Source of the DNA: a virus
Length of the DNA: 64,000 nucleotides
Virus record (IMG/VR): IMGVR_UViG_3300025162_000021
Coordinates: 1 to 64,000 of that record
Strand: one strand, 5' to 3'
In this document: piece after piece, positions 1 to 64,000 of the stretch
Numbering within the stretch: the stretch's first letter is position 1
Layout of the letters: each line of letters begins with the position of its first letter
Translations under genes and position numbers: made by a program
Notes under the pieces: model-generated
Database searches by the model: none
The model's input: only the letters and a program-made list of their open reading frames with translations
What the model was told of the DNA's origin: nothing

Positions 1-1116
1 GAAGCTCAGGTGCTTAGGTCCATCTCCAATACACATTTGGAAACACATAAGAAAGGTAAGTGCGATGCTTGTGGGCAAGATTGTGATATAACAAGGATCC
101 AGGAGTTAGAGACCGGGGTTAAAGTTATTTCTAGGCACATTCAGGATTTAATTTCTGATGAAAATCAGGTTACGGCCCAGCATACTTCCTGTGTAGCGCG
201 TGTTAAAGAGATCGGTAAAACCTTAGATGACTTAAGGAATACTCTTTATCGTGAGAATGTGGGGGTCGAGAAAACAACAAAAAATCTTGAAAATAATCGA
301 CGTGAAATTACCCAGGATAGGCTATCTACGCAGAGTCTACAAACGATTTTACAAGAGAAAACAAGAGAATTATGTAGAATAGAACCCGAGGTCGATCAGA
401 AAGAAACATGGCTCAAAGAGAACGAATCTCGATGGCAGGCCTTAGAAACTTCTGATCCAGCTATTTATGAAGAACAACTGAAAGGCATACGCGCTAAGAT
501 TCAGGATTATAATCAAAGATTGACATCTAGGTTAGAGCGAGAAGCTTTCAACAAGAAGCTAGATGAGCAGATTCAAAAAGATTCTGACCAGGTGCAAAAG
601 CTATCTGAGAAGATAAATACTCTAGACTTAGAAATCAAAAATCTCGAGTTCGTTAAGATGTTCTACGAGACTACGTTTCCCAATTTTATCAACTCAAAGG
701 CCTGTACCTTACTGGAGTCTTATATGAATAACTTCCTCAGCACAACTAAGGAGGGATTCCAATTTAAACTTTTGTCCACGAAGAAAGGTATAGACTTTTT
801 ATATAAGGCAGACCCCGCGTCAGAATGGTTGAATGTTAAGTTAGCCTCTGGTTTTGAAACTTCGGTATCTAATCTAGCTTTTAAATGTGCCGTGGCTTTT
901 TCATACCAGTCTGGACTTTTGGTTCTCGACGAGCCTGACGCATACAGTTCTGAGTCTAATAGCGAGCGGTTATTTGAAACCTTGACCAGTATTAACGACG
1001 GATTTGAGCAGATGATTATCATTACGCATAAGACTCAGGCTATGGAATTCTTAAAGGAGAACGGCGCCAATATTTATAAAGTTACTGATGGAGTCTTCGA
1101 GCAATCTGCTGACTAA
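1..1116 (+). CDS. SbcC/Rad50/gp46-like recombination ATPase, C-terminal part
   Basis: The frame is open from base 1, so the 5' end lies outside the window; the first in-frame start-like codon is GTG at 10. What remains runs from a zinc-hook CxxC (KCDACGQ, about residue 20) through a long charged coiled coil to the C-terminal ATPase lobe. That lobe has an ABC signature-like stretch (LASGFETSVSNLAFK, about 279-293) and a Walker B (LLVLDEPDA, about 306-314), followed by a switch His (IIITHK). This is the order expected for the large subunit of the gp46/gp47 (SbcCD, Rad50/Mre11) nuclease that makes recombination intermediates for phage replication. The partner nuclease is not in the window. The family call is secure; the exact subfamily is not. 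Confidence 0.85.
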   Translation, partial: EAQVLRSISNTHLETHKKGKCDACGQDCDITRIQELETGVKVISRHIQDLISDENQVTAQHTSCVARVKEIGKTLDDLRNTLYRENVGVEKTTKNLENNRREITQDRLSTQSLQTILQEKTRELCRIEPEVDQKETWLKENESRWQALETSDPAIYEEQLKGIRAKIQDYNQRLTSRLEREAFNKKLDEQIQKDSDQVQKLSEKINTLDLEIKNLEFVKMFYETTFPNFINSKACTLLESYMNNFLSTTKEGFQFKLLSTKKGIDFLYKADPASEWLNVKLASGFETSVSNLAFKCAVAFSYQSGLLVLDEPDAYSSESNSERLFETLTSINDGFEQMIIITHKTQAMEFLKENGANIYKVTDGVFEQSAD

Positions 1117-1159
1117 TTAAATAACGCGAGCGAGTTAGCTCTATAATAAACGTAATCAA

Positions 1160-1173
1160 GGGTATAGTTACCC
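1160..1173 (+). promoter_or_regulatory. Small hairpin in 5' leader of the zinc-ribbon gene
   Basis: GGGTA-TAGT-TACCC forms a 5-bp stem with a 4-nt loop about 40 nt before the start of the next gene. A TATAAT box stands just upstream at 1142-1147, so this may be the 5' leader of a separate transcript. No good -35 is visible. A regulatory role is a guess. Confidence 0.25.
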
Positions 1174-1214
1174 ATTTGATAAAAAGTACCGTAGTGTACA
1201 AAAAGGAGAAATGT

Positions 1215-2501
1215 ATGGCAGTTTCAGATGATGCATTCAAGCAGTTTGCAGTAAAAACCGAACAGGAAGAAAGGGATCGCGCAGCTAAAGCCTCTAGCGG
1301 GGGCTATCAGCGAGATTTTGAAAATGTAAAATATTCCGGCCTTGAGAAAGGCGTAATGAAGATCATTCGTGGTCTCGGCGGAGTTCCTAATTCAGGCCAA
1401 GATAAGTTTACTTCTCGCACTGTGAGACATTCTCAGATCGTTGCAGATGATGGTAAGCGCATTCGAGTCATTCTTCCTCTCAAGACAGAGAACCCAGCTT
1501 TTATTCTATGGAAGATCATAGATAGGGTTACTGAGGTTGAGTGGGTCAATAAGGCGAAGGTATTCGTTAACGAGAGGAAGCATTCTGATATCTTTAGGAT
1601 GGTGTCTGTTAATGGGTACGCAGAGGGAACTAATCAGGCTAAGTACGACAAGGGTTGGGCTGGTCGCGATTACTTCGTGATGAATTGTATCGATCGTTCG
1701 ATGATGGATTGGCACAAGGAAAATAAGCATTCAGTTATTCTTTCGAAGCAGATCAACACAGTAAATACCGATGACGGTAAGGTACTGGAGTTTGCTGAAG
1801 AAGGTGTACCTGCTTATGGTTTCACTAATCTCTTGGCTTTGAATATCTTCAAGTTCTACGGTGATTGGTGTAATTATGATCTTGGCGTGGAGAAGCTCGG
1901 TCTTATGCAGAGCCCATTCCGACTCATTAATGCTTCGAAGCATGAGGAAGAGGTGCCTGAGGATCTTCGCGATCTCATTAAGTCTGGTCCTTTGACTGAT
2001 GAAGAGAAGTCTTGGGAGTTGTACGACCTCGATAAGATTTTCGGTGTAACTTCGTACACAAAGCTTTTCAATAAGCTGAAGTTGTCAATCGCAAAGATTG
2101 ATATGGCCCTCGGTAGTCATTACCTAGATGAGCTGAAGAGTCTCGCAGACCTAGAGGCTGCAAAGAGGAAGGAGCAGAATGAGCAAGCTGAAGCGGAGAA
2201 GGGTGCGAAAGATCCAGATGGATCCGAGTCAGCGGGTCTTAATCCTGATCCTGTACCGGAAGCTCGTCCGGCGAAGCGCCCACAGATGCAGGATGTGCCT
2301 GCTGATGTAGTTGAGCCTAAAGGATTTGCTACATTAACTCCTTCTGAGCTAAGTGGAATCACTAGTTGGGTTCCTGTAGACGGAAAGAAGTGGAATATCA
2401 AGTATAACGTTCCTGGAAAGCAGTATGAGTGTCCCCAGTGTGAAACTCCTGCCCCCGAAACTTATGCTCATTGCCCTGGTTGCGGCATGTCTTTTGCGTG
2501 A
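1215..2501 (+). CDS. Zinc-ribbon protein, possible ssDNA-binding protein
   Basis: 428 aa from ATG 1215, chosen because AAGGAG sits 7 nt upstream; an in-frame start at 1176 has no such site. A mixed globular body is followed by a low-complexity Glu/Ala/Pro linker (about residues 315-370) and a C-terminal zinc ribbon with two CxxC pairs (YECPQCE and HCPGCGMSF). The stretch DYFVMNCIDRSMMDWHK with nearby basic and aromatic residues resembles phage gp32-type single-stranded DNA-binding proteins. The position after a gp46-like gene and close to helicase genes fits, but this is inference and I do not recognise the family securely. The alternative is a virion or assembly protein of unknown role. Confidence 0.5.
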   Translation: MAVSDDAFKQFAVKTEQEERDRAAKASSGGYQRDFENVKYSGLEKGVMKIIRGLGGVPNSGQDKFTSRTVRHSQIVADDGKRIRVILPLKTENPAFILWKIIDRVTEVEWVNKAKVFVNERKHSDIFRMVSVNGYAEGTNQAKYDKGWAGRDYFVMNCIDRSMMDWHKENKHSVILSKQINTVNTDDGKVLEFAEEGVPAYGFTNLLALNIFKFYGDWCNYDLGVEKLGLMQSPFRLINASKHEEEVPEDLRDLIKSGPLTDEEKSWELYDLDKIFGVTSYTKLFNKLKLSIAKIDMALGSHYLDELKSLADLEAAKRKEQNEQAEAEKGAKDPDGSESAGLNPDPVPEARPAKRPQMQDVPADVVEPKGFATLTPSELSGITSWVPVDGKKWNIKYNVPGKQYECPQCETPAPETYAHCPGCGMSFA

Positions 2502-2516
2502 GAAGGATAATCACAA

Positions 2517-2762
2517 ATGAGAGTATACGATAGAAACAATAAAGAGATTACTGTAGGCACAGAGATTGTGTGGGCTTCAAAGCACGGTTGTCGGGCGGTA
2601 TTGAAGCGAGGAATCGTCGAACAGATATCTATGGAGGGTATCAAGGCGAGAATCTCTAATTTCTCCTGGGGGAGAAATGAGGGAGTATATCTTGCCAGAC
2701 TTCCTTTCTCTCTATGGCGTAAGCCTGAGGATGATATTCGTACCGAAGCCGAAGTGATCTAA
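2517..2762 (+). CDS. Small hypothetical protein
   Basis: 81 aa, start ATG 2517, 15 nt after the previous stop with an AAGGATAA ribosome site. The protein is basic and beta-rich (GTEIVWASKHG, RAVLKRGIVEQI), reminiscent of small SH3/KOW-like folds, but no family is recognised. It is the last gene before a clear terminator, so it is co-transcribed with the zinc-ribbon gene. Confidence 0.6.
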   Translation: MRVYDRNNKEITVGTEIVWASKHGCRAVLKRGIVEQISMEGIKARISNFSWGRNEGVYLARLPFSLWRKPEDDIRTEAEVI

Positions 2763-2783
2763 AGAGAAATAAAGACTTTTACA

Positions 2784-2815
2784 ATAGCCGTTCGAAAGAA
2801 CGGCTATATTTATTT
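2784..2815 (+). terminator. Rho-independent terminator
   Basis: ATAGCCGTTC (2784-2793), loop GAAA, GAACGGCTAT (2798-2807), then an AT-rich tail with T runs. The perfect 10-bp stem with a GNRA tetraloop closes the transcript before queE. Confidence 0.85.
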
Positions 2816-2833
2816 ATAAGAGAGGTGTCGACA

Positions 2834-4696
2834 ATGGAGTTGAATGTAGCTGAGATGTTCGGTCCCGTGCTTCAGGGAGAAGGCAAGTCTCTCGGCGAGC
2901 CAGCTTTCTTTCTGAGGCTATCGAATTGTAATCTTATGTCCATAGGGTATAATCGAGGAATTTCTCAGCCAAAGATATGGATGAATAAAGGTGGAGAGAA
3001 AAATATACAAGATGTAAAGCCTGATGATGTAATCTGGGCCACAAATGAAAACGGAAATCTCGTTGAAACAAAAGTTCTATCAGTATTCGAATACGACATC
3101 AAAGATAGAGTTGAGCTAATAGTCGAAGGGATAGATCACCCTGTTTACTGCTCAGGGGAGCACCCCTGGCTAACAAATCAAGGGTGGAAGAGAGCTGACG
3201 AGCTTCTTAAAGACGATGAAATAATGCATTTTTCTAAGAAGCAGATTCAATCAGAAAGAATGAAAAAGTATAACCCTATTCATGATCCAGATACTATGAA
3301 AAGACATATTGAAAATACGAACTGGACAACTCAGGGAGAAAAAATTAAAGGTGATATTCAAAGAAGGAAAGCTGCAGACACTTATGTAGACGCCGTTACT
3401 TCCATGAGACGCAATAATCCAGAAAAGTATGCAGAGATGAATAAAAATACCTCAGTAAGAATGACAACTAATAATCCAATGTTTAATCAGGAAGTAGTTA
3501 AAAAAAGTAGAGGGACCCACCAGAATATAAATCAATATTACCCCTTTATGTCCAAATCAGAGAAAGATTTTTCTAATATTGCTATGAAAATGGGGCTGCC
3601 AGTTAAGTATATTGGAAGATTTGATCTTCAGATTAAACACAAGAGTAAAACATACTACCCTGATTTTATAATTGAGGGGACAAATAGACTTCTGGAAATA
3701 TACTACTCAAAAGGGAAATTATATTCTCACAGGAATGAACAGTGGAAAAAAGAAAGGCTGGAGGCCTTCGAGGCTAATGGCTATTCCTGCACGTTTGTAA
3801 ATTGTTCCGAGAGCAATATTAATGATATTAAAGATTTAATATCCACCGAAATAAAAATGCAGAACGGGGTAAAGATTATATCTGTAACAAAAGTTAATCA
3901 ATTTAAAACCCATTATGAGGGAGAAAAATCGTTATCTAATTCCGATACCCAGTTCAATATTACCACTAAGCCGATGAGAGCAATTGATATTATGTGTTAC
4001 CCTTATCATAATTTCATAGTTGATGGAATGGTTACGCATAATTGCGGCGGTCATAACGGTGAGAAAGTTCGCGATGGGTCCGCTACTTGGTGGTGTGACT
4101 CTGAAAAGATTTGGCGAGAAAGTAAATCGTATACTCCTGGTGAAATTATTGAATATATTAAGGACGCGGGTGAGCTTGATAATATTAGATCTGGATCTAC
4201 TCACTTAGTTATTACTGGCGGCGAGCCTCTCTTACGCAGGAATATCGATCCGCTAAAACTACTTATTGAAATGCTGAGGTATGATAATCTCGCAGATCAG
4301 ACATTCTATCCTTATATTGAGGTTGAGACGAACGGCACTTGCTCAACAGAAGACTTCTTGGATACGTATGTTGATCAGGTTAATTGTAGCCCTAAACTAG
4401 CTAATAGTGGTGTGCCTCGAGAGCAAAGAATTAAGCAGGATGCTATTGAGGAGATAAAGAATCATCTTAACTCTTGGTTCAAATTCGTTGTTAGCAAACC
4501 TGAAGATTGGAATGAGATCGAGAAAGATTTCTTGCCACTTATATTTAAGGATCAGATCATACTGATGCCTGCGGGAGCATCTCGCGAGGATCTTTTAGTT
4601 ACGAGTCCTATTGTATGGGAGATGGCTTGCAAGCATAACGTCAAGGCTACAACAAGACTGCAGACCATAACTTGGGATAAGAGAGTTGGCGTATGA
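2834..4696 (+). CDS. queE: QueE, 7-carboxy-7-deazaguanine synthase, interrupted by an intein
   Basis: Radical SAM enzyme that makes 7-carboxy-7-deazaguanine from carboxy-tetrahydropterin in preQ0 synthesis. Start ATG 2834 is preferred over GTG 2825 because GAGGT lies 8 nt before it. N-terminal MFGPVLQGEG and the FLRLSNCNL cluster motif are typical; the C-terminal extein has VITGGEPLL (SAM binding) and YIEVETNGT. A 368-aa intein splits the iron-sulphur motif; the mature protein would be about 252 aa, a normal QueE length. After splicing the cysteines read CxxxC, then 16 residues, then WWCDS, so there is an extended loop between the second and third cysteines rather than the usual two residues. 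The ATGA overlap with the next gene shows coupling. Confidence 0.93.
   Translation: MELNVAEMFGPVLQGEGKSLGEPAFFLRLSNCNLMSIGYNRGISQPKIWMNKGGEKNIQDVKPDDVIWATNENGNLVETKVLSVFEYDIKDRVELIVEGIDHPVYCSGEHPWLTNQGWKRADELLKDDEIMHFSKKQIQSERMKKYNPIHDPDTMKRHIENTNWTTQGEKIKGDIQRRKAADTYVDAVTSMRRNNPEKYAEMNKNTSVRMTTNNPMFNQEVVKKSRGTHQNINQYYPFMSKSEKDFSNIAMKMGLPVKYIGRFDLQIKHKSKTYYPDFIIEGTNRLLEIYYSKGKLYSHRNEQWKKERLEAFEANGYSCTFVNCSESNINDIKDLISTEIKMQNGVKIISVTKVNQFKTHYEGEKSLSNSDTQFNITTKPMRAIDIMCYPYHNFIVDGMVTHNCGGHNGEKVRDGSATWWCDSEKIWRESKSYTPGEIIEYIKDAGELDNIRSGSTHLVITGGEPLLRRNIDPLKLLIEMLRYDNLADQTFYPYIEVETNGTCSTEDFLDTYVDQVNCSPKLANSGVPREQRIKQDAIEEIKNHLNSWFKFVVSKPEDWNEIEKDFLPLIFKDQIILMPAGASREDLLVTSPIVWEMACKHNVKATTRLQTITWDKRVGV
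2939..4042 (+). mobile_element. Intein in QueE with Vsr-like (EDxHD) endonuclease domain
   Basis: In-frame 368-aa insertion. The Hint splicing domain shows KIWMNKGGEKNIQDVKPDDV near the start, block B EHPWLTNQGW, and a C-terminal HNFIVDGMVTHN followed by Cys as the +1 residue. The first intein residue is probably Ser (codon 2939-2941) after extein CNLM; the exact left junction is inferred. The middle holds a NUMOD3-like DNA-binding stretch (TTNNPMFNQEVVKKSRGTHQ) and a nuclease with SKSEKDF, YYPDFIIEG, LEIYYSKG and a downstream His. That pattern fits the EDxHD/Vsr-like homing endonucleases rather than LAGLIDADG. Confidence 0.85.
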
Positions 4697-5091
4697 TATT
4701 GGACAACGTATTCGTATTACCTATCATTCGAAGAAATTATCCCTCTTCCATAAAGGGAGAACTTTCACAAGAATTTCCTATTCAGGAGGACACTCGAGTT
4801 TTCTTGGGAGACTTTGCTTACGATAGAATGGAGATTTCTGGAGGATGGTATCATTCTTTCCTGAAGGGATGGAAATGGGATCCCTGGCAACTAATCAATG
4901 TAAAAGGGAAAGTTTCTAGATATGAGTCTAAGGGATTATTTAATCTAATACCAACTACTTTAACGTCCACAGAAATTATTGACACTTGTGATTCTATCGC
5001 CGACGAGCTCCCAGAGCCTATTCGTATTGCCTGGGAGCTTCGATGCGAAGTGTATAACAATGCACATCCGGAGATAAAGATAAATGAGTAA
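4693..5091 (+). CDS. Hypothetical protein downstream of queE
   Basis: 132 aa, ATGA overlap with queE, so it is translationally coupled. No signal peptide or membrane segment. It is rich in aromatic residues (GGWYHSFLKGWKWDPW). The place in the operon invites a QueD assignment, but the His/Cys zinc and catalytic motifs of QueD are absent, so I leave the function open. Confidence 0.6.
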   Translation: MILDNVFVLPIIRRNYPSSIKGELSQEFPIQEDTRVFLGDFAYDRMEISGGWYHSFLKGWKWDPWQLINVKGKVSRYESKGLFNLIPTTLTSTEIIDTCDSIADELPEPIRIAWELRCEVYNNAHPEIKINE

Positions 5092-5317
5092 AATGATGGG
5101 TTTCGAATGCGTTGTGCGCGGCTTACGTATCGAGAGGCTGATGAAGAGAACATCGTGGCCAGATAATATATACATTACTTTCAAAGATAAAGAAGTTCGT
5201 CAGTATGCTATTCAGGAAGATGGGCATGATATGCATCAGCAATATATGGCATCTGGAGAAGATATATTAGCTACAGACTGGGAGATTTCTCCACGTGATC
5301 CTAGTTACAGAGGTTAA
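5084..5317 (+). CDS. DUF2829/Tad2-like small protein, first copy
   Basis: 77 aa; overlaps the previous gene by 8 nt. Pattern: a short N-terminal helix, R-x-SWPD, a variable middle, then YMASGEDILATDWEI, which is the hallmark ending of the DUF2829 (Thoeris anti-defence 2-like) family (W...D-hL-A-x-DW). Known Tad2 proteins sequester the nucleotide signal of Thoeris immunity; whether this copy does so is inference. The N-terminus matches the family less well than the copy at 59966. It is adjacent (0 nt) to the helicase loader gene and so expressed with replication genes. Confidence 0.55.
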   Translation: MSKMMGFECVVRGLRIERLMKRTSWPDNIYITFKDKEVRQYAIQEDGHDMHQQYMASGEDILATDWEISPRDPSYRG

Positions 5318-6094
5318 ATGAAAGACTTCATACAATGCAGAACATGCGCAAAAAAGCCTGGACCTAAAAATATGCCAGGCTTTTTTTACGTAGACTTAGA
5401 AAATGGACAGCAAGCCATAGCAGAGTGTTCTTGCCACAAGAGATTTGTCAAGGAAGAACTTAATAGAATCAAAGCAAGTAAGGCTGGGCTTTGGTACTCT
5501 GATTATACTCCGGCGAATGATTATGTGGGAACTAAAAGTTTACAGAATGTAGAACACTTAGAAGAGTATATCAGATTTTTTAAATCTCCTGCCTACTCTA
5601 GTTCCATCATATATATGCACGGCCCCAATGGATCCCAAAAGACGACGTTAGCTCAGTGGGTCGGTTTGAGCCTTCTTCGTAAGGGATTTAAGGTCAAATA
5701 TATTCTTATGCAGTATCTTGTATCGAAGTTAGCTAACGAGAACTTTGAGACTGATGAAGAGGCTATTAAAGAACTCGAGGATCTGAAGAATGTAGATTGT
5801 CTCATTATAGACGAGGCCTTAGATAAAAATAAGGTGACCCTGTATAAGTCAGGATACCAGTTGCCCTTCTTGGAGTCTTTCATTAGAGATAGAGTAGATT
5901 ATAGGAAAAAAGGCATTGTATTCGTTAGCAACGTAGCGCCTAGTGATATTGAGAGCCAAGGATTCGGCAAATCTATACAAGACTTTATAGTTAGGAACAC
6001 TGTTCCCAAAGAAACAGATCTTTTATTTAAAGATGTGTATCATCAGGTTAAGTCCTCTTTTGATGTTGATAAGTTGTTTAAGGGGAATAAATGA
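5318..6094 (+). CDS. DnaC-like helicase loader ATPase
   Basis: 258 aa. The N-terminal zinc-binding region carries CRTC (residues 7-10) and CSC (37-39). It is followed by a P-loop ATPase: Walker A GPNGSQKT (102-109, with Gln where Gly or Ser is usual), Walker B VDCLIIDEAL, then a sensor-like FVSNVAP. The architecture matches phage DnaC/DnaI-type loaders that deliver the replicative helicase, and the very next gene, overlapping by ATGA, is a DnaB-like helicase. A strong terminator-like hairpin lies inside the first 25 codons (5350-5386), which may attenuate expression of loader and helicase. Confidence 0.8.
   Translation: MKDFIQCRTCAKKPGPKNMPGFFYVDLENGQQAIAECSCHKRFVKEELNRIKASKAGLWYSDYTPANDYVGTKSLQNVEHLEEYIRFFKSPAYSSSIIYMHGPNGSQKTTLAQWVGLSLLRKGFKVKYILMQYLVSKLANENFETDEEAIKELEDLKNVDCLIIDEALDKNKVTLYKSGYQLPFLESFIRDRVDYRKKGIVFVSNVAPSDIESQGFGKSIQDFIVRNTVPKETDLLFKDVYHQVKSSFDVDKLFKGNK
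5350..5386 (+). terminator. Intragenic terminator-like hairpin in the helicase loader gene
   Basis: AAAAAAGCCTGG (5350-5361), 13-nt loop, CCAGGCTTTTTT (5375-5386) plus one further T. This is a perfect 12-bp stem with A and T tracts, so it could act on either strand. It starts only 33 nt into the coding region. Confidence 0.6.
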
Positions 6095-7482
6095 AAAGAT
6101 CTAATCAAGACTTCATAGTACCGGCAGAATTTCAAGTACTGAAAATCCTTATTGACAACGAAGTCGATTGCCAGATTCTAAATGAGGGAATGTTTCCTCA
6201 TGAGGAAGCTAAAGCTCTCTTTCAGTCAGTAATGAAATTGAAAGACAAGGGCGAGTCTATAACTGAAGGATCTTTACTACGAGAAGCTAACTTCCTCAAC
6301 GACGATATCGACTTGCCTATGATCAAGAGTCTGATGGATCATAAGGCCGACCTCTCTAATTGGTTTCCGGCTATAGAGACCTTGCGGAAAGCTAGTATTA
6401 AGTATCAGTTGAACTTAGCTTTCAATAAGTTAGCCGAGACGACTAGTTTACCGGACGACTTAGAGTCTACTGGTATAAGTAACTCTCTATACGAAGCTCA
6501 ACAGGTTTTGTCTCGCGGTAGTAAAGCTACTGAGTCTAAGACTTTGGAAGAATGCTTAGACGATTATAAAGACGTTCTGGAAATGAGACGTTTAGGAAAG
6601 TACTATCCTTTCGGCGATCAGTTCCTTGATTCTCATTTGACGAAGAAGGCAGCGCCCGGGCAAGTCATCATGGTTGCTGGTTCGACAGGCACAGGTAAAT
6701 CAGCGTACGCTTTAAATATTCTAAATGGTATGATTAACTTAGGTCAGCCATGTATGTACTTCTCCTTGGAAATGGATACGGAGTCGACCTTCGATAGACT
6801 ATTAGCAATGAGAACTAGCGTGCCTGTTGAAGGCTGGTATACATCTGGCAATCAAATAAATCCTCTTCTGCGAAAGCTTGAAGAGGAGCGAAAGCTCTTA
6901 GAGAATAAGCCGTTCAGGTTTATCGATGATCCCAATGTCGATCTCGGTACTATACAATCTCTCATTCGAGAATTCAAGATGGTATATAGGGTCGATTACA
7001 TTTTTGTCGTTATTGACTTGGTGACTATGGTGAAGGAATTCTCTATGATGACCGGACAAAAGTCTTTAGCGAATGCTATAGAATTCGCGGTTAATAGGCT
7101 GAATGCTATGGCCAAGACAGAGAACGTGTGTTTCATGTGTGTGGCTCAGATGAATAGAGAGGCGGATAAAGAAAAGATAACTGAAATTGAAGATATTGAT
7201 AAATTGAAGCCTACGCTAAACCATATCAAGAATAGTAATGCTATGGCAGAGCGAGCGAGAACAGTGCTATCTATATTTAGGGGCAAGTATTACGCGGACA
7301 GATATTTTCCAGATGACGAGGCAGTAGAGTATATGGACGATATCATGGAAGTATCTATTTTGAAGCAAAGCCAAGGAAGAGTTGGCTCTATAGGTAAGTA
7401 TTTGTTCGAAGGTGAGTGTTTTCAATTGAAGCCTTACATAGAAGCAGACCACATTGATACTAATTCTGTAGGCGAATACTGA
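6091..7482 (+). CDS. DnaB-like replicative helicase
   Basis: 463 aa, ATGA overlap with the loader gene. The N-terminal helical domain (about 1-115, DnaB-N type) is followed by a linker and the RecA-like helicase core: Walker A AGSTGTGKS (196-204), FSLEMDTESTFDRLLA (the conserved SLEM region), and Walker B (VVIDLV). The motif-3/4 region (CVAQMNREADKEK) and the arginine-rich end (MAERARTVLSIFRGKYY) are also present. It unwinds DNA at the phage fork. No intein is present here, unlike many phage DnaB genes. Confidence 0.88.
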   Translation: MKRSNQDFIVPAEFQVLKILIDNEVDCQILNEGMFPHEEAKALFQSVMKLKDKGESITEGSLLREANFLNDDIDLPMIKSLMDHKADLSNWFPAIETLRKASIKYQLNLAFNKLAETTSLPDDLESTGISNSLYEAQQVLSRGSKATESKTLEECLDDYKDVLEMRRLGKYYPFGDQFLDSHLTKKAAPGQVIMVAGSTGTGKSAYALNILNGMINLGQPCMYFSLEMDTESTFDRLLAMRTSVPVEGWYTSGNQINPLLRKLEEERKLLENKPFRFIDDPNVDLGTIQSLIREFKMVYRVDYIFVVIDLVTMVKEFSMMTGQKSLANAIEFAVNRLNAMAKTENVCFMCVAQMNREADKEKITEIEDIDKLKPTLNHIKNSNAMAERARTVLSIFRGKYYADRYFPDDEAVEYMDDIMEVSILKQSQGRVGSIGKYLFEGECFQLKPYIEADHIDTNSVGEY

Positions 7483-7501
7483 AAAAATCAGCAAAATAAG
7501 C

Positions 7502-7541
7502 GCCACCTAAGCGCTTCTTCGCCGTATATTATATACGTACG
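7502..7541 (+). promoter_or_regulatory. Putative promoter, first copy of a shared 40-nt block
   Basis: GCCACC (7502-7507), exactly 17 nt, then TATATTATATA (7525-7535) and GTA. The same elements with the same spacing recur at 63304-63343, each time just before a short GC-richer gene. The -35/17/-10 geometry suggests a promoter. It also overlaps a weak hairpin (AAGCG/CGCTT). Confidence 0.5.
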
Positions 7542-7551
7542 AGGTGACAAG

Positions 7552-8046
7552 ATGCGGTGGTGGTTGTGGAAAGGATTCCCTTTCAGACGGTTCGAGTGCT
7601 GGCCAGGTCAGTACGCCGCTACCGAAGAGCGCTGGCCTGGTGAGATTGGCCGGTTTCCGGAAAGTCCTGCGGAAAAACAGGCCAGAATGGAAAGTCACAC
7701 CTATCGTTGCGACGATGGAACAATTTACGTATACGGGGTGTACCAGGGTAGGTGGAAGCCAGCGGAAACCAAGAAAGAGGAGCCCAGGCCGTCATTTACC
7801 TATTCCTACAGCGAGAAACCTCGCCCCTCGGAATCTAAGATTCTAGCCCAGTACCGGGAGGATTACGCTAATCTCGGCCTATCTTACGGTGCGTCGTATA
7901 ATCAGGCCCACGAGGCCTACAGGGCTCTCTTGAAGCGCTACCATCCCGATGTCAATCCTGGAAAGGGTTCTACGGAAATGACGCAAAAAATAAATACTTC
8001 CTGGAGGAATATAGAGAGGTACTTAAAAAGTTACCAAGCAGCCTGA
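7552..8046 (+). CDS. J-domain (DnaJ-like) protein
   Basis: 164 aa from ATG 7552 with GAGGTG upstream. The N-terminal half is basic and aromatic with no known fold. The C-terminal 60 residues form a J domain: helix II AYRALLKRY, the diagnostic HPD (131-133), NPGKGSTEMTQ, and a helix III (INTSWRNIERY). J domains stimulate the ATPase of DnaK-type Hsp70, so the protein may recruit the host chaperone to a phage step such as replication or head assembly. Its composition is richer in G+C than its neighbours, and it has its own promoter and terminator, so it is a single-gene unit. Confidence 0.8.
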   Translation: MRWWLWKGFPFRRFECWPGQYAATEERWPGEIGRFPESPAEKQARMESHTYRCDDGTIYVYGVYQGRWKPAETKKEEPRPSFTYSYSEKPRPSESKILAQYREDYANLGLSYGASYNQAHEAYRALLKRYHPDVNPGKGSTEMTQKINTSWRNIERYLKSYQAA

Positions 8047-8065
8047 TCTGAATCTCAAATAACCC

Positions 8066-8098
8066 AATAGCCGGTTTGATCGACCGGCTATTATTTTT
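8066..8098 (+). terminator. Rho-independent terminator
   Basis: AATAGCCGGT (8066-8075), 7-nt loop, ACCGGCTATT (8083-8092), then ATTTTTAT. Ends the J-domain gene. Confidence 0.85.
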
Positions 8099-8117
8099 AT
8101 GTTCGAAGGAGAATTTT

Positions 8118-8636
8118 ATGTTGAAAAAAGTAGCAATTTTAAGTTATGTTTTTTTTGTTCTAGTCGCTAATGTTTATGCTGTGCCGCCCGGGTTTGATCC
8201 TCATCTTTTAGGATACATAGATTCTGTGTGTGCTAAGAATAAAATTCCCCCTGTTGTAGTCTATGCGATTATAGAGGTGGAATCCAAGTGGAATGCACGA
8301 GCATGTGGGCGAGGGACTGATTTCGGGTTGATGCAGTTGAATGTAAACTACATACCCGAGTTCATAGATAAATATGGAAACGCTGGTTACAAGTATAGCC
8401 CGAAAAGTGATCCGTATGATAATGTTGTGATAGGTATCCGCCATTTAAGACGTCTGTTAGATTTATTTCAGGGAGATTACTTTAAAGCCATCATCGCTTA
8501 TAACTGTGGATACTCAAGAGTCATAGAAAGTAAAATCCCCTTATCTTCTATCGATTATCTCGAGAAAGTGCTGATGAACGTTTCTTTTACTGAGACTGAA
8601 ATAAGAAATAAGAGCTCTTGGAGGAAATTCTACTAA
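8118..8636 (+). CDS. Secreted lytic transglycosylase (SLT domain)
   Basis: 172 aa from ATG 8118 (AAGGAG 6 nt upstream); a longer frame from 8076 would start inside the terminator. A signal peptide or signal anchor (MLKK then a hydrophobic stretch to about residue 20, ending ANVYA) precedes the catalytic domain. Catalytic Glu lies in EVESKWN (E55), followed by GLMQLN and the closing AYNCGYSRV motif of Slt-type enzymes. It cleaves peptidoglycan glycan strands, and with export by Sec it could be an endolysin or a virion-independent lysis factor. A second cell-wall enzyme, an amidase, lies at 12974. Confidence 0.85.
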   Translation: MLKKVAILSYVFFVLVANVYAVPPGFDPHLLGYIDSVCAKNKIPPVVVYAIIEVESKWNARACGRGTDFGLMQLNVNYIPEFIDKYGNAGYKYSPKSDPYDNVVIGIRHLRRLLDLFQGDYFKAIIAYNCGYSRVIESKIPLSSIDYLEKVLMNVSFTETEIRNKSSWRKFY

Positions 8637-8659
8637 TTAAGGATATTGAAGGATATCCT

Positions 8660-9406
8660 ATGGCCGTAACAGCTTTTGATAGATATGTTTCTGGTAGAGA
8701 CCTACAAGACGCTTTAAAATATGCCCAGGTAACTCCTTTCGAGAAAGTCCTCGCGGATGCTCGAAATGGGGATATCCGGGCTATTAATTTTATATTTTAC
8801 TCGAGCCGAAAACAAATAGCGGCAGCTTTCTGGAAGTATTTTATGGGCGGAAAGAAAGCTCCCCCTAAAAAGGCGATGCAGAGAATTAAAGCAGGACATG
8901 CTGACGTATTTGCGGCTGAGGTATACGGCATGCTAGCAGATCCGGAAGATTCTGCTAACCCCTTAAAAACATATGATAATTCTAAGTTCAAGAACGAGCC
9001 TGAGTACGAACAATTAAATAAACTCGGGTATTATATTTATAGATATTGTCAGAATCTTGCTTTCAAAATGCTACGAGAAAATCCTGAAGAATACAGTTAT
9101 GGTAATCCTAATGAAAAAGCTCTTCCTCAGGAACAGGTAGCCTCTTCCTTTGATCAGCACATAGAGAATGGTAATGACTTAGCTGATGCTAACGCAGACT
9201 TTGCTCAGGATGTTGAGATAAGTGATACAGAGCAAAGATTCCTTCTTCTTCTGCAAACCAAATATCCTAAGCTATACCCCGTTATTAAAATGAGAACAGA
9301 GGGGAAGAACACTCAGGATATTGCTGTTGTCCTTGGTAAGTCTGACTGGGTTATAAATAAGTACACTGCTTTAGCTAAAGAAGTATTCAAGGAATGGATG
9401 CAGTGA
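8660..9406 (+). CDS. Sigma-70-like transcription factor (possible late sigma)
   Basis: 248 aa from ATG 8660 (AAGGATAT just before). The N-terminal part has a region-2-like helical pattern (KVLADARNGDIRAINFIFY ... AAFWKYF ... YRYCQNLAFKML). The C-terminus is a clear region-4-like helix-turn-helix (LYPVIKMRTEGKNTQDIAVV, then WVINKYTALAKEVF). This resembles phage late sigma factors of the gp55 type. If so it would read TATAAATA-type late promoters, and such boxes precede the capsid gene and the 965-aa virion gene. The similarity is judged by eye and the role is inference. Confidence 0.55.
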   Translation: MAVTAFDRYVSGRDLQDALKYAQVTPFEKVLADARNGDIRAINFIFYSSRKQIAAAFWKYFMGGKKAPPKKAMQRIKAGHADVFAAEVYGMLADPEDSANPLKTYDNSKFKNEPEYEQLNKLGYYIYRYCQNLAFKMLRENPEEYSYGNPNEKALPQEQVASSFDQHIENGNDLADANADFAQDVEISDTEQRFLLLLQTKYPKLYPVIKMRTEGKNTQDIAVVLGKSDWVINKYTALAKEVFKEWMQ

Positions 9407-9936
9407 GAACATTCCAGGCCCGCCTAACTAGTCGCTTAAACTCTCTTCATAGGAAATTAGCGGATAACGCTATCTCTTGGATGGGAGTGTCTACTGATTG
9501 TATTCGCATTACTTTGAAGAAAGATAATGTGGGTGATATAGTAAGTAGGACAGTAGATGGCTTGGATGTAGTCGAGGTCATATTCCCCAATATCATTGAC
9601 GTACCTATGTGGCGGTTTATATCCTCTGATGGAACAGTGGAGAAGCGCGCGACTGTTATTAATGATCCAGAGTCTCCTTTAGAACCTTTTGAATGTTACG
9701 CCCCCGCTACCTCTAAAATAGACCAAGATGATCTCCTCATTAAATTCTTTGATAATCCCGCTAATGAAAACCCCTTGGTGATTGTTCTACAGGTCAAGGA
9801 TGTTTTGGGGTCTTTTGGTCAGCGATCTATTTTATTTATGAAATTAAAAGCCACATACTACGATGGTAATTTACCTGAATTCATAGTTAATAGTGTATTA
9901 GATATGGCGACTAGAAGGGCTACCTTAAAGTGGTAG
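9394..9936 (+). CDS. Hypothetical protein, possible head-neck protein
   Basis: 180 aa; overlaps the sigma-like gene by 13 nt. A short N-terminal helix (ARLTSRLNSLHRKLADN) precedes a beta-rich body (VDGLDVVEVIFPNIIDVPMW). No family recognised. It lies between a transcription factor and a long acidic protein, so context does not settle its role. Confidence 0.6.
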   Translation: MDAVRTFQARLTSRLNSLHRKLADNAISWMGVSTDCIRITLKKDNVGDIVSRTVDGLDVVEVIFPNIIDVPMWRFISSDGTVEKRATVINDPESPLEPFECYAPATSKIDQDDLLIKFFDNPANENPLVIVLQVKDVLGSFGQRSILFMKLKATYYDGNLPEFIVNSVLDMATRRATLKW

Positions 9937-9975
9937 CCTGTGCTCGAACTAATTGTATATTAGAAGGAATATGTT

Positions 9976-12516
9976 ATGCCAGAAAAATTTAAGAAGATGG
10001 TACGGGGTATAGAGAAGTCAGGTAAGCCTGAGGATCAAGCTTATGCCATCGCAACGAGTGCCTGGGAGAAGTCTCATGGCGGCAAGACTCCAAAAGAATC
10101 TGTCAATGAATCTTATGATGTTCTTTCTACCAAAGTAGGCGATCGTTGGGAAGAGACTAAGGCCTCTCTTCTTGCCCTAGGCATGGCAGAAAGTGATCCT
10201 AAGTTTTACTCCACTTTGCTAAAGGAAGTGAAGAAGTCTTTGAAGGAAGATACCTTTAATTCTGACTTCGATCCGGACGCTTGTCAGCGCGAAGATGATC
10301 CTAAAACAGTGTCTGGAGAGGATATGACTCCGGGCGAGAGGACTTTCAACAATCCTGAAACATACACACAGTATGATCCTGATGATGAGAATACTTTAGA
10401 TCCCGATTATATTCATAACGATACTGGCGACACAACTCCCGAAGGCGCTGGCGATCCCAAGGTTAAAGAATCCGTGATTCGCGAAGCCGCAGATTCCCAA
10501 GAATGGGAGTGGAGAGGTCGCTCGACAGTGCGGACTGCCGTGGCTTGGGCTGAGCTCGATGCCGCTAGAATTTTTCAATTTAGATTTGCCTTATCTCGAT
10601 CAAAAGAATCTCATTGGTGGAAAGCCTGGGATCCTCTTGCTGCAAAGGGCGTAAATTCTATAGTATCTTTAAGTATAAAGAAAGTCGGTTCAGATTTGGT
10701 TAAGTCCGATAATCCTAAGCCTTACATAGTAGATACTGTAGGCGAAGAAGATATTCCGGACTTGCTACCTGTGGCTAAAAAGATAGTCGCGGATTACTTG
10801 AAAGTATTTAATGCAAAAAAGTTATTTCAATACCTCTGCCTACGAGCTAACGGCACTGATAAGACCCGCATTAAGTTTTATGGCTTGCTGAGTGGCGAAC
10901 TCAGTAGTTTAGGGCTAAAGAGAGACCTAGAGTCCGAGCAGAAATGCGAGAATCATATTAGAATTTATCAGCAGGCGGTTATGTTCCTTCTAGAAAATTC
11001 TAGTGGACCTAAGGAAAAACCCGTCACAGAACGCGTTGGAGACTCCTTGACAGGCAGAAATACTCCTTCTATTATAAATACGCATCCTGGAATAACAGGG
11101 CAGAACTTAGCTAAGGCTCCTGCGGAGAATCCCGACTTTACTCACGAAAGACCTTCGGCTCAAGTGTACTCGCAAGAGATAGTGATGGTTAGGGAAGACG
11201 AGATGAATGTTGCTACTCCCAAGCAACAGAAAGATACTGGCAGATTCCGGGCTAAAGCTCAGGCCTTGGCTGACACGAAGGCTACTGGCAGGAACTTTAA
11301 GAAAATTATACAGGATAAAGAAGGACTTTTAGGAGGCCTAGGTAAAGTAGCCAATATGGTACACCCCACCTCAGGTCAAACAGAATCTACATTATCTTTT
11401 GCCGCGGTTGTACAAGAGATGATGGATAATGGTTATGCTTTCAACGAGGCCGTTGCTTATACGTCTAAGCAGTATAAAATCCCTATGTCAGAAATTCTAG
11501 AAGACTGTGATGCAGTTGGTATGATTGATGAGGAAGTAACCTCTTCTTCCTTCGGGGGCCCAGGCGGCGGATTTTTGCCAGCAGACGCTAAGCACGATTG
11601 GAAGAAAGATTGGGCGGAGCATAAGGGCGGATCGAAGCAGATGGAGTCCACTGAGCTAGCAAATTGTCCTAACTGCAACATGGATACTGGAGTACAGGAT
11701 TCCACGTATGGCGATTATACTTGCATTAATTGTGACCATTCCTGGGGTCCTATCGGTACAAGTGACTCCAGGTCCGCTGGATTGTTATCTGACATAGACT
11801 GTGATGACAGCTCCAAGAATGCGATGGATGCTGCTGAGTCTTTTGAAAGACAAAAGGAAGGCATTGTTGGCCGTGAATTTAACTACCAGAGACCCACGGA
11901 CGATAACGACGACATTGATTGGCCACAAGATGTGCGCGAGCCAATGTATAATATGGATCCCGAATTAGATACTGACTGGGATGAAGATATCGACCCCGAG
12001 GAACGACAAGAAGAACGCCCAGAAGTAGTTAGAGCTTTATGGAAAAACTTGGCAGATAATCTTACTACTCTGGGAGTAACTCAGGAGAGCCTTAACGGGC
12101 TTTCTATGACTATCCTAGCGAGAGCTTTGGATCTTTGTTATGGTGGAAGATACTGGGAAGCAGCTGATATTCTTGAGGCTTCCATAAGGTCTGATGAACC
12201 AAAGTTGGGTCGAGAAGATATGCCGATGCCTGGTTACCGAGAATCCTATGATGATACTATGAAGGAATTGAAATCAGGACTTCTTTCATTTGAGAATCAC
12301 CTGAAGAGATTAAAAGCACGAAGAGCAGATCCTCAGGAGATAAGAGAACGGGAGAAAGAGATAGAATATTTAAAGCAGGATATTAAAGATCAGGAAAAAG
12401 CCGGATCAGATTTAAACGAAGAGGTCGACGGCGCAGCTATGGAAACTGGCGGTAGCGGTGATGGTGGTCAAGACGGATACGACGTAGATGGAGAATCCTC
12501 AGGAGGGATTGTATAA
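9976..12516 (+). CDS. Large acidic multidomain phage protein with zinc ribbon
   Basis: 846 aa, AGAAGGAATA upstream. The N-terminus (FKKMVRGIEKSGKPEDQAYA) matches a short motif common at the start of phage head-related proteins. A globular domain (about 175-340) is followed by long polar, acidic stretches. A zinc ribbon lies near residues 560-590 (NCPNCNMD ... TCINCDHSW), and the Gly-rich C-terminus (TGGSGDGGQDGYDVDGE) is preceded by a charged coiled coil. The composition suggests an assembly or internal virion protein. I do not recognise it. It overlaps the next gene by 1 nt (TAATG). Confidence 0.6.
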   Translation: MPEKFKKMVRGIEKSGKPEDQAYAIATSAWEKSHGGKTPKESVNESYDVLSTKVGDRWEETKASLLALGMAESDPKFYSTLLKEVKKSLKEDTFNSDFDPDACQREDDPKTVSGEDMTPGERTFNNPETYTQYDPDDENTLDPDYIHNDTGDTTPEGAGDPKVKESVIREAADSQEWEWRGRSTVRTAVAWAELDAARIFQFRFALSRSKESHWWKAWDPLAAKGVNSIVSLSIKKVGSDLVKSDNPKPYIVDTVGEEDIPDLLPVAKKIVADYLKVFNAKKLFQYLCLRANGTDKTRIKFYGLLSGELSSLGLKRDLESEQKCENHIRIYQQAVMFLLENSSGPKEKPVTERVGDSLTGRNTPSIINTHPGITGQNLAKAPAENPDFTHERPSAQVYSQEIVMVREDEMNVATPKQQKDTGRFRAKAQALADTKATGRNFKKIIQDKEGLLGGLGKVANMVHPTSGQTESTLSFAAVVQEMMDNGYAFNEAVAYTSKQYKIPMSEILEDCDAVGMIDEEVTSSSFGGPGGGFLPADAKHDWKKDWAEHKGGSKQMESTELANCPNCNMDTGVQDSTYGDYTCINCDHSWGPIGTSDSRSAGLLSDIDCDDSSKNAMDAAESFERQKEGIVGREFNYQRPTDDNDDIDWPQDVREPMYNMDPELDTDWDEDIDPEERQEERPEVVRALWKNLADNLTTLGVTQESLNGLSMTILARALDLCYGGRYWEAADILEASIRSDEPKLGREDMPMPGYRESYDDTMKELKSGLLSFENHLKRLKARRADPQEIREREKEIEYLKQDIKDQEKAGSDLNEEVDGAAMETGGSGDGGQDGYDVDGESSGGIV

Positions 12517-12977
12517 TGAGAGAAGCAAGAGAGACTTCTATAGACTCTGAAGAATATCAGTCAGAGAATGGCTATATCGACTCTATTTATGGTGCTATTG
12601 ATGATGCCATTAGTGCCGGTGCACAAGACTCAGAGATCGTAGATATGCTCATAGATAGCTTTGATCTCGATGCACAGACAGCTCGTGAGATGGTTGCTCC
12701 CACCGTAGAAGAAGATTCTGATGGGACCGCTGACAACTTTGTACAAGGCCGCCGAAATCACCATGGCGAGAGCGTTATTAAACTGACATCTGAGGATGTC
12801 CTATACGCTATTCTTGAGGACAAAATTTCCTTAGCAGAGGCTCGCTTAGCTATGGAAGAAGCCGTCGCTGTTCCCGCTGAGAAAGAAGAGGAAGAGAAGC
12901 CAGCACCAAAGCCGCCTTTCGCTGATTTCCCTAAGAAAATCGCTAAGAAGGTTAATAAAGAGAACCCAAAGAAATGA
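12516..12977 (+). CDS. Hypothetical acidic protein
   Basis: 153 aa, TAATG overlap with the preceding gene. The acidic N-terminal half has helix-rich repeats (GAIDDAISAGAQDSEIVDML). The C-terminus is Pro/Lys-rich (EKEEEEKPAPKPPFADFPKK). It resembles the ends of its large upstream neighbour in composition and is probably its partner. The function is unknown. Confidence 0.6.
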   Translation: MREARETSIDSEEYQSENGYIDSIYGAIDDAISAGAQDSEIVDMLIDSFDLDAQTAREMVAPTVEEDSDGTADNFVQGRRNHHGESVIKLTSEDVLYAILEDKISLAEARLAMEEAVAVPAEKEEEEKPAPKPPFADFPKKIAKKVNKENPKK

Positions 12978-13546
12978 ACATCATCGAGGATTTTATAACT
13001 ATCAACCCTTATAGCAGGGGAGGCAGTAAGCTAATCAAAGTGCAGGCTATTGTTTTACATTGGACAGCTAACCCAGGCCTCTCTGCTAAAGGTAATAGAA
13101 ACTTCTATGAAGGCCGAAAGCTAGGAAATGACGGCTATGGCTCTGCAACATATATCATAGGATATGATGGAGAGATTGAACAGTGTATGCCCGAGAATGA
13201 GAGAGCATATCATTGTGGTACTTCACAAATCGACCCCGCTTCAGGTAAGTACTACACAGATTGGGCTCGCGAAAAGTTCGGCTCGTACGCTATTGATCAT
13301 GTCAATAGCTCTCCTAATAGTGTGACTATTGGAATTGAAATGTGTCCTGTGGATCTTGATGGAACTTATAATGATGCTACCTGGCAAGCGGGCCTTGACT
13401 TGACTGCTTACCTGTTGAAGAAGTACGAACTAACCATAGATGATGTATGTACACATGAACAGATCGTAGGATGGAAACCATGTCCTATGCTATTCCATAA
13501 AAACCCCGAGAAGCTTGATGAATTTAAACAAGCAATAAGCTTATAG
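12974..13546 (+). CDS. N-acetylmuramoyl-L-alanine amidase (endolysin)
   Basis: 190 aa, 4-nt overlap with the gene before. Amidase_2/PGRP fold: zinc ligands H29 (IVLHWTA), H161 (CTHEQ) and C170 (WKPCP), the ATYIIGYDGEIEQCMPE core, and IGIEM. It cleaves the bond between N-acetylmuramate and the stem peptide. There is no signal peptide and no separate wall-binding domain, so it needs a holin or another export route; none is recognised nearby. A strong terminator follows. Confidence 0.9.
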   Translation: MNIIEDFITINPYSRGGSKLIKVQAIVLHWTANPGLSAKGNRNFYEGRKLGNDGYGSATYIIGYDGEIEQCMPENERAYHCGTSQIDPASGKYYTDWAREKFGSYAIDHVNSSPNSVTIGIEMCPVDLDGTYNDATWQAGLDLTAYLLKKYELTIDDVCTHEQIVGWKPCPMLFHKNPEKLDEFKQAISL

Positions 13547-13549
13547 AAT

Positions 13550-13587
13550 AAAAAACCGCATCTAAAGATGTGGTTTTTTATTTTTTT
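13550..13587 (+). terminator. Rho-independent terminator
   Basis: AAAAAACCGCATC (13550-13562), loop TAAA, GATGTGGTTTTTT (13567-13579, one G-U pair), then ATTTTTTT. The A and T tracts make it bidirectional. It closes the plus-strand operon right at the left edge of the insertion sequence. Confidence 0.88.
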
Positions 13588-13600
13588 CATCGCAAGAAAA

Positions 13601-13623
13601 CCTCGAAATCTTTAGTTTCGAGG
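13601..13623 (+). repeat. IS left-end palindrome
   Basis: 8-bp stem CCTCGAAA/TTTCGAGG with loop TCTTTAG. It shares 15 central bases with the right-end hairpin and is the recognition structure for a Y1 transposase. Confidence 0.75.
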
Positions 13624-13634
13624 ATGAATTGCGA

Positions 13635-13796
13635 TCATCCCTGAGATTCAATATACTTTCTAATGGTTTCATCAGAAGCCTCTCCTATTGAACACGCAAA
13701 GAATCCATCTGACCAAAAGGTTCTCTCATTCCAGAACTGCTTTTTCAAATAACCTTCATGGTCTTCCCAAAGTCGAGGTGAACTTTTAGAGAAGTC
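13635..13796 (-). pseudogene. tnpA (IS200-type Y1 transposase) C-terminal remnant
   Basis: On the minus strand an open frame of about 53 codons reads SPRLWEDHEGYLKKQFWNER, then FWSDGFFACSIGEASDETIR and KYIESQG before a stop. This matches the C-terminal end of IS200/IS605 TnpA (the FW..G.WS.GYF..S.G...E.IR.YI pattern). The frame is closed by a stop just upstream (TAA at 13797-13799), and no HUH or catalytic Tyr region is left. The element could therefore move only with help from a TnpA in trans. Confidence 0.8.
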
Positions 13797-13849
13797 TTAT
13801 GGCTCATACAACACCTATAACCTTTCTAAATTAGTGCTACTAATTAAAT

Positions 13850-15097
13850 ATGAGCGGAACGATACATAGAGCATTGAAAATAAGACTCTATCCCAATAGA
13901 ATACAAGAGACTCAAATACTGAAGACGCTCGGTTCTTGTCGTTTCCTCTATAATCAAATGCTCGCTGAGAGGATCAAAACCTATGATGAATGGAAAGCCT
14001 CTGGCGAAGATGTAAGAAAACTCTATGAATATCAATATAAGACAGAAAAGCAATATAAGCAAGAATTTGAATGGCTTTCTGAACCCGATTCAATCAGCCT
14101 CCAACAATCTCGAATCGATCTCTCAATGGCTTATCAGAACTTCTTCAAATCTCAATCGGGTAAAAGAAAAGGAAAATCAGGATTTCCAAAGTTCCATAAA
14201 CGAGGTCAAAAAGACTCATATCGAACTCTCAATCTTGGAACCAACATAGCAATCAACTACGACACTCGAAAAGTGAGACTACCTAAACTTGGTTGGATTA
14301 CTTTTCGTGACCTTCGCTGTAATACACAAGGAGCAATCAAACAAGCTACTGTAAGTCGTAGCAAAACAGGAAAATACTTTGTATCTATTCTATTTGAGCA
14401 AGAACTCGAATTAGAAGGAGTTGAAATCAATCAGGATCTGAAAACCAAGGGTCTTGATATGAGCTTAGCGAACTTCTATGTAGATGATGAAGGAAATTCT
14501 CCTGCATACGAACGTATCTACCGCAAAAATGAACCACGGTTGAAGTGGTTGCAAAAACAAGTCAGTAAGAAGCAGAAAGGTTCAAACAACCGAAAGAAAG
14601 CTCAATTAAGGGTGAACCAAGTATTTGAGAGAATTACGAATTCCAGGAAGGATTTCTCTCAGAAACTATCTACAAAACTCATTCAAGAAAATGATGTAAT
14701 TGTAGTTGAAACTCTTAATTTAAGAGCAATGGCTCAGTGTTTGAAACTTGGCAAATCGATCAACGACCTTGGTTATGGTGAATTCCTAAGACAGCTTCAA
14801 TACAAGAGCCTTTGGAATAATAAGACCTTGATTGAAGCCGATAAATGGTTTGCCTCTTCTAAAACCTGTTCAAGATGCGGATACGTTCACAAACAACTAC
14901 AGCTGGATGATCGAATTTTCAATTGTCCGAGCTGTGGCTTCGAGATTGATCGAGACCAGAATGCAGGAATCAATCTCAAAAATTATGGTCTAAAAGAATT
15001 AGGGCTGGGACAGCCCGAAATTAAGTCTGTGGAGACATCGATGCACAAGGTCGAGTCTGTGAAGCAGGAAGCCCTGAAATCTTTAGTTTCAGGGTAG
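13850..15097 (+). CDS. tnpB: TnpB, RNA-guided nuclease of IS605 family
   Basis: 415 aa. N-terminal wedge/REC-like region (ALKIRLYPNRIQETQILKTL), then a RuvC core: Asp in KGLDMSLANF, Glu in VVETLNL, and Asp in EIDRDQNAG. A zinc ribbon is inserted (TCSRCGYVH ... NCPSCGFEI). All catalytic acids and both Cys pairs are present, so it should be active. TnpB proteins use a right-end-derived omega RNA to cut DNA matching the sequence beyond the element end. Here the stop codon lies 3 nt after the right-end hairpin, so the RNA scaffold would overlap the 3' part of the gene. The start at 13850 follows an AT-rich stretch without a clear ribosome site. Confidence 0.9.
   Translation: MSGTIHRALKIRLYPNRIQETQILKTLGSCRFLYNQMLAERIKTYDEWKASGEDVRKLYEYQYKTEKQYKQEFEWLSEPDSISLQQSRIDLSMAYQNFFKSQSGKRKGKSGFPKFHKRGQKDSYRTLNLGTNIAINYDTRKVRLPKLGWITFRDLRCNTQGAIKQATVSRSKTGKYFVSILFEQELELEGVEINQDLKTKGLDMSLANFYVDDEGNSPAYERIYRKNEPRLKWLQKQVSKKQKGSNNRKKAQLRVNQVFERITNSRKDFSQKLSTKLIQENDVIVVETLNLRAMAQCLKLGKSINDLGYGEFLRQLQYKSLWNNKTLIEADKWFASSKTCSRCGYVHKQLQLDDRIFNCPSCGFEIDRDQNAGINLKNYGLKELGLGQPEIKSVETSMHKVESVKQEALKSLVSG
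15072..15094 (+). repeat. IS right-end palindrome
   Basis: 8-bp stem CCCTGAAA/TTTCAGGG with loop TCTTTAG, inside the last codons of tnpB. It marks the right end and the likely 3' hairpin of the omega RNA. Confidence 0.75.
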
Positions 15098-15102
15098 TTC
15101 AC

Positions 15103-17448
15103 TTAACAGATCCCTGTCAATCCGGAGTCACTTAATACAACGGTGAGATTATTTTGATACCAGGTATTATTTAGAGCACATAGATAATTGACTTGATACG
15201 TACCTGCAGAAACCATGGGCAATAGGCCAGGATTGCTAGGTATGCATAGCCACCCCACTTCATTGATATCATTTTCCATTCGAGAAGAATGTAATTCTCC
15301 CAAGTACTTTTCTGTTACGTCTATACAGAAAGCTTTAGTCATCGACACATCTATGTAACAGGGTAAAGTAGATACTTTAATAGTCAAATCATTTCCTGTG
15401 CAAAGTCCAACTATACGGCTTGAGCTTACTTTATATCTTCCGTCATAACTGAACCTAACAGGAATAGGGGGATTCCCTATATAGATGGTGTATTGACCAC
15501 TAACTCCCGAGCTTGAATCGGTTGTACTAGAGTAAGGGCCTGGACTATCAGCATTATACATGAGAATCTTCTTTTGAGATCCTGGCACCGCTGTTTGATG
15601 CAAGTACAGGGGCTTATCGAAGGAAGGATTTAAAGTTTGAATAGAAGATATAGATGTATAATCTATATAAGGCGCCCCAGTATACGCTCCATTGTATGAT
15701 ACAAAAGCCTCTGAGGTAAATCCAATAGCGTTAAGCATTAACGGTAAATTATTACCTATAGGTAAATCATTCCAATCCGCTAAACGCCAGCCAGGATATG
15801 TTGTTGATACGATATTGATCCAATTAGCATTTGAGTAGGCCGGTAAATCAGTTAATTTGAATTGAAATACATTAAATGTAGGTACATCACCTGCTATAAA
15901 TCCCGGTACATCAACAGGTGTATCAGATACGACAAAAGAATTCTTAAATACTTTTTTAGCCGCCACTGTATAAATACCCTTAGTTACTTTCTGTACAGTA
16001 GTTGTAAAGTTCCAGGTTCCATTGGTGCTGAGAAGAATAGATATATCTGTGTTCGCCGAAGTAGATCCCTTACCTGAGAAAGGAGAAATGCCTATATCGG
16101 TAGGAGTACACGTCCAGGAGTAAGTAACGGGCAAGTCAAATAAAGAAGACTCCACTCCAGATAAAGGAGGTGTTACTACTTTATAAGTTAACTGTGTAGG
16201 TCTTGCATAATGTGCAGAGAATCCTGGACTTATGGATGCAGCCATTGATGGAAGAGCTGGTTCGTTTGCTTTATCTAAAATAGCAGATAAGTTAGTTGTA
16301 AAAGCGGAATTATCCAAGCCGCCCCAAGCAACTACAATCAGACCGGAGAACTGATTATTTAAAGCTGCCTTTATTTGAGGGGAGGAATAACTAGCAGTTA
16401 AGGAGTCAATCAGGTGTTGTACTCCACCAGACTCATAAGAAATATTAAACATATAAATGCCAGTAGTCGCTAAGGCAGAGGCAAATTGTTTAATTATATC
16501 CACTACTTGATGTATGAGAACCACGAGGGCTTTAACTTTATCGATGATAGCTTGTATGAGTGCCAGTACTGCTGCTTCGGTTGCCTTGGCGACATTTAGC
16601 ATAAAATCAACGAGGCGGAAACAAGCGTCTAAAACTTCTTGGAGGATGCCTAAGTTCTCAGGACTAAAAGTTTCCCAATGAGCTCGAGACTCCGCGGCAT
16701 TTAAATCATTGACAAGAGATACTTGTAACTTCCTAATATTGTCGTTAGAGTCTTTTATATCCTTCACCACCTGAGGCTTCTCGTCGCCTAAAGAAAAATT
16801 GGTAACTGATAACTGAGAACCTTCCACAATAATGTTATCGTGGATTTTCTTCATATCCGTGTTAAGCTCTTTCGCATACTGGTTCACGGTATCTTTATAA
16901 GTTTTTGCTACTTTTTCGAACGCAGAGAAATCTGTAAACCAACTACCCAGCAATGTCATTGTTTTAATGAAGTCATTGGGAAGTGGAGCGGTGACAAGAA
17001 AACCCCAAGCGCCAGTCTGAGTGTACTGGCCCCATTGGGGTCTATAATGATCTTTCGTATTTGCAAAAGAAGCGTTAAATTCTTGAAAAGCTTCCATCGG
17101 AGTTAAAGACGGGATTTTAATATATACGTCTTCAACAATACCCACAGTAGATTCGCGCTTATTTATAGCATTCCACGGGTGGATAACTATGTAACCACCT
17201 CCGACAGATATGAGAGCTTTTAAGTATAATTTTAATTGATCAGCAACTGCTTTAACAGTAGCCGCAACAGGGTCTACTAGGGATTTGAAAAGCCAAGCTA
17301 TGTAATTAAGAGCGGTTTGTACCCACTGAACTAAGTTATCTACCCAAGATAAAAAGTTGTCAAGGCCGTCGAGGACGCTCTGTATCTGGTCCCCTATGTC
17401 TACTCCCAAGTTGTGTATTGTTTGCCAATTGGCTGGACTCGAGGACAT
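15103..17448 (-). CDS. Large virion protein, tail tip or fibre region
   Basis: 781 aa; GGAGG 9 nt before the ATG at 17448. The N-terminal 330 residues are mostly helical, with hydrophobic stretches (WVQTALNYIAWLFKSLVDPV, AVLALIQAIIDKVKALVVLI). The C-terminal half is beta-rich with many Ser/Thr/Pro residues and Trp (FDLPVTYSWTCTPTDIG). This fits a virion protein with an N-terminal attachment or coiled-coil domain and C-terminal beta domains. No family is recognised. It is the last gene of the minus-strand tail block, and its stop lies against the insertion sequence. Confidence 0.6.
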   Translation of the reverse strand: MSSSPANWQTIHNLGVDIGDQIQSVLDGLDNFLSWVDNLVQWVQTALNYIAWLFKSLVDPVAATVKAVADQLKLYLKALISVGGGYIVIHPWNAINKRESTVGIVEDVYIKIPSLTPMEAFQEFNASFANTKDHYRPQWGQYTQTGAWGFLVTAPLPNDFIKTMTLLGSWFTDFSAFEKVAKTYKDTVNQYAKELNTDMKKIHDNIIVEGSQLSVTNFSLGDEKPQVVKDIKDSNDNIRKLQVSLVNDLNAAESRAHWETFSPENLGILQEVLDACFRLVDFMLNVAKATEAAVLALIQAIIDKVKALVVLIHQVVDIIKQFASALATTGIYMFNISYESGGVQHLIDSLTASYSSPQIKAALNNQFSGLIVVAWGGLDNSAFTTNLSAILDKANEPALPSMAASISPGFSAHYARPTQLTYKVVTPPLSGVESSLFDLPVTYSWTCTPTDIGISPFSGKGSTSANTDISILLSTNGTWNFTTTVQKVTKGIYTVAAKKVFKNSFVVSDTPVDVPGFIAGDVPTFNVFQFKLTDLPAYSNANWINIVSTTYPGWRLADWNDLPIGNNLPLMLNAIGFTSEAFVSYNGAYTGAPYIDYTSISSIQTLNPSFDKPLYLHQTAVPGSQKKILMYNADSPGPYSSTTDSSSGVSGQYTIYIGNPPIPVRFSYDGRYKVSSSRIVGLCTGNDLTIKVSTLPCYIDVSMTKAFCIDVTEKYLGELHSSRMENDINEVGWLCIPSNPGLLPMVSAGTYQVNYLCALNNTWYQNNLTVVLSDSGLTGIC

Positions 17449-17593
17449 GTATTAAAACCTCCACACTCTTTGTAATATCTTCAAACTCTTTTTTGATTTC
17501 GGCTATCATCTCCTTAGAGTAGACCCCGAGAATATTACCTAGCTCTTTATTTAGTGGTTTTAATGTTCCGTCATCGAGTCCAGTCAAGTCCAT
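17360..17593 (-). CDS. Small hypothetical protein overlapping the large virion gene
   Basis: 77 aa; ATG 6 nt after the preceding stop, so it could be read by re-initiation, since no clear ribosome site is present. A helical body (LNKELGNILGVYSKEMIAEI) ends in a basic tail (RHRGPDTERPRRP). It overlaps the next gene by 89 nt in another frame, more than usual here, so it may be shorter in reality or not a gene. Confidence 0.45.
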   Translation of the reverse strand: MDLTGLDDGTLKPLNKELGNILGVYSKEMIAEIKKEFEDITKSVEVLIHVLESSQLANNTQLGSRHRGPDTERPRRP

Positions 17594-17599
17594 AGTTTT

Positions 17600-17980
17600 T
17601 TACTCTGGGTGCTTAATAACTGCAGACAAGCCCAAGGCAACTGTCCCCGTCACTATCGTTTCTATCTTGTCGAAAATACTCTCAGATAGCATGAGGGACT
17701 CAGGGAACTCAATTTCCTGCTTTGCCATCTCCTCAATTTCAGCGTTCACTAAAGTCTGTTGCTCTGGCGTCAAAGTATAAGATTCCTCTTTGCCTTCTTC
17801 CACAGGATTCTTTGTAGAATTCTTCTCTATGAGTTCTTGCCTCTTCTTAAAAAAAGCAGCTACATCTGGCTGCAACTTCTTAATAACCCTTTCTAGCTTA
17901 AAAGAGAAAGAGATAGGAATATCTTTTTCTAAGATCTTATTTGCAGATTCGACGACAACTATAGCCTCATTCAATTTCAT
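17600..17980 (-). CDS. DUF1617-like tail protein, copy 1
   Basis: 126 aa; AAGGGAG 8 nt before ATG. Helical protein with the core ISFSFKLERVIKKLQPDVAA then FFKKRQELIEK, which matches the phage DUF1617 pattern (a small protein found next to tail fibre genes). It is homologous to the gene at 18072 (VGFKLSVFIKKVQPEYEAFT, KKRDELLKE). Possibly a fibre-associated chaperone or adaptor; no function is established. Confidence 0.6.
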   Translation of the reverse strand: MKLNEAIVVVESANKILEKDIPISFSFKLERVIKKLQPDVAAFFKKRQELIEKNSTKNPVEEGKEESYTLTPEQQTLVNAEIEEMAKQEIEFPESLMLSESIFDKIETIVTGTVALGLSAVIKHPE

Positions 17981-18071
17981 TTATTTTCTCCCTTCTTAAT
18001 ATGATAGACTGAATCTCTAATAATTATTGTATTACTGGAGGGATAACCTCTCGCTCATTATTTGATAATGT

Positions 18072-18428
18072 CTAATTCTCTTCTATGCTATCTAAAAGTA
18101 TATAGATATACTTAGCTTCTATGTCAATGTCCTTTATATCCTCAAGCTTTATCTTTGGCACGTCAATATCAACCTCGATATTAAGAAGGTCGTTCATTGT
18201 CTCAGTATACTTATCAATGTTTGCTCTAGGTATCGTGTACTTCTCACCATCCTCTGAGGTTCCTAGCTCCTTTAAAAGCTCATCCCTTTTCTTTGTGAAT
18301 GCCTCATACTCTGGCTGCACCTTCTTGATGAACACAGATAGCTTGAAACCAACCGATGCCTTCATTGGCTTTGTAACCAATACGTTCATCGCCTCCAGTG
18401 CCTCAATAACCTTTCCTAGACTTGTCAT
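18072..18428 (-). CDS. DUF1617-like tail protein, copy 2
   Basis: 118 aa; AAGGAG upstream. Same core as copy 1 at 17600 with about one third of residues alike by eye, so the pair arose by duplication or by acquisition of a second copy. Codon choice differs from copy 1 (Pro CCA, Glu GAG and Lys AAG favoured). In this it resembles the 3' part of the fibre gene just upstream, which suggests that the two arrived together. Confidence 0.6.
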   Translation of the reverse strand: MTSLGKVIEALEAMNVLVTKPMKASVGFKLSVFIKKVQPEYEAFTKKRDELLKELGTSEDGEKYTIPRANIDKYTETMNDLLNIEVDIDVPKIKLEDIKDIDIEAKYIYILLDSIEEN

Positions 18429-18472
18429 TTTATCTCCTTCCTGTATTTAGTTCAAAATGAAAATTTTATAGT

Positions 18473-21400
18473 TTATCCTGCTGTCATTACTGTGATGTAC
18501 ACCGGATACGTTCCACCAGTAGTGAATGACCAGGCAACCCCTGTATTAGCCCTTGTACAGGTTGCTCCTGAACTTGAAAATGTTCCCATTATATTGTTTG
18601 CTACCGTGCCATTAGTATATAATATTATCATTCCACTGCCACCAGACATTTTCCATATCACAACATGTGTTCCCGTTATATTTAAATTTACAGTTGTACT
18701 TATTGGTATATAAGTAGCCCATACCGCTCCATTTGCTGGGTTACTCTGCCCAAAGTTAATACCTCCAATAGAACCTGTATAATAGATATTTGTTCCTGAT
18801 ACCAAAAGAGACACTGTAGAAGGGTTAAAGGTAAACCCTGTGGATGTCTTTAGTGTTCCTGTCGATGCAAGTGTAGTAAACAAAGGATAATAGTTTGCAG
18901 AAGTTGTATGATCCTCTGTTGATGTCAGTGTAGCACTAGCATTTATAAGGGATGCCCAAGTTCCCGTAGCTACTGTTCCTACCGTAGTGAGATTGGAACA
19001 TGTTGTTATGCTTGATTGCGTAGCAGATGACACTGTGCTAGCGCTTGATACTGTAAGGCTACCACCACCAGTGGTAGTTCCACTTATAGTTCCACTTCCA
19101 GTTACATTTGTAGCGTTTGTGGCTGTTCCTGATAGACTACCACTGAAAGTAGTTGCTGTAACCGTTGTTCCTGATATTGTCATCCCTAAAGTCCCACCAG
19201 CACCAGCATGTCCTGAAGTATCAAGAGCAGAGGAAGTCCAAAACTTCAAAGCTCCCATAGTGGTTGCCATAGAAGCCCCTGATTGTGCATTATCCATCCC
19301 TATAGTCAACTGAACTGGGGAACCATTCACTTCTGCTATCCTGATACTTGGGGCATCACTAGCACTGAAAATAGCTACATCATAAGCTACTGCTGCTGGT
19401 AAGTTCGCGTATGCCACACCTTTACTTATATTTAATACAGCCCCTGCTGTTACAGGAGCATTGGTACCATTCATCCAAATATTTCCAACACTATTAACCT
19501 GAAAATATGCATTTGTTCTATTTGGAGAGGCTGGACCAAAATGATATGCTATGGAATCCACTCCCTGATAACCCCCAGTTCCTTGCAGATACCCAATTCC
19601 ATAATAACCCACACCTAAATTTATCATGGGGGCATAGCCACCAGTTACATAGCTAGTAGTAAACCCCTGTGTTACGACGCTACTTGTTGTTCCATACCCT
19701 GTTGAAGCTCGCACTACTCCACTAGCAGCTATATTTCCCCCAGCCATAGTGATGGCATTGTTAGTGATAGTACCAGAATCACTAGCACCACCTGATACAA
19801 TCATATAACCACCAGAACCACCTAGCTGGCTGAGCCTTACCACATACGAGGTATTTACATCATTATAAACAGCAGTTCCATTATGATATACCCTATATTG
19901 TGAGGTTGAATCCTTGTAGGCATCAATGAAGAAGGTATCAGTAGCACCTGTGGTCTGTAGCTTTATTCCTCCTGCACCTAACACATGGAGGATAGTGCTG
20001 GGGGCAGTACCAATACCAACATTTCCTGAGCCATCTATCCTCATTCTTTCTGAACCTGAGGTTCCAAAAATCAATGGTATTGCATTGTTTACCCCAAGGA
20101 CAAAAAAGGTATTAGAGTTAGAATATAACAGTGTCATATTGTTAGTAGACTGTCCAAACAGTGTATTTCCATTTGCAGTGCTATACTGGTATAATTGTCC
20201 AACATAGGTAGAATTTGCCTTGGCTTGTATTACGGCATACCCTGTAGATGAGGATGTTTCCACATTGGATTTCAATGCTGAAGAGCTATATACATCAAGA
20301 ATATTTGTTGGTGCCCTACCTATGCCAATATTTCCACCAACATACAAGTCCTGCGCTATGTACTCACCACCTGATACCAGTAATGCTCCCGTTGATGTAG
20401 ACGTGGTATTAGTGGCATTCGTCAATGTAAACTGGTTTGCGTAGGTTCCAGACAAACCTAGGGGACTCGCAGGAATTCCCAATCCTATTAAAGTATAATC
20501 GGAGTCGACCGACGTCATTCCATTAAAGGACCCGCTTATAGATGCTATCTTCGTAGCATTGATAGCGTCAGTTTCTTGTATGATCCAATTGCCGCCTTGA
20601 TACCTCAGTATAACTCTTTGAATCGGTACCATTTCCGGTATAACTGCGGCTAGTCCACCTAAGTTAAGAGAAGTAAAATTGCTTGCCTGCTCACTCGATA
20701 GAGAACCACTGCTTTGGCCTTGAATCCAGATATATCTATAGCTTTGGGATCCCGCGTCATTCGTAGCAGGCACACTTAAAAGCCACATAGACATATAGGA
20801 ATTATTACCCATCGATGCTTGTTGCCACACAGTTCCTGTCCACTGGTTCCAGTAGGGGGTATTGCCGCTCAAAAGGGCAATGTCAGCTTGGCTAGTTGAC
20901 CAGTTTAAAGCCGCACCAGCTCCAGATAAGTACATTATAGTGTACACACTTGAAGTGTAAGATGGATTTAATAAAGAGGGATTAGCTGTGATAAGGTCTT
21001 CATCTTTAATATTAGATAAGGCTACAACGGGCCGCCGAGCTGTAGCTGTATTAGAGGAGGGAATAGACCCTTGCCATGAGAGTGATCCGCCGCTCATCAG
21101 GTATGTTCCAATTGTTTGATGGAGCTCTTGATGAGTCAGATAATTCATCATACCGTGACACTCTCGCAGAGCAAATCTAAATGTCGCGGAGGTGTCCCAG
21201 TAAACGAAAGCTATTTGTACCTGATCGAATGTCCACGGGGTTGTAGCCCAGACATAATTCAGTCCATCGTAGTACAGATATAAGGGTGTAGTTGGCGCAG
21301 CAGCATGAACAGGAGAAACCCATCCATCAGTTAAACCAGGTACTGGTCTTCCTCTGAAGTATCCTTGGAAATTGGTGCCTGTGAGTGTTATTGTTCTTGA

Positions 21401-22858
21401 GGCTGAACTGTATGTCATAATAACATTCGCGGGGTTATCAAAGCCGCTAGGGTCTTTCTGTAGGCTTCTTACCGCATTAAGATCAGCGCCGCCTACGGTG
21501 ACATTAGATAAATTAGGATTACCCCCGGAGTCTATAAAAAAGGCTTCGTTGCCCAGCGGTATTCTAGGGCTCTCATAAGATATATTTTTTAAGTAGTAAT
21601 CGTTTCTATATGTCTTAAAGGAGGGTCCCGTCCAAGCGAAAGTATCTATGTTAGTAAGATCAATGAGTCTGAAATCAGATAGCTCAGCGTTGGCGTGATA
21701 TAATCCTCCTGCGCTGTATAGGGTACATCCCCCTATTTCTAGGACGGGGTCAAAGGACCATGCGGATGTGCTGACAGTTGTATACGCGTCTGCTAAGACA
21801 GTACTATCTTCTCCTATGATATAAAGATGTTGCTTATTATTAATTCGATCAATGCTTACTCGGAAATATAACCACTGCTGGATTTGAGCATTCGTAGTTA
21901 CTGCGTTTCCAAGAGGTAGTCCACTTCCTCCAGACTGAGAAGAATATATTCTAAATTTATGTACGCTTTGATCATAAACAAGGAAGTCTAACCAATCAGC
22001 AGAGCCTCCTTTTTCAATACCGAGGATATACTGAGAGGTTGCAGTATCATAAGTAAATCTTGGTCGTATCCATCCCTCCCATATAAAGGAAACAGGATGC
22101 GCAAAATTCTGATAAACCAATTGATTTAAAGTCGTGGTGCCTAAATGAAACGGCGTTGCAATACGACCGAGTTCCAACTGTACTTGAGTAGCATAAGTGA
22201 ATTTAGGGCTTGATCCATTATGATCAATTCTTATGAACTGGTTAGCCCCAGTGATGTCTCCTGAAGTAGTGAAAGTAGACTCAATCTTATACCACTGGCC
22301 GACAGGAATAGACGCAGCTAAAATCTGATTCTGAACTAAGGTACCTGTACTAGATAACACATATAAATTAATGAGAGAAGCAGCCTCCTGCATAACCCAA
22401 GCGGACACAGTATATACCGTATTAGGAGATAGGGTTAATCCTAAAAATTCATAGTATTGCTGACCAGCGGATGTTTTAGAAAACTTTCTTACGTTGCCCA
22501 AGTATCCGTATGGAGCTTTTACTACCTCTGTGAAGGTGAGCCCTGTATTCGTCCATCCCGTACCGCTCTCAACAGGATCAAGGATTAAGTTTGACGTGTT
22601 ATCATAGAGAGAAATATTGGGAATTCTATTACCATCAGCCCACTGTTTGCATTTTATATTATCCTGACCCAAAATATAGGGAACATTAGTATTAACAACA
22701 TTGACAGTAGGTACATTACCTTCTGAAGAAACACAACCAGAGTCCCTGAAGTCAAGAAAAACTTCACGAGGATTATTTGGAGTTACAAACGGTACAGGCT
22801 TGGATAAAGCCTGTACCGTTGCTGATGAGATATTAATAATTTCGTTGGCGTTGGCCAT
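18473..22858 (-). CDS. Long tail fibre / receptor-binding protein
   Basis: 1461 aa, the longest gene in the window. Order: N-terminal attachment region; a laminin-G/concanavalin-like domain at about 250-400 (VSFIWEGWIRPRF ... DWLDFLVYDQS ... LEIGGCTLYSAGGLYHANAE); a beta-rich middle; and from about residue 800 low-complexity Gly/Ser/Thr repeats. The repeats include the fibre signature SGNVGIGTAP and a SSATQSSITTCSNLTTVGTV shaft-type repeat. There is no C-terminal S74 chaperone. It likely binds sugars on the host surface. The 3' third (18473 to about 20455) differs in codon choice from the 5' part, pointing to a mosaic. A 14-bp hairpin lies near the 5' end of the gene. Confidence 0.85.
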   Translation of the reverse strand: MANANEIINISSATVQALSKPVPFVTPNNPREVFLDFRDSGCVSSEGNVPTVNVVNTNVPYILGQDNIKCKQWADGNRIPNISLYDNTSNLILDPVESGTGWTNTGLTFTEVVKAPYGYLGNVRKFSKTSAGQQYYEFLGLTLSPNTVYTVSAWVMQEAASLINLYVLSSTGTLVQNQILAASIPVGQWYKIESTFTTSGDITGANQFIRIDHNGSSPKFTYATQVQLELGRIATPFHLGTTTLNQLVYQNFAHPVSFIWEGWIRPRFTYDTATSQYILGIEKGGSADWLDFLVYDQSVHKFRIYSSQSGGSGLPLGNAVTTNAQIQQWLYFRVSIDRINNKQHLYIIGEDSTVLADAYTTVSTSAWSFDPVLEIGGCTLYSAGGLYHANAELSDFRLIDLTNIDTFAWTGPSFKTYRNDYYLKNISYESPRIPLGNEAFFIDSGGNPNLSNVTVGGADLNAVRSLQKDPSGFDNPANVIMTYSSASRTITLTGTNFQGYFRGRPVPGLTDGWVSPVHAAAPTTPLYLYYDGLNYVWATTPWTFDQVQIAFVYWDTSATFRFALRECHGMMNYLTHQELHQTIGTYLMSGGSLSWQGSIPSSNTATARRPVVALSNIKDEDLITANPSLLNPSYTSSVYTIMYLSGAGAALNWSTSQADIALLSGNTPYWNQWTGTVWQQASMGNNSYMSMWLLSVPATNDAGSQSYRYIWIQGQSSGSLSSEQASNFTSLNLGGLAAVIPEMVPIQRVILRYQGGNWIIQETDAINATKIASISGSFNGMTSVDSDYTLIGLGIPASPLGLSGTYANQFTLTNATNTTSTSTGALLVSGGEYIAQDLYVGGNIGIGRAPTNILDVYSSSALKSNVETSSSTGYAVIQAKANSTYVGQLYQYSTANGNTLFGQSTNNMTLLYSNSNTFFVLGVNNAIPLIFGTSGSERMRIDGSGNVGIGTAPSTILHVLGAGGIKLQTTGATDTFFIDAYKDSTSQYRVYHNGTAVYNDVNTSYVVRLSQLGGSGGYMIVSGGASDSGTITNNAITMAGGNIAASGVVRASTGYGTTSSVVTQGFTTSYVTGGYAPMINLGVGYYGIGYLQGTGGYQGVDSIAYHFGPASPNRTNAYFQVNSVGNIWMNGTNAPVTAGAVLNISKGVAYANLPAAVAYDVAIFSASDAPSIRIAEVNGSPVQLTIGMDNAQSGASMATTMGALKFWTSSALDTSGHAGAGGTLGMTISGTTVTATTFSGSLSGTATNATNVTGSGTISGTTTGGGSLTVSSASTVSSATQSSITTCSNLTTVGTVATGTWASLINASATLTSTEDHTTSANYYPLFTTLASTGTLKTSTGFTFNPSTVSLLVSGTNIYYTGSIGGINFGQSNPANGAVWATYIPISTTVNLNITGTHVVIWKMSGGSGMIILYTNGTVANNIMGTFSSSGATCTRANTGVAWSFTTGGTYPVYITVMTAG
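22788..22820 (-). promoter_or_regulatory. Strong hairpin inside the start of the fibre gene
   Basis: AACGGTACAGGCTT (22788-22801) pairs perfectly with AAGCCTGTACCGTT (22807-22820) around a 5-nt loop. This 14-bp stem begins about 38 nt after the start codon. There is no T tract, so it is not a terminator; it might slow ribosomes or protect mRNA. Confidence 0.45.
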
Positions 22859-22892
22859 TCTTTAATCCCTTATTAAAGAATTAGTAAGAATT

Positions 22893-23183
22893 TTACCCGC
22901 CAACACCTTCGCCACCATTGCTACCACCGTGATCTCCTTCTTCGGCTATTACGTCAGGAGGAGTAGGCCAGAAAGCAACTCCCCTTACTGTAAGATTAGT
23001 CTCACCCTGCTCTTGAAACGCGTCACCAGTGACAATCATATTCCCATTGGCAGCAAAATACTGACAAATTGCTTTACCTATCTTTATCCAAGTATCAGTT
23101 AGCGTTTTTCTCATGGAAGCTGGAACACCAGGATCTACAAGAATAGAGGCTATTAGTTTTCCTAGTTCTTCGCCGTCTAGCAT
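22893..23183 (-). CDS. Small virion-region protein
   Basis: 96 aa from ATG 23183 (AAGGAAAA upstream); the frame also extends upstream to 23285 but that would overlap the spike gene. Helical first half (LDGEELGKLIASILVDPGVP), then NGNMIVTGDAFQEQGETNLT, ending in a Gly-rich tail. Lying between spike and fibre genes, it is probably a baseplate or tail accessory protein; no family recognised. Confidence 0.6.
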   Translation of the reverse strand: MLDGEELGKLIASILVDPGVPASMRKTLTDTWIKIGKAICQYFAANGNMIVTGDAFQEQGETNLTVRGVAFWPTPPDVIAEEGDHGGSNGGEGVGG

Positions 23184-23196
23184 GATTTTTCCTTTT

Positions 23197-24267
23197 TTAA
23201 AAGCCGGCGAACACAGCCGCAGTGTGTGGTACGCCTGTGAATAGACAGAAGGGTAACCCGCAGAAGGGGCCGGGGCCTCCAGCATTTGGAGTAGTAGCTC
23301 CGTTAGGGAATTTTAAAAAATTAGAGGTAACGTATAAAGCAGATGTGGACACGGTGATCGCGGGTGCCGTTAATGTAATAGCGCCTCCTGCAGTTATGGT
23401 AACTACTCCAGCTCCAGCTGTTAAAGCCAAAGCCCCGGCCGCTACCGTCAAAGCATATGCTCCTGCTGTCACCGTAGTGGCGGATCCACCCGCCACTATA
23501 GTTTTAACTTCTCCTAATCCAATTACTTCTGTTTTAGTTGTAGTAGTGAAATCATTGCGAGCGGCGAGAGTAGCCATAGACATGTCGCCAGAGGCAGTAA
23601 CCTGATAAGTGCCTCCAGCTCTCACCCCGACAGATCCGTGAGTCTTAGAATCATATGATTCATGTGTTTCTGTATGACTCCCGGAGTTTATAGTCATAGA
23701 ATCAACTTCGAAATCACCCAAAGTACCCGTAACAATCATTTCGCCCTTATTAGTGAAATTGATTTTCATTTTTCTATTCTGTACCACTAGAGTGCCATCA
23801 GAGTCGTGCATCATCACTAGTTTATTGCTGTATACCATTCCGGAGATACCTAAGGCTTTATCCGTGAACTCGATAGCATCATTTGCTTTGACTATAAAGC
23901 TAAGATTATTATATCGGGATAGCTTAAAACCAGCGTTGGTCTCAGCCTCTTGAATAAGACTTATGGCATTTACTACTTCCCTCGAGCCATCCGTTATCTC
24001 TGCTGGGCCTAAAATAAACCCTACTTGGAAGTCTTCCACGGTCAAGACCCATACATAATCGCCTACGTTATAGGCACTCTGAGTATTCTTGAAGAAATTA
24101 GGGAAGCGAGGTAACTGGTCAATTACCGTAAAGTCTTGCATATCAGGTAGAATACGACATGCATAGTTATTATGATCAAAGTTCTCTACAGTATCGTAGT
24201 ATTTTTCATCTTCGATTACGGCCTTACATAATCGATAATCAGTTTTTATCTGAAAGGGCGCGTTCAT
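23197..24267 (-). CDS. Baseplate central spike (gp5/gpV-like)
   Basis: 356 aa. The N-terminal OB-like domain (YNVGDYVWVLTVEDFQVGFI) is followed by a stalk with strict short beta repeats (TIVAGGSATTVTAGAYALTV, AAGALALTAGAGVVTITAGG). That is the triple-stranded beta-helix pattern of membrane-piercing spikes. The C-terminus (FCGLPFCLFTGVPHTAAVF) has a Cys/His arrangement like the metal-binding tips of spike or PAAR-type proteins. It would form the needle at the centre of the baseplate. Confidence 0.75.
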   Translation of the reverse strand: MNAPFQIKTDYRLCKAVIEDEKYYDTVENFDHNNYACRILPDMQDFTVIDQLPRFPNFFKNTQSAYNVGDYVWVLTVEDFQVGFILGPAEITDGSREVVNAISLIQEAETNAGFKLSRYNNLSFIVKANDAIEFTDKALGISGMVYSNKLVMMHDSDGTLVVQNRKMKINFTNKGEMIVTGTLGDFEVDSMTINSGSHTETHESYDSKTHGSVGVRAGGTYQVTASGDMSMATLAARNDFTTTTKTEVIGLGEVKTIVAGGSATTVTAGAYALTVAAGALALTAGAGVVTITAGGAITLTAPAITVSTSALYVTSNFLKFPNGATTPNAGGPGPFCGLPFCLFTGVPHTAAVFAGF

Positions 24268-24376
24268 CTTCGTTTTCCTTTAGCTCAGATTCTTTTTGAA
24301 TTGACTCTTGCGTCTGCTCCAAAGGTTCGTCTCCGAAAAGACGCTTTTCTAAGTAATCTAACTTGACAGAGTCCAT
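24239..24376 (-). CDS. Small acidic protein between spike and UvsY-like genes
   Basis: 45 aa, start ATG 24376 formed by a TAATG overlap with the preceding stop, with GAGGT 6 nt upstream. Reads MDSVKLDYLEKRLFGDEPLE followed by a Gln/Glu/Lys-rich tail. It overlaps the spike gene by 29 nt. The coupling and ribosome site support translation; the function is unknown. Confidence 0.55.
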   Translation of the reverse strand: MDSVKLDYLEKRLFGDEPLEQTQESIQKESELKENEDERALSDKN

Positions 24377-24921
24377 TATGTACCTCTATTATTTAGTGAG
24401 TTTTCGGTATTAGTCGAACCCACTTCAGCTATGATATTTTTCGATAACTGAGAAAGTACATATTGCTGTGTTTGCCACGACTCCAATAGTCGGCGTAGAA
24501 AAGACACCTTATGATCTGCTACTAGGACTTCATCATTTAAAGCTCTATACTCCTCTTTGAATTCCTTGCGCACCAACATCTCTAGTTCTTTAGCTGCTAC
24601 CCACTTCTGAGCTGACATATCAGATCGATTTTCTCTATGCCGTATGTCAATATACTTATCCGCATACCAGTCGTCGAATTCTTCCTTCTTCTTAGTATGG
24701 TCAATCTTGGCTACATTGTAAAGACTAAGAAGAGTTAAATATATTAGCTGATAATTGCATAATGCTGAATTGAGTTCGTGAAAAGAGATTTCTTTGTCGG
24801 ATCCGATGTGAGAATACTCTTTCATCTTTTCGATTTGAGCATTGACAAAAATTATAAAAAGCTCCTCCGGAGGAGCTTTTTGATCAAGAATACTGGGCTG
24901 CTTCACTGGTCGCTGTTCCAT
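24376..24921 (-). CDS. UvsY-like recombination mediator candidate
   Basis: 181 aa, 1-nt overlap with the UvsX gene. All-helical, with YIDIRHRENRSDMSAQKWVA, then KELEMLVRKEFKEEYRALND and a final LLESWQTQQYVLSQLSKNI. This is the layout of small phage proteins that load the UvsX/RecA recombinase onto single-stranded DNA. Position right after uvsX supports this. Sequence likeness to T4 UvsY is weak by eye. A strong terminator-like palindrome lies about 40 nt inside the gene. Confidence 0.5.
   Translation of the reverse strand: MEQRPVKQPSILDQKAPPEELFIIFVNAQIEKMKEYSHIGSDKEISFHELNSALCNYQLIYLTLLSLYNVAKIDHTKKKEEFDDWYADKYIDIRHRENRSDMSAQKWVAAKELEMLVRKEFKEEYRALNDEVLVADHKVSFLRRLLESWQTQQYVLSQLSKNIIAEVGSTNTENSLNNRGT
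24856..24881 (-). terminator. Intragenic terminator-like palindrome in the UvsY-like gene
   Basis: AAAAAGCTCCT (24856-24866), CCGG, AGGAGCTTTTT (24871-24881) is a perfect 26-nt palindrome that is GC-rich inside and flanked by A and T runs. It could terminate on either strand. It begins about 40 nt into the gene, much like the hairpin at 5350 in the helicase loader. Confidence 0.6.
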
Positions 24922-27050
24922 TACTCATCTCCTAAGTCGTCCGATTCTTCGTCGGCTTCTAGAGAATCTAGTACTGTCGCTTTAGTAAATGATTCATTTA
25001 CTATGCGTTTACAATCTTCAAATTTTTCTGGGTTGGCTTTGAGGTAAGTCAAAAGCGAATCCCTACCTTGTCCTTTCCAACCCCAAACATCGTTGGACAT
25101 CCAACCTGCGCCAGCGACCTTTACAATACCTAGATCCATGATGAACTGGATATACTCGTTATCGGGATCAAAACCAGTCTCATACTTTAGATCAAGTATG
25201 GCGGATCTCTTAGGAATACCCACTTTGTTTTTCACATTTCGAATCTTTACAACGTTACCTATAACAACTTTCTTTATAGCGATATCTTCCATCTTAGATA
25301 CTTTAGCTCTCCAAGAAGCGTAGAACTTAATAGCTCTTCCACCAGGAGTAATATCTTCTGGCTTTCCATTAGGAGACCACCCACCTATATTATCGCGAAC
25401 CTGATTAAGAAGAATAAGGGTAATATTGAATCGAGATATATAAGGATTTAATTTACGTAGCCCCTGCGAAAATAGCTTAGCAGTGGCTCCAAAATTCGAT
25501 TTCCCATATACATCTTCGACTTCAGCTGCTGAGGGTGTTGCTGCAATGGAATCATAAATAATGCATCCTATCTGGCCTGTCGCAACAAGCTCTTCCATAA
25601 TAGTAAAAGCTTCCTCTCCGTTCATAGGCCTCACGAATATGAGATCTTCATCGGCAAGACTTAGTCCGGCTACCTGAGCGTACTTCTTTTCGAAAGAATG
25701 TTCCATATCAATAAAGAGTACCATCTTAGGTCCACCATCTGTTCTTCGTTGGAACTGACCTCCAATATAGGAACTGATAACAGTATTGTGTGTAGGAATA
25801 AAATTATCTGTAATATACAGATGCTCTACATCGTCTACCATGATACATGAACATTCTTCTTTTCCCACATACTCGACGCTTTTGATATATTGATATCTAA
25901 TTGTCTTCCTTGACTTCGAAAGAAATAAATCTTTTTTTCGCTCCAGAGCGAAAGGAGATCCCAACTTCTGTGGCAGCGCCAAGTGTAGCCTATACGATAG
26001 AGCTCCTTCTTTTTTTTCTCCTTTGTAGGTGTACGAAGTCTTTTTTACTTTTATCCTGGCTGTGCCTCCCAGGCTATGAACAATATCGACAACATCTTCA
26101 GCTAGCTTTTTGCTAGAGGAAGAGTATTCAATGCCGCTGTGTTTAACATCCTTGCCAATATGCCCATCGGTGTCCAGTAAACCCCGAAGCAAATTCATTC
26201 TATCCTCTATAGAAGACCATTTATAATCGAAGGGAATAAACTTATCATAAGAATTTCTACCTTGAAGGTCTAGTTGTTTTAGTATTGCCGGAAGAGACCC
26301 CTTCGACTTTATTCTCCAATCATAGAAGGAGGCTTGAGACAACTCAAACCCCAAAATACTTTTTATCGAATCTATAAGTTGTTGATCTTCAGAGGAAAAT
26401 TGAGTCATAGCCTGAGTCATGCATCCATCACCCAAAAGAAGTCCTAAAACATAAGGATCTAAGGGCAAGCTTTTTTTAAGGAACTCCTGAGGCTGAATCA
26501 ATTCTAAATAATCTGCGTCAGGACTATTTATTTTCCCATATTTAGAAAGAGACTTATTGATATTTTTTGCCAGATCCTCTGTGGTCACTGTTTTTAAGCA
26601 GGAATCCTCAAAATTTTTAGATTTTCTAGCCCATCTTGTAGAATACTTTGAAGACTTAACGTTCCATAGATGATCTCTTCCCGCCCTTGTTGTAGATCCA
26701 TCTCGAAGGGTTATCTCAAATACATCTTTTTCTCCCTGCGGAAATACACCCGTGACATTAGTTACTCTCCCTGAAGGAGTACAAACCTTATCACCTACCT
26801 TAAGATTTCCCATAAGGGTCCATCCGGTTGGTGTCAGTACCCTAGAACTATTAGGCTGTTCTTTGCCACCGCTCTCCGGCCCAAAGAATTCTATTATACG
26901 ACCGAGAGGAACTCCTCCACCCATAATATAATTCAGCTGAGGAGAAGACATCACTAATCTCCTCACGAGACCAGCTTCCTCTACATTGGGTAGGGAGTCG
27001 GAGTAATCCTTCTTTAATTTTGTTAGAACTTTTGTTAGTTCCTTATTCAC
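24921..27050 (-). CDS. UvsX/RecA-like recombinase with intein
   Basis: 709 aa including a 359-aa intein; about 350 aa after splicing, a normal phage RecA/UvsX size. N-extein: SPQLNYIMGGGVPLGRIIEF then P-loop GPESGGK, which is cut before its Thr. C-extein: TVISSYIGGQF, a Walker B-like MVLFIDMEH, GCIIYDSIAATP, and LILLNQVRDN (the L2 end). It catalyses strand invasion in recombination-dependent replication. The next genes downstream are UvsY-like and small. It overlaps the upstream winged-helix gene by 4 nt. Confidence 0.9.
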   Translation of the reverse strand: MNKELTKVLTKLKKDYSDSLPNVEEAGLVRRLVMSSPQLNYIMGGGVPLGRIIEFFGPESGGKEQPNSSRVLTPTGWTLMGNLKVGDKVCTPSGRVTNVTGVFPQGEKDVFEITLRDGSTTRAGRDHLWNVKSSKYSTRWARKSKNFEDSCLKTVTTEDLAKNINKSLSKYGKINSPDADYLELIQPQEFLKKSLPLDPYVLGLLLGDGCMTQAMTQFSSEDQQLIDSIKSILGFELSQASFYDWRIKSKGSLPAILKQLDLQGRNSYDKFIPFDYKWSSIEDRMNLLRGLLDTDGHIGKDVKHSGIEYSSSSKKLAEDVVDIVHSLGGTARIKVKKTSYTYKGEKKEGALSYRLHLALPQKLGSPFALERKKDLFLSKSRKTIRYQYIKSVEYVGKEECSCIMVDDVEHLYITDNFIPTHNTVISSYIGGQFQRRTDGGPKMVLFIDMEHSFEKKYAQVAGLSLADEDLIFVRPMNGEEAFTIMEELVATGQIGCIIYDSIAATPSAAEVEDVYGKSNFGATAKLFSQGLRKLNPYISRFNITLILLNQVRDNIGGWSPNGKPEDITPGGRAIKFYASWRAKVSKMEDIAIKKVVIGNVVKIRNVKNKVGIPKRSAILDLKYETGFDPDNEYIQFIMDLGIVKVAGAGWMSNDVWGWKGQGRDSLLTYLKANPEKFEDCKRIVNESFTKATVLDSLEADEESDDLGDE
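25785..26861 (-). mobile_element. Class 3-type intein with LAGLIDADG endonuclease in UvsX
   Basis: 359 aa inserted between Lys and Thr of the P-loop. The first residue would be Glu (EQPNSSRVLTPTGW), not Cys, Ser or Ala. The WCT set of class 3 inteins is visible: Trp two residues after the block B His (RDHLWNV), Cys in block F (CIMVDDVEHLY), and Thr in the end block (FIPTHN) before the +1 Thr. A LAGLIDADG homing endonuclease is present, with motifs YVLGLLLGDGCM and LLRGLLDTDGHIG. Confidence 0.85.
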
Positions 27051-27760
27051 ATATTCTCCTTAAATGTTGTTACACGGTACTGTATTGGATTTTCCGCTTC
27101 ACCTTTCTCTGTTTCGGAAAAATCCCAAATAGAGGGCTCGATGGCGTTTGATATACTCTTATCCATCACTGCTACAAGTCTTCCCCAATCTACAGGCTTT
27201 TTTAAACGGATATATAGATTTTTTATTTGAGTGAACTCTTTGGCATTCCACTGAAAAGTTCCTCGACAATGCTCTTTCCACAGCCACATCATTTGTGATA
27301 ACTCTTCCGATATATTTCCGGTGGCTCTCATAAATTCATCATAAGTTCTCGCCTTAGTAATAGCGGTATAAAACTCTTTCTTAGACACCACTTCTTTTAA
27401 GATAACCGGAGCACAGTCTAGAAGCAGCGCCTGTATATTCCTCATGTCTAACTTGAAAAACCTCCTTGCAGGCATTCCTAATCGCTTAGTTTGTACCAGC
27501 TGCTTCTTTATTAAAGAATTGATAGCCGCGCATTGACGATAGTATGTCATACCTAAGTCTCTCTCAAGATAATCTACAGTTTGGAAAAACCAACCATCAG
27601 TTGTCTGATCTTTAAAGTACTTATACGCGGAGACGAGCTCCGTCAGCACTATGGCTTCATCGCAATCCTTTAATTGTCTTAAAAGAGACTTATTAACCAT
27701 TAAAAATGTATCGTTTGATAGAAGCTCTAAAACATACTGTTCTGAACCCACATTTATCAT
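27047..27760 (-). CDS. Winged-helix replication protein candidate
   Basis: 237 aa, 4-nt overlaps on both sides. A winged-helix domain (TDGWFFQTVDYLERDLGMTY, YRQCAAINSLIKKQLVQTKR) resembles phage replisome-organiser N-termini. The C-terminal part is helical (FTQIKNLYIRLKKPVDWGRL) like DnaD-type tails. Sitting between clamp loader and UvsX, it may help initiate replication. Inference from fold-like pattern and context. Confidence 0.5.
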   Translation of the reverse strand: MINVGSEQYVLELLSNDTFLMVNKSLLRQLKDCDEAIVLTELVSAYKYFKDQTTDGWFFQTVDYLERDLGMTYYRQCAAINSLIKKQLVQTKRLGMPARRFFKLDMRNIQALLLDCAPVILKEVVSKKEFYTAITKARTYDEFMRATGNISEELSQMMWLWKEHCRGTFQWNAKEFTQIKNLYIRLKKPVDWGRLVAVMDKSISNAIEPSIWDFSETEKGEAENPIQYRVTTFKENM

Positions 27761-28053
27761 AGACCCTTTCCTAGGAAGAACTCACCGAGACTAAGAACAA
27801 ACTTATCTACGGTTGTGCATTCCCTCAGCTTCCTTTGTAGTAGAATATAGTGTCTATCTCCGAAAGATACTCCATGGTCCTCAGTTTTCTTTTTGATTAA
27901 ATCTGATACTTGGCCAAAGGTGAGACTCTTCCATTTGTGACCCGATAACTCATTCTTAAACAGATCCTCTACAACCGAGAGCATCGAAGGATACTTTACG
28001 ATCACTTCTTCTTCAGGAGGCTTCAAGGTTTCAGTATGCATTCCATTAGTCAT
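27757..28053 (-). CDS. Hypothetical protein in replication operon
   Basis: 98 aa, overlaps both neighbours by a few bases. Charged and helical (VVEDLFKNELSGHKWKSLTF). It might be a small clamp-loader partner, but no family motif is seen. Confidence 0.55.
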   Translation of the reverse strand: MTNGMHTETLKPPEEEVIVKYPSMLSVVEDLFKNELSGHKWKSLTFGQVSDLIKKKTEDHGVSFGDRHYILLQRKLRECTTVDKFVLSLGEFFLGKGL

Positions 28054-29236
28054 TTCTCATGCTCCTCGGAGGACGCACCCCAATGATCTCCACATTTCTC
28101 TCGTGGAATTCCTTGTCAAACTGCTCTTGGCGAGTAAGAGGAGTTTGCTCTACCATAGGTCGAATAGCGTTGCTCTTCGAGAACCAATTAGCCATCTTGC
28201 TGAGAAAGTATGCCTTGCGGAGGTATGGCTTTGTCTCTTTTGAGAGATCATCCATAACCACTAGAAGTTCTCGAAGGCCAGGACTTTTAGCCATCGCCTT
28301 AGTTGATGCTTCATAGTACTCATTCTTTGTATACCCTGTCATACCATACACATAGGCGTCCACAAGAGCCGAGTAGGCGATATTGAAAAAATCTTCGATA
28401 TTGAGATCCGCTATGTCTGTAAAGAAAGTGAGGTCTCTATTTAAGAGCTTCATCAAAGTTCCATTAATGGTGCTTTCATCGATAATACCGAGATTAGATT
28501 TAATCTCTTCGACTGTATAGTACTTGCCTACGAGACATTTTTCTAAGTACTGAACACCCTCGCGAAGAGATCCGCGAGCAGATCCGGCGATAGAGGCTAA
28601 TCCTGCGAGCTTGAATGAATCTGGAATACTTTTATCATTCCAGAGATTCATCTTCTCCAAGATACCCTTGAGAGCTATCATAATATCTTTTGTATTGAAA
28701 GGTTTAAAATTGAAGGTTTGGCACCTACTCTGTATAGCGGTAGGGATGCCAGTATTAAACATAGACAGGAGAATGAAGTGTACATGACTTCTGGGCTTCT
28801 CTAGGATCTTCAACATCGCACTTTTAGCCTGCGCGCTAAGTTGATCAGCTTCCTCAATAATGAGAATTTTCTTCTTATCATACATAGGAGCCGAATCTGC
28901 GATCTGGCCGAAATCAACTACGTCATCCTTACCCGAGAAGGAGGATCCGTCTAGTACTACTACATCCCTATCGAAGCGCTCTTCGATGATAGACTTGCAA
29001 GCCACACATTCACAGCAAGGATCGCCTTCTTTTGTGAGACTCTTACAAACTAGAGTCATAGCGACAAGGTGTGCCGCTGTTGTTTTTCCTGTTCCAGAAG
29101 GACCCTTCATTAACATGGCTGTGGGCCAATCTCCGGAAGTTTGTCTAGCCTTTAGTTCTTTTACAACTCCTTCTTGATTGTATATATCTGAAAACTTTCT
29201 AGGCCTCATTATAATAGACAATTGAGTAACTCCCAT
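28046..29236 (-). CDS. Clamp loader ATPase (DnaX/gp44-like)
   Basis: 396 aa; AAGGAGAG just before ATG 29236. AAA+ features: RPRKFSDIYNQ (box II-like), Walker A GPSGTGKT (45-52), a zinc module with C74, C75, C77 and C80, Walker B ILIIEEADQ, sensor 1 FILLS, and the SRC motif (QSRCQTFNF). This is the DnaX/RFC small-subunit pattern. It opens and loads the sliding clamp at phage forks; no clamp gene is recognised in this window. The start codon lies in one arm of a long inverted repeat. Confidence 0.88.
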   Translation of the reverse strand: MGVTQLSIIMRPRKFSDIYNQEGVVKELKARQTSGDWPTAMLMKGPSGTGKTTAAHLVAMTLVCKSLTKEGDPCCECVACKSIIEERFDRDVVVLDGSSFSGKDDVVDFGQIADSAPMYDKKKILIIEEADQLSAQAKSAMLKILEKPRSHVHFILLSMFNTGIPTAIQSRCQTFNFKPFNTKDIMIALKGILEKMNLWNDKSIPDSFKLAGLASIAGSARGSLREGVQYLEKCLVGKYYTVEEIKSNLGIIDESTINGTLMKLLNRDLTFFTDIADLNIEDFFNIAYSALVDAYVYGMTGYTKNEYYEASTKAMAKSPGLRELLVVMDDLSKETKPYLRKAYFLSKMANWFSKSNAIRPMVEQTPLTRQEQFDKEFHERNVEIIGVRPPRSMRND

Positions 29237-29276
29237 TCATCTCTCCTTAGATACTGAATATAGGGATGAATGGGAG
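29230..29276 (-). promoter_or_regulatory. Inverted repeat enclosing the ribosome site of the clamp loader gene
   Basis: CTCCCATTCATC (29230-29241) pairs with GATGAATGGGAG (29265-29276). On the minus-strand mRNA the downstream arm contains the ATG and the loop holds AAGGAGA, so folding could hide or present the start. A T run beyond the second arm on the plus strand also allows a weak terminator reading. Confidence 0.45.
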
Positions 29277-29280
29277 TTTT

Positions 29281-29288
29281 TATTTATA
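29281..29288 (-). promoter_or_regulatory. TATAAATA box, possible late-type promoter
   Basis: Minus-strand TATAAATA overlapping the stop of the hub gene, 45 nt before the clamp loader start. It matches the T4 late promoter core, but the downstream gene is a replication gene, which weakens the case. Confidence 0.25.
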
Positions 29289-30591
29289 GGGAAATTCCGG
29301 TTCCTGCCCCTTGTGTTGCAATTGGAGATTCTCCGGTGACCACGTAGTATTTTGCAGTGTCTGTGGCATTCAGATTAGTTGTCAACGTAGTATTTCCTAC
29401 TCTAAGAGTGGTCTGAGCTCTGTTTCCTCTATATATGGTTAAACTTACCTCTGTACAGAACCAGTCTCTAGTATAAAGAGAGGGGTTAAATACGTCTGTT
29501 GACAATTCGTCTTTTGATAAGTTTACAGATATGTAACGGCCTAAAACAGCGCTGTGTACATAGGGGCAAGATAACTCGAGATGGAATCCTTCGAGAAGCT
29601 CATTACCATATCTAGTCAGTAATTCTGTCACGGTATCACTGCGGTCTTGGCTGGAGTCTTCTTGAATGATTCTAGTAAATTCCCCTGGATTGATAAGGCC
29701 TCTTTTGGAGGTAATGGGAACAAATCCTACTTCTCCCGGTCCAATGACTAGAGGAGTGATATCTTTCAAGAATCCTTTCATAGGCTCGTTTACGGCTCTA
29801 TACTGGTTTATGGAGTACATGTAGGTAAGACCAGGATTAGTATTTTGCCAGATTACTCCTCCGTCCACCATCAATTTGAGATTGTTAATGAATATATCGC
29901 CATCGTAATCCGGATCTGAACTAGATAGAGGCACTAGGTGCAATGCCCTGTCTGCAGCCCTGAATTTCTTATGAGATTTTTTAACTATATTTGTCGAGGT
30001 GGCTACGAACTTATGAGTATCGTCCGTATAGATGAAGGGGGGACAATAATTTTCTCCCCTCATATGAAATCTAAGTCTATCTTCGATGAACTTGCCTGGC
30101 GTCATATAGGTTCTCCACCTAGTCAGTATATCGTCGGCACTTTGATTGATTTCAGCATTAAGAATAAATGAAGATAACTCTGCATCATACATAGTTCGCA
30201 GTATATCTGTTATTCTTCCTGTGTATGCTCTGGATCCTATTTTTTGTTTGAAGTACCAGGGGCTTATGAGAGTAATAGTAACTAAGCCAGGTATTGTTCT
30301 TCCCGAAGTTCCAGGACCTGCTTCTATTTTAAATATAGATAGTGGCTTCACGGAGTCGGGGCTATAATCTTGGCTAAATACAAAAGTTAAATCCTTCCCT
30401 ACTATAAGGGTTCCATCTTCTATATAGTTAGAAGGTGCATTAAAGGTCCATGTCCCCGTTGTATATAGGCTGTTTACATTTGAAACAATATTTAAAACTT
30501 TTGTAGCTGCTTTAAGGGCTGTCAAGTCCTCTCCAGTCTCAACGTAGACTTGCCAGTCTACGTTTGCAGTAAAATCAAGTGGTTCAGGCAT
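29284..30591 (-). CDS. Baseplate hub protein (gp27/gpD-like)
   Basis: 435 aa. Beta-rich protein with a middle typical of hub proteins (ITDILRTMYDAELSSFILNA, FHMRGENYCPPFIYTD) and a late beta domain (CPYVHSAVLGRYISVNL). The hub joins tail tube, spike and baseplate wedges. Neighbours upstream are wedge and tube-initiator genes. The call rests on length, pattern and context. Confidence 0.6.
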   Translation of the reverse strand: MPEPLDFTANVDWQVYVETGEDLTALKAATKVLNIVSNVNSLYTTGTWTFNAPSNYIEDGTLIVGKDLTFVFSQDYSPDSVKPLSIFKIEAGPGTSGRTIPGLVTITLISPWYFKQKIGSRAYTGRITDILRTMYDAELSSFILNAEINQSADDILTRWRTYMTPGKFIEDRLRFHMRGENYCPPFIYTDDTHKFVATSTNIVKKSHKKFRAADRALHLVPLSSSDPDYDGDIFINNLKLMVDGGVIWQNTNPGLTYMYSINQYRAVNEPMKGFLKDITPLVIGPGEVGFVPITSKRGLINPGEFTRIIQEDSSQDRSDTVTELLTRYGNELLEGFHLELSCPYVHSAVLGRYISVNLSKDELSTDVFNPSLYTRDWFCTEVSLTIYRGNRAQTTLRVGNTTLTTNLNATDTAKYYVVTGESPIATQGAGTGISL

Positions 30592-30940
30592 TATTTGTTA
30601 CCTTCCATTTATTTATGAAACCGAGAATATCTTTTCTGGTAGGTATAATAGCCACATCTCCAACATTGATTAAATCTTTATGAGCTATATTATTTATAGT
30701 TAAAATAATATCGTCGTATTGTGCAGGCTTGTCCTGTGAAGTACTTCCATCTAAGAAGTACTGTATAATTTGAAAGGGCTTGCTCATAAAGGAAGTATCC
30801 ATCGGGTACTGAAACGGAGGCTCTGTAATTTCGAAGGATCCAAAATCAACAGACAGAGGATCTGGGTACTGCTGGTTATCTATATCAACTTGAGTACTTG
30901 GTTTCATTAGGTTGTATCGAGATACAATGGGATCTGCCAT
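30584..30940 (-). CDS. Baseplate wedge protein, gp53-like candidate
   Basis: 118 aa, 8-nt overlap with the hub gene. The C-terminal half (YDDIILTINNIAHKDLINVG, DVAIIPTRKDILGFINKW) has a LysM-like pattern, which is known in T4 baseplate wedge gp53. The N-terminus is extended and Pro-rich. Tentative. Confidence 0.5.
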   Translation of the reverse strand: MADPIVSRYNLMKPSTQVDIDNQQYPDPLSVDFGSFEITEPPFQYPMDTSFMSKPFQIIQYFLDGSTSQDKPAQYDDIILTINNIAHKDLINVGDVAIIPTRKDILGFINKWKVTNNA

Positions 30941-30952
30941 TTCAATTTCCTT

Positions 30953-31717
30953 TTACGTGGATAAATAATTACTAGTAAAATCGGCCGAAGTAGCAATAGT
31001 CTGAGATTTAAATGTTATGCTTATTTCTCCAGATATTGGGTATCCCTTGGAGTCAAGTTTATTGGAGAATTTAAAATTAGCTGTTTCTGCTAAGTAATTT
31101 TTTAAATGTAGAAAATCGGGGAAACTATTATTCGCTCCGAAAGCTACGGTCCAGGTACTCGATACAGTATCTGACGACCGAGTCGCGGTTTTAAAATAAG
31201 ATTCTCCGAATGCTGAAAAAGCGCTGAAGGCGTTGGTGGCCGGAGCGGTTAATAAGTTCCCTACGGCAATCTCAGAGGGCACGCAAGCAGACATTAGAGT
31301 CATAATGGGACTAAAAACTTCTGTGTTGCCGTCCCAGGCATTCATTTGTCCGAATTGTAATTTGAGAGTGATAGAAAAGTTTGCAGGTAAGGATTCTTTC
31401 CAAGCACTAGCCATATAGTACTTATTATACATTTTTTGACCTAGAGTATCCGAGGCAGTTGTTATCGCGGAGAACACGCTACTGATGGCGCCGGTGCCAG
31501 CAGCCTTTTTCATAGATTCTTGAGCTCCTTCAAAGAAAGCTTTGACTGGTTGAAATAACTGGTTAGTTATAGAAAATCCTATGTCATCTATATAGGGAAA
31601 ATATAAGTCTAGGGATGCGGGTCCTGTCCCTGTTACGGTGCTTTTAGTTAATCTAACATAAGGACTACCGTTAGGAAAAGTTTTTGGGTCCGAGTAAAGA
31701 GCGGTGCTTAGGGCCAT
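30953..31717 (-). CDS. Baseplate/tail-tube initiator protein (gp48/gp54-like candidate)
   Basis: 254 aa. Beta-rich with an Ala/Gly/Ser-rich helical insert (AAGTGAISSVFSAITTASDT) and a tube-like end (SNKLDSKGYPISGEISITFK). Lying between the tape measure and wedge/hub genes, it fits the proteins on which the tail tube starts. Family likeness is by pattern and position only. Confidence 0.5.
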   Translation of the reverse strand: MALSTALYSDPKTFPNGSPYVRLTKSTVTGTGPASLDLYFPYIDDIGFSITNQLFQPVKAFFEGAQESMKKAAGTGAISSVFSAITTASDTLGQKMYNKYYMASAWKESLPANFSITLKLQFGQMNAWDGNTEVFSPIMTLMSACVPSEIAVGNLLTAPATNAFSAFSAFGESYFKTATRSSDTVSSTWTVAFGANNSFPDFLHLKNYLAETANFKFSNKLDSKGYPISGEISITFKSQTIATSADFTSNYLST

Positions 31718-31731
31718 AGTTATCTATCCTT

Positions 31732-33717
31732 TTACGAGTATGATTTTACTTTAAGTTTTGGAGCTTCTGGAATATTATCCGGTCCCTCAGAGGTGGGAGC
31801 ATTAGATATTTTTTCTAAAATATTATTCTGCTTGCCCATCGCTTTTGAATCTTCCTGAGCTATACTAATCAATTGTCTCAATAAATCTGCTTGCTCGTTG
31901 ATTTGAGTAACAGAAGATATTTGTTCTCCAGCATGTATTGTAGCTGCAACTGCTTCACCAGGGACCCCAGGAATTACGCTTCCTGGGGAATAGTCCGTAC
32001 CTATCTCAAAAGATGTTTCCCCTACAGAAGATTTAAACTTGCTCCAGTCGCTTATGGTTGATTTTTCATATCCTGGGATAGAATGTAGCAGATCCAGCTG
32101 TTGCGCCCCACTTAAGCCCGCTATGGGGATGCTTTGACCATCAAATACTATGAAATCATCCATGGCTCTATTTCTGCTATTGTAAGGGCTAACTAGTTTT
32201 CGTCTACCTTTTGCTGATAATAATCCAGTTGAGTCGAGTTGTGCAGCTGCGCCTCGAGACCCGGGAATAGTAGTGGGTTCAGCCAAGGCGGCGGCCGCGG
32301 TGCCAATTTCAAAAGAGTTTGCCTTGGAAGAGATAAGCGCGATGGCATCTAGATCATTTTCTTTTCCTTCCTTTTTGAGTTTAGCTCTCTGCTCAGACGT
32401 TAAAGATTTTGCTAATTCCTTTGTTCTCTCTTCGTAAGACTGGCCAGAAATTCCCTCGTATAAGGCAAAAGCTAAAGCGGCTGCTGCTGCGATGCCTAAT
32501 CCTATGGCGCCTGCTTTAGCGACAATGGGTAGAGCTTTCTTAACTAAGTCCTTAGTTAACTTTCCACTCATCAAAGCATTTATTATGCCGCCCTCTATGT
32601 CTCCTTCTACTCCGGGGCCTCCACCTGAAGCACTTATATTTTTAGTATCCTTCATAAGAGCGTCTAATTTTGATCCGATATATAAAGCAGGCAAAGCGTA
32701 TTGTACAGGAAGCTGCAAGATATCTCCAGCAGAAGGATCTTCAGATTTTACAACATTTATTTTTTCATCGGCGCTTCCACGACTTCCACCGCTTCCACCG
32801 AAGGCGCCCCCTGTCTTATACTTGCCTCTGCCCCCGCCAGGTCCGCGCGGAGGTCTTCCATTGTTAATATCTATAATCTCCGGTACGCTTTCTAACAAGC
32901 CTGCTAATTTCTCTTGGTCTATTCCAGCTTTTTCATAAGCAGCGGTGCTGGCTCCAATAGCGCTTTCTCCGAGACCTCTATCGAGTAAAAACTTACTAGT
33001 AGCTGCCTGCGATTTTAATTCAGCGCCTTTATTAATAGCCTCATGGCCTCTGCTCATATACCCAGACTGAAATTCTTTGGTTGGAGCATTGAGTATTCTA
33101 TCTAATCTATTCCCGGAGTTATCCCCCGAAGTCAAGCCTAGCTTATCTGTCGCTGTACCGAAGAGCTTCAAGAAAGGCATTTTCTCAAATATTTCTTGTT
33201 GTATGTTCGAGGCAAATTGTTGATCATCAAACTTACGCGTTTGTTTGCCTGCTTCTCTTCCTGCTTTCTTAGTAGAGGCTCTATATTCTTTGGCGTCCTT
33301 TTTATCGCTAAGGAGAGCATCTAAAAGTTCACTGTTTAGCTTTTTCTGATCTTTCTTTAAATCGTCCAAATATCTCTGTAATTGATTAGCTGTTTTGATG
33401 CTTGCATCTATAGATTTCTTTAACTCATCTGATGTCTTTCTTTCCTCGATAGACATCGCAGCATATTTCTTATCTGCTTCTTCTTTTTGCTTCTGAGCGG
33501 CCTCTTGCATCTCTAAGATTTTAGGGAAAAACGTACTAGATAATAAATCAAAATTCTGAGTCGTCTTCCCTAAAGCTTTGACAAGCGCAGTCTTAAAGCC
33601 ATCAGGCATATCGCCCATTGCTTGTGTGAGTTTTTTTATGCCTTTATCAATATCAGCCATGGAATCACTGACGCCCGGGGGCATCATGCCATCTCCCTCA
33701 CCAACTACGCCCGCCAT
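31732..33717 (-). CDS. Tail tape measure protein
   Basis: 661 aa, GAGGTG before ATG. N-terminal coiled coil (KTANQLQRYLDDLKKDQKKL), Gly-rich middle, a hydrophobic Ala-rich segment (AGAIGLGIAAAAALAFALYE), and near the end VAATIHAGEQISSVTQ, the IHAGE-type motif frequent in tape measures. About 660 aa at 1.5 angstroms per residue would predict a tail near 100 nm, in the myovirus range. T4 gp29 (about 590 aa) is the functional counterpart. Confidence 0.7.
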   Translation of the reverse strand: MAGVVGEGDGMMPPGVSDSMADIDKGIKKLTQAMGDMPDGFKTALVKALGKTTQNFDLLSSTFFPKILEMQEAAQKQKEEADKKYAAMSIEERKTSDELKKSIDASIKTANQLQRYLDDLKKDQKKLNSELLDALLSDKKDAKEYRASTKKAGREAGKQTRKFDDQQFASNIQQEIFEKMPFLKLFGTATDKLGLTSGDNSGNRLDRILNAPTKEFQSGYMSRGHEAINKGAELKSQAATSKFLLDRGLGESAIGASTAAYEKAGIDQEKLAGLLESVPEIIDINNGRPPRGPGGGRGKYKTGGAFGGSGGSRGSADEKINVVKSEDPSAGDILQLPVQYALPALYIGSKLDALMKDTKNISASGGGPGVEGDIEGGIINALMSGKLTKDLVKKALPIVAKAGAIGLGIAAAAALAFALYEGISGQSYEERTKELAKSLTSEQRAKLKKEGKENDLDAIALISSKANSFEIGTAAAALAEPTTIPGSRGAAAQLDSTGLLSAKGRRKLVSPYNSRNRAMDDFIVFDGQSIPIAGLSGAQQLDLLHSIPGYEKSTISDWSKFKSSVGETSFEIGTDYSPGSVIPGVPGEAVAATIHAGEQISSVTQINEQADLLRQLISIAQEDSKAMGKQNNILEKISNAPTSEGPDNIPEAPKLKVKSYS

Positions 33718-33725
33718 GTATCACC

Positions 33726-33887
33726 TCATACCCAATTTAAAAGCCCTGATGATCCAATATTAGGATTCTGTTTTATCAATCTAGAAATATCCTCAATCTT
33801 TTTTTCCAACAATTTGTACTGAAAATAAAACTCATGGAAGGGCAGACTTGTCAGATCTGATATCCCGTTGTGAGTCTTAGTCGTCAT
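33726..33887 (-). CDS. Small protein between baseplate and tape measure genes
   Basis: 53 aa, start ATG 33887 overlapping the end of the preceding gene by 11 nt. Reads MTTKTHNGISDLTSLPFHEF then YFQYKLLEKKIEDISRLIKQ, a compact helix. It lies in the slot where other phages carry tail assembly chaperones, but nothing specific supports that. Very tight spacing to both genes supports translation. Confidence 0.55.
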   Translation of the reverse strand: MTTKTHNGISDLTSLPFHEFYFQYKLLEKKIEDISRLIKQNPNIGSSGLLNWV

Positions 33888-34944
33888 AAGAAATATCATA
33901 CTCATCAGAGTCTGATAATCGTATGGCTTGAAGAATATCCAAGAGTCGAAAAGAAAACCTCCGTGTACATACTTCTTTCGTTATAGGGTTCTTCAATTCG
34001 ATATTAGGATCTATGCCGAAGTCTAACTTAGAAAACTGAGTATCAACCTTCTTCGTAATATTCACATCTAAGCGAGGATCCTCACTATACTTAAGTTTTT
34101 CTTCAATAGTAGACTTGCTGAGATCAATACCATTAAAAGCTACTATGTAAAGGGCTTTGGACAGCTTGCTCATATAGATAGCCTTATTTATATTATGTAG
34201 CTGCCAATCTAGGAATTCCTTCTCAGGTATGACTGGTAAATCCGTAGATCCCTTTTCAGATCTTGCTTCGCGCAGGTCTATTAATTGCTTTATCTTTTCA
34301 AATCTTAAATCTTCTTTTTCAAACTTATCATCTGCAGCTTTCTTCAAAGCTAAAGAATCCCCGATTCTAGTGTACGCTAAGAATTTTACTTCCACGTAAC
34401 TAGGATCATTTTTCGGAAATCGATTCTTTATAGTAACATATGATTTTACTTCACTAGGAAAATCTTTGATTTTCACATTGCGTAAGTCCACATCAACCTT
34501 AGGCTTCCATTTTCCGGCAATAAGGTTATTGGCCTGCTCTTCTTGTCCATGAGCTTTAAGCCAGTCTAAATCCTCCTGGTTCCAAGGAAAATCTGTAGAC
34601 GTAATGAGAGGTGTAAAGAAATTCGCATATATCTTTATTAAGAGCTCCACGACGGCCTTCTCTGGCCACTCTTCTACTTTTACAGGTTCTAGGATGAGAT
34701 CTTTTAACAAGTGTATAAGTCTCTCAGGCAAAAGTTCATCGGAGGCCATTGAGAGATCAATAAGATTTTCCGTATTAAAGTTTTTCACATGTATTATCTC
34801 AGGTACTCCTAGTTTTCCCTTCGTAGAAAGATTGATAGGAATATATCCGCCAGGAATATTGAGTTTCAGAGACTGCTGTACCTTGTCTATGATCTTTGTG
34901 CTTTGAGTCATGTCGTCATTTTCGTCGACTACTTCGAACGGCAT
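33877..34944 (-). CDS. Baseplate-region protein of unknown family
   Basis: 355 aa from ATG 34944 (GGGGAG upstream); the open frame extends to 35157 but would cross a terminator. Contains FTPLITSTDFPWNQEDLDWL and a C-terminal block KEVCTRRFSFRLLDILQAIR. The middle is charged with beta strands. Position upstream of the tape measure gene suggests a baseplate assembly factor like T4 gp26 or gp51; unproven. Confidence 0.55.
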   Translation of the reverse strand: MPFEVVDENDDMTQSTKIIDKVQQSLKLNIPGGYIPINLSTKGKLGVPEIIHVKNFNTENLIDLSMASDELLPERLIHLLKDLILEPVKVEEWPEKAVVELLIKIYANFFTPLITSTDFPWNQEDLDWLKAHGQEEQANNLIAGKWKPKVDVDLRNVKIKDFPSEVKSYVTIKNRFPKNDPSYVEVKFLAYTRIGDSLALKKAADDKFEKEDLRFEKIKQLIDLREARSEKGSTDLPVIPEKEFLDWQLHNINKAIYMSKLSKALYIVAFNGIDLSKSTIEEKLKYSEDPRLDVNITKKVDTQFSKLDFGIDPNIELKNPITKEVCTRRFSFRLLDILQAIRLSDSDEYDISYDD

Positions 34945-34990
34945 ATAGTATTCTCCCCTTAGCTTAATTAGTGAAAATTTTTGAGCAATA

Positions 34991-35016
34991 AAAAGCCTCT
35001 CCGCAGAGAGGCTTTT
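34991..35016 (-). terminator. Bidirectional terminator
   Basis: AAAAGCCTCTC, loop CGCA, GAGAGGCTTTT is a perfect 11-bp stem with A and T flanks. It follows the stop of the 245-aa virion gene at 35022. Confidence 0.88.
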
Positions 35017-35021
35017 ATAGT

Positions 35022-35759
35022 TTACTGCTTCTGCCTTGTGACAGTGAGAAGTGAGCTCGTCGCTGTCCCCAACGTACATTTTATATAGCCATAAGGTTTT
35101 GTTATGGAATCCTCTGTGTAAATAGATACGGCAGCAATCGTAGTCGATATAATCCACGAAGGTGATCCCTGCAAGTCAGCATCGGGCATAGTATAATAGA
35201 CTCCGGTTACTGATCCACCAGTCGGCGTAACTGATGTTAAGAATGCACCATTTACCATTACTGCGTCATTAGTATATAGAATACTATCGAGTAAGCTTCT
35301 CGTGCCCGTGATAACTAATCGCTTAGTTGCTGGAATCGTTCCTCCTATAGCACTGATGCCTCCGCCGCTTGGGGGAGTATAATTTAGAAGGGGTCGTATA
35401 CAAGAAAGTGTGATTGTCTGTGCAGCTGTATCGGAAGATAGCGTCCATGCAACTCCGTCCATAGTATTGGATACTGCAGTCAGTCCGGATTGAAAAGCCG
35501 TCACTAGGGTACCGAAGGTCATACCGCCTGCTAGAGTAACCGTGGCTGGCGTTCCTGTTCCTATAGTTAGGGTTCCGGCTCCGTTTGGTACTCCATTAAC
35601 CTTGATAATATTCTGCTCTAGGTATTGTTCACCCTGTTTTATTGTATTTACAGTTAAAGTAAATTCAGCAGATGTAGCTGGAACAGGAATAATCTTAAAC
35701 GTAGCAGTATTTCTATTTACTCTATATCCTGTTGTTTGGATTCGGGCAGTAGCAACCAT
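35022..35759 (-). CDS. Virion protein, beta-sandwich type
   Basis: 245 aa, rich in Thr, Gly and Ser with alternating hydrophobic strands (TIKQGEQYLEQNIIKVNGVP, TPATVTLAGGMTFGTLVTAF). There are no Cys-rich motifs or catalytic residues. It looks like a head-decoration or tail surface protein, followed by a strong terminator, so it is probably highly expressed. Family not recognised. Confidence 0.55.
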   Translation of the reverse strand: MVATARIQTTGYRVNRNTATFKIIPVPATSAEFTLTVNTIKQGEQYLEQNIIKVNGVPNGAGTLTIGTGTPATVTLAGGMTFGTLVTAFQSGLTAVSNTMDGVAWTLSSDTAAQTITLSCIRPLLNYTPPSGGGISAIGGTIPATKRLVITGTRSLLDSILYTNDAVMVNGAFLTSVTPTGGSVTGVYYTMPDADLQGSPSWIISTTIAAVSIYTEDSITKPYGYIKCTLGTATSSLLTVTRQKQ

Positions 35760-35787
35760 CTTTATAGTCCTTTATCAATTAGTAGCG

Positions 35788-35994
35788 TTATTTGTGAAGT
35801 TCTTCAGCTAAGCCAGCTTTATCTAACTTCGAGTAGTATACACCCGGATGATCTCTCAAGTGGTCTTGGGCTATATGTTTGTATAACTCTTCTGGTGATG
35901 GAAATTCTTCGTTATCTAGGGCATATTTTGTAAACCAATCATAGGTAGGCTTGTGCTCATGCTCTACTATGATTCCTGCTTCTAACTGTGTCAT
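35788..35994 (-). CDS. DUF5661-like small protein
   Basis: 68 aa. The pattern EHEHKPTYDW ... ELYKHIAQDHLRDHPGVYYS, then KLDK, matches a small family common in phages and prophages (IA-x-DHL-x-D-x-P-x-YY-x-x-L). Role unknown. Confidence 0.6.
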   Translation of the reverse strand: MTQLEAGIIVEHEHKPTYDWFTKYALDNEEFPSPEELYKHIAQDHLRDHPGVYYSKLDKAGLAEELHK

Positions 35995-35999
35995 ACTGC

Positions 36000-36566
36000 T
36001 TACTCCTTCGGCTTGATAAGAACATATGCCTTGCCCAGTCCGATATCATAGGTAACTAAGGTGTATCCTAGTTTTTTCGATAAAAGCTTGGCATAACTAT
36101 CATATAAAGGTTGTCTCGGAATATCTCCGGAGAACATCAATATATCGATATTTTCTTCGTGCTTTTCTAAGTAGCCTAAAAGAATGTCCTTCACGGTAGC
36201 GAAGACTTCAAATACTGTCTTCTTACTCAAGCCCGATACATTCTTATAAACAGGATCATTGTGTATGGGTTCCAAATAAGCGAATTCAAAAAGAGACATG
36301 TGGTAAGGAGGATTTAGTAAATCTAAAATCTCCATGCTCTCCGGATCAGATCTATCCAACAAGCAGTAATTTAAAACCCCGTTCTGAGTCCTCATTGTAA
36401 CTTGGGAGATATTGACTCTATAAGTACTATTATCGGAGGTTTTAAATTTCGAAATAATTTGAGAGTCTTTTCCGTTCTCATCTCTTATTATTTTAAAAGG
36501 CGTCCAAGGTCTTACCAGGTCGCCTAGTTCTTTAATCTTCGTCTTCATCGTCTTCATCGTCGTCAT
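36000..36566 (-). CDS. Hypothetical protein, paralogue A
   Basis: 188 aa (start may be one of several ATGs near 36566, inside the Asp/Glu-rich end of the gene before). Shares KELG-x-x-x-RPW, FKTSD, the EVFATV core and RQ-x-LYD with the next gene upstream, so the two are a tandem duplication. The LMFSGDIPRQPLYDSYAKLL segment is seen in other phage proteins of unknown function. Confidence 0.6.
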   Translation of the reverse strand: MTTMKTMKTKIKELGDLVRPWTPFKIIRDENGKDSQIISKFKTSDNSTYRVNISQVTMRTQNGVLNYCLLDRSDPESMEILDLLNPPYHMSLFEFAYLEPIHNDPVYKNVSGLSKKTVFEVFATVKDILLGYLEKHEENIDILMFSGDIPRQPLYDSYAKLLSKKLGYTLVTYDIGLGKAYVLIKPKE

Positions 36567-37161
36567 CCAGTAGAATACTAGGATCGAACAAAATGTAGGC
36601 TTTACTCCTGTAAGCAGTTTCGCCCGCCATTAGATAGAATCCAAGATGTTTCTCTATCATTTTAGAAAATCTATCATATAATTTTTGTCGAGAAGGTTCT
36701 TTCGCGGAAAATTCTAGAGCATCAAACTGATCGTAATATGTTTCTAAAAAATTCAACATACATTCTTGTACGGTGGCAAATACCTCCAGGCCTACTCTGG
36801 GGCCGAGATTTAGAATATTAAATGACTCTTCCTCTTCATTTTCTTCCTCACCGGTGGTTCTCGCAAAAGTTATGATGTAACTACTTATTGGAACCTGCGA
36901 TGCATCAGATTCTTCGAGATATTTATGTAAGTCCATGAGAGGTGTGACATATTGTTCACCCTCGGCGGGTTCACCATTAAATTCCTCTACAAGATCAGCA
37001 GGCCATAGCCCGTAGTACCAAAATAATACCTTATAAAAACCGCCGTCTGAAGTTTTAAAATAATAGTATATATTTTTGTGCTCTGAGGACTCATCTTCCT
37101 CACTAATTTCAGCTTTTCTTTTCCAAGGGCGTATCGATTCGCCGAGCTCTTTGATTCTCAT
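36532..37161 (-). CDS. Hypothetical protein, paralogue B
   Basis: 209 aa, start 2 nt from the stop of the homing endonuclease gene. Homologous to paralogue A over its length (GLEVFATVQECMLNFLETYY, EFSAKEPSRQKLYDRFSKMI). Ends in a poly-Asp/Glu tail that overlaps the start of paralogue A. Function unknown. Confidence 0.6.
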   Translation of the reverse strand: MRIKELGESIRPWKRKAEISEEDESSEHKNIYYYFKTSDGGFYKVLFWYYGLWPADLVEEFNGEPAEGEQYVTPLMDLHKYLEESDASQVPISSYIITFARTTGEEENEEEESFNILNLGPRVGLEVFATVQECMLNFLETYYDQFDALEFSAKEPSRQKLYDRFSKMIEKHLGFYLMAGETAYRSKAYILFDPSILLDDDDEDDEDED

Positions 37162-37163
37162 TA

Positions 37164-38864
37164 TTAATTAGTCTTTGTAAAAGTATATACTATGGTCCCA
37201 CAGTCCCATACTCTATCGTATCCATTGATTTGCATATTCTCCCATTCTGTTTTTTTAAAATCGAAGTTAGGCAGTACCTTCTTTAACTTGTGTTTCTGAA
37301 AGGTTAGTCTGTGAATAAGTTCCTTGTAATCTTTCGTATAGTACATGCCAGGAGAATTCGTGTGAGAATATTCGAACCCTAAATTAAAAGTACTCTTACC
37401 ATTAAAAATTCTTTTGTCAGTATACGATAGAACTGTACTACCTAGTGGTAGCGATTTTACAACTTCGTTCCACAACTTTGATATACCGCCGACTACTACT
37501 GTGTTCAAAGAGCAAGCAAATCTAGTTAACTCATACGTATTTTTCTTAAATCTATTTTTAGACACGACTATGTGAGCCACTAAATTTCCTTCTTTGTCTT
37601 TTAGACCATACCTCATAGAACCTTGGGCGTACCCTTGAATGTGATTAACTTCAAAAAAAGATCTGCTATCAGCAGGGGACACTTGAACTATAGAGCATGA
37701 TCTAGCTCCTACTTTTCTGTCACATATTCCTAATTTATTTTTTATGATGGACTTAACTACATCAGATTTATTGATCCACTCGGAGTCCCAAAAATGTAGT
37801 AAAGTAATATTCTGAGCTTCACAAAGACTAGTTTTATTGAAATGATATTGTGTTCCTCTCTGGCCCCTAATTTCTGAGTGCCAGTATATTTCATTCAATT
37901 CAATAGCTAAGTTCCTATCTGGTAAGTATATATCTAATTCAAGCGGGGATATAATTCTACGGGAATTCTCTACGATTCTTTCATTAGGCAGTACTTCTTT
38001 GAGCCAAGCGACGATTTCCTTTTCTATGATCCCTTGCGAGCCGGGGGGATAACACGTTGGACACCGGGGATACTTTCCATTAGCTAAGTAATCTTCAAAG
38101 GCAGATCCACAAGTATTACATTGAAACTTGTAATACTTAACCTGTCCTTCCGTATCTACAGTAGAGATATATTCCTCTTGACTGAATAAAGGAGTAGCTT
38201 TTGTTATTCTTTCTGAAGACATCAGTTTACTCCAGAAATCCTGTCTCTTAGTCTTAAGAACTTTTTGCCAGATATCCGGACCATAAATGCTACATTCATT
38301 GCCATACTTTATTAGATTGGTTGCTTTAGCCTTCTCATGAGGCTTATTTCCGTGGGCACTAAAAGAAGTAATTTGAGCTTTTTGCGCGGCCTCAGACCTT
38401 ACTTGATGAACTTTATCACCATACTTCTCTTCCCACTTCTTCCTAATATAATTTTTATCTTGAAAGATATTATCTACGCCAAATCTTTCCTTTGTAGTTT
38501 TCCTTATTTTAGCTTGAATCTCTGCAGATTGGGCAGGCCTTTCTACTCCGTATCTTTCTAGGTTTGTTTTGGCTACTTTGCTTGAGGTTCCCTTAGCTTT
38601 GCAAGAGTTAGAACAGAACTCTCTATATCCTTCTTTAAAAGATATAAACTTAACGGAGGAGCCACATATCATGCAAGTCGGCTTTGTAGTAAAATTATGG
38701 GATAATAAATATAACTTCTCGGATGTTGATCCTACTGTGGGACACTCGGTATTAACAATATCTAGCCACTCTTTTCTGTTTTTTAAAAACGTAGGAAAAG
38801 CAGGATTGAGTAGTCCGTTTGATCTGAACATCCCTAGTTTTTTTAGTTCTTCCAGTAGCACCAT
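37164..38864 (-). CDS. Free-standing homing endonuclease, EDxHD/Vsr-like
   Basis: 566 aa. An N-terminal zinc module (CMICGSSVKF ... FCSNSCKAKG) is followed by repeated short DNA-binding units (NLERYGVERPAQSAEIQAKI, KERFGVDNIFQDKNYIRKKW) and a zinc knuckle (CNTCGS ... CPTC). The nuclease core reads LELDIYLPDRNLAIELNEIY, WHSE, then H-x-N-K and LLHFWDSEW, which is the EDxHD pattern of Vsr-like phage homing nucleases. A C-terminal domain of about 190 residues follows. Such genes spread by cutting intron-less or insertion-less alleles in co-infecting phages. It interrupts the virion gene block. Confidence 0.85.
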   Translation of the reverse strand: MVLLEELKKLGMFRSNGLLNPAFPTFLKNRKEWLDIVNTECPTVGSTSEKLYLLSHNFTTKPTCMICGSSVKFISFKEGYREFCSNSCKAKGTSSKVAKTNLERYGVERPAQSAEIQAKIRKTTKERFGVDNIFQDKNYIRKKWEEKYGDKVHQVRSEAAQKAQITSFSAHGNKPHEKAKATNLIKYGNECSIYGPDIWQKVLKTKRQDFWSKLMSSERITKATPLFSQEEYISTVDTEGQVKYYKFQCNTCGSAFEDYLANGKYPRCPTCYPPGSQGIIEKEIVAWLKEVLPNERIVENSRRIISPLELDIYLPDRNLAIELNEIYWHSEIRGQRGTQYHFNKTSLCEAQNITLLHFWDSEWINKSDVVKSIIKNKLGICDRKVGARSCSIVQVSPADSRSFFEVNHIQGYAQGSMRYGLKDKEGNLVAHIVVSKNRFKKNTYELTRFACSLNTVVVGGISKLWNEVVKSLPLGSTVLSYTDKRIFNGKSTFNLGFEYSHTNSPGMYYTKDYKELIHRLTFQKHKLKKVLPNFDFKKTEWENMQINGYDRVWDCGTIVYTFTKTN

Positions 38865-38946
38865 TTCAGCCTCTTACTATTATTTAGTATAGGTTATTCC
38901 CAGAAGTTATATTAATTTTATTAAGTGTTATAGTGTGCGAATGTTG

Positions 38947-39260
38947 TTACGTTGTTAGCACTCTCTGTACTACCGTGTTTGAGTATACCATTCCCTTCTC
39001 TCGTATAACTTTGACTATATTATTTATAGATAAGCCGGACTCTCTTAATTGCTTTATAATAAATAACTCCTCCTCGCTGAGCTCAGCTTTGTTAGGGGCT
39101 TTTCGCCCCTTTAGTTATATAAATAAGTTTTTACTTTGCATTTTTTTCCTACCCTCTTATGCTCTGTCCATCTGTTGCGCAACTTACCGGTGGTTTGCCC
39201 CACGTACTGATGTCCATTCTCTATATTAGTTATCACGTATACTATTCCAAATTGTTTCAT
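38947..39260 (-). pseudogene. GIY-YIG homing endonuclease remnant
   Basis: From ATG 39260 (GGGAG upstream) 49 codons give a GIY-YIG N-terminus (FGIVYVITNIENGHQYVGQT, GKLRNRWTEHKR) and stop at 39111. In another frame, 39105-38947 reads a typical C-terminal helix-turn-helix (NKAELSEEELFIIKQLRESG, LSINNIVKVI). The central nuclease part, including the conserved Arg/Glu region, is missing, so this is a collapsed gene with an internal deletion and frameshift. The opposite-strand frame here is an artefact. This accounts for most of the 500-nt gap between the endonuclease and capsid genes. Confidence 0.75.
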
Positions 39261-39323
39261 CGTAGCTCCCTTTGATCTTTAATTAATATCCCCCTCTCAA
39301 AAAGAATCAGAAAGCAAAATAAA

Positions 39324-39345
39324 AGCCGCTCTTTTCAGAGCGGCT
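39324..39345 (-). terminator. Terminator after the capsid gene
   Basis: AGCCGCTCT (39324-39332), loop TTTC, AGAGCGGCT (39337-39345); on the minus strand it is followed by TTTATTTTG. It ends the capsid transcript. Confidence 0.88.
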
Positions 39346-39372
39346 CGATTACTAATTCGTTACTATATAATG

Positions 39373-40842
39373 TTATAGTACACGGATGTTGTTGATTTGG
39401 ATGATCCCGAAGTATTTTGGATTAAGGACCTGGTAGTCACCGAAGGACGCCAAGCCTGCTTCCTTGTAGAAGTTCTTTCTCTGGAGTGAACCAGTGCTGA
39501 AGAATGGTACGAGTACTCCGAAGGCCACGCTAACGTCTGCCTCGTTATTCTCGTTCTTCCATACGCAAAGAAGCTGATTATCCGGGATAATCTGAGAAGG
39601 AACCTTGAACACTGGAATGTTGTAGAGCTCTCCGACCTGGTATCCACCGATTCTTGGCTGTGCACCCTTGGTTGTGAAACCAGCGTTGAGTCGTAGATAG
39701 GTAACAGCAGCAGGACCACCAACGATCCTCGATACGCCGCCTCGCATAATGTCGTTAAACATTACGTCACCAACACGCTCGATAGCCTGAGAAGCAGTCT
39801 GCGCGGTATGGATATAGGAGTCCTGAGTACCGGCGCCACCTTCAGCGTCAAACTGAAGAATTGGGTAGCCGTTCGTTCGTGCAGCAGCCCAAGCAATTCT
39901 TACAGCGCGGAAGTCCAGAGCCTTCTTGATTTCCTGTCCAGCTGCGTCCATGAGAACTTCCTCAGTGGAAACACCAACAGTAGAATCAAGATACAACTCA
40001 GACATGGTCGTCCAGCTAACGCCCAAGGTCATAGGTCGAACCCTGAACTGATAATCAGTCATCACGAGGTCAACTTCACCGAGAGACGTACCAGAAGTAT
40101 CCAATTCTGATGCATACCTACCGATAGCGAGTGTAATTACACCAGCATCAGATCCAGACAGCGCATACACGCCGGCACCGGAATAAGAAATAGTAATATT
40201 TAGGCCGGCGCGAATAGACCAAGTACCAGACCTGTTTTCCATAGCTACGACATCACCGTTAGCGTCATAGCAAATTGCGTATCCCTGAATATAACCGAAG
40301 CTAAATTCAGTGGAACCACCAGCGAAGGTGATCGATGTTGCTGAAACAACGACGCCGTTAGCCATTTCCTCAGGATACCTATCTTCCTTACCTTCGTAAG
40401 TAACTGCACTGTTCTGGAAAGCTCCGGGACCAGTGTAGGATCGGTTAATACCAGTGGAAACACCATACTTGTCAACGTAGATAGGCTTAATGTACTTGAT
40501 AGAATCGCGAGCAGTCTCCATGGCGAACTCAGTGAAGAGCTTGTCACGAATACTGTTAGGATAAGCAAGCCTTACAAGACGAATCATGTTTTCAGGCGTA
40601 GCAGCGAACTGTGAAGAATACGTGGTTTCAGACAGCCTGGACATGTGCCGTGCCTGATTCTCTAAGAGGATCGCGGTATTCATAGCCTTGCGATCTTCCA
40701 TGGCCTTTAGGCCCTCTCCGATCTCAGGAACTCGATACCACTTCTCTAGGAGGCGGCTCGCACGAGCTTCCCGCTCGGTATAAATAGGATCGGACTCATT
40801 GAGCTTCATCCTATCTTCAGTCATTCTTGACTTAATACTCAT
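39373..40842 (-). CDS. Major capsid protein (gp23-like)
   Basis: 489 aa. HK97-fold capsid of the T4 type. The N-terminal helical region (1-90) is probably removed by the prohead protease, followed by LVRLAYPNSIRDKLFTEFAM, the Gly-rich insertion, and DFRAVRIAWAAARTNGYPIL. The classic ending NIPVFKVPSQIIPDNQLLCV, GVLVPFFSTGSL is present. The order portal - protease/scaffold - small protein - capsid is that of T4 genes 20-21-22-23. A TATAAATA box lies 98 nt upstream and a strong terminator downstream, so it has its own transcription unit. Confidence 0.92.
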   Translation of the reverse strand: MSIKSRMTEDRMKLNESDPIYTEREARASRLLEKWYRVPEIGEGLKAMEDRKAMNTAILLENQARHMSRLSETTYSSQFAATPENMIRLVRLAYPNSIRDKLFTEFAMETARDSIKYIKPIYVDKYGVSTGINRSYTGPGAFQNSAVTYEGKEDRYPEEMANGVVVSATSITFAGGSTEFSFGYIQGYAICYDANGDVVAMENRSGTWSIRAGLNITISYSGAGVYALSGSDAGVITLAIGRYASELDTSGTSLGEVDLVMTDYQFRVRPMTLGVSWTTMSELYLDSTVGVSTEEVLMDAAGQEIKKALDFRAVRIAWAAARTNGYPILQFDAEGGAGTQDSYIHTAQTASQAIERVGDVMFNDIMRGGVSRIVGGPAAVTYLRLNAGFTTKGAQPRIGGYQVGELYNIPVFKVPSQIIPDNQLLCVWKNENNEADVSVAFGVLVPFFSTGSLQRKNFYKEAGLASFGDYQVLNPKYFGIIQINNIRVL

Positions 40843-40939
40843 AAAATTAAATCTCCCTTTATATTTCTTATCGGGGAGGTTTCCGTATATTTGAAGAAAC
40901 CGCGCTTACGAGGGATTGAAGATATCGAGTGTCTGTTTG

Positions 40940-40947
40940 TATTTATA
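40940..40947 (-). promoter_or_regulatory. TATAAATA box, candidate late promoter of the capsid gene
   Basis: Minus-strand TGTTATAAATACAAAC in a 205-nt non-coding leader upstream of the capsid gene. TATAAATA is the T4 late promoter core, read by the gp55 sigma factor; a sigma-like gene lies at 8660. The rest of this leader shows no gene. Confidence 0.5.
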
Positions 40948-40980
40948 ACAGCATCTACTCTATATGAGAGTAATGGGTGA

Positions 40981-41003
40981 AAACAATCAATATAAGATTG
41001 TTT
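40981..41003 (-). terminator. Weak terminator-like hairpin
   Basis: AAACAATC (40981-40988), 7-nt loop, GATTGTTT (40996-41003). The stem is AT-rich and followed on the minus strand by T then CACCC, so only weak termination of the upstream genes is plausible. Confidence 0.3.
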
Positions 41004-41047
41004 GATATTCAATCCTTCCCTAAAAGTAATTCTATTTCTAATTAGTC

Positions 41048-41401
41048 CTATAATTGATTGGCAGTGAGGTCTGGCGCAAATCCCGCTGGTCCAGGTGTGC
41101 CTGTTTCTGATTGTACTTCTGCTGCAACAGCTCCTGATGTAGTCATACCTTGTAACAAGGCAGCCAGGGTAGACTTATATGTTTTCAGAGCCTTCTCTAA
41201 ATCCATATCTATCTTAATCCAACTATTAAAAGTAGCTTGATCCTGAGACGCTAAGGAGAAGTCTTCAATGATCATCTCCAACATATCTCTTGTTAGACTT
41301 GTGCCACCGAATACAACATCAAGCCTACAAGTTTTTAAGTTCTGAAATGCGCTAGCGGCCTGCTTAAAAGGATCGCTAGCGTTTAATTGATTAAGTGGCA
41401 T
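41048..41401 (-). CDS. Small head-region protein
   Basis: 117 aa, AATAAAG upstream. Helical N-terminus (FKQAASAFQNLKTCRLDVVF) and a Gly/Pro/Thr-rich tail. It lies between scaffold and capsid genes, as small head assembly proteins do. No family recognised. Confidence 0.6.
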   Translation of the reverse strand: MPLNQLNASDPFKQAASAFQNLKTCRLDVVFGGTSLTRDMLEMIIEDFSLASQDQATFNSWIKIDMDLEKALKTYKSTLAALLQGMTTSGAVAAEVQSETGTPGPAGFAPDLTANQL

Positions 41402-41408
41402 TTCTTTA

Positions 41409-42455
41409 TTACTCCCAGGTTGAAGGAAGACGAGATTTCATAGGCTTATGATCACTAATGTGGCGGCCGGTTACTGATTCCATGATCTGCTTCCTACCTT
41501 CCCACACGCCGTCATTCACTGCCTTAGGAGAATCCATTTCTGCTAAGATACCAACATATAGCTTAGCTGCTTCGGATAGAGTCTTACAAGCCATAATTCG
41601 AGTTCGGAATGCTTCCATTCTCTTTCCATGTCTTTTTACGAGATCCTTGTAGTAGGATTCTACCTTGGTGTGCTCGTTCATATTAAGCATAGAAGATGTT
41701 TTTTCAGTGAAGGATGGCTTAAATTCAGGAAGCCTCGTCGCCGCTTCCACTATGGATTCGTTTTCTATAGTGATCTGCTCGATGATCTGATCTTTCTGTT
41801 GTACTGTTTCCTCGAGTTCTGTGATAGCCTTGGAGCCTTCAACGATAACTTTCTTATACTCGTCTAGTTTCTTGTTAAGAGAAACAAATTCCTCGGACAT
41901 CTTATCGGTAATAGCGGAAGTACTATCAAGTTCTTCGCGCATAGCGTCTATTTTGCTCTTCATGAGCTGTTCTCGCTGATTAATAAATCTCTTCATTCTC
42001 TCGAGCTTAACTTGAGACTCTTCAAATTGCTCAGGAGTAGGCATACTCTCAATTTGCTTCTGCATATTGCGAATCTTAACCTGGAGTCCCTCGGCAATTT
42101 TCTTCCAGTCCTTAGACTGCTTCTCAAAAAGCTGAGTCTCGTTGACAATCTTCCTAATGCCCTCTTTGATAGCGCCTACAGAATCAACGCCAAGCTCTTC
42201 TTTGAGCTTGATCTGCTCTTCCTGGAAGGTACCAAGAAGCTTTTCAGTTACTTTGATTTCCTCTTGAACCCTAGCTTTTAGATCCGGGGTAGAATCATCC
42301 TCAAAATAATTGAGAAGTTCATGCAAATCAGCTAAGCGATCAGCCGGCTTTGCAATAGCGGACGCTTCCTGAAGGAATCCTTCCACGTCCTTGCGGAATT
42401 TTCTTTCCTCAAGCTTCGATATTTTTCTAGTTGAAGAATTTGTAGATTCATTCAT
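41409..42455 (-). CDS. Scaffold protein from nested in-frame start
   Basis: 348 aa, same frame and stop as the protease fusion. AAAGGAGAC lies 6-8 nt before ATG 42455 (MNESTNSSTRKISKL), the best ribosome site in the head block. The start falls exactly at the boundary between protease and coiled coil. This mirrors the known C/Nu3 arrangement of lambda, giving many scaffold copies per protease. Not proven, but well supported by position. Confidence 0.6.
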   Translation of the reverse strand: MNESTNSSTRKISKLEERKFRKDVEGFLQEASAIAKPADRLADLHELLNYFEDDSTPDLKARVQEEIKVTEKLLGTFQEEQIKLKEELGVDSVGAIKEGIRKIVNETQLFEKQSKDWKKIAEGLQVKIRNMQKQIESMPTPEQFEESQVKLERMKRFINQREQLMKSKIDAMREELDSTSAITDKMSEEFVSLNKKLDEYKKVIVEGSKAITELEETVQQKDQIIEQITIENESIVEAATRLPEFKPSFTEKTSSMLNMNEHTKVESYYKDLVKRHGKRMEAFRTRIMACKTLSEAAKLYVGILAEMDSPKAVNDGVWEGRKQIMESVTGRHISDHKPMKSRLPSTWE

Positions 42456-43034
42456 GGAAACCGTCTCCTTTGATTCTTTTCTCACGTTATTGATTGTTCC
42501 GAAAACTTTTTGACTAGGATTCAATACAAAATCTGATATTCTTTCTATCATGTAAGAAGATGGGTCAACCGTGCGTCCATCTTCTTTCAGTTCACCAAAA
42601 CCAGAGGAGGAAAAACCTATTTTGCCGCCGGCTTCCATAATTTCGCGGGCTAGCTTACCATGAGGACCAACTAATCGCAACTCTGCCATCACAGTCTGTG
42701 TCGACTCGTTGAGGTGAAGATTGTGCCATACACCGAAAATGTTTTTTACCGAACCCTCATCCATATCACCAGGATGATCAGCAAGGCCAACAGAGCCTTC
42801 CCAGATATGTTTTTGATTCTTAATAACATTTTCCCATAAAGCTTTTCCGTATAATCTACCATTCTCATTTATAAAATCGTATCGAGAAACTTCTACATCC
42901 GCAACACCTACGCATTCGTACTTCTTACCGTCAACTTGTTCATATATCTTGGTAGCAGATTCTTCCATAGAATCGCTGCTGTGAAGATGAATGTTTTGGG
43001 GCGATACAGTATAATTCTCTTGAAGCCTAATCAT
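41409..43034 (-). CDS. Prohead protease fused to scaffold
   Basis: 541 aa. The N-terminal 190 residues are a herpes/gp21-type prohead protease: VGVADVEVSRYDFINENGRL, catalytic His in GLADHPGD (H87), and Ser in GKIGFSSSGFG (142-144). From about 195 on it is a long charged coiled coil (KVTEKLLGTFQEEQIKLKEE, MSEEFVSLNKKLDEYKKVIV), the scaffold core. It ends in an Arg/Lys-rich segment (VKRHGKRMEAFRTRIMACKT) that probably contacts the shell. A strong in-frame internal start precedes the scaffold part. Confidence 0.85.
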   Translation of the reverse strand: MIRLQENYTVSPQNIHLHSSDSMEESATKIYEQVDGKKYECVGVADVEVSRYDFINENGRLYGKALWENVIKNQKHIWEGSVGLADHPGDMDEGSVKNIFGVWHNLHLNESTQTVMAELRLVGPHGKLAREIMEAGGKIGFSSSGFGELKEDGRTVDPSSYMIERISDFVLNPSQKVFGTINNVRKESKETVSMNESTNSSTRKISKLEERKFRKDVEGFLQEASAIAKPADRLADLHELLNYFEDDSTPDLKARVQEEIKVTEKLLGTFQEEQIKLKEELGVDSVGAIKEGIRKIVNETQLFEKQSKDWKKIAEGLQVKIRNMQKQIESMPTPEQFEESQVKLERMKRFINQREQLMKSKIDAMREELDSTSAITDKMSEEFVSLNKKLDEYKKVIVEGSKAITELEETVQQKDQIIEQITIENESIVEAATRLPEFKPSFTEKTSSMLNMNEHTKVESYYKDLVKRHGKRMEAFRTRIMACKTLSEAAKLYVGILAEMDSPKAVNDGVWEGRKQIMESVTGRHISDHKPMKSRLPSTWE

Positions 43035-43069
43035 TCCATTATCCTCTTACTTTAATTAGTAATATCATT

Positions 43070-45487
43070 CTATTGAAGTAGTTGCTGCGTTTTTTGTCGA
43101 TGTAAAAGATCCTCGTCACTTAAATCTTCTGCAGTGTCAGCGTCAATTTGATCTTGCTCAAAAGTACTTTTTATATCCCCAAAATTTAACTTATCAGGTT
43201 TGGTTTTTGGGTTTTGTTTTTCCATTATAATCTGTACGGACTCTTGTAAGCTTTTCTTTTTCTCGGGAGTCAGGCCCCCCTTAGCAGCCTTCAAGGTTTC
43301 ATATACGTCTCTCATGTTCGAAGGAATCTCTGAGTACTTATAATGGCGATTATTTATCGTTGCTTCTTCTAAATCTAGCCATTTCTGCATGATAGCTTCT
43401 TGTACAATTTCTCTTGATTCAACGTAACGTACTGTGAGTTCTCGCACTCGAGCTTCGCGCAAGCGATTCTTCTTCCAACGAGTAATTTCTTCCTTAGCTC
43501 GAGGCTCTTCTTCCTCTTCGCCCTCTTCGTTGCCAGTTTCATCCTCTCCGGCAGCTAATTCTTCTCCAGCTCCAGCGTTTTCTTCTCCGCCTTCTACGGC
43601 TCCAAATCCTCCGCCACCAATTTCAGTACCGAACTCATCACCGCCCTCAAATTCTTTATCCTCATTATCGCCCTCAAGACCCTCTCCTTCGACTTCTGAG
43701 GGCTCTCCAAAATCATCTCCTCCGCTGTCTCCGTAAGCTCCAAAATCGTCAGCAGACCCTCCCGAGCCTCCGCCAATTGACGAAATGCCTCCGCCACCAC
43801 CTGTTCCAGACTCATCTCCTCCAAGGTCATCGGCTGCCTCCGTATTATCCAGATTCCTCTTCTTTACCCACTTCTTAATATCCTTAGGATCCAAGAAAGA
43901 GAATTTAGTTAAAATATCTTGGACGACTTCCTGAGGCAAAGGATCATTGATGGCCCCTATAATACCAGACACTGTATCTATAACGTCTTTACTCAGAGAT
44001 AAGCTATTCGTTTTTGATTGAACTCTCTCGTCCGAGGATTCTTCGTTAGGGAATTTCATTGAAAGAACGAAAGGCTCGGTATAGTCGAATTCACCTGTAA
44101 TAGCGAAGTGTAGTCTAAACAGATTAGATAATCCGTCGATGAATGCTGATTGTAAGGTGTATACTCTTCTTGCGAAGGGTTTGAATTGCTCGACCAGCGA
44201 GATTGCAGACACTCCGAAATTGCCCCATTCATTAACTAAATATCCCTTTGGAATTCCCGAAGCAATAGCCACGTCGTCCCGGTACATTTCGAGGTCGCCG
44301 ATAGCATTAACATCAATGTTAGGAGAGTGTACGGATACGTTGACAAGACCGTCAGGTACCCACATCTTCGTATTAACGGAGTAGGCTTCTGAACTATTAC
44401 CTTGCTCGCCAATATTTTCATATTGCTCACGAGCTTCATTGATTTTTTCGAACTGCTGAGATTCGTCCATACCGGGCGTAGTTTTTACACTATACACTGT
44501 GATAGGATACGACATTACGCGTGCGATAGACTGCAAAGTTTTTGTGGCGTTATACTGTCTAAAGGGCGCCAGGGCCTTTAAGAAAATAGATTTACCCATT
44601 GGATAAAACTCGGATTGCTCTGAATTCAATCTAAAATGAGAAACGCACCAGGGGGGCAATACCAGATCGCCATCCGTAACGAAGCCGAATAGCTTCTTGT
44701 CGAAGAGATCAGCATACTCGTCATTTTCTTCGTCATTTAATCGTGAGAATAACATCTGCAGCTTTGAGTCTCGAGAAAGAGCTGCTACAATGTTATTATT
44801 CAAAGCAATCTTAGATGCAACTTGGACGGGATCAAACTCTAATCGTTCGGTCACTTGGTGAACATCCAGAGGATTAATTCTTATGACGCCGTCTCTAGTT
44901 ACTTTATTAGACCAAAAAGCATCTCCAGACCAGGCCATATTGTACATAGCGGAGCGCACCCTGTTTTGAGTAACTCCCCATTGCCTCAAGAGATTTTCCA
45001 TTCTGGTTTTCATTCTAGGATCAGAACAATCGATATTTATAAGCTGGCCCTGTACGTCTAACTGTGTTCCTTCATCAGCATACAGATCCACAGCCATAGA
45101 TAGGAAAGGATCATTCGTTATAGCAAATTGAAGCTCAGCCAAGCGCTTTAACCTATCCTGATAACCGGTGAAAGTATCAGTAGTATCAGTGAGCCAGGCG
45201 TCGAATAATGTTTCGAGGCGCGAAGAAAGCTTCGTTGTAAAAGTCTTGCCGAGTTTGCCCTGAGCAATTCTCATATCGGAATCAGGATCTACTTTTACGA
45301 AATCTACGTTATGCTTTGCGAATGTACCTTTATTTCCTCCCGATCGGCGGAAGCCGAAAAGAGAGGTAAGATTTCTTACGAATCGAAATCGTTGTTTCTG
45401 AGATTTTGCTAGTTGAGCATCCTTACTGCTGTCAGAACCGACGCCTGGAAGAGGTCCAGCTCCACCACTATTTAATTTAGCCGCCAT
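43070..45487 (-). CDS. Portal protein (gp20-like)
   Basis: 805 aa, AAGGAAA before ATG. The core (TFTGYQDRLKRLAELQFAIT, DLYADEGTQLD) and RINPLDVHQVTERLEFDPVQ are characteristic of T4-type portals; YLVNEWGNFGVSAISLVEQF is part of the crown/clip helices. The C-terminal 250 residues are unusual: a Gly/Asp/Glu low-complexity stretch (about 565-690) and then a helical tail (VRELTVRYVESREIVQEAIM). It forms the 12-mer through which DNA enters the head. It overlaps the Vsr-like gene by 11 nt. Confidence 0.85.
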   Translation of the reverse strand: MAAKLNSGGAGPLPGVGSDSSKDAQLAKSQKQRFRFVRNLTSLFGFRRSGGNKGTFAKHNVDFVKVDPDSDMRIAQGKLGKTFTTKLSSRLETLFDAWLTDTTDTFTGYQDRLKRLAELQFAITNDPFLSMAVDLYADEGTQLDVQGQLINIDCSDPRMKTRMENLLRQWGVTQNRVRSAMYNMAWSGDAFWSNKVTRDGVIRINPLDVHQVTERLEFDPVQVASKIALNNNIVAALSRDSKLQMLFSRLNDEENDEYADLFDKKLFGFVTDGDLVLPPWCVSHFRLNSEQSEFYPMGKSIFLKALAPFRQYNATKTLQSIARVMSYPITVYSVKTTPGMDESQQFEKINEAREQYENIGEQGNSSEAYSVNTKMWVPDGLVNVSVHSPNIDVNAIGDLEMYRDDVAIASGIPKGYLVNEWGNFGVSAISLVEQFKPFARRVYTLQSAFIDGLSNLFRLHFAITGEFDYTEPFVLSMKFPNEESSDERVQSKTNSLSLSKDVIDTVSGIIGAINDPLPQEVVQDILTKFSFLDPKDIKKWVKKRNLDNTEAADDLGGDESGTGGGGGISSIGGGSGGSADDFGAYGDSGGDDFGEPSEVEGEGLEGDNEDKEFEGGDEFGTEIGGGGFGAVEGGEENAGAGEELAAGEDETGNEEGEEEEEPRAKEEITRWKKNRLREARVRELTVRYVESREIVQEAIMQKWLDLEEATINNRHYKYSEIPSNMRDVYETLKAAKGGLTPEKKKSLQESVQIIMEKQNPKTKPDKLNFGDIKSTFEQDQIDADTAEDLSDEDLLHRQKTQQLLQ

Positions 45488-45902
45488 TTAATTTCCTTCT
45501 ATGTCCCTTTTTAATTAGTTTCAAAATTCTATTAACAGTCTCTTCCGGATCCTGGTTATACTCTGATTCCCACACAATGACTACTTTTAATCCTTTCTTT
45601 TCTAAGAAAGCTGTTCTTTTTTTATCTTTGGCCCATATAGTAGATGCTTTTAACCTCATGATTTTTCTATCGGCTGTGTACTTCTCGGGATTGGCATGCC
45701 AAAAATCTCCATGAAACTCTATGGCTGTTTTCCAATCTTCTATAAAAAAATCCACTTGATAAAAAGTTTTCTTGGTCTTAAATACCATCCATTCGCCATT
45801 TAAATCGCTGTAATGTAGCCTTAGATTAGGATAGAGCTCGTGGAGCTTCTCATGTAACTCTCTACAAAATCGCTGACTGACTGCTGAGACTCCGGTCCAC
45901 AT
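45477..45902 (-). CDS. Vsr-like endonuclease
   Basis: 141 aa, TAATG overlap with the preceding gene. The pattern FYQVDFFIEDWKTAIEFHGD, FWHANPEKY and KKGLKVVIVWESEYNQDPEE matches very-short-patch-repair-type (EDxHD) nucleases: a catalytic Asp, Glu and His set in a small PD-(D/E)XK-like fold. It could be a repair or packaging nuclease or a mini homing endonuclease. Position in the portal operon argues for a function in head DNA handling, an inference. Confidence 0.7.
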   Translation of the reverse strand: MWTGVSAVSQRFCRELHEKLHELYPNLRLHYSDLNGEWMVFKTKKTFYQVDFFIEDWKTAIEFHGDFWHANPEKYTADRKIMRLKASTIWAKDKKRTAFLEKKGLKVVIVWESEYNQDPEETVNRILKLIKKGHRRKLNGG

Positions 45903-46162
45903 TAGTAATATATTTTCGATGTTCGACCAGACGGATGAGAGTGTCTCATCCTGCCGGAAATGTAATCGAGGTTGGCGCCATGATCTCCATTGCTAATATC
46001 AGACACCGCTTTAAAATCATCCGGAATATGTATAGATTGCCCAAAAACTCTATGAGCTTTTTTACCACACTTACATTTAATAGATGCTGGGTGGTCTTCC
46101 ATCATAGGCATTTCCACTTCAGTTGTTTCCTTACAAGAGTCGCATAGGTACGGATATATCAC
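45902..46162 (-). CDS. FmdB-like zinc-ribbon protein
   Basis: 86 aa; GTG start with AAGGAG 8 nt upstream. N-terminal YLCDSCKE and IKCKCGKKAHRVFG give a Cys4 zinc ribbon like FmdB-type regulators. The tail is His/Ser/Arg-rich. Possibly a small regulator or an adaptor for the nearby nucleases. Confidence 0.7.
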   Translation of the reverse strand: MIYPYLCDSCKETTEVEMPMMEDHPASIKCKCGKKAHRVFGQSIHIPDDFKAVSDISNGDHGANLDYISGRMRHSHPSGRTSKIYY

Positions 46163-46598
46163 AAAAATCTCCTTCTATTAGATTTTTCCTAACAGTGTAA
46201 TAAGTTAGTGTTTCGAGTTCTTTTTTCAAATAATTCCTTTTATTTTTTCTTCTCTCTGCTATATCTAAGATATCTTTAAAGATATAAAATCGACTATCTC
46301 CTCTCGCTACTTTTACGGCCAAGACAATCCAACAAAGAGCTCCTACTGTTTTTTCTTTAAGATCCAGTAGATTTTGAATCTGATGATCTTCTATGCGTTG
46401 AAGATCAAAAGACTGAAGTTTGTTGAGAAATTTTACCTCGCAATACCAGGGCAGCCCCCGTACCGAACCGAATAAGTCAAAGGGGCGCGGTATAGTATTT
46501 ATAAATTGCCCTGTTGGATCTGGTATCTTATATGCTAGATCTCCTTGAATCATAAGGGAGTTCTTAAGTATGGTGCATGCTTCCGACTCGTTTTTCAT
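46131..46598 (-). CDS. RecU-like Holliday junction resolvase
   Basis: 155 aa. PD-(D/E)XK pattern: DLFGSVRGLPWYCEVKFLNK (Asp and E-x-K), then SFDLQRIEDHQIQNLLDLKE and GALCWIVLAVKV. The F..qRI..HQ...L arrangement is typical of RecU resolvases. It resolves branched DNA, here perhaps before packaging. First gene of the minus-strand head block, next to the divergent plus-strand genes. Confidence 0.7.
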   Translation of the reverse strand: MKNESEACTILKNSLMIQGDLAYKIPDPTGQFINTIPRPFDLFGSVRGLPWYCEVKFLNKLQSFDLQRIEDHQIQNLLDLKEKTVGALCWIVLAVKVARGDSRFYIFKDILDIAERRKNKRNYLKKELETLTYYTVRKNLIEGDFCDISVPMRLL

Positions 46599-46647
46599 TG
46601 TGACTAATTAGTAACAAACTGACTAATTTAGAGTAGGAACTTAAAGC

Positions 46648-47172
46648 ATGGAAAACTCAATAATTACAATATGCGGTAAGGTTGAAGCGGTTGTGTATGA
46701 TAAGGATGGCAACGAATTAAGTAAGTCTGTCAGTCATAACATCGTCACCTCAAGTGGAGACTCCTTGATTGCGGATATGCTTCAGCTAGTCCCCGTGAGA
46801 CAGAAAATAGACTCTACTCATGGATATCTTCCCGTTGGTACAGGCTGGACGGGTACTTTACCTAAGGCAAATACTTGGGTTAATACTCAAACGGGAATCG
46901 CGCAAGTTTTGGACACAGGGTATCCTCAATTACTAGCAGCTTGGGGCGGCAGTGCGACTCCGGCTTCGAATTCTAATGTCGTGGTATACCGAGTAACATA
47001 TACTCAGGGATCTTTGAATGTGTCTGGCATAAACGAGGCAGCAATAACTTCGGATTTGAATTCGGGCTCTTCGGTTAACTGTTTAGCCTACGCTCAGATT
47101 ACACCTTCTGTAAATGTCACTACTTTAGATTCACTCGTTGTGACATGGCAAATTACATTCTTGGGAAGTTGA
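46648..47172 (+). CDS. Virion accessory protein
   Basis: 174 aa. N-terminal IICGKVEAVV-type beta strands, HNIVTSSGDSLIADMLQ, and a Thr/Asn/Gly-rich end. Such proteins occur near tail and neck genes in many large phages; no named family. First gene of the plus-strand virion block, downstream of a divergent promoter region with two GACTAATT motifs. Confidence 0.55.
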   Translation: MENSIITICGKVEAVVYDKDGNELSKSVSHNIVTSSGDSLIADMLQLVPVRQKIDSTHGYLPVGTGWTGTLPKANTWVNTQTGIAQVLDTGYPQLLAAWGGSATPASNSNVVVYRVTYTQGSLNVSGINEAAITSDLNSGSSVNCLAYAQITPSVNVTTLDSLVVTWQITFLGS

Positions 47173-47175
47173 TAA

Positions 47176-47784
47176 ATGGAAATAAATAATTTAGTGGACA
47201 GTGGGTCCGCGCGCGTAATAAGGGGAGCAGGTATGCACAATGAAGTTAATCATCTCGAGGGAAAATATACTCTCACATGCAGAGACGAGAATGGTAATCT
47301 CAAGTGGGAAGATGTTATAGAGAATACGGTAGTAGATGTAGGCAAGAAGCATATTCTTGACACTATGTTTGGTACAGGTGCGTACACTCCAACTGGACCT
47401 TTCATGGGACTCATTAGCGGAGTAGGTTGGTCTTCGGTTGCTGCTGGAGACACTATGGGTACTCACGCTGGTTGGTATGAGTGCGGTGTCGACGGTTCTC
47501 ACGGGCCAACAGTAACAGCACGTATAACTGCGAACGGCGGTTTCTCTGCGGCATCAGGTACAGGCACCGTTACTAAGGCTTTAACATCAGCGTTATCTTT
47601 CACAATAGCCACAATAACTGGTGGAACCTCTGTTCAAGGCTGCTTTATGGTCATGGCTTCTGGCGCAGTATCTACTATAGGCAATACGGGTGGAACTTTG
47701 TACTCTGGTGGTGCTTTTACAGGTGGCGCCAAGACAGTAGCAGTAAATGACGCTATCCAGGTGTCTTACTCCACAACAATGTAA
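47176..47784 (+). CDS. Virion accessory protein
   Basis: 202 aa, 3 nt after the previous stop. LEGKYTLTCRDENGNLKWED then NTVVDVGKKHILDTMFGTG matches a widespread phage structural pattern of unknown function. The C-terminal half is Gly/Thr-rich beta (GTVTKALTSALSFTIATITG). Likely a capsid or tail surface protein. Confidence 0.6.
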   Translation: MEINNLVDSGSARVIRGAGMHNEVNHLEGKYTLTCRDENGNLKWEDVIENTVVDVGKKHILDTMFGTGAYTPTGPFMGLISGVGWSSVAAGDTMGTHAGWYECGVDGSHGPTVTARITANGGFSAASGTGTVTKALTSALSFTIATITGGTSVQGCFMVMASGAVSTIGNTGGTLYSGGAFTGGAKTVAVNDAIQVSYSTTM

Positions 47785-47834
47785 GGATTATACAAGGATA
47801 TCTTACTCAGTAAACGCGACATGGAGAATACAAT

Positions 47835-48014
47835 ATGATAAATGAGCTTTATAAATACTTAATGAGTCAGGCGGGCAATACAAACTATTTTACTATGACA
47901 GCAATAGTTCAAGAAGGAGATCCTTTAACTGTATTGATCCAACCGGCCCAAACTGCTGGGGATTTTATAAAATTGAATATTCATCAAGATGGAAATATGG
48001 AGATAGTTTCTTAA
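47835..48014 (+). CDS. Small hypothetical virion-region protein
   Basis: 59 aa, ATG 47835 with GGAGA upstream, stop 1 nt before the next ATG. Reads MINELYKYLMSQAGNTNYFT, then a beta-like EGDPLTVLIQPAQTAGDF. It fills the gap between two virion genes and is coupled to the next one. Confidence 0.55.
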   Translation: MINELYKYLMSQAGNTNYFTMTAIVQEGDPLTVLIQPAQTAGDFIKLNIHQDGNMEIVS

Positions 48015-48015
48015 T

Positions 48016-48240
48016 ATGATAAGTGGCGCTAAACCTGGATCTTTTCTAACTCAGGTAACTGATTGGTCCACAGGAATAACCTATGCATTGTACCAGTATG
48101 TATATTACTCAGGTAATCTGTATAGGTGTACTACTGCTCATACCTCCACCTCATTCCCTGCTAATATAGCAAATTGGCTGGCATTGAATTCCTCCGCCTA
48201 TACCTCTATGGATATAGGCATGGTTATAGCATTATCATAG
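48016..48240 (+). CDS. Carbohydrate-binding-module-like small protein
   Basis: 74 aa. TQVTDWSTGITYALYQYVYY, SGNLYRCTTAHTS and NIANWLALN follow the chitin-binding type 5/12 pattern (W..G..Y..G..V.Y.G..Y.C..aH.S....W). As a separate small virion gene it may decorate a fibre or baseplate and bind surface sugars. Confidence 0.65.
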   Translation: MISGAKPGSFLTQVTDWSTGITYALYQYVYYSGNLYRCTTAHTSTSFPANIANWLALNSSAYTSMDIGMVIALS

Positions 48241-48250
48241 AAGGCAAATA

Positions 48251-48811
48251 ATGAAATTAATGATAGGAAGTGACATAGGGACATATACATTCAATCCAGC
48301 CACTAGGCAGATAGCATTGAATAATATTGGCGCCACTCTTTCCCTGTCTAACTTCATGGTGATAACAAATGTAACCAGCAATGTCCTGATATACAACTTT
48401 ATGAACGCGTCCTTGGGGGCAACGGCGCTAAACAACAATGTAATAACATTGGCGTATAACACTACCTCCATGAGTTCCAATGATGCCCTACAGATATTCA
48501 TAAATATAGACCAGACGGAATCCTTAGCAGCGCTATTAAGAAGGATGAACAAGCTTCTAGAGAGCAATGCTATTGTAGACTCCTCCTTGAGGCAGAGAGT
48601 GGTAATAGAAGCAGGATCGGTGGCTGTAACAAATGCTACTGGACTTGGAGTATCAATATCGGGTAATACCTCTGGAGGTAACCCATACTCACTGACATCC
48701 GTGGGAACATTGAATATAAATGAAGGCCCTGTTGATCAAAGATGGAGGATAGCCAACGATACAAGGCAGTCCTATGCATTGGGAATAAGAAGCCAGCTTC
48801 AATGGAGTTAG
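48251..48811 (+). CDS. Virion protein, tandem paralogue 1
   Basis: 186 aa. Shared architecture with the next gene: (I/V)GSD-x-G-x-YTFN, VITNVTSNVLIYNF, TLAYNTTSMSSNDALQIFIN, LLRRMNKLLESNAIVDSS, and a final DQRWRI-D-x-R. The middle beta sandwich followed by the LLRRMNKLLE helix is common in phage tail-associated proteins. Arg is almost always AGG or AGA, and ATA is favoured for Ile. Confidence 0.6.
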   Translation: MKLMIGSDIGTYTFNPATRQIALNNIGATLSLSNFMVITNVTSNVLIYNFMNASLGATALNNNVITLAYNTTSMSSNDALQIFINIDQTESLAALLRRMNKLLESNAIVDSSLRQRVVIEAGSVAVTNATGLGVSISGNTSGGNPYSLTSVGTLNINEGPVDQRWRIANDTRQSYALGIRSQLQWS

Positions 48812-48812
48812 A

Positions 48813-49466
48813 ATGAAATATCTTGTAGGCTCGGACTTTGGCTCTTACACATTCAATGCAGCAGCTAAGACAATAACATTATCTGGAATAAATACAAATA
48901 CCTATAGGGTAAGCATAAATCTAACTTTAAATCAAATCCTACTGATAACCAATGTAACCACCAATGTAATAATATACAACTTCACCAACAATGCACTAGG
49001 TGCTACATCAATAGTGAATAATGTCATCACATTAACCTATAATACAACAGGAATGAATAACTCTGATGTACTACAGATATTCATAGACTTTCCTTCTGAT
49101 ATTGACTCAATACCCACATTATTAAGAAGAATGAATAAACTTCTTGAAAGTCAGGCAATCGTGGATTCACAGGGTAGGCAGAGGGTTATTGCTGACTCAA
49201 TAGCTGGAACTACAGCAATAACGGCAGCAACATCCTTAGGGCCTAATATAATATCTAATGTTCCGGGAGGTAATCCTTATATAATACCTACGGACCCCGC
49301 TACTTGGACAAAGGATGCCTTTGGAGCTTATGACCCCACAACGGGTACTGCCATACAGACACCTACGGTACCAACAACAGAAAAAGGAATAGACCAACGA
49401 TGGAGAATATGCGATGATACTCATAGAACTTATTGTGATGGAATAAGAACCCAATTAAACTTCTAA
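48813..49466 (+). CDS. Virion protein, tandem paralogue 2
   Basis: 217 aa, 1 nt after its paralogue and alike over nearly all its length (VGSDFGSYTFNAAAKTITLS, VITLTYNTTGMNNSDVLQIF, LLRRMNKLLESQAIVDSQG). The insertion before the end (DPATWTKDAFGAYDPTTG) distinguishes it. A recent tandem duplication that diverged, possibly giving hetero-oligomers. Confidence 0.6.
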   Translation: MKYLVGSDFGSYTFNAAAKTITLSGINTNTYRVSINLTLNQILLITNVTTNVIIYNFTNNALGATSIVNNVITLTYNTTGMNNSDVLQIFIDFPSDIDSIPTLLRRMNKLLESQAIVDSQGRQRVIADSIAGTTAITAATSLGPNIISNVPGGNPYIIPTDPATWTKDAFGAYDPTTGTAIQTPTVPTTEKGIDQRWRICDDTHRTYCDGIRTQLNF

Positions 49467-49486
49467 AAAAATAAAATGAAAGATAA

Positions 49487-49494
49487 TATAAATA
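49487..49494 (+). promoter_or_regulatory. TATAAATA box, candidate late promoter
   Basis: AATATAAATAG in a 54-nt gap, 26 nt before the start of the 965-aa virion gene, followed by AAGGAGA. It is the plus-strand counterpart of the box before the capsid gene. Confidence 0.45.
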
Positions 49495-49520
49495 GATTTT
49501 ATGGTAAGGAGAACTTATAA

Positions 49521-52418
49521 ATGGCTTTGGTAAATAAACTTCAAAAGCAGGTGGATCTCCCCGTATGGGAGTGGATGAGATTCCTTCCTCAGGCTACAGC
49601 TGCTGGTACCGCCATGTGCGCCATCGATGATGGTAATGCCAGATACATGTATGTACTCACGGCCACAGCGGTTCCAAACTCCTTCTGGAGATATGATACA
49701 TGGTCTGATGCTTGGGCATTATTGGCCGCTCCCCCTGTAGTTCCAGCCACATCCTTGGGACTTAAGTATTCCAAATACAGTGGATTCAGGGGAAAGGTTC
49801 TCTATGTTCCTGATACTACACATATAAGGATAGCAGGTGTAAGGGCAGGGCTCTTTGATGGCATGACAGTAAGGATAATCTCTGGAACAGGAGCGGGACA
49901 GGAACGCACAGTTACAGCTGGAGGAACCTCAGCGCCTACTGTTGTTGACGGTGGGTTCTTCTCGACAGTATCCGGTGTTGCCACCGCTACAGATGGATTG
50001 AAGAAATGGACATACAATCAATGGCAGGGATATCATTGCAGGGCAACCTATGGAACTGGATTAGGGCAGGTAAGGAAAATATTATACAATGATCCTACAA
50101 TTCTTTATTTCAATGATGTTAACTGGCAGCAACTGGATTCTTGGCATAACACTGGGTGGTCCTCACAGTCTCCTTATGCGGCACCAGCAGCACAGACAGG
50201 GTATCAGATAGAATATTCCACATTGACACTAAGCTCGGCATGGACTACTAGTCCTGATACTACATCAACATTTTTGATACTATCGGGAGGAATATGGGCA
50301 ACATCCTCTGCTGGTACTCCCGGATGGTCAACACACCAATACTATGATATTGCCACTGATGTATGGTATACAAAAACAGCAATAGCGGGTAATATAGTAG
50401 CGGCTTTGGGAACTGACTGGTCTTTGGAGAGGACTGGTGAGATAGGTGGGGCATACGTATCCTCAGTAACTGCAACAGCTGGTACTGCAAGGACATTGAC
50501 AGCATCAACAGCATGGACAGTTGATCAATGGGTTAACTATCAATTAAGAATACTATCTGGAACTGGAGCAGGACAGAGAAGAAGGATAGTTGGTAATACA
50601 GCTACAATTCTTACTGTTGAAAGAAACTTTGATGTTAACCCTGATAATACATCAGTATTCTCCATATTCGCCAATACAGATTTAATGTATTTCTCTGGAG
50701 ATGCACAGGGTAGCCTTCTTAGCTATAATGTTGAACAAGATACTTGGGCTACATCAAACGTATTTGACTTTGGCACCGTAAGACAGGCATACATATCAGT
50801 TCCCGGTGCTACAGGGTGGCCAGCGCAGCAGGAGCCTATTGGGATTACATCCATAGTAAGAGTAACTACAGGTATACTATCTGGAGTTATAAATGTGGCT
50901 GGAACGGGGTACACAATAGGTGATATAGTAACATGTTCAACCTCTGGTACTTTGGGAACATTCATCATAACAGCATGTGCTACTGGCGGTATACCTTCAG
51001 CCATAGCACTATGTGCCTCAGGTTCTGGATATGGTGCTGGATCTTCAGCGACCACTGGAGGTACAGGGTCATCATTGACAATAACCCTTACGGTAGGAAC
51101 AACTGGACTCGTAACCACAGCAATAAACCATGGTCTTGTCTCTGGTCAGTCAATAGTCATTGGTGGCCTTGCCACTGATACGTGGTGGAACAAGTCCTTT
51201 ACTATCCTAGGTGTTGGAGGAACGGCAACATTTTCTCTGGATGGTACAGGAAGCACAGCAACCCCAGCGCTTACAGGAACCCTTAATGCAACCACAGTGA
51301 TAGATATGTCAAAGAACTGGTCAGCAACTGGAAACGGTGAGCATGCTGGAAGGCTATGCCTCCTGCAGGCGGCTGGACCAACCCCCGCTGCTGGTACTGG
51401 CTTGATGGCAACAAGGATAACATCAAATACAGCGAACACCCTTACAATACTTACCAATAATGCCCCTACAAACGGTACGTGGCGGTACATGATTGTGGAC
51501 CCATGCTGCTTTGGCCCCATGACAGTCTACAAGGATACTGGAGGAAGGACCACAGGATATGTAACATCTTCTTCTTCAACTAGCATTACTGATTCCTCAC
51601 AAACATGGAACACATCATTAGCTAATGGAAGGTGGGTGGGATATAGGGTTAGGATAGAGTCAGGTACGGGTGTAGGCAGTGAGGCCGCAATAACATCCAA
51701 TACAGCGACTACATTGAATGTAGCCTCTTGGCCCAATGGAACCCCGGATACTACCTCAAGGTACCGGATAATGGATAGCTTCGGGACATTCACCTCTGGT
51801 GCTGCTGGTGTAGGAACAAACACAGCAATGAACCTACCTGCATCTCTATTGGTAAACAAAAGGCTACGTGTATGTGGAGGATCTGCGGCACCTTATGGAC
51901 AGGAAGTTGTAATAACAGCAAATACAGCTACAACAATAACAACAGCCATTGGTACCCCTTCAAATGTCAATAGCTATACTGTTCTAGAGCCCCCAGCTTC
52001 AGGTACAAATTGTGGTCTTCAATGGATATTCGGTGGTACCTCCAACTATAAGGGAAGAGGAATAATAAAAGCAAGAGGAAACCAGCAGCAATTTGACATG
52101 TATGATATTCCAACTGAGAAATGGGATATATCCTTGCAGTTGGACCCACAGCCAGAGACATTGGTGGTAGGTTCTATGTATGCCTACGATGGTGGCAACA
52201 AGCTATACTTCACTGTAGGAGCAACAGGACGTGTATATGTTATAGACATACCAACATGGATGATACGCTCAGCATCATTGACACCATATGCCCAAGGTGT
52301 AGGCTTGGCTGGTAATAGGATGGAAATAGTAACTACTGTGGATAATCTTGATTACTTATATATAATGAGACATACTGGACAGGAGTTCTGGCGATCATTG
52401 ATATACTGGGAGAGTTAA
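49521..52418 (+). CDS. Large repetitive virion protein
   Basis: 965 aa. Repeated blocks of about 70 residues of the form RI-x-SGTGAGQ-R-x-(I/V) with A-x-T-x-T-x-(L/V) (e.g. TVRIISGTGAGQERTV, LRILSGTGAGQRRRIV, RVRIESGTGVGSEAAI). Trp/Tyr-rich propeller-like strands occur at both ends (DNARYMYVLTATAVPNSFWR; PQPETLVVGSMYAYDGGNKL). It is probably an elongated surface or fibre-like particle protein. Codon use (AGG, ATA) is unlike the head genes. Confidence 0.65.
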   Translation: MALVNKLQKQVDLPVWEWMRFLPQATAAGTAMCAIDDGNARYMYVLTATAVPNSFWRYDTWSDAWALLAAPPVVPATSLGLKYSKYSGFRGKVLYVPDTTHIRIAGVRAGLFDGMTVRIISGTGAGQERTVTAGGTSAPTVVDGGFFSTVSGVATATDGLKKWTYNQWQGYHCRATYGTGLGQVRKILYNDPTILYFNDVNWQQLDSWHNTGWSSQSPYAAPAAQTGYQIEYSTLTLSSAWTTSPDTTSTFLILSGGIWATSSAGTPGWSTHQYYDIATDVWYTKTAIAGNIVAALGTDWSLERTGEIGGAYVSSVTATAGTARTLTASTAWTVDQWVNYQLRILSGTGAGQRRRIVGNTATILTVERNFDVNPDNTSVFSIFANTDLMYFSGDAQGSLLSYNVEQDTWATSNVFDFGTVRQAYISVPGATGWPAQQEPIGITSIVRVTTGILSGVINVAGTGYTIGDIVTCSTSGTLGTFIITACATGGIPSAIALCASGSGYGAGSSATTGGTGSSLTITLTVGTTGLVTTAINHGLVSGQSIVIGGLATDTWWNKSFTILGVGGTATFSLDGTGSTATPALTGTLNATTVIDMSKNWSATGNGEHAGRLCLLQAAGPTPAAGTGLMATRITSNTANTLTILTNNAPTNGTWRYMIVDPCCFGPMTVYKDTGGRTTGYVTSSSSTSITDSSQTWNTSLANGRWVGYRVRIESGTGVGSEAAITSNTATTLNVASWPNGTPDTTSRYRIMDSFGTFTSGAAGVGTNTAMNLPASLLVNKRLRVCGGSAAPYGQEVVITANTATTITTAIGTPSNVNSYTVLEPPASGTNCGLQWIFGGTSNYKGRGIIKARGNQQQFDMYDIPTEKWDISLQLDPQPETLVVGSMYAYDGGNKLYFTVGATGRVYVIDIPTWMIRSASLTPYAQGVGLAGNRMEIVTTVDNLDYLYIMRHTGQEFWRSLIYWES

Positions 52419-52928
52419 GTGGCTATTACTATTATCGCTTTAATGACGAGCGGGGGTAGCCCATATAACGGGTATACCCCTCTGATTGATATATACAAGG
52501 TGTCTGATGGCACCCATGTAGTCACCGCAACCTCAATGACCCAGATCGGGTCTACAGGAATATACAAATATGATTTCACTGGGTTTCTATATGGAATAAA
52601 CTATACATACCTAATAACTGGAAACTCGTCAGTTCCTCCAAATGAAAGGTACCAATGGGGCTCGGTCATGCAGGATGTCCCTGACAGGACAGTAGGTACT
52701 GTGCAGACAGATGGTGGTAACTCGGCTACTCAGTTCAAGTCAGACCGTTCCGAGACTACGGTTGACTTCTGGAAGGATGCATTATGCCTATTATTCATAA
52801 ATGGGGCTACCGTACCAGAAGTAAAAAAGGTAACTGCATATGATGGCTCTACAAAGATACTAACCTTCACCAATGGATATACAGGAACACCCTCCAATGG
52901 AGATACTTACGCACTTATAAGCTTCTAA
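52419..52928 (+). CDS. Virion accessory protein
   Basis: 169 aa; GTG start immediately after the preceding TAA. Beta-rich first half (TPLIDIYKVSDGTHVVTATS) resembling small Ig-like structural domains, then a DFWKDALCLLFINGATVPEV region. Follows the large repetitive protein and shares its codon style, so it may be its partner. Confidence 0.55.
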   Translation: MAITIIALMTSGGSPYNGYTPLIDIYKVSDGTHVVTATSMTQIGSTGIYKYDFTGFLYGINYTYLITGNSSVPPNERYQWGSVMQDVPDRTVGTVQTDGGNSATQFKSDRSETTVDFWKDALCLLFINGATVPEVKKVTAYDGSTKILTFTNGYTGTPSNGDTYALISF

Positions 52929-52938
52929 GGGGTATTGA

Positions 52939-54294
52939 ATGTCAAGGATACTATTTGATGCGTTTGACACTCAAAGCCCTGTAACCTACCCTGTCTCCAT
53001 AACAGAATCAATATCAAACTCCTCTGACACCTCAAGTGCGGCTACTGGCTCAGCTACCTGGCCAGTAGCCATTGTTGAATCTGGTATAACTTCTGGAGAT
53101 TCTCAGTCCTCTCTTCTGACGGCAGCAGTAACGATTCTTGAAAATGGAACCGTATCTGGCGACTCACAATCCAAGATACTAACGACTTCCGTATCTATTA
53201 CGGAGTCCGGTACTGTTTCAGGCGACTCCTCTTCAGCGATTGCCGGCTCGCCGGTATCTATTACTGAGAGTGGTACAGTATCAGGGGACTCTCAATCCTC
53301 CTCCCTAACAGCCGTGGCGACTATAACGGAGGCTACGAATAGTTCTGATACTGGCGGTGCTACTAGGTACGTACCTGCTTCAATCACAGAGAACGGAGTA
53401 ACCTCAGGGGACTCTTCGACCGGGGTAGCAGGATCTCCTGTTTCCATAACAGAGAGTGGTGTTACTTCCGGTGATACACAATCTAGTTCTTTAATCAATG
53501 TTGTAGCTATCTTAGAAAATGGCACAGTGTCAGGGGATTCCCAGTCAAATACTTTAACTACCACATCTGCGATTGTAGAGCCTACTTCTAGCTCGGATAC
53601 TTCTAGTGCGATCAGATACATTCCTGCCGCTATATCTGAGAGTGGAACTGTGTCAGGAGATTCCTCAACTGGGACCTCAGGTACTCCAGTTGCCGTCGTA
53701 GAGTCAGGAACTGTATCCGGCGATTCTAGCTCAGCTAAGCAAACATTTGTAGTCTCCATTTTAGAAACTAATAATCTTTTAGACTACCCATCTTCTGGTA
53801 GTATTCTAGCTTCAATCGATGAATTTTCTCCTCTCAATGATTCTAGTCAAGTTTATGGCCCTAATAGATTAACTCTCCTAGACGCCGCATCTATTTTTGA
53901 TGTTCTCTCTCATTACCATCGAGGTATTGAAAATTACACAAGATTCTTCGCAGACTTAGTATCTCCGAGGTCTTCTTTGATTGTCTCCAGGATCTTACAC
54001 AGATATGAAAACGATAGCCATGGCGTGACTGATGCTTTATCGCACCCTCCATTATCTCCAAAAAGTCTCATAGCGAGTACAGAATCGATTTATGATGTTC
54101 TTACTTCCTCAAAGTATGGATTAAGCCGAGCTCAGCAAGATAAGGAATCATATACAGATTTTGTTACAGCGTTAAAAATCACCTCATTAAATAGATCTAT
54201 TCACGATACCGAGTCATCTACGGATCGAATGAATAAATCTAACATTATACAGGTGAACCTGTCTACTAATTTAAGTATCAAGGATAACAAATAA
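52939..54294 (+). CDS. Repeat protein of the virion block
   Basis: 451 aa. About residues 40-270 consist of roughly ten degenerate repeats of 22-24 residues with the core (I/V)-E-(S/N)-G-T-V-S-G-D-S-(Q/S)-S, e.g. SITESGTVSGDSSSAIAGSP and SITENGVTSGDSSTGVAGSP. A helical Asp/Ser-rich C-terminal part follows. This may be a surface adhesin-like or fibre-shaft protein. No family recognised. Confidence 0.6.
   Translation: MSRILFDAFDTQSPVTYPVSITESISNSSDTSSAATGSATWPVAIVESGITSGDSQSSLLTAAVTILENGTVSGDSQSKILTTSVSITESGTVSGDSSSAIAGSPVSITESGTVSGDSQSSSLTAVATITEATNSSDTGGATRYVPASITENGVTSGDSSTGVAGSPVSITESGVTSGDTQSSSLINVVAILENGTVSGDSQSNTLTTTSAIVEPTSSSDTSSAIRYIPAAISESGTVSGDSSTGTSGTPVAVVESGTVSGDSSSAKQTFVVSILETNNLLDYPSSGSILASIDEFSPLNDSSQVYGPNRLTLLDAASIFDVLSHYHRGIENYTRFFADLVSPRSSLIVSRILHRYENDSHGVTDALSHPPLSPKSLIASTESIYDVLTSSKYGLSRAQQDKESYTDFVTALKITSLNRSIHDTESSTDRMNKSNIIQVNLSTNLSIKDNK
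53060..53740 (+). repeat. Degenerate tandem repeats, coding, about 69 nt per unit
   Basis: Units code for the SITESGTVSGDS-type repeat. Identity between units is higher in protein than in DNA, so they are old or under codon divergence. No spacers, so not CRISPR. Confidence 0.7.
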
Positions 54295-55439
54295 TGACCA
54301 AGCTGGACTTGCTTTTCACGTATACTTTAGCTCAAAGAAGAGACTCTTGGATCCAGATGGGACAAGCGGAGTCTGTTAATACACAAAAAAGCTTCACTAA
54401 TGGGACCTTCCTTCGAGTTGTAGAGCCAGGCGTTCCGCTCAATGGTGCAGTGATATATGTAAATGAAGACTTTACTGACACGGGATTTTCCTGGAATAAT
54501 TACTATGTCAGTAATTTAGCGACCGGGACTATCCAAAGCGCCAACATCATCTCCCCTTATCTTTATATTATATTGACTCAGGCGCAGTTTCAATCCATAA
54601 CTGATCCTTTTAATCCAGCATGGATTCCTTTCACTGAACTAGAAAATCAAAACGACATTACATCTACAATAACTATTACTACTGATGAACTAAATATGAT
54701 TTTCTCAGAGGCTGGAGTTCCCTTCATTAAATTCGAGGAGTTAGAATTTACACAGGAGGAATTCTTAGATAATGTCGTTCGTCCCTGTCTCTATGAGTAC
54801 TACAAATGGTTTCCCATAATAACGATTGGCAAGTACCCTATGACGACACAGGGCTTCGAAATCCCATTTCCTGATCCAGTGGGAGCTCATACGACATTCG
54901 GAGTACATCGTGCTTATGTGAATCCAGGGTATCCTATTTCTATGGACAAGGGTAATCCCATATCTCGTTACTTTGATGAAGTTATTTTATCTACTTCTTC
55001 CCAGGGATCCTTCGCAAACCCCGCTATCAATTGGAAAAAGAAGCAAGGGTATGCTAATACAGGCTCCTTTTCCACCTTTATTATGGAAAGGGCTGTGAGA
55101 CAAGGAGTCATTAATTATGGTGCGAGAACTCGAGTACGGACAGATATTCAAAACGGAAAGGTTATAGGTTACGCCAATAAAATGGGCCTCCTTGAAATAG
55201 AGTGGGCTACTCTTTCTACTGACTGGGACGACATACCTTTTAATCGTCGAAGTGAGGCAAGAGAGCTAGCTACCGCTAAAGTACTAAGAACACTTGCAAT
55301 GTTGAGATCACAAGTCAAGACTACGGATATGGGGACAATTGATTATTCAGGCTTCCTGGCAAGAGCAGACAAACTTGAAGAAAAAGTTATCGCGCTTTGG
55401 CAGGCCGCAAGCAAGGTCATCATCATCCGCGGCAATTAA
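54294..55439 (+). CDS. Virion protein, possibly neck or tail completion
   Basis: 381 aa, TAATG overlap with the repeat protein gene. The N-terminal beta domain (FLRVVEPGVPLNGAVIYVNE) is followed by a helical and beta middle (EFLDNVVRPCLYEYYKWFPI) and a charged C-terminal helix with many Arg (RRSEARELATAKVLRTLAML). The last virion gene before a strong terminator. Family not recognised. Confidence 0.55.
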   Translation: MTKLDLLFTYTLAQRRDSWIQMGQAESVNTQKSFTNGTFLRVVEPGVPLNGAVIYVNEDFTDTGFSWNNYYVSNLATGTIQSANIISPYLYIILTQAQFQSITDPFNPAWIPFTELENQNDITSTITITTDELNMIFSEAGVPFIKFEELEFTQEEFLDNVVRPCLYEYYKWFPIITIGKYPMTTQGFEIPFPDPVGAHTTFGVHRAYVNPGYPISMDKGNPISRYFDEVILSTSSQGSFANPAINWKKKQGYANTGSFSTFIMERAVRQGVINYGARTRVRTDIQNGKVIGYANKMGLLEIEWATLSTDWDDIPFNRRSEARELATAKVLRTLAMLRSQVKTTDMGTIDYSGFLARADKLEEKVIALWQAASKVIIIRGN

Positions 55440-55492
55440 TAATATAGAAGAGGATGATAGCCTTAATTACATAAATAGACTTGTATTTATAC

Positions 55493-55545
55493 TAAGGGAT
55501 GCTCGACTAGAGCATCCCTTAATATTCATATATTTTTATATTATT
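55493..55545 (+). terminator. Terminator of the plus-strand virion block
   Basis: TAAGGGATGCTC (55493-55504), loop GACTA, GAGCATCCCTTA (55510-55521), then a long AT-rich stretch with T runs. Perfect 12-bp stem. The remaining bases to 55664 hold a TATAAT box (55640-55645) and no gene. Confidence 0.88.
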
Positions 55546-55664
55546 TATTTTTATATTAATAGATATCAGGATTTCGCAACTCTAGATATGCGAATTTCGC
55601 AGATCTAGGGGTAAAACAATATAATTAGAGCCTAAGTGCTATAATAAAAAAGGATGAAAATCAA

Positions 55665-56936
55665 ATGAACGAAGTCTTTAAGACAGTAATGAAATTCATT
55701 AAGGCAGAGCCATCAAGTCACCACACAAATCCCTGGTTTAGAAGACTAGGATTCCTAGCTGTAGGTCTCGTGGATGTTTTAATCGGGGTGAACTTTTTCT
55801 CTTCATTGGGAGAATCTTGGATTATGCCTTTTGCTGGCGCAATTCTTGTATTCATGAAAATCTGGCAATGGATATCTGCAAACCATGAGAAAAAAAGCCT
55901 CTTCAAAAAGAGGCTCCACTACATAACCTGGTTTACTATTGCAGTAATGTCCATCATAGCTGCCATATCTTTTGGATTGGCTATTTCGTATGCTACAAAT
56001 AGTGATGTCACAAAAATTGTAGGACTACAGTCCGTCAAAGACCAGGCTATAACAACTCAACTTCAGTCTTTAGCAGTTGAGAGAAAATCGATACAAACCC
56101 AAATAGATGATATTCTCGTTAAAGAAAGTCAGTTAACTCAATATGATACCAAAGCAAGAACTGCGATGGAAACTCAGTTAAAGGATGTGCGTAGTCGCGC
56201 AGACTCTTTGGATGCTAAGATTAATGCTTTCAATAGCGGCACAGCATCGGATATTGCTAAGCAGAGGGTGGCAGTGAATGCGCAGTTAATATTCAGCCAA
56301 ATATTCTCTGAAGCTGGAGCCAGACCCGCAATTATGATATTCTTCTTATTGTTCGGTTTAGCAATTGAGTTAACTCTAGCCCTATCTGCTATACCGGCTG
56401 CAGGAGAATTAGAGGTAGTCGTAGAAAAATCACAAAAAGAAACCACAGTAGATTTTATGTCGGAGTTAAGCAAACTTCAATTTCAAATTGAACAACAACA
56501 AAAAGAAATCGAAGCAAGGCGAGCTGAAGCCATGGCGGCACCAATAAAGAAACCTAAAAAGGTATATAATAAGAAGATAAAGTTGAATCAGGAGGAAATG
56601 ACTACATTTGTCGCAAACATTAGTAATCCTCCGGAGCCTTCTGAGGCCTTGAAAGCCATATTTAATCCTCCTGTAGTTGAAGAAGAGCCTGTAATGATAC
56701 GGTTTGCGATGGAGTTATTTGAAAATGGGGTCCATCCATATCTGAAGACCGCAGAAGAGACATCGGATATTCTTAAGATATCTCGAGAAGACGGAAATAG
56801 AATGTTTAAGTTTTTATCTGAATTAAAGGGACCAACTGGCTTTACTCTATTAGAGTTCAGAAAAGAAAGCCAAGCGTGGTATCCTAATTATACTAGTGAA
56901 GTAACAAAGCATTGGCTCAAAGAACTAAAAGATTAA
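55665..56936 (+). CDS. Multi-pass membrane protein with coiled coil
   Basis: 423 aa, AAGGATG upstream. Hydrophobic segments: LGFLAVGLVDVLIGVNFF (29-46), PFAGAILVFMKIWQWI, YITWFTIAVMSIIAAISFGL, and IMIFFLLFGLAIELTLALSA (about 225-245). Between the last two is a coiled coil (VERKSIQTQIDDILVKESQL); a polar cytoplasmic C-terminal domain of about 170 residues follows. Role unknown; superinfection exclusion or signalling at the host membrane are possibilities only. A hairpin in its coding region (55893-55914) has a T tract only on the minus strand. Confidence 0.6.
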   Translation: MNEVFKTVMKFIKAEPSSHHTNPWFRRLGFLAVGLVDVLIGVNFFSSLGESWIMPFAGAILVFMKIWQWISANHEKKSLFKKRLHYITWFTIAVMSIIAAISFGLAISYATNSDVTKIVGLQSVKDQAITTQLQSLAVERKSIQTQIDDILVKESQLTQYDTKARTAMETQLKDVRSRADSLDAKINAFNSGTASDIAKQRVAVNAQLIFSQIFSEAGARPAIMIFFLLFGLAIELTLALSAIPAAGELEVVVEKSQKETTVDFMSELSKLQFQIEQQQKEIEARRAEAMAAPIKKPKKVYNKKIKLNQEEMTTFVANISNPPEPSEALKAIFNPPVVEEEPVMIRFAMELFENGVHPYLKTAEETSDILKISREDGNRMFKFLSELKGPTGFTLLEFRKESQAWYPNYTSEVTKHWLKELKD

Positions 56937-56952
56937 GCATGAGGAGTACTAC

Positions 56953-57312
56953 ATGGCCAATTTGAGGTTATCTGATTTCGAAAGAAATCTGGTAAATGAA
57001 ATATCAACAATATCAGGCTACCCAGTTTCTATTGTAAGGGAGGTCCTTGAGTTCACTTTTCTTAGACAAATAGAACAGTATATGGACAAAGAGGAGCTAA
57101 TGATTCCTTTTCTAGGGAAAACAAAAGTTGTATATAAAGGAGACACCTTTATCTCTGGGGCTAAGATGGCCGAGATAGATGTTCTATTTCAGCCATCTGA
57201 CCTTTTGAAAAGAGTCATAGGCGATGTAGAGGACGACGAGCCAGGTATTATAGAGGGCTTGTTACAAAAGAAAATAAGAAATTCTTTACAGAATATATTA
57301 GAAGAGAAATAA
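56953..57312 (+). CDS. Hypothetical protein, HU/IHF-like pattern
   Basis: 119 aa. VNEISTISGYPVSIVREVLE followed by EELMIPFLGKTKVVYKGDTF recalls the helix-then-beta-arm layout of HU/IHF or of small phage regulators, but the arm residues are not conserved. Function open. Confidence 0.5.
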   Translation: MANLRLSDFERNLVNEISTISGYPVSIVREVLEFTFLRQIEQYMDKEELMIPFLGKTKVVYKGDTFISGAKMAEIDVLFQPSDLLKRVIGDVEDDEPGIIEGLLQKKIRNSLQNILEEK

Positions 57313-57326
57313 GGAGAATAGATTAT

Positions 57327-57815
57327 ATGGTTTTTAATAGTGAGCATGTAATGAAGTGCTTGATCGATCCTCAGGGCTGGGCGACGCCTCAACAGCACGG
57401 GGTTGATCTTAATGTTATCGGCATTATGAAAGTTAATGGTGGACAAATTCTAAAGGAAAAGACTGCGTTGCAGACAGCCACACCCGTTGGTGTCAGCCGA
57501 GATGAGCAGACACATATTACTTATTGGGACTTGGAACCAGGTTATATGTACGCTATAACGTTCTCTCAGGGAATTGAAGTACCAGCTAACGCTAAAGCTA
57601 ATATTATTCATCGTAGTTCTGTGCTTCGAGCAGGCGCAATGTTATTCAGCGCTGAATACGATGCCGGGTTTAAGACGAATAATATGGGGGCATTTATGAT
57701 TACGACTGCGCCTTTGCGTATTGAGCAGCAATCGCGATTGGCTCAGGTCGTAATGTGTGAGACCGAAGAGACATCGAGTCTTTATGACGGCCAATGGCAG
57801 GGTGGGAAGAATTAA
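57327..57815 (+). CDS. dUTPase/dCTP deaminase-like enzyme
   Basis: 162 aa. Trimeric dUTPase-fold motifs: QHGVDL (24-28), HRSSVLRAG (95-103), SAEYDAGFKTNNMGAFM (108-124), RIEQQSRLAQVVMCETEET, and the C-terminal LYDGQWQGGKN. The Q(Y/W)QG tail is typical of Dcd-type proteins. It would lower dUTP or make dUMP for thymidylate synthesis. Overlaps the MazG-like gene by 1 nt (TAATG). Confidence 0.8.
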   Translation: MVFNSEHVMKCLIDPQGWATPQQHGVDLNVIGIMKVNGGQILKEKTALQTATPVGVSRDEQTHITYWDLEPGYMYAITFSQGIEVPANAKANIIHRSSVLRAGAMLFSAEYDAGFKTNNMGAFMITTAPLRIEQQSRLAQVVMCETEETSSLYDGQWQGGKN

Positions 57816-58204
57816 TGGAATCCCCGAATGTAGATTACAAGAAGATTATGGAAATTCAGAAAGAAAATCTCCCTGACTGGCCCGGGATATACGAGAGTGG
57901 TATCGAGGGTATCGAAAGAGACCTAGATTTCTCAATGGACGTGAGAAATATTTTGCATACTAGGCGTATTTTTGGTCTAGAGAAGTATGGTGAAATGTCT
58001 TACGAGAGCTCCCTTGCAAATACTTTGGTAGCGCCCACAATTGCTTTAGCAAAGGAAGAGCTGCAGGATTGTTTGAATTATATCATGCATGAGATATATA
58101 AGAATGGCATTACAGGTGACTCCGAATTGATAGTGGAGTTAAAGAGAAGCGCCAGACTAGCTTATGCAGTACTGCACGACTTAAATAAATTCTATCCAGG
58201 CTAG
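57815..58204 (+). CDS. MazG-like nucleotide pyrophosphohydrolase
   Basis: 129 aa from ATG 57815 (TAATG overlap); a longer frame begins at 57794. ILHTRRIFGLEKYGEMSYES, then LAKEELQDCLNYIMHEIY gives the helix-rich E-E-x-x-D metal motif of the MazG/dATP-dGTP pyrophosphohydrolase group. The neighbouring nucleotide-pool enzymes agree. The link to a particular subfamily is uncertain. Confidence 0.6.
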   Translation: MESPNVDYKKIMEIQKENLPDWPGIYESGIEGIERDLDFSMDVRNILHTRRIFGLEKYGEMSYESSLANTLVAPTIALAKEELQDCLNYIMHEIYKNGITGDSELIVELKRSARLAYAVLHDLNKFYPG

Positions 58205-58231
58205 CATATTATATCTCTATAAAGGATTAAA

Positions 58232-59065
58232 ATGAATATCGCACATGAGGCACCTCTAAATTACTTAGAGGCAGTAAGAGCAGTAACTGACTACGATTAC
58301 TGCCTTGTACACCGTTTGTCTAACCTCAGATACTTTAATTTCTTTAAGAAAAGTGTGGAGGCTGGAAGAAGAGTTATCCTAGATAACTCTCTGTTTGAGT
58401 TAGGCACCTCCTTCGATCCAGAGCAGTACTTGGAGTGGATTGAAAAATTAGGCCCAACGGAAGTTATAGCTCCTGATGTGTTTAATGATTTCCAGAAAAA
58501 CCTGAATTCTTTAAAAAGTTTCAATCTTATTTTTCGAAAAAGATTTCCACACACGAAATTAATCGGAGCTATTCACGGAGTTTCCAACATAGAGCTCTTG
58601 CATTCATTCGAGACTGCTATACATTATTGTGATAAGATAGCAATACCTTTTGGGTCTAAGGCCTTTGAAGGGCCTGTGTTGGAAGACTTAGACTCCGAAT
58701 TAAGCAGAATGAAAGACGACCTTCTATATAGGAAGTCGATGAATAGAATTTTATTTATTAAAAATGACTTGAAGAAGCGGTATGACTTATCAGTATTTAA
58801 AAAGTTTCCACTGCACCTACTCGGGTGTCACTATGGAATGGAACTCAAGCTATATAAGTATAAAACATCAATGTTTCCCTTCATCGAAACTGCGGATACC
58901 TCTCATCCCGTAGCTGCTGCATTGGAGAATAATTACTACAAAGAAAACTTATATTATTACAAACCTAAGGTCAAGATAGATGAGGTATTTGAAATTCCCT
59001 ATATCGATTCTAGGAAGGACTTAATGGTTATGAACATCGGCCGTTTTAGGAGAGAATTCTTATGA
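58232..59065 (+). CDS. dpdA: DpdA-like DNA 7-deazaguanine transglycosylase
   Basis: 277 aa, AAAGGAT upstream. TGT-fold features: VILDNSLFELG (first Asp, D51), IAPDVFNDF (82 and 86), KLIGAIHGVSNIEL (110-122), FPLHLLGCHYGMELK, and the second acid site in FIETADTSHP (D222). The absence of the tRNA-TGT zinc site and the short length fit phage DpdA enzymes that swap guanine for 7-deazaguanine in DNA. FolE2, QueE, QueC and the transporter in the same window support this. ATGA-type overlap with the kinase gene. Confidence 0.82.
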   Translation: MNIAHEAPLNYLEAVRAVTDYDYCLVHRLSNLRYFNFFKKSVEAGRRVILDNSLFELGTSFDPEQYLEWIEKLGPTEVIAPDVFNDFQKNLNSLKSFNLIFRKRFPHTKLIGAIHGVSNIELLHSFETAIHYCDKIAIPFGSKAFEGPVLEDLDSELSRMKDDLLYRKSMNRILFIKNDLKKRYDLSVFKKFPLHLLGCHYGMELKLYKYKTSMFPFIETADTSHPVAAALENNYYKENLYYYKPKVKIDEVFEIPYIDSRKDLMVMNIGRFRREFL

Positions 59066-59613
59066 TGAAGAGGATTGCTATTTCAGGCGCACAGTGTACA
59101 GGCAAAAGTTCTCTTATAGCAGCCTTGAAGGAAGATAAAGCTTTTAAGGCTTACAAAGTAAGATCCGAAGGAGTGCGATCTCTAAAAGAGAATTTCGGGT
59201 TCGATATCTATTCCGGTAACGCTGAAGTGCAGCTAGCTGTACTAGCTCTACAAGCTAAGGATTCTGGAGAGAACGGTATTCTACTGGATAGAACTGTCTT
59301 GGATTCTTTGACATACGCGCTGTATTATCATGAGCGTCAGAATCCCAGGCTACCGGAACCTATACTTAATTTTCTTACTCACGAGTCTACAGTAATAGCA
59401 AGCAGAATAGATCACTTTATCATTATTCAACCGTCCTTTAATATGATTTGGGATGGGACTAGAGTTATTGACACTGATCAGCAAAATGATATATCTTTAG
59501 GAATGATACGAATGCTGAGGATCCTAGATATTCCAGAAGAGAAAGTCTTCTTTATTCACGGCGGCTCTATTCAGGAAAGAGTCGAGTGGGTAAAAGCGGA
59601 AATATTTAAGTAG
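59062..59613 (+). CDS. Small P-loop kinase (NadR/AAA_28-like)
   Basis: 183 aa, overlaps dpdA. The N-terminal Walker A AISGAQCTGKSSL, NGILLDRTVLDSLTYALYYH (a Walker B-like DR), and a final helix pattern resemble nucleotide or nucleoside kinases. It may phosphorylate a nucleoside, or recycle the guanine set free by DpdA; the latter is speculation based only on the coupled genes. Confidence 0.65.
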   Translation: MMKRIAISGAQCTGKSSLIAALKEDKAFKAYKVRSEGVRSLKENFGFDIYSGNAEVQLAVLALQAKDSGENGILLDRTVLDSLTYALYYHERQNPRLPEPILNFLTHESTVIASRIDHFIIIQPSFNMIWDGTRVIDTDQQNDISLGMIRMLRILDIPEEKVFFIHGGSIQERVEWVKAEIFK

Positions 59614-59649
59614 TCCTTTGTATATATTACATTCAGAGGTGCAATCAGG

Positions 59650-59973
59650 ATGACTCTTAAAATAGGGTACAAAGACTATAAACTTAAGTTCTTGACGACC
59701 ATCACTAGAGATAAGACAGTGTGTGATGGTCTTTGTTTAAACGATGAGTCGGAAATTCATATAGAGTCTACGATTCATGAAATGGATGCCAGGCAAGCTC
59801 TGTGGCATGAAATATTCCATGCGTTCGAAAATACGAATGGAATACAAATAACGGAGCAAGAAATAGGCGCTCTCGCAAGAGGGATGACTCTATTTATACT
59901 CAACAATCCGGAATTTATGAAGAGGATGATGTCTAGTAAATCTATAAAGGATATGGGAGATAAGAATGCATGA
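59650..59973 (+). CDS. Small HExxH metallopeptidase-like protein
   Basis: 107 aa, GGTGCAATCAGG upstream. The motif ALWHEIFHAFENTNGI (about 56-71) is the HExxH zinc motif of small ImmA/IrrE-like or related peptidases, with a third ligand possibly in EQEIGAL. The domain is minimal. It could be an anti-defence or regulator-cleaving protease. Overlaps the Tad2-like gene by 8 nt. Confidence 0.6.
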   Translation: MTLKIGYKDYKLKFLTTITRDKTVCDGLCLNDESEIHIESTIHEMDARQALWHEIFHAFENTNGIQITEQEIGALARGMTLFILNNPEFMKRMMSSKSIKDMGDKNA

Positions 59974-60205
59974 TTTCTTCGGAGCCTTCCAACTACTGAA
60001 GGATGGGCAAAAAGTAACTAGAGGTTTGTGGTCGGAGACCTGGAAGGACGCGTGGATATCAATGACGTATCTTCCTGTACCTGGGGATCCTGATAAGGCC
60101 AAGCGACCTTTTATATATTTTTATAAGAATGGAGAAATGAATCCCTGGGTAATTACTCAAGCAGACGTCTTCGCTGAAGACTACGAAGTAATGCCAATCA
60201 CTTGA
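59966..60205 (+). CDS. DUF2829/Tad2-like protein, second copy
   Basis: 79 aa. The full family pattern is present: FFGAFQLLKDGQKVTRGLWS, a middle with PFIYFYKNGEMNPWVITQAD, then VFAEDYEV. This is closer to the consensus (FG-AL-x-LK-x-G-x-KV-x-R-x-W ... PW-x-x-x-xD-x-AEDW-x-V) than the copy at 5084. Tad2 proteins bind and remove Thoeris signal nucleotides. Position in the 7-deazaguanine gene cluster gives an anti-defence island. Confidence 0.72.
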   Translation: MHDFFGAFQLLKDGQKVTRGLWSETWKDAWISMTYLPVPGDPDKAKRPFIYFYKNGEMNPWVITQADVFAEDYEVMPIT

Positions 60206-60218
60206 AAAAGGAGTTTAG

Positions 60219-60938
60219 ATGAAGGAGTACAAGTATCTTAGTTGGTTTGTTACGGCATTCGTAACAATCCTTCTTATCTCAAACGTTATAGCTGGTAGGC
60301 TCGTACAAATGGGTCCATTTGTGGTAACAAGCGCAATGTTCTTATTTCCCCTGTCATACATCCTCTCGGACGTATTCACCGAGGTTTATGGATTTGCAGC
60401 TAGTAGGCGAGTAGTGTGGTACGGAGCTTTGGCAAACGCTATCATGCTTGTTATGTTCGTATTCGCTTCAGCTCTTCCTGCTCCTGGCTTTTTCGCCGAC
60501 GGCAAGAAGGCTTATGACGCCGTGCTCGGGGTAGTACCAAGAGTAGTTCTATTCTCTATCTTAGCGTACATTGTCGGTTCTTTCGCTAATGATGTCTTTA
60601 TGTCCAAGGTGAAGAAGCTCATGGTTGATTGGGATCCCACCCATAAGCATCTCTGGGTCCGTACTATCGGTAGTACTGTGGTGGGCCAGATTTTCGATAG
60701 TGGAATTTTTATCTTCGGCGTATTCCTCTTTACTATGCCTTTCCTCGCAGTTTGTGGAATGTTCATAGTACAGTATATCGTCAAGGTCCTAATTGAGGCT
60801 GTGATGACTCCCGTCACTTACGTGGTTGTTAAGACCTTGAAGAAGAGCGAGGGCATCGACGTAGTAGCTACTGATGCATCTAGTCACACTCCCTTCAGCC
60901 TTGCTACCGAAAATGCAGAAGTGAACTTGAAGTCCTAA
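60219..60938 (+). CDS. Queuosine precursor transporter (YhhQ/QPTR)
   Basis: 239 aa, AAAAGGAG upstream. About six hydrophobic segments; conserved features SNVIAGRLVQMGPFV, FPLSYILSDVFTEVYGFAAS, and VRTIGSTVVGQIFDSGIFIF. These are family hallmarks. It imports preQ0/preQ1-type bases and so gives a salvage route to the same intermediate that FolE2, QueE and QueC would make. Confidence 0.88.
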   Translation: MKEYKYLSWFVTAFVTILLISNVIAGRLVQMGPFVVTSAMFLFPLSYILSDVFTEVYGFAASRRVVWYGALANAIMLVMFVFASALPAPGFFADGKKAYDAVLGVVPRVVLFSILAYIVGSFANDVFMSKVKKLMVDWDPTHKHLWVRTIGSTVVGQIFDSGIFIFGVFLFTMPFLAVCGMFIVQYIVKVLIEAVMTPVTYVVVKTLKKSEGIDVVATDASSHTPFSLATENAEVNLKS

Positions 60939-60968
60939 AATAACTCATAGCCAAAAGCTATATACTGA

Positions 60969-61000
60969 TAGGGAGGTCAAAGCAGACCTCCCTATTTTTT
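60969..61000 (+). terminator. Terminator between transporter and queC operon
   Basis: TAGGGAGGTC (60969-60978), loop AAAGCA, GACCTCCCTA (60985-60994), then TTTTTT. Perfect 10-bp stem. The next gene starts only 11 nt after it. Confidence 0.9.
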
Positions 61001-61010
61001 AAAGGAAAGT

Positions 61011-61223
61011 ATGTTACAAGTACTAGATAAATATAGAAAAAGATTCGAGAGGGAGACAGGCAAGTCGCACAGGACAGCTTTGCCCGGTATTCCAAATCAT
61101 CTAACGGAAGAGGAAGCTACTAGATTTCTAACAAATCCCGCGTGGGATTACGTAGTGTGGCTTGAGGCAACACTTCAGGAATATGAGAATGCCTATTTTG
61201 CTTTAAAAGAGGAAGGATTATAA
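61011..61223 (+). CDS. Small hypothetical protein before queC
   Basis: 70 aa, AAAGGAAAG upstream, stop touching the queC start. Reads HLTEEEATRFLTNPAWDYVV, with charged helices. Its coupling to queC suggests a role in the preQ0 pathway, but no motif supports one. Confidence 0.55.
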   Translation: MLQVLDKYRKRFERETGKSHRTALPGIPNHLTEEEATRFLTNPAWDYVVWLEATLQEYENAYFALKEEGL

Positions 61224-62042
61224 ATGAGCATGTATGAATCAGTTATCTCGGGAACGGAAAATATTGACAAAGTCCATAAGGTTGTAGTTAGTCTTTCTGG
61301 CGGACTTGATTCCACAACGCTTCTATACTTTATGGTAAAGAAACTTGGTAGAGAAAATGTAGTCGCACTAAGCTTCGATTACAATCAGAGGCACGGTGAT
61401 GTGGAACTCAAGCAGGCATCTAAGACATGTGAGAAGCTCGGGGTCAAGCATAAGATTATTAATCTCTCTTTCCTCGGAGAAATCGCTGCAAACGTATCAG
61501 CGATGGTCAAGGGGTCGGTTGCAACCCCAACAATGGGTGATCTCGACGCTGAGAAGACTGTGCCAACGTATGTACCATTTCGTAATACAATTCTTACGGG
61601 GATCACTTTAGCTTACGCTGAAGCCAATGGAGCAGATGGTATCGCTCTCGGCGTCCAGTATGGTGATTACGAGAACAATGAAGTCTACTTATATTGGGAT
61701 TGTCAGGAAGTTTTCACCAAGGCTATGCAGGCTGTAGCTGATCTCAATAACAAGCACAAGATTACTTTTATCGCTCCCTTCGTTAAATTGAAGAAAGTAG
61801 ATGAGATACAACTCGGCTCAGAACTAAGTATTCCCTACGAGGATTCTTGGACCTGCTATAATCCCACCATAAAGTTTGAAAGAATGGATTATTCTTTCGA
61901 CCCCATGGGAGGCAGAAATGGCCACTCAAGGAATCGATATATCCCTTGTGGCATTTGCCCATCGTGCGCTGGTCGAGCTGATTCTTTCAAGGAGCTCAAG
62001 ATGAAAGATCCTCTCGTAGAGCAGGACGGGGTTGTATATTGA
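61224..62042 (+). CDS. queC: QueC, 7-cyano-7-deazaguanine (preQ0) synthase
   Basis: 272 aa. PP-loop VSLSGGLDSTTLL (about 22-34), FDYNQRHGDVELKQA, VPFRNTILTGITLAYAEANG, GVQYGDYENN, SIPYEDSWTCYNP, and the zinc site CGICPSCAGRADSF. It converts carboxy-deazaguanine to preQ0 with ATP and ammonia. Follows queE in the pathway though 56 kb away on the map. The TTGA junction couples it to folE2. Confidence 0.93.
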   Translation: MSMYESVISGTENIDKVHKVVVSLSGGLDSTTLLYFMVKKLGRENVVALSFDYNQRHGDVELKQASKTCEKLGVKHKIINLSFLGEIAANVSAMVKGSVATPTMGDLDAEKTVPTYVPFRNTILTGITLAYAEANGADGIALGVQYGDYENNEVYLYWDCQEVFTKAMQAVADLNNKHKITFIAPFVKLKKVDEIQLGSELSIPYEDSWTCYNPTIKFERMDYSFDPMGGRNGHSRNRYIPCGICPSCAGRADSFKELKMKDPLVEQDGVVY

Positions 62043-63019
62043 GTCTTCCTGATATGCAAAAATGTACCGACGGCTTTCCTAAGATCCCTATTAGTAAGGT
62101 AGGTATTAGAAATATAGAACTACCAATAAAGGTATACACGAAGGACTCTGTAGCATCGCGATCTTTTTCCACTATAGCTACCATATCCTCATACTGCGAC
62201 TTAGTCGAAGGCGTGAAAGGTATTAATATGTCGAGAATATCTAGAACGATATTCGACATATTCAAAGAGCCTAGAGGATTCATTTTAGATATGGCAGAAG
62301 AGTGCGTATATGCACTCCAGAAGGCGCACGATACGGATGACATTTACCTTAAAGTAAAATTCAAGTATCCCTTCATTCATAATTCGCCGATATCCAAGGA
62401 TCTCAAGTCCCCAGAAATTGTCGACGTGGAAATTGAAACCACGCTTGTGAATAATATTTTGAAGAAGTACTTGACTGTGGATGTAGTTGGTATGTCCTTG
62501 TGTCCGTGTTCTAAGGAAATGAGCCTTCTCATTAATAACCTGACCGAGGAAGAGAGAACTCTATTCGACGTCTGGGACAGTAACGCCGACGACCTCTGGC
62601 CTACTATGAAAAGTCTCGTTAGCAAATTGAAGAAGGCTGGCTTCGGCGCTCATAATCAAAAGTCATTTGTTAAAATTAAAGTAGAAGTAAGAGATGACAT
62701 CGTATGGATAGAAGACTTGGTCAATCTTGTGTATCGATGCACTTCCGCCCCAACCTTCTCGGTTTTAAAGAGACCAGATGAAAAGTGGGTTACAGAGGTA
62801 TCTTATATGGGCGGGTATTACGATGATAATAAACAATTTGTAGAAGTACCTGACGCTGGGCCTAAATTCGTGGAAGATATTTCTCGTCAGTGCGCAGAGA
62901 AGCTGAATGAGATGTGTGCAGTGAAAGATTATGTTGTCGTAGTTCGTAATCAGGAAAGTATTCATAGCGGCGACATAGAAGCAGTCGCCGTGTTGTCAGC
63001 AGGAAAAGAATTACGATGA
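62039..63019 (+). CDS. folE2: GTP cyclohydrolase IB (FolE2)
   Basis: 326 aa from TTG 62039 (overlap TTGA) or slightly shorter from ATG 62054. Zinc/catalytic motif GMSLCPCSKEMS (C155, C157), GAHNQKSF (about H205), GINMSRISRTIF, and ending NQESIHSGDIEAVAVLSAGK, all typical of FolE2. It makes dihydroneopterin triphosphate from GTP, the entry to the queuosine-type pathway, with metals other than those of FolE1. First step before QueD, which is missing in this window. Confidence 0.88.
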   Translation: MSLPDMQKCTDGFPKIPISKVGIRNIELPIKVYTKDSVASRSFSTIATISSYCDLVEGVKGINMSRISRTIFDIFKEPRGFILDMAEECVYALQKAHDTDDIYLKVKFKYPFIHNSPISKDLKSPEIVDVEIETTLVNNILKKYLTVDVVGMSLCPCSKEMSLLINNLTEEERTLFDVWDSNADDLWPTMKSLVSKLKKAGFGAHNQKSFVKIKVEVRDDIVWIEDLVNLVYRCTSAPTFSVLKRPDEKWVTEVSYMGGYYDDNKQFVEVPDAGPKFVEDISRQCAEKLNEMCAVKDYVVVVRNQESIHSGDIEAVAVLSAGKELR

Positions 63020-63279
63020 GTAAATGTAAGCATTGTGAATCAACTAGCCATGGCCCTGGATGCCAATATGGGCCTAAGAGAATGCACGAGCACATTGCCG
63101 ATGACGAAACATGCGTATACTGCGGCTCAACAAGTAGAGGCCCTGGATGTCAGTATAGTCCGCACGAACCATATCATGTTCATAAGCATGGCCAAAGCGA
63201 CAACAAGTGCATTTGGTGCGGTTCGACCAGTATTGGACCTGGTTGTCAATATAGTCCAAATCATATACACGAAAAATAG
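63016..63279 (+). CDS. Cys/His-rich triple-repeat protein
   Basis: 87 aa, ATGA overlap with folE2. Three repeats: KCKHCESTSHGPGCQYGP, TCVYCGSTSRGPGCQYSP and KCIWCGSTSIGPGCQYSP, each followed by a His-rich tail (H-x-H). Each unit has three Cys and one or two His, enough to bind one zinc. Unknown role; operon position suggests a link to the deazaguanine enzymes or to metal supply for FolE2. Confidence 0.75.
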   Translation: MSKCKHCESTSHGPGCQYGPKRMHEHIADDETCVYCGSTSRGPGCQYSPHEPYHVHKHGQSDNKCIWCGSTSIGPGCQYSPNHIHEK

Positions 63280-63303
63280 AACAAAAGAATCCTCTTTTTT
63301 CTT

Positions 63304-63343
63304 GCCACCGAGCGGTTTCACCGCCTTATATTATATATGTAAG
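63304..63343 (+). promoter_or_regulatory. Putative promoter, second copy of the 40-nt block
   Basis: GCCACC (63304-63309), 17 nt, TATATTATATA (63327-63337), as at 7502-7541. It precedes the GC-richer run of small genes that leads to the ligase-like gene. Confidence 0.5.
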
Positions 63344-63354
63344 GTGGTGAAACC

Positions 63355-63534
63355 TTGAAATACAGCAAAGAATTCCTGCGGAGCATGAAAGAGTCCATTG
63401 ATCGGACCGGAATGTACATGCCGCTCGAATACTGGGTTGCGTACAAGGATCTGCGGGAAAAATATCCCCTGGTCAACACCGGATTTGCCGATAAGAATAT
63501 GGCACAGTTCATGCAGCTCGAGGACGCACTATGA
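63355..63534 (+). CDS. Small hypothetical protein
   Basis: 59 aa, TTG start with AAGGTGGTGA upstream. Reads MKYSKEFLRSMKESIDRTGM, then MPLEYWVAYKDLREKYP. Higher G+C than most genes here. First gene of a chain with overlaps. Confidence 0.55.
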   Translation: MKYSKEFLRSMKESIDRTGMYMPLEYWVAYKDLREKYPLVNTGFADKNMAQFMQLEDAL

Positions 63535-63707
63535 TTCATAAACTCACAATTCATCTGGGTGAAGATGGTAATCTATATGATACCATTGAATGCAACGCGA
63601 ACCTCAAGCTAAGCTGGGGATCGCGTACCGGAGCCGATACTGATTGCCCCAAGTGTCTTGCTATTATGGCTGCACAGGAGAAACATAATGAGCACACCAA
63701 AAAGTAG
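63531..63707 (+). CDS. Small hypothetical protein with Cys pair
   Basis: 58 aa, 4-nt ATGA overlap. MIHKLTIHLGEDGNLYDTIE, then DCPKCLAIMAAQE with a CxxC, near a further Cys (IECNAN), so it may bind zinc. Function unknown. Confidence 0.5.
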   Translation: MIHKLTIHLGEDGNLYDTIECNANLKLSWGSRTGADTDCPKCLAIMAAQEKHNEHTKK

Positions 63708-63771
63708 TGACGTAGCTTGGCTCTGCTTTTTCTACACCATCGTCATCATTCTACTCGTCGCGCTTTTCTGA
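63688..63771 (+). CDS. Tiny membrane peptide
   Basis: 27 aa, AGGAGAAAC before ATG 63688, overlapping the previous gene by 20 nt. A single hydrophobic helix (VAWLCFFYTIVIILLVALF) after a short polar start. A small phage membrane protein, for example holin-like or inhibitory, is possible. Confidence 0.5.
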   Translation: MSTPKSSDVAWLCFFYTIVIILLVALF

Positions 63772-63783
63772 AAGGACACCTAA

Positions 63784-64000
63784 ATGAACGAAGACCTTAA
63801 AATTCTCGCTAGGTTCGTGGATGAGGTGAATAAGACCAACTCCTCGAACGAGAAGATCGAGATCCTGCAAAAGTACGAATCCCTCCGGAGGATGTTCAGG
63901 TACGTTTACGACGAGCAGATTCAGTTCGGCGTGACGAGCAAGAATGTCAAGAAGCAAGGTATCTGCAACCGTGTACGGTATAAGGATATTTACGCTCTTC
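63784..64000 (+). CDS. DNA ligase-like protein, N-terminal part
   Basis: 72 codons before the window ends, AAAGGACAC upstream. LARFVDEVNKTNSSNEKIEI and YESLRRMFRYVYDEQIQFGV resemble the N-terminal helical region of T4-type ATP-dependent DNA ligases. The nucleotidyl Lys lies beyond the window, so the call is tentative. It continues the replication and repair theme of the phage. Confidence 0.5.
   Translation, partial: MNEDLKILARFVDEVNKTNSSNEKIEILQKYESLRRMFRYVYDEQIQFGVTSKNVKKQGICNRVRYKDIYAL

Follow-up and report, generated by a model that had tools for sequence, protein, structure and literature searches.

Two strongly diverged Tad2-like proteins encoded about 55 kb apart in a single phage genome

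Tad2 proteins are phage sponges that soak up the signals of the bacterial immune system Thoeris, and an earlier note on the virus record IMGVR_UViG_3300025162_000021, which represents an uncultured phage, had pointed to two DUF2829/Tad2-like genes within its first 64,000 nucleotides, the stretch that was analysed here and that we refer to as the window. One of them (copy A, positions 59966-60205) had been described as fitting the family well, and the other (copy B, positions 5084-5317) as sharing only the C-terminal signature. This raises the question of whether both genes encode genuine members of the family and, if so, whether the two proteins might take up the same signal, different signals, or in one case no immune signal at all.

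Copy A, on the plus strand, encodes a compact protein of 79 amino acids, starting at an ATG at 59966, with a GGAG element 7 nt upstream, and with a stop codon ending at 60205. Against the Pfam Tad2-like profile (PF11195), whose curated cut-off is 25 bits, it scored 44.4 bits (E 2.5e-11) over profile positions 3-72 of 73. Its AlphaFold (AF2) model was confident (pLDDT 92.4), with the predicted order alpha1 (residues 4-12), beta1 (17-19), alpha2 (20-25), beta2 (30-36), beta3 (47-54), beta4 (57-60), alpha3 (65-69) and beta5 (73-75). Foldseek comparison of this model with the PDB returned Tad2 or AcrIIA7 structures at all of ranks 1 to 22 (best E 2.1e-5, TM 0.80), headed by 8smf_H, a chain of SPO1 Tad2 with gcADPR (TM 0.80). 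The strong matches include chains with gcADPR (8smf, 8smg), His-ADPR (9eib) and cGG (8wjd). A scan with the single sequence of copy A found no close relative. The good fit claimed for this copy is borne out by both profile score and fold, and its membership of the family is secure.

Copy B, also on the plus strand, encodes a reduced Tad2-like protein of 77 amino acids, of the EDILATDWEI type, starting at an ATG at 5084 preceded by GGAG and with a stop codon ending at 5317. It scored 29.4 bits against PF11195 (E 1.2e-6), above the cut-off, and since the match covers profile positions 1-72 of 73, its description as carrying the C-terminal signature only was too weak. The AF2 model (pLDDT 87.8) has no alpha2 and otherwise the element order of copy A; the alignment behind it held 14 rows, five of them long-form relatives, which may have nudged the model towards the Tad2 fold. 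Searched against the PDB, this model matched Tad2 structures at all of ranks 1 to 12 (best E 4.7e-4), the next unrelated match having E 0.32, and with a TM of 0.65 copy B is structurally farther from Tad2 than copy A. An absence of the Tad2 fold, which would speak against the initial assignment, was looked for by structure prediction and was observed in neither protein. In the viral structure library BFVD, copy B matched many phage proteins named Thoeris anti-defense 2-like in UniProt, and single phages, Iacchus and Semele among them, contributed several matching proteins each. Scanning with its single sequence recovered the same virus and three distant viruses, and its nearest relatives, at 24-38% identity, are located in other viral contigs. 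Both copies lie within tight same-strand gene runs and are preceded by a ribosome-binding site of the GGAG type.

To set these matches against chance, a profile was built from 27 long-form relatives, with copies A and B excluded, and run on the 559 ORFs of the window together with 4,000 shuffles. Copy A ranked first (55.8 bits) and was followed by copy B (13.7 bits, E 0.012), with the shuffles reaching 12.0 bits at most. The low score places copy B far from the classic form, and its membership is secured by Pfam and structure together rather than by this profile alone. In the entire record of 170,592 bp, PF11195 matched exactly two proteins, copies A and B. A second contig of 100% identity joins both ends of the record, with an overlap of 127 bp, so that the 170.6 kb record looks complete and was probably assembled as a circle. 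Nucleotide relatives of its first 24 kb were absent among 50,697 phage records, and a further comparison gave distant helicase matches only. The window also contains a TnpB/IS605 OrfB gene (13850-15097), whose closest genome match (65%) is to a Candidatus Cloacimonadota MAG, which hints only weakly at the host or the habitat and does not suffice to name the host.

The two proteins, assigned to one family by Pfam and predicted fold, are strongly diverged, as the earlier note had proposed: BLASTP found no alignment between them, and they were never sisters in 200 bootstrap trees (48 rows, 75 columns), in a tree that is poorly resolved and in which both branches are long. Copy A groups with compact long-form proteins and copy B with short DILATDW proteins, and solved structures lie near neither copy in the 48-row tree. 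Given the missing alignment and the separate tree places, a recent duplication of one gene was rejected as the origin of the pair. Acinetobacter phage XC38 and Aeromonas phage Ahp1 both encode relatives of copy A; in the latter (locus L012, 2980-4908) the Tad2-like gene adjoins a nicotinamide phosphoribosyltransferase gene, a pairing that suggests a counter-defence combining a sponge with the rebuilding of NAD. Among the short forms, a viral protein of 222 amino acids (genome G004, locus L008, 1321-1989, minus strand) carries a tandem of two short Tad2-like domains, both of which end in LATDWEI.

The presence of two or more diverged Tad2-like genes in one phage is already known. Tad2-like matches led to 46 other phage or viral records, mostly fragments, and each of these contains one copy. 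Among 15 cultured phages, picked partly for looking multi-copy, SpaA1 has four copies over the PF11195 cut-off and SAC12B and PaBG two each, while Bacchae and Lpa804 give three and four matches, respectively, with only one each over the cut-off. Staphylococcus phage SpaA1 (NC_018277) carries several diverged Tad2-like (DUF2829) genes, both classic and reduced, three of which were printed in 2012 as homologs of SPO1 gp34.65, later named Tad2 (PMC3398947), and four of which are detected by Pfam; two of its copies are adjacent, whereas about 55 kb separate copies A and B. Lactobacillus phage SAC12B (79.8 and 27.5 bits) and Pseudomonas phage PaBG (83.6 and 49.1 bits) each combine a classic with a weaker gene, as is the case here, but these phages are unrelated to the present one and their pairs are not orthologous to copies A and B. 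Together with the tandem-domain protein, these phages indicate that carrying two copies is uncommon, though not without precedent.

In Tad2, strand beta4, helix alpha3 and the beta1-beta2, beta3-beta4 and beta4-alpha3 loops wall the gcADPR pocket; dimers form via alpha2 and beta2 and then pair into a tetramer, and cyclic dinucleotides are bound via a long segment inserted between beta2 and beta5 (PMC12043709). In our alignment, GWNGK in the beta1-beta2 loop is found in all characterised members and W..SQxD at beta4-alpha3 in most of them. The pockets of copies A and B were compared from sequence alone, their motifs being assigned to pocket walls by alignment and secondary structure only, and both models are of monomers, whereas the Tad2 pocket forms only between protomers. 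Neither copy has GWNGK. In copy A its place, in the beta1-beta2 loop region, is held by residues 21-30 (LWSETWKDAW; 60026-60055, plus strand), where Trp22 is retained and the rest of the motif is gone (LWSETWKDA). Residues 61-72 (WVITQADVFAED; 60146-60181, plus strand) span the beta4-alpha3 loop and alpha3 and retain the conserved Trp61, Gln65 and Asp67, the motif reading WVITQAD; all four of these residues are conserved throughout the aligned long-form relatives. In the aligned residues 55-68 of copy B (MASGEDILATDWEI; 5246-5287, plus strand), Asp60 is retained, Gly replaces Gln and the second Trp is gone. The motifs of copy B are SWPDN and MASGED, in which only the first Trp, the Ser and the Asp remain, and those of the characterised sponges are not matched. 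More generally, the short DILATDW forms have no conserved pocket motif except the C-terminal D.LATDW segment. The long beta2-beta5 insertion seen in 8kbi and 8wjd is absent from both proteins, of 79 and 77 amino acids.

Comparison with the known proteins places these differences within a family whose ligands vary. SPO1 Tad2 (gp34.65; 8sme, 8smf, 8smg, 8wje), a gcADPR sponge, has the same fold and is the top Foldseek match of both copies, at about 20-24% identity; the Trp, Gln and Asp of its pocket loops are also present in copy A, which has a shorter middle in addition to lacking GWNGK, and copy B differs from it in having no alpha2, Gln or second Trp. ModTad2/MoTad2, from a Myroides odoratus prophage (8v3e, 9eib), is a sponge for His-ADPR with the same fold, found at ranks 2 and 5 for copy A and at 16-24% identity to A and B. 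Its differences are a longer middle and the retention of both GWNGK and the second Trp; with copy B it shares the missing Gln (SVSD instead of SQTD), so that loss of the Gln alone does not forbid binding. SptTad2 and the AcrIIA7/HgmTad2-type proteins (8wjd, 8kbi-8kbm; structures with cGG and cADPR) share fold and family with copies A and B but bear the dinucleotide site on the long beta2-beta5 insertion that these two lack. The ligand is gcADPR for SPO1 Tad2 and His-ADPR for MoTad2 (PMC13299392), and cGG is present in PDB structures of SptTad2 and AcrIIA7.

The two genes had also been contrasted by location, one beside helicase genes and one in a modification island. Copy B is indeed followed directly by an IstB/DnaC-like helicase loader gene (5318-6094; PF01695, 31.2 bits) and a DnaB-type replicative helicase gene (6091-7482; PF03796, 102.6 bits), and its start is overlapped by an ORF of 132 amino acids without a family match (4693-5091), all on the plus strand. 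About 390 bp upstream of copy B there is, however, a radical-SAM (QueE-like) gene (2825-4696, plus strand; PF04055, 31.8 bits), so that both copies neighbour 7-deazaguanine genes and the contrast is softer than proposed. The QueE-like gene contains an apparent intein (PF14890, Intein_splicing, 28.2 bits, under its cut-off of 35.8), which by eye interrupts the CxxxC cluster-binding motif (NCNLM / THN-C junction). Within a RecA gene of this phage (24921-27050, minus strand), a LAGLIDADG homing-endonuclease region (164.5 and 48.5 bits) points to a likely second intein.

The start of copy A is overlapped by an ORF of 107 amino acids (59650-59973; phrog_1233, unknown function, 44.4 bits), and downstream of it there are genes for a YhhQ-type (Vut_1) transporter, directly 3' (60219-60938; PF02592, 146.5 bits), QueC (61224-62042; PF06508, 171.1 bits) and the GTP cyclohydrolase FolE2 (62039-63019; PF02649, 195.1 bits), all on the plus strand. 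These three genes indicate that a 7-deazaguanine gene island is really present, and it would presumably serve DNA modification rather than tRNA queuosine. Preceding the modification genes, an ORF of 277 amino acids (58232-59065) resembles a DpdA/TGT-type enzyme by eye; it matched nothing in Pfam or NCBIfam, gave no credible hit in the PDB and hit only phrog_19058 (unknown function, 83.5 bits). A small P-loop kinase is encoded at 59062-59613, two genes upstream of copy A (AAA_28, 51.3 bits; phrog_2107, named thymidylate kinase, 71 bits). A role of this gene in NAD salvage was considered and not called, its likeness to the kinase part of NadR being weak (19.7 bits to the C-terminal part of the model, cut-off 341) and the PDB giving no match. 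No NAMPT-type (PF04095) or NADAR (PF08719) gene was detected in the whole record.

On balance, we consider it probable that the phage acquired these two genes of the Tad2-like family (PF11195) independently, and that copy A acts as a sponge taking up an immune signal of the ADP-ribose type; copy B is a reduced Tad2-fold protein that may bind a nucleotide-like ligand. Copy A would oligomerise as SPO1 Tad2 does and would hold an ADP-ribose-derived signal in pockets between protomers, and sequestration of this signal would keep the Thoeris effector off. Copy B, with the same core fold, no alpha2 and an altered pocket, would most likely bind a small nucleotide-like ligand, a guess from its fold. 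This explanation is favoured by the Pfam matches of both copies over the whole domain, by confident models whose strong PDB matches are all Tad2 structures, and by the predicted position of Trp22, Trp61, Gln65 and Asp67 of copy A in the beta1-beta2 loop, the beta4-alpha3 loop and alpha3, which are pocket walls (PMC12043709). The neighbourhood of the Ahp1 relative is the company expected where an NAD-based defence is opposed, and the tight gene runs with ribosome-binding sites point in the same direction. Against it count, as read from the alignments and models, the lack of GWNGK and of the long insertion in copy A and, in copy B, the absence of alpha2, through which dimers form, and of both the Gln and the second Trp, besides the absence of NAMPT-type and NADAR genes from the record; moreover, the family name does not prove function.

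The same losses in copy B, together with the poor motif conservation of its short relatives, would also fit a phage in which only copy A works as a sponge, copy B having lost signal binding and taken another role near the replication genes, for instance as an accessory protein of the helicase-loader operon. Its position between the 132-residue ORF and the loader, with zero gap to the latter, agrees with such a role, but small phage genes can lie anywhere, and a relative of copy B in another viral locus (L004) adjoins a lysozyme-like ORF (by eye) and not helicase genes; we therefore regard this as possible but doubtful. Because the two copies are not a recent duplication, it is plausible that they bind different ligands, which by analogy would fit the known diversity of the family. 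The narrower proposal that copy A takes one Thoeris signal and copy B another draws on the different ligands of SPO1 Tad2 (gcADPR), MoTad2 (His-ADPR) and SptTad2 and AcrIIA7 (cGG) and on the unlike pocket positions of the two copies in the alignment, but with no solved structure near either of them in the tree it is a tentative reading, which we hold to be rather unlikely. It goes further to suppose that the short DILATDW subgroup, copy B included, might form a separate Tad2-fold class for a signal new to Tad2, which phages would pair with a classic copy so as to cover two signals, and this we think unlikely indeed.

Inhibition of something else, such as Cas9, is suggested by the name AcrIIA7, since that protein (8kbi, 9kzr) has the Tad2 fold and is found by the same profile. 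According to the PDB titles, however, AcrIIA7 was complexed with cADPR and cGG, as fits a sponge, and it bears the long insertion that copies A and B do not have, making such an activity very improbable for them. Finally, the closeness of the long-form profile score of copy B to that of the best shuffle could suggest that it is a short ORF whose DILATDWEI tail arose by chance, with no true kinship, but a Pfam match across 72/73 positions, a confident fold for which Tad2 is the sole strong PDB match, many Tad2-named matches in BFVD, relatives in other viruses and a ribosome-binding site make this hardly credible.

At present, the gain is that two diverged and testable members are added to a known family, and they carry the caution that the name Tad2-like does not settle the ligand. 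If copies A and B bind different signals, they would provide a compact case of one phage using one fold against two defence signals, and copy B would open up the short subgroup, whose structural relatives are widespread in phages.
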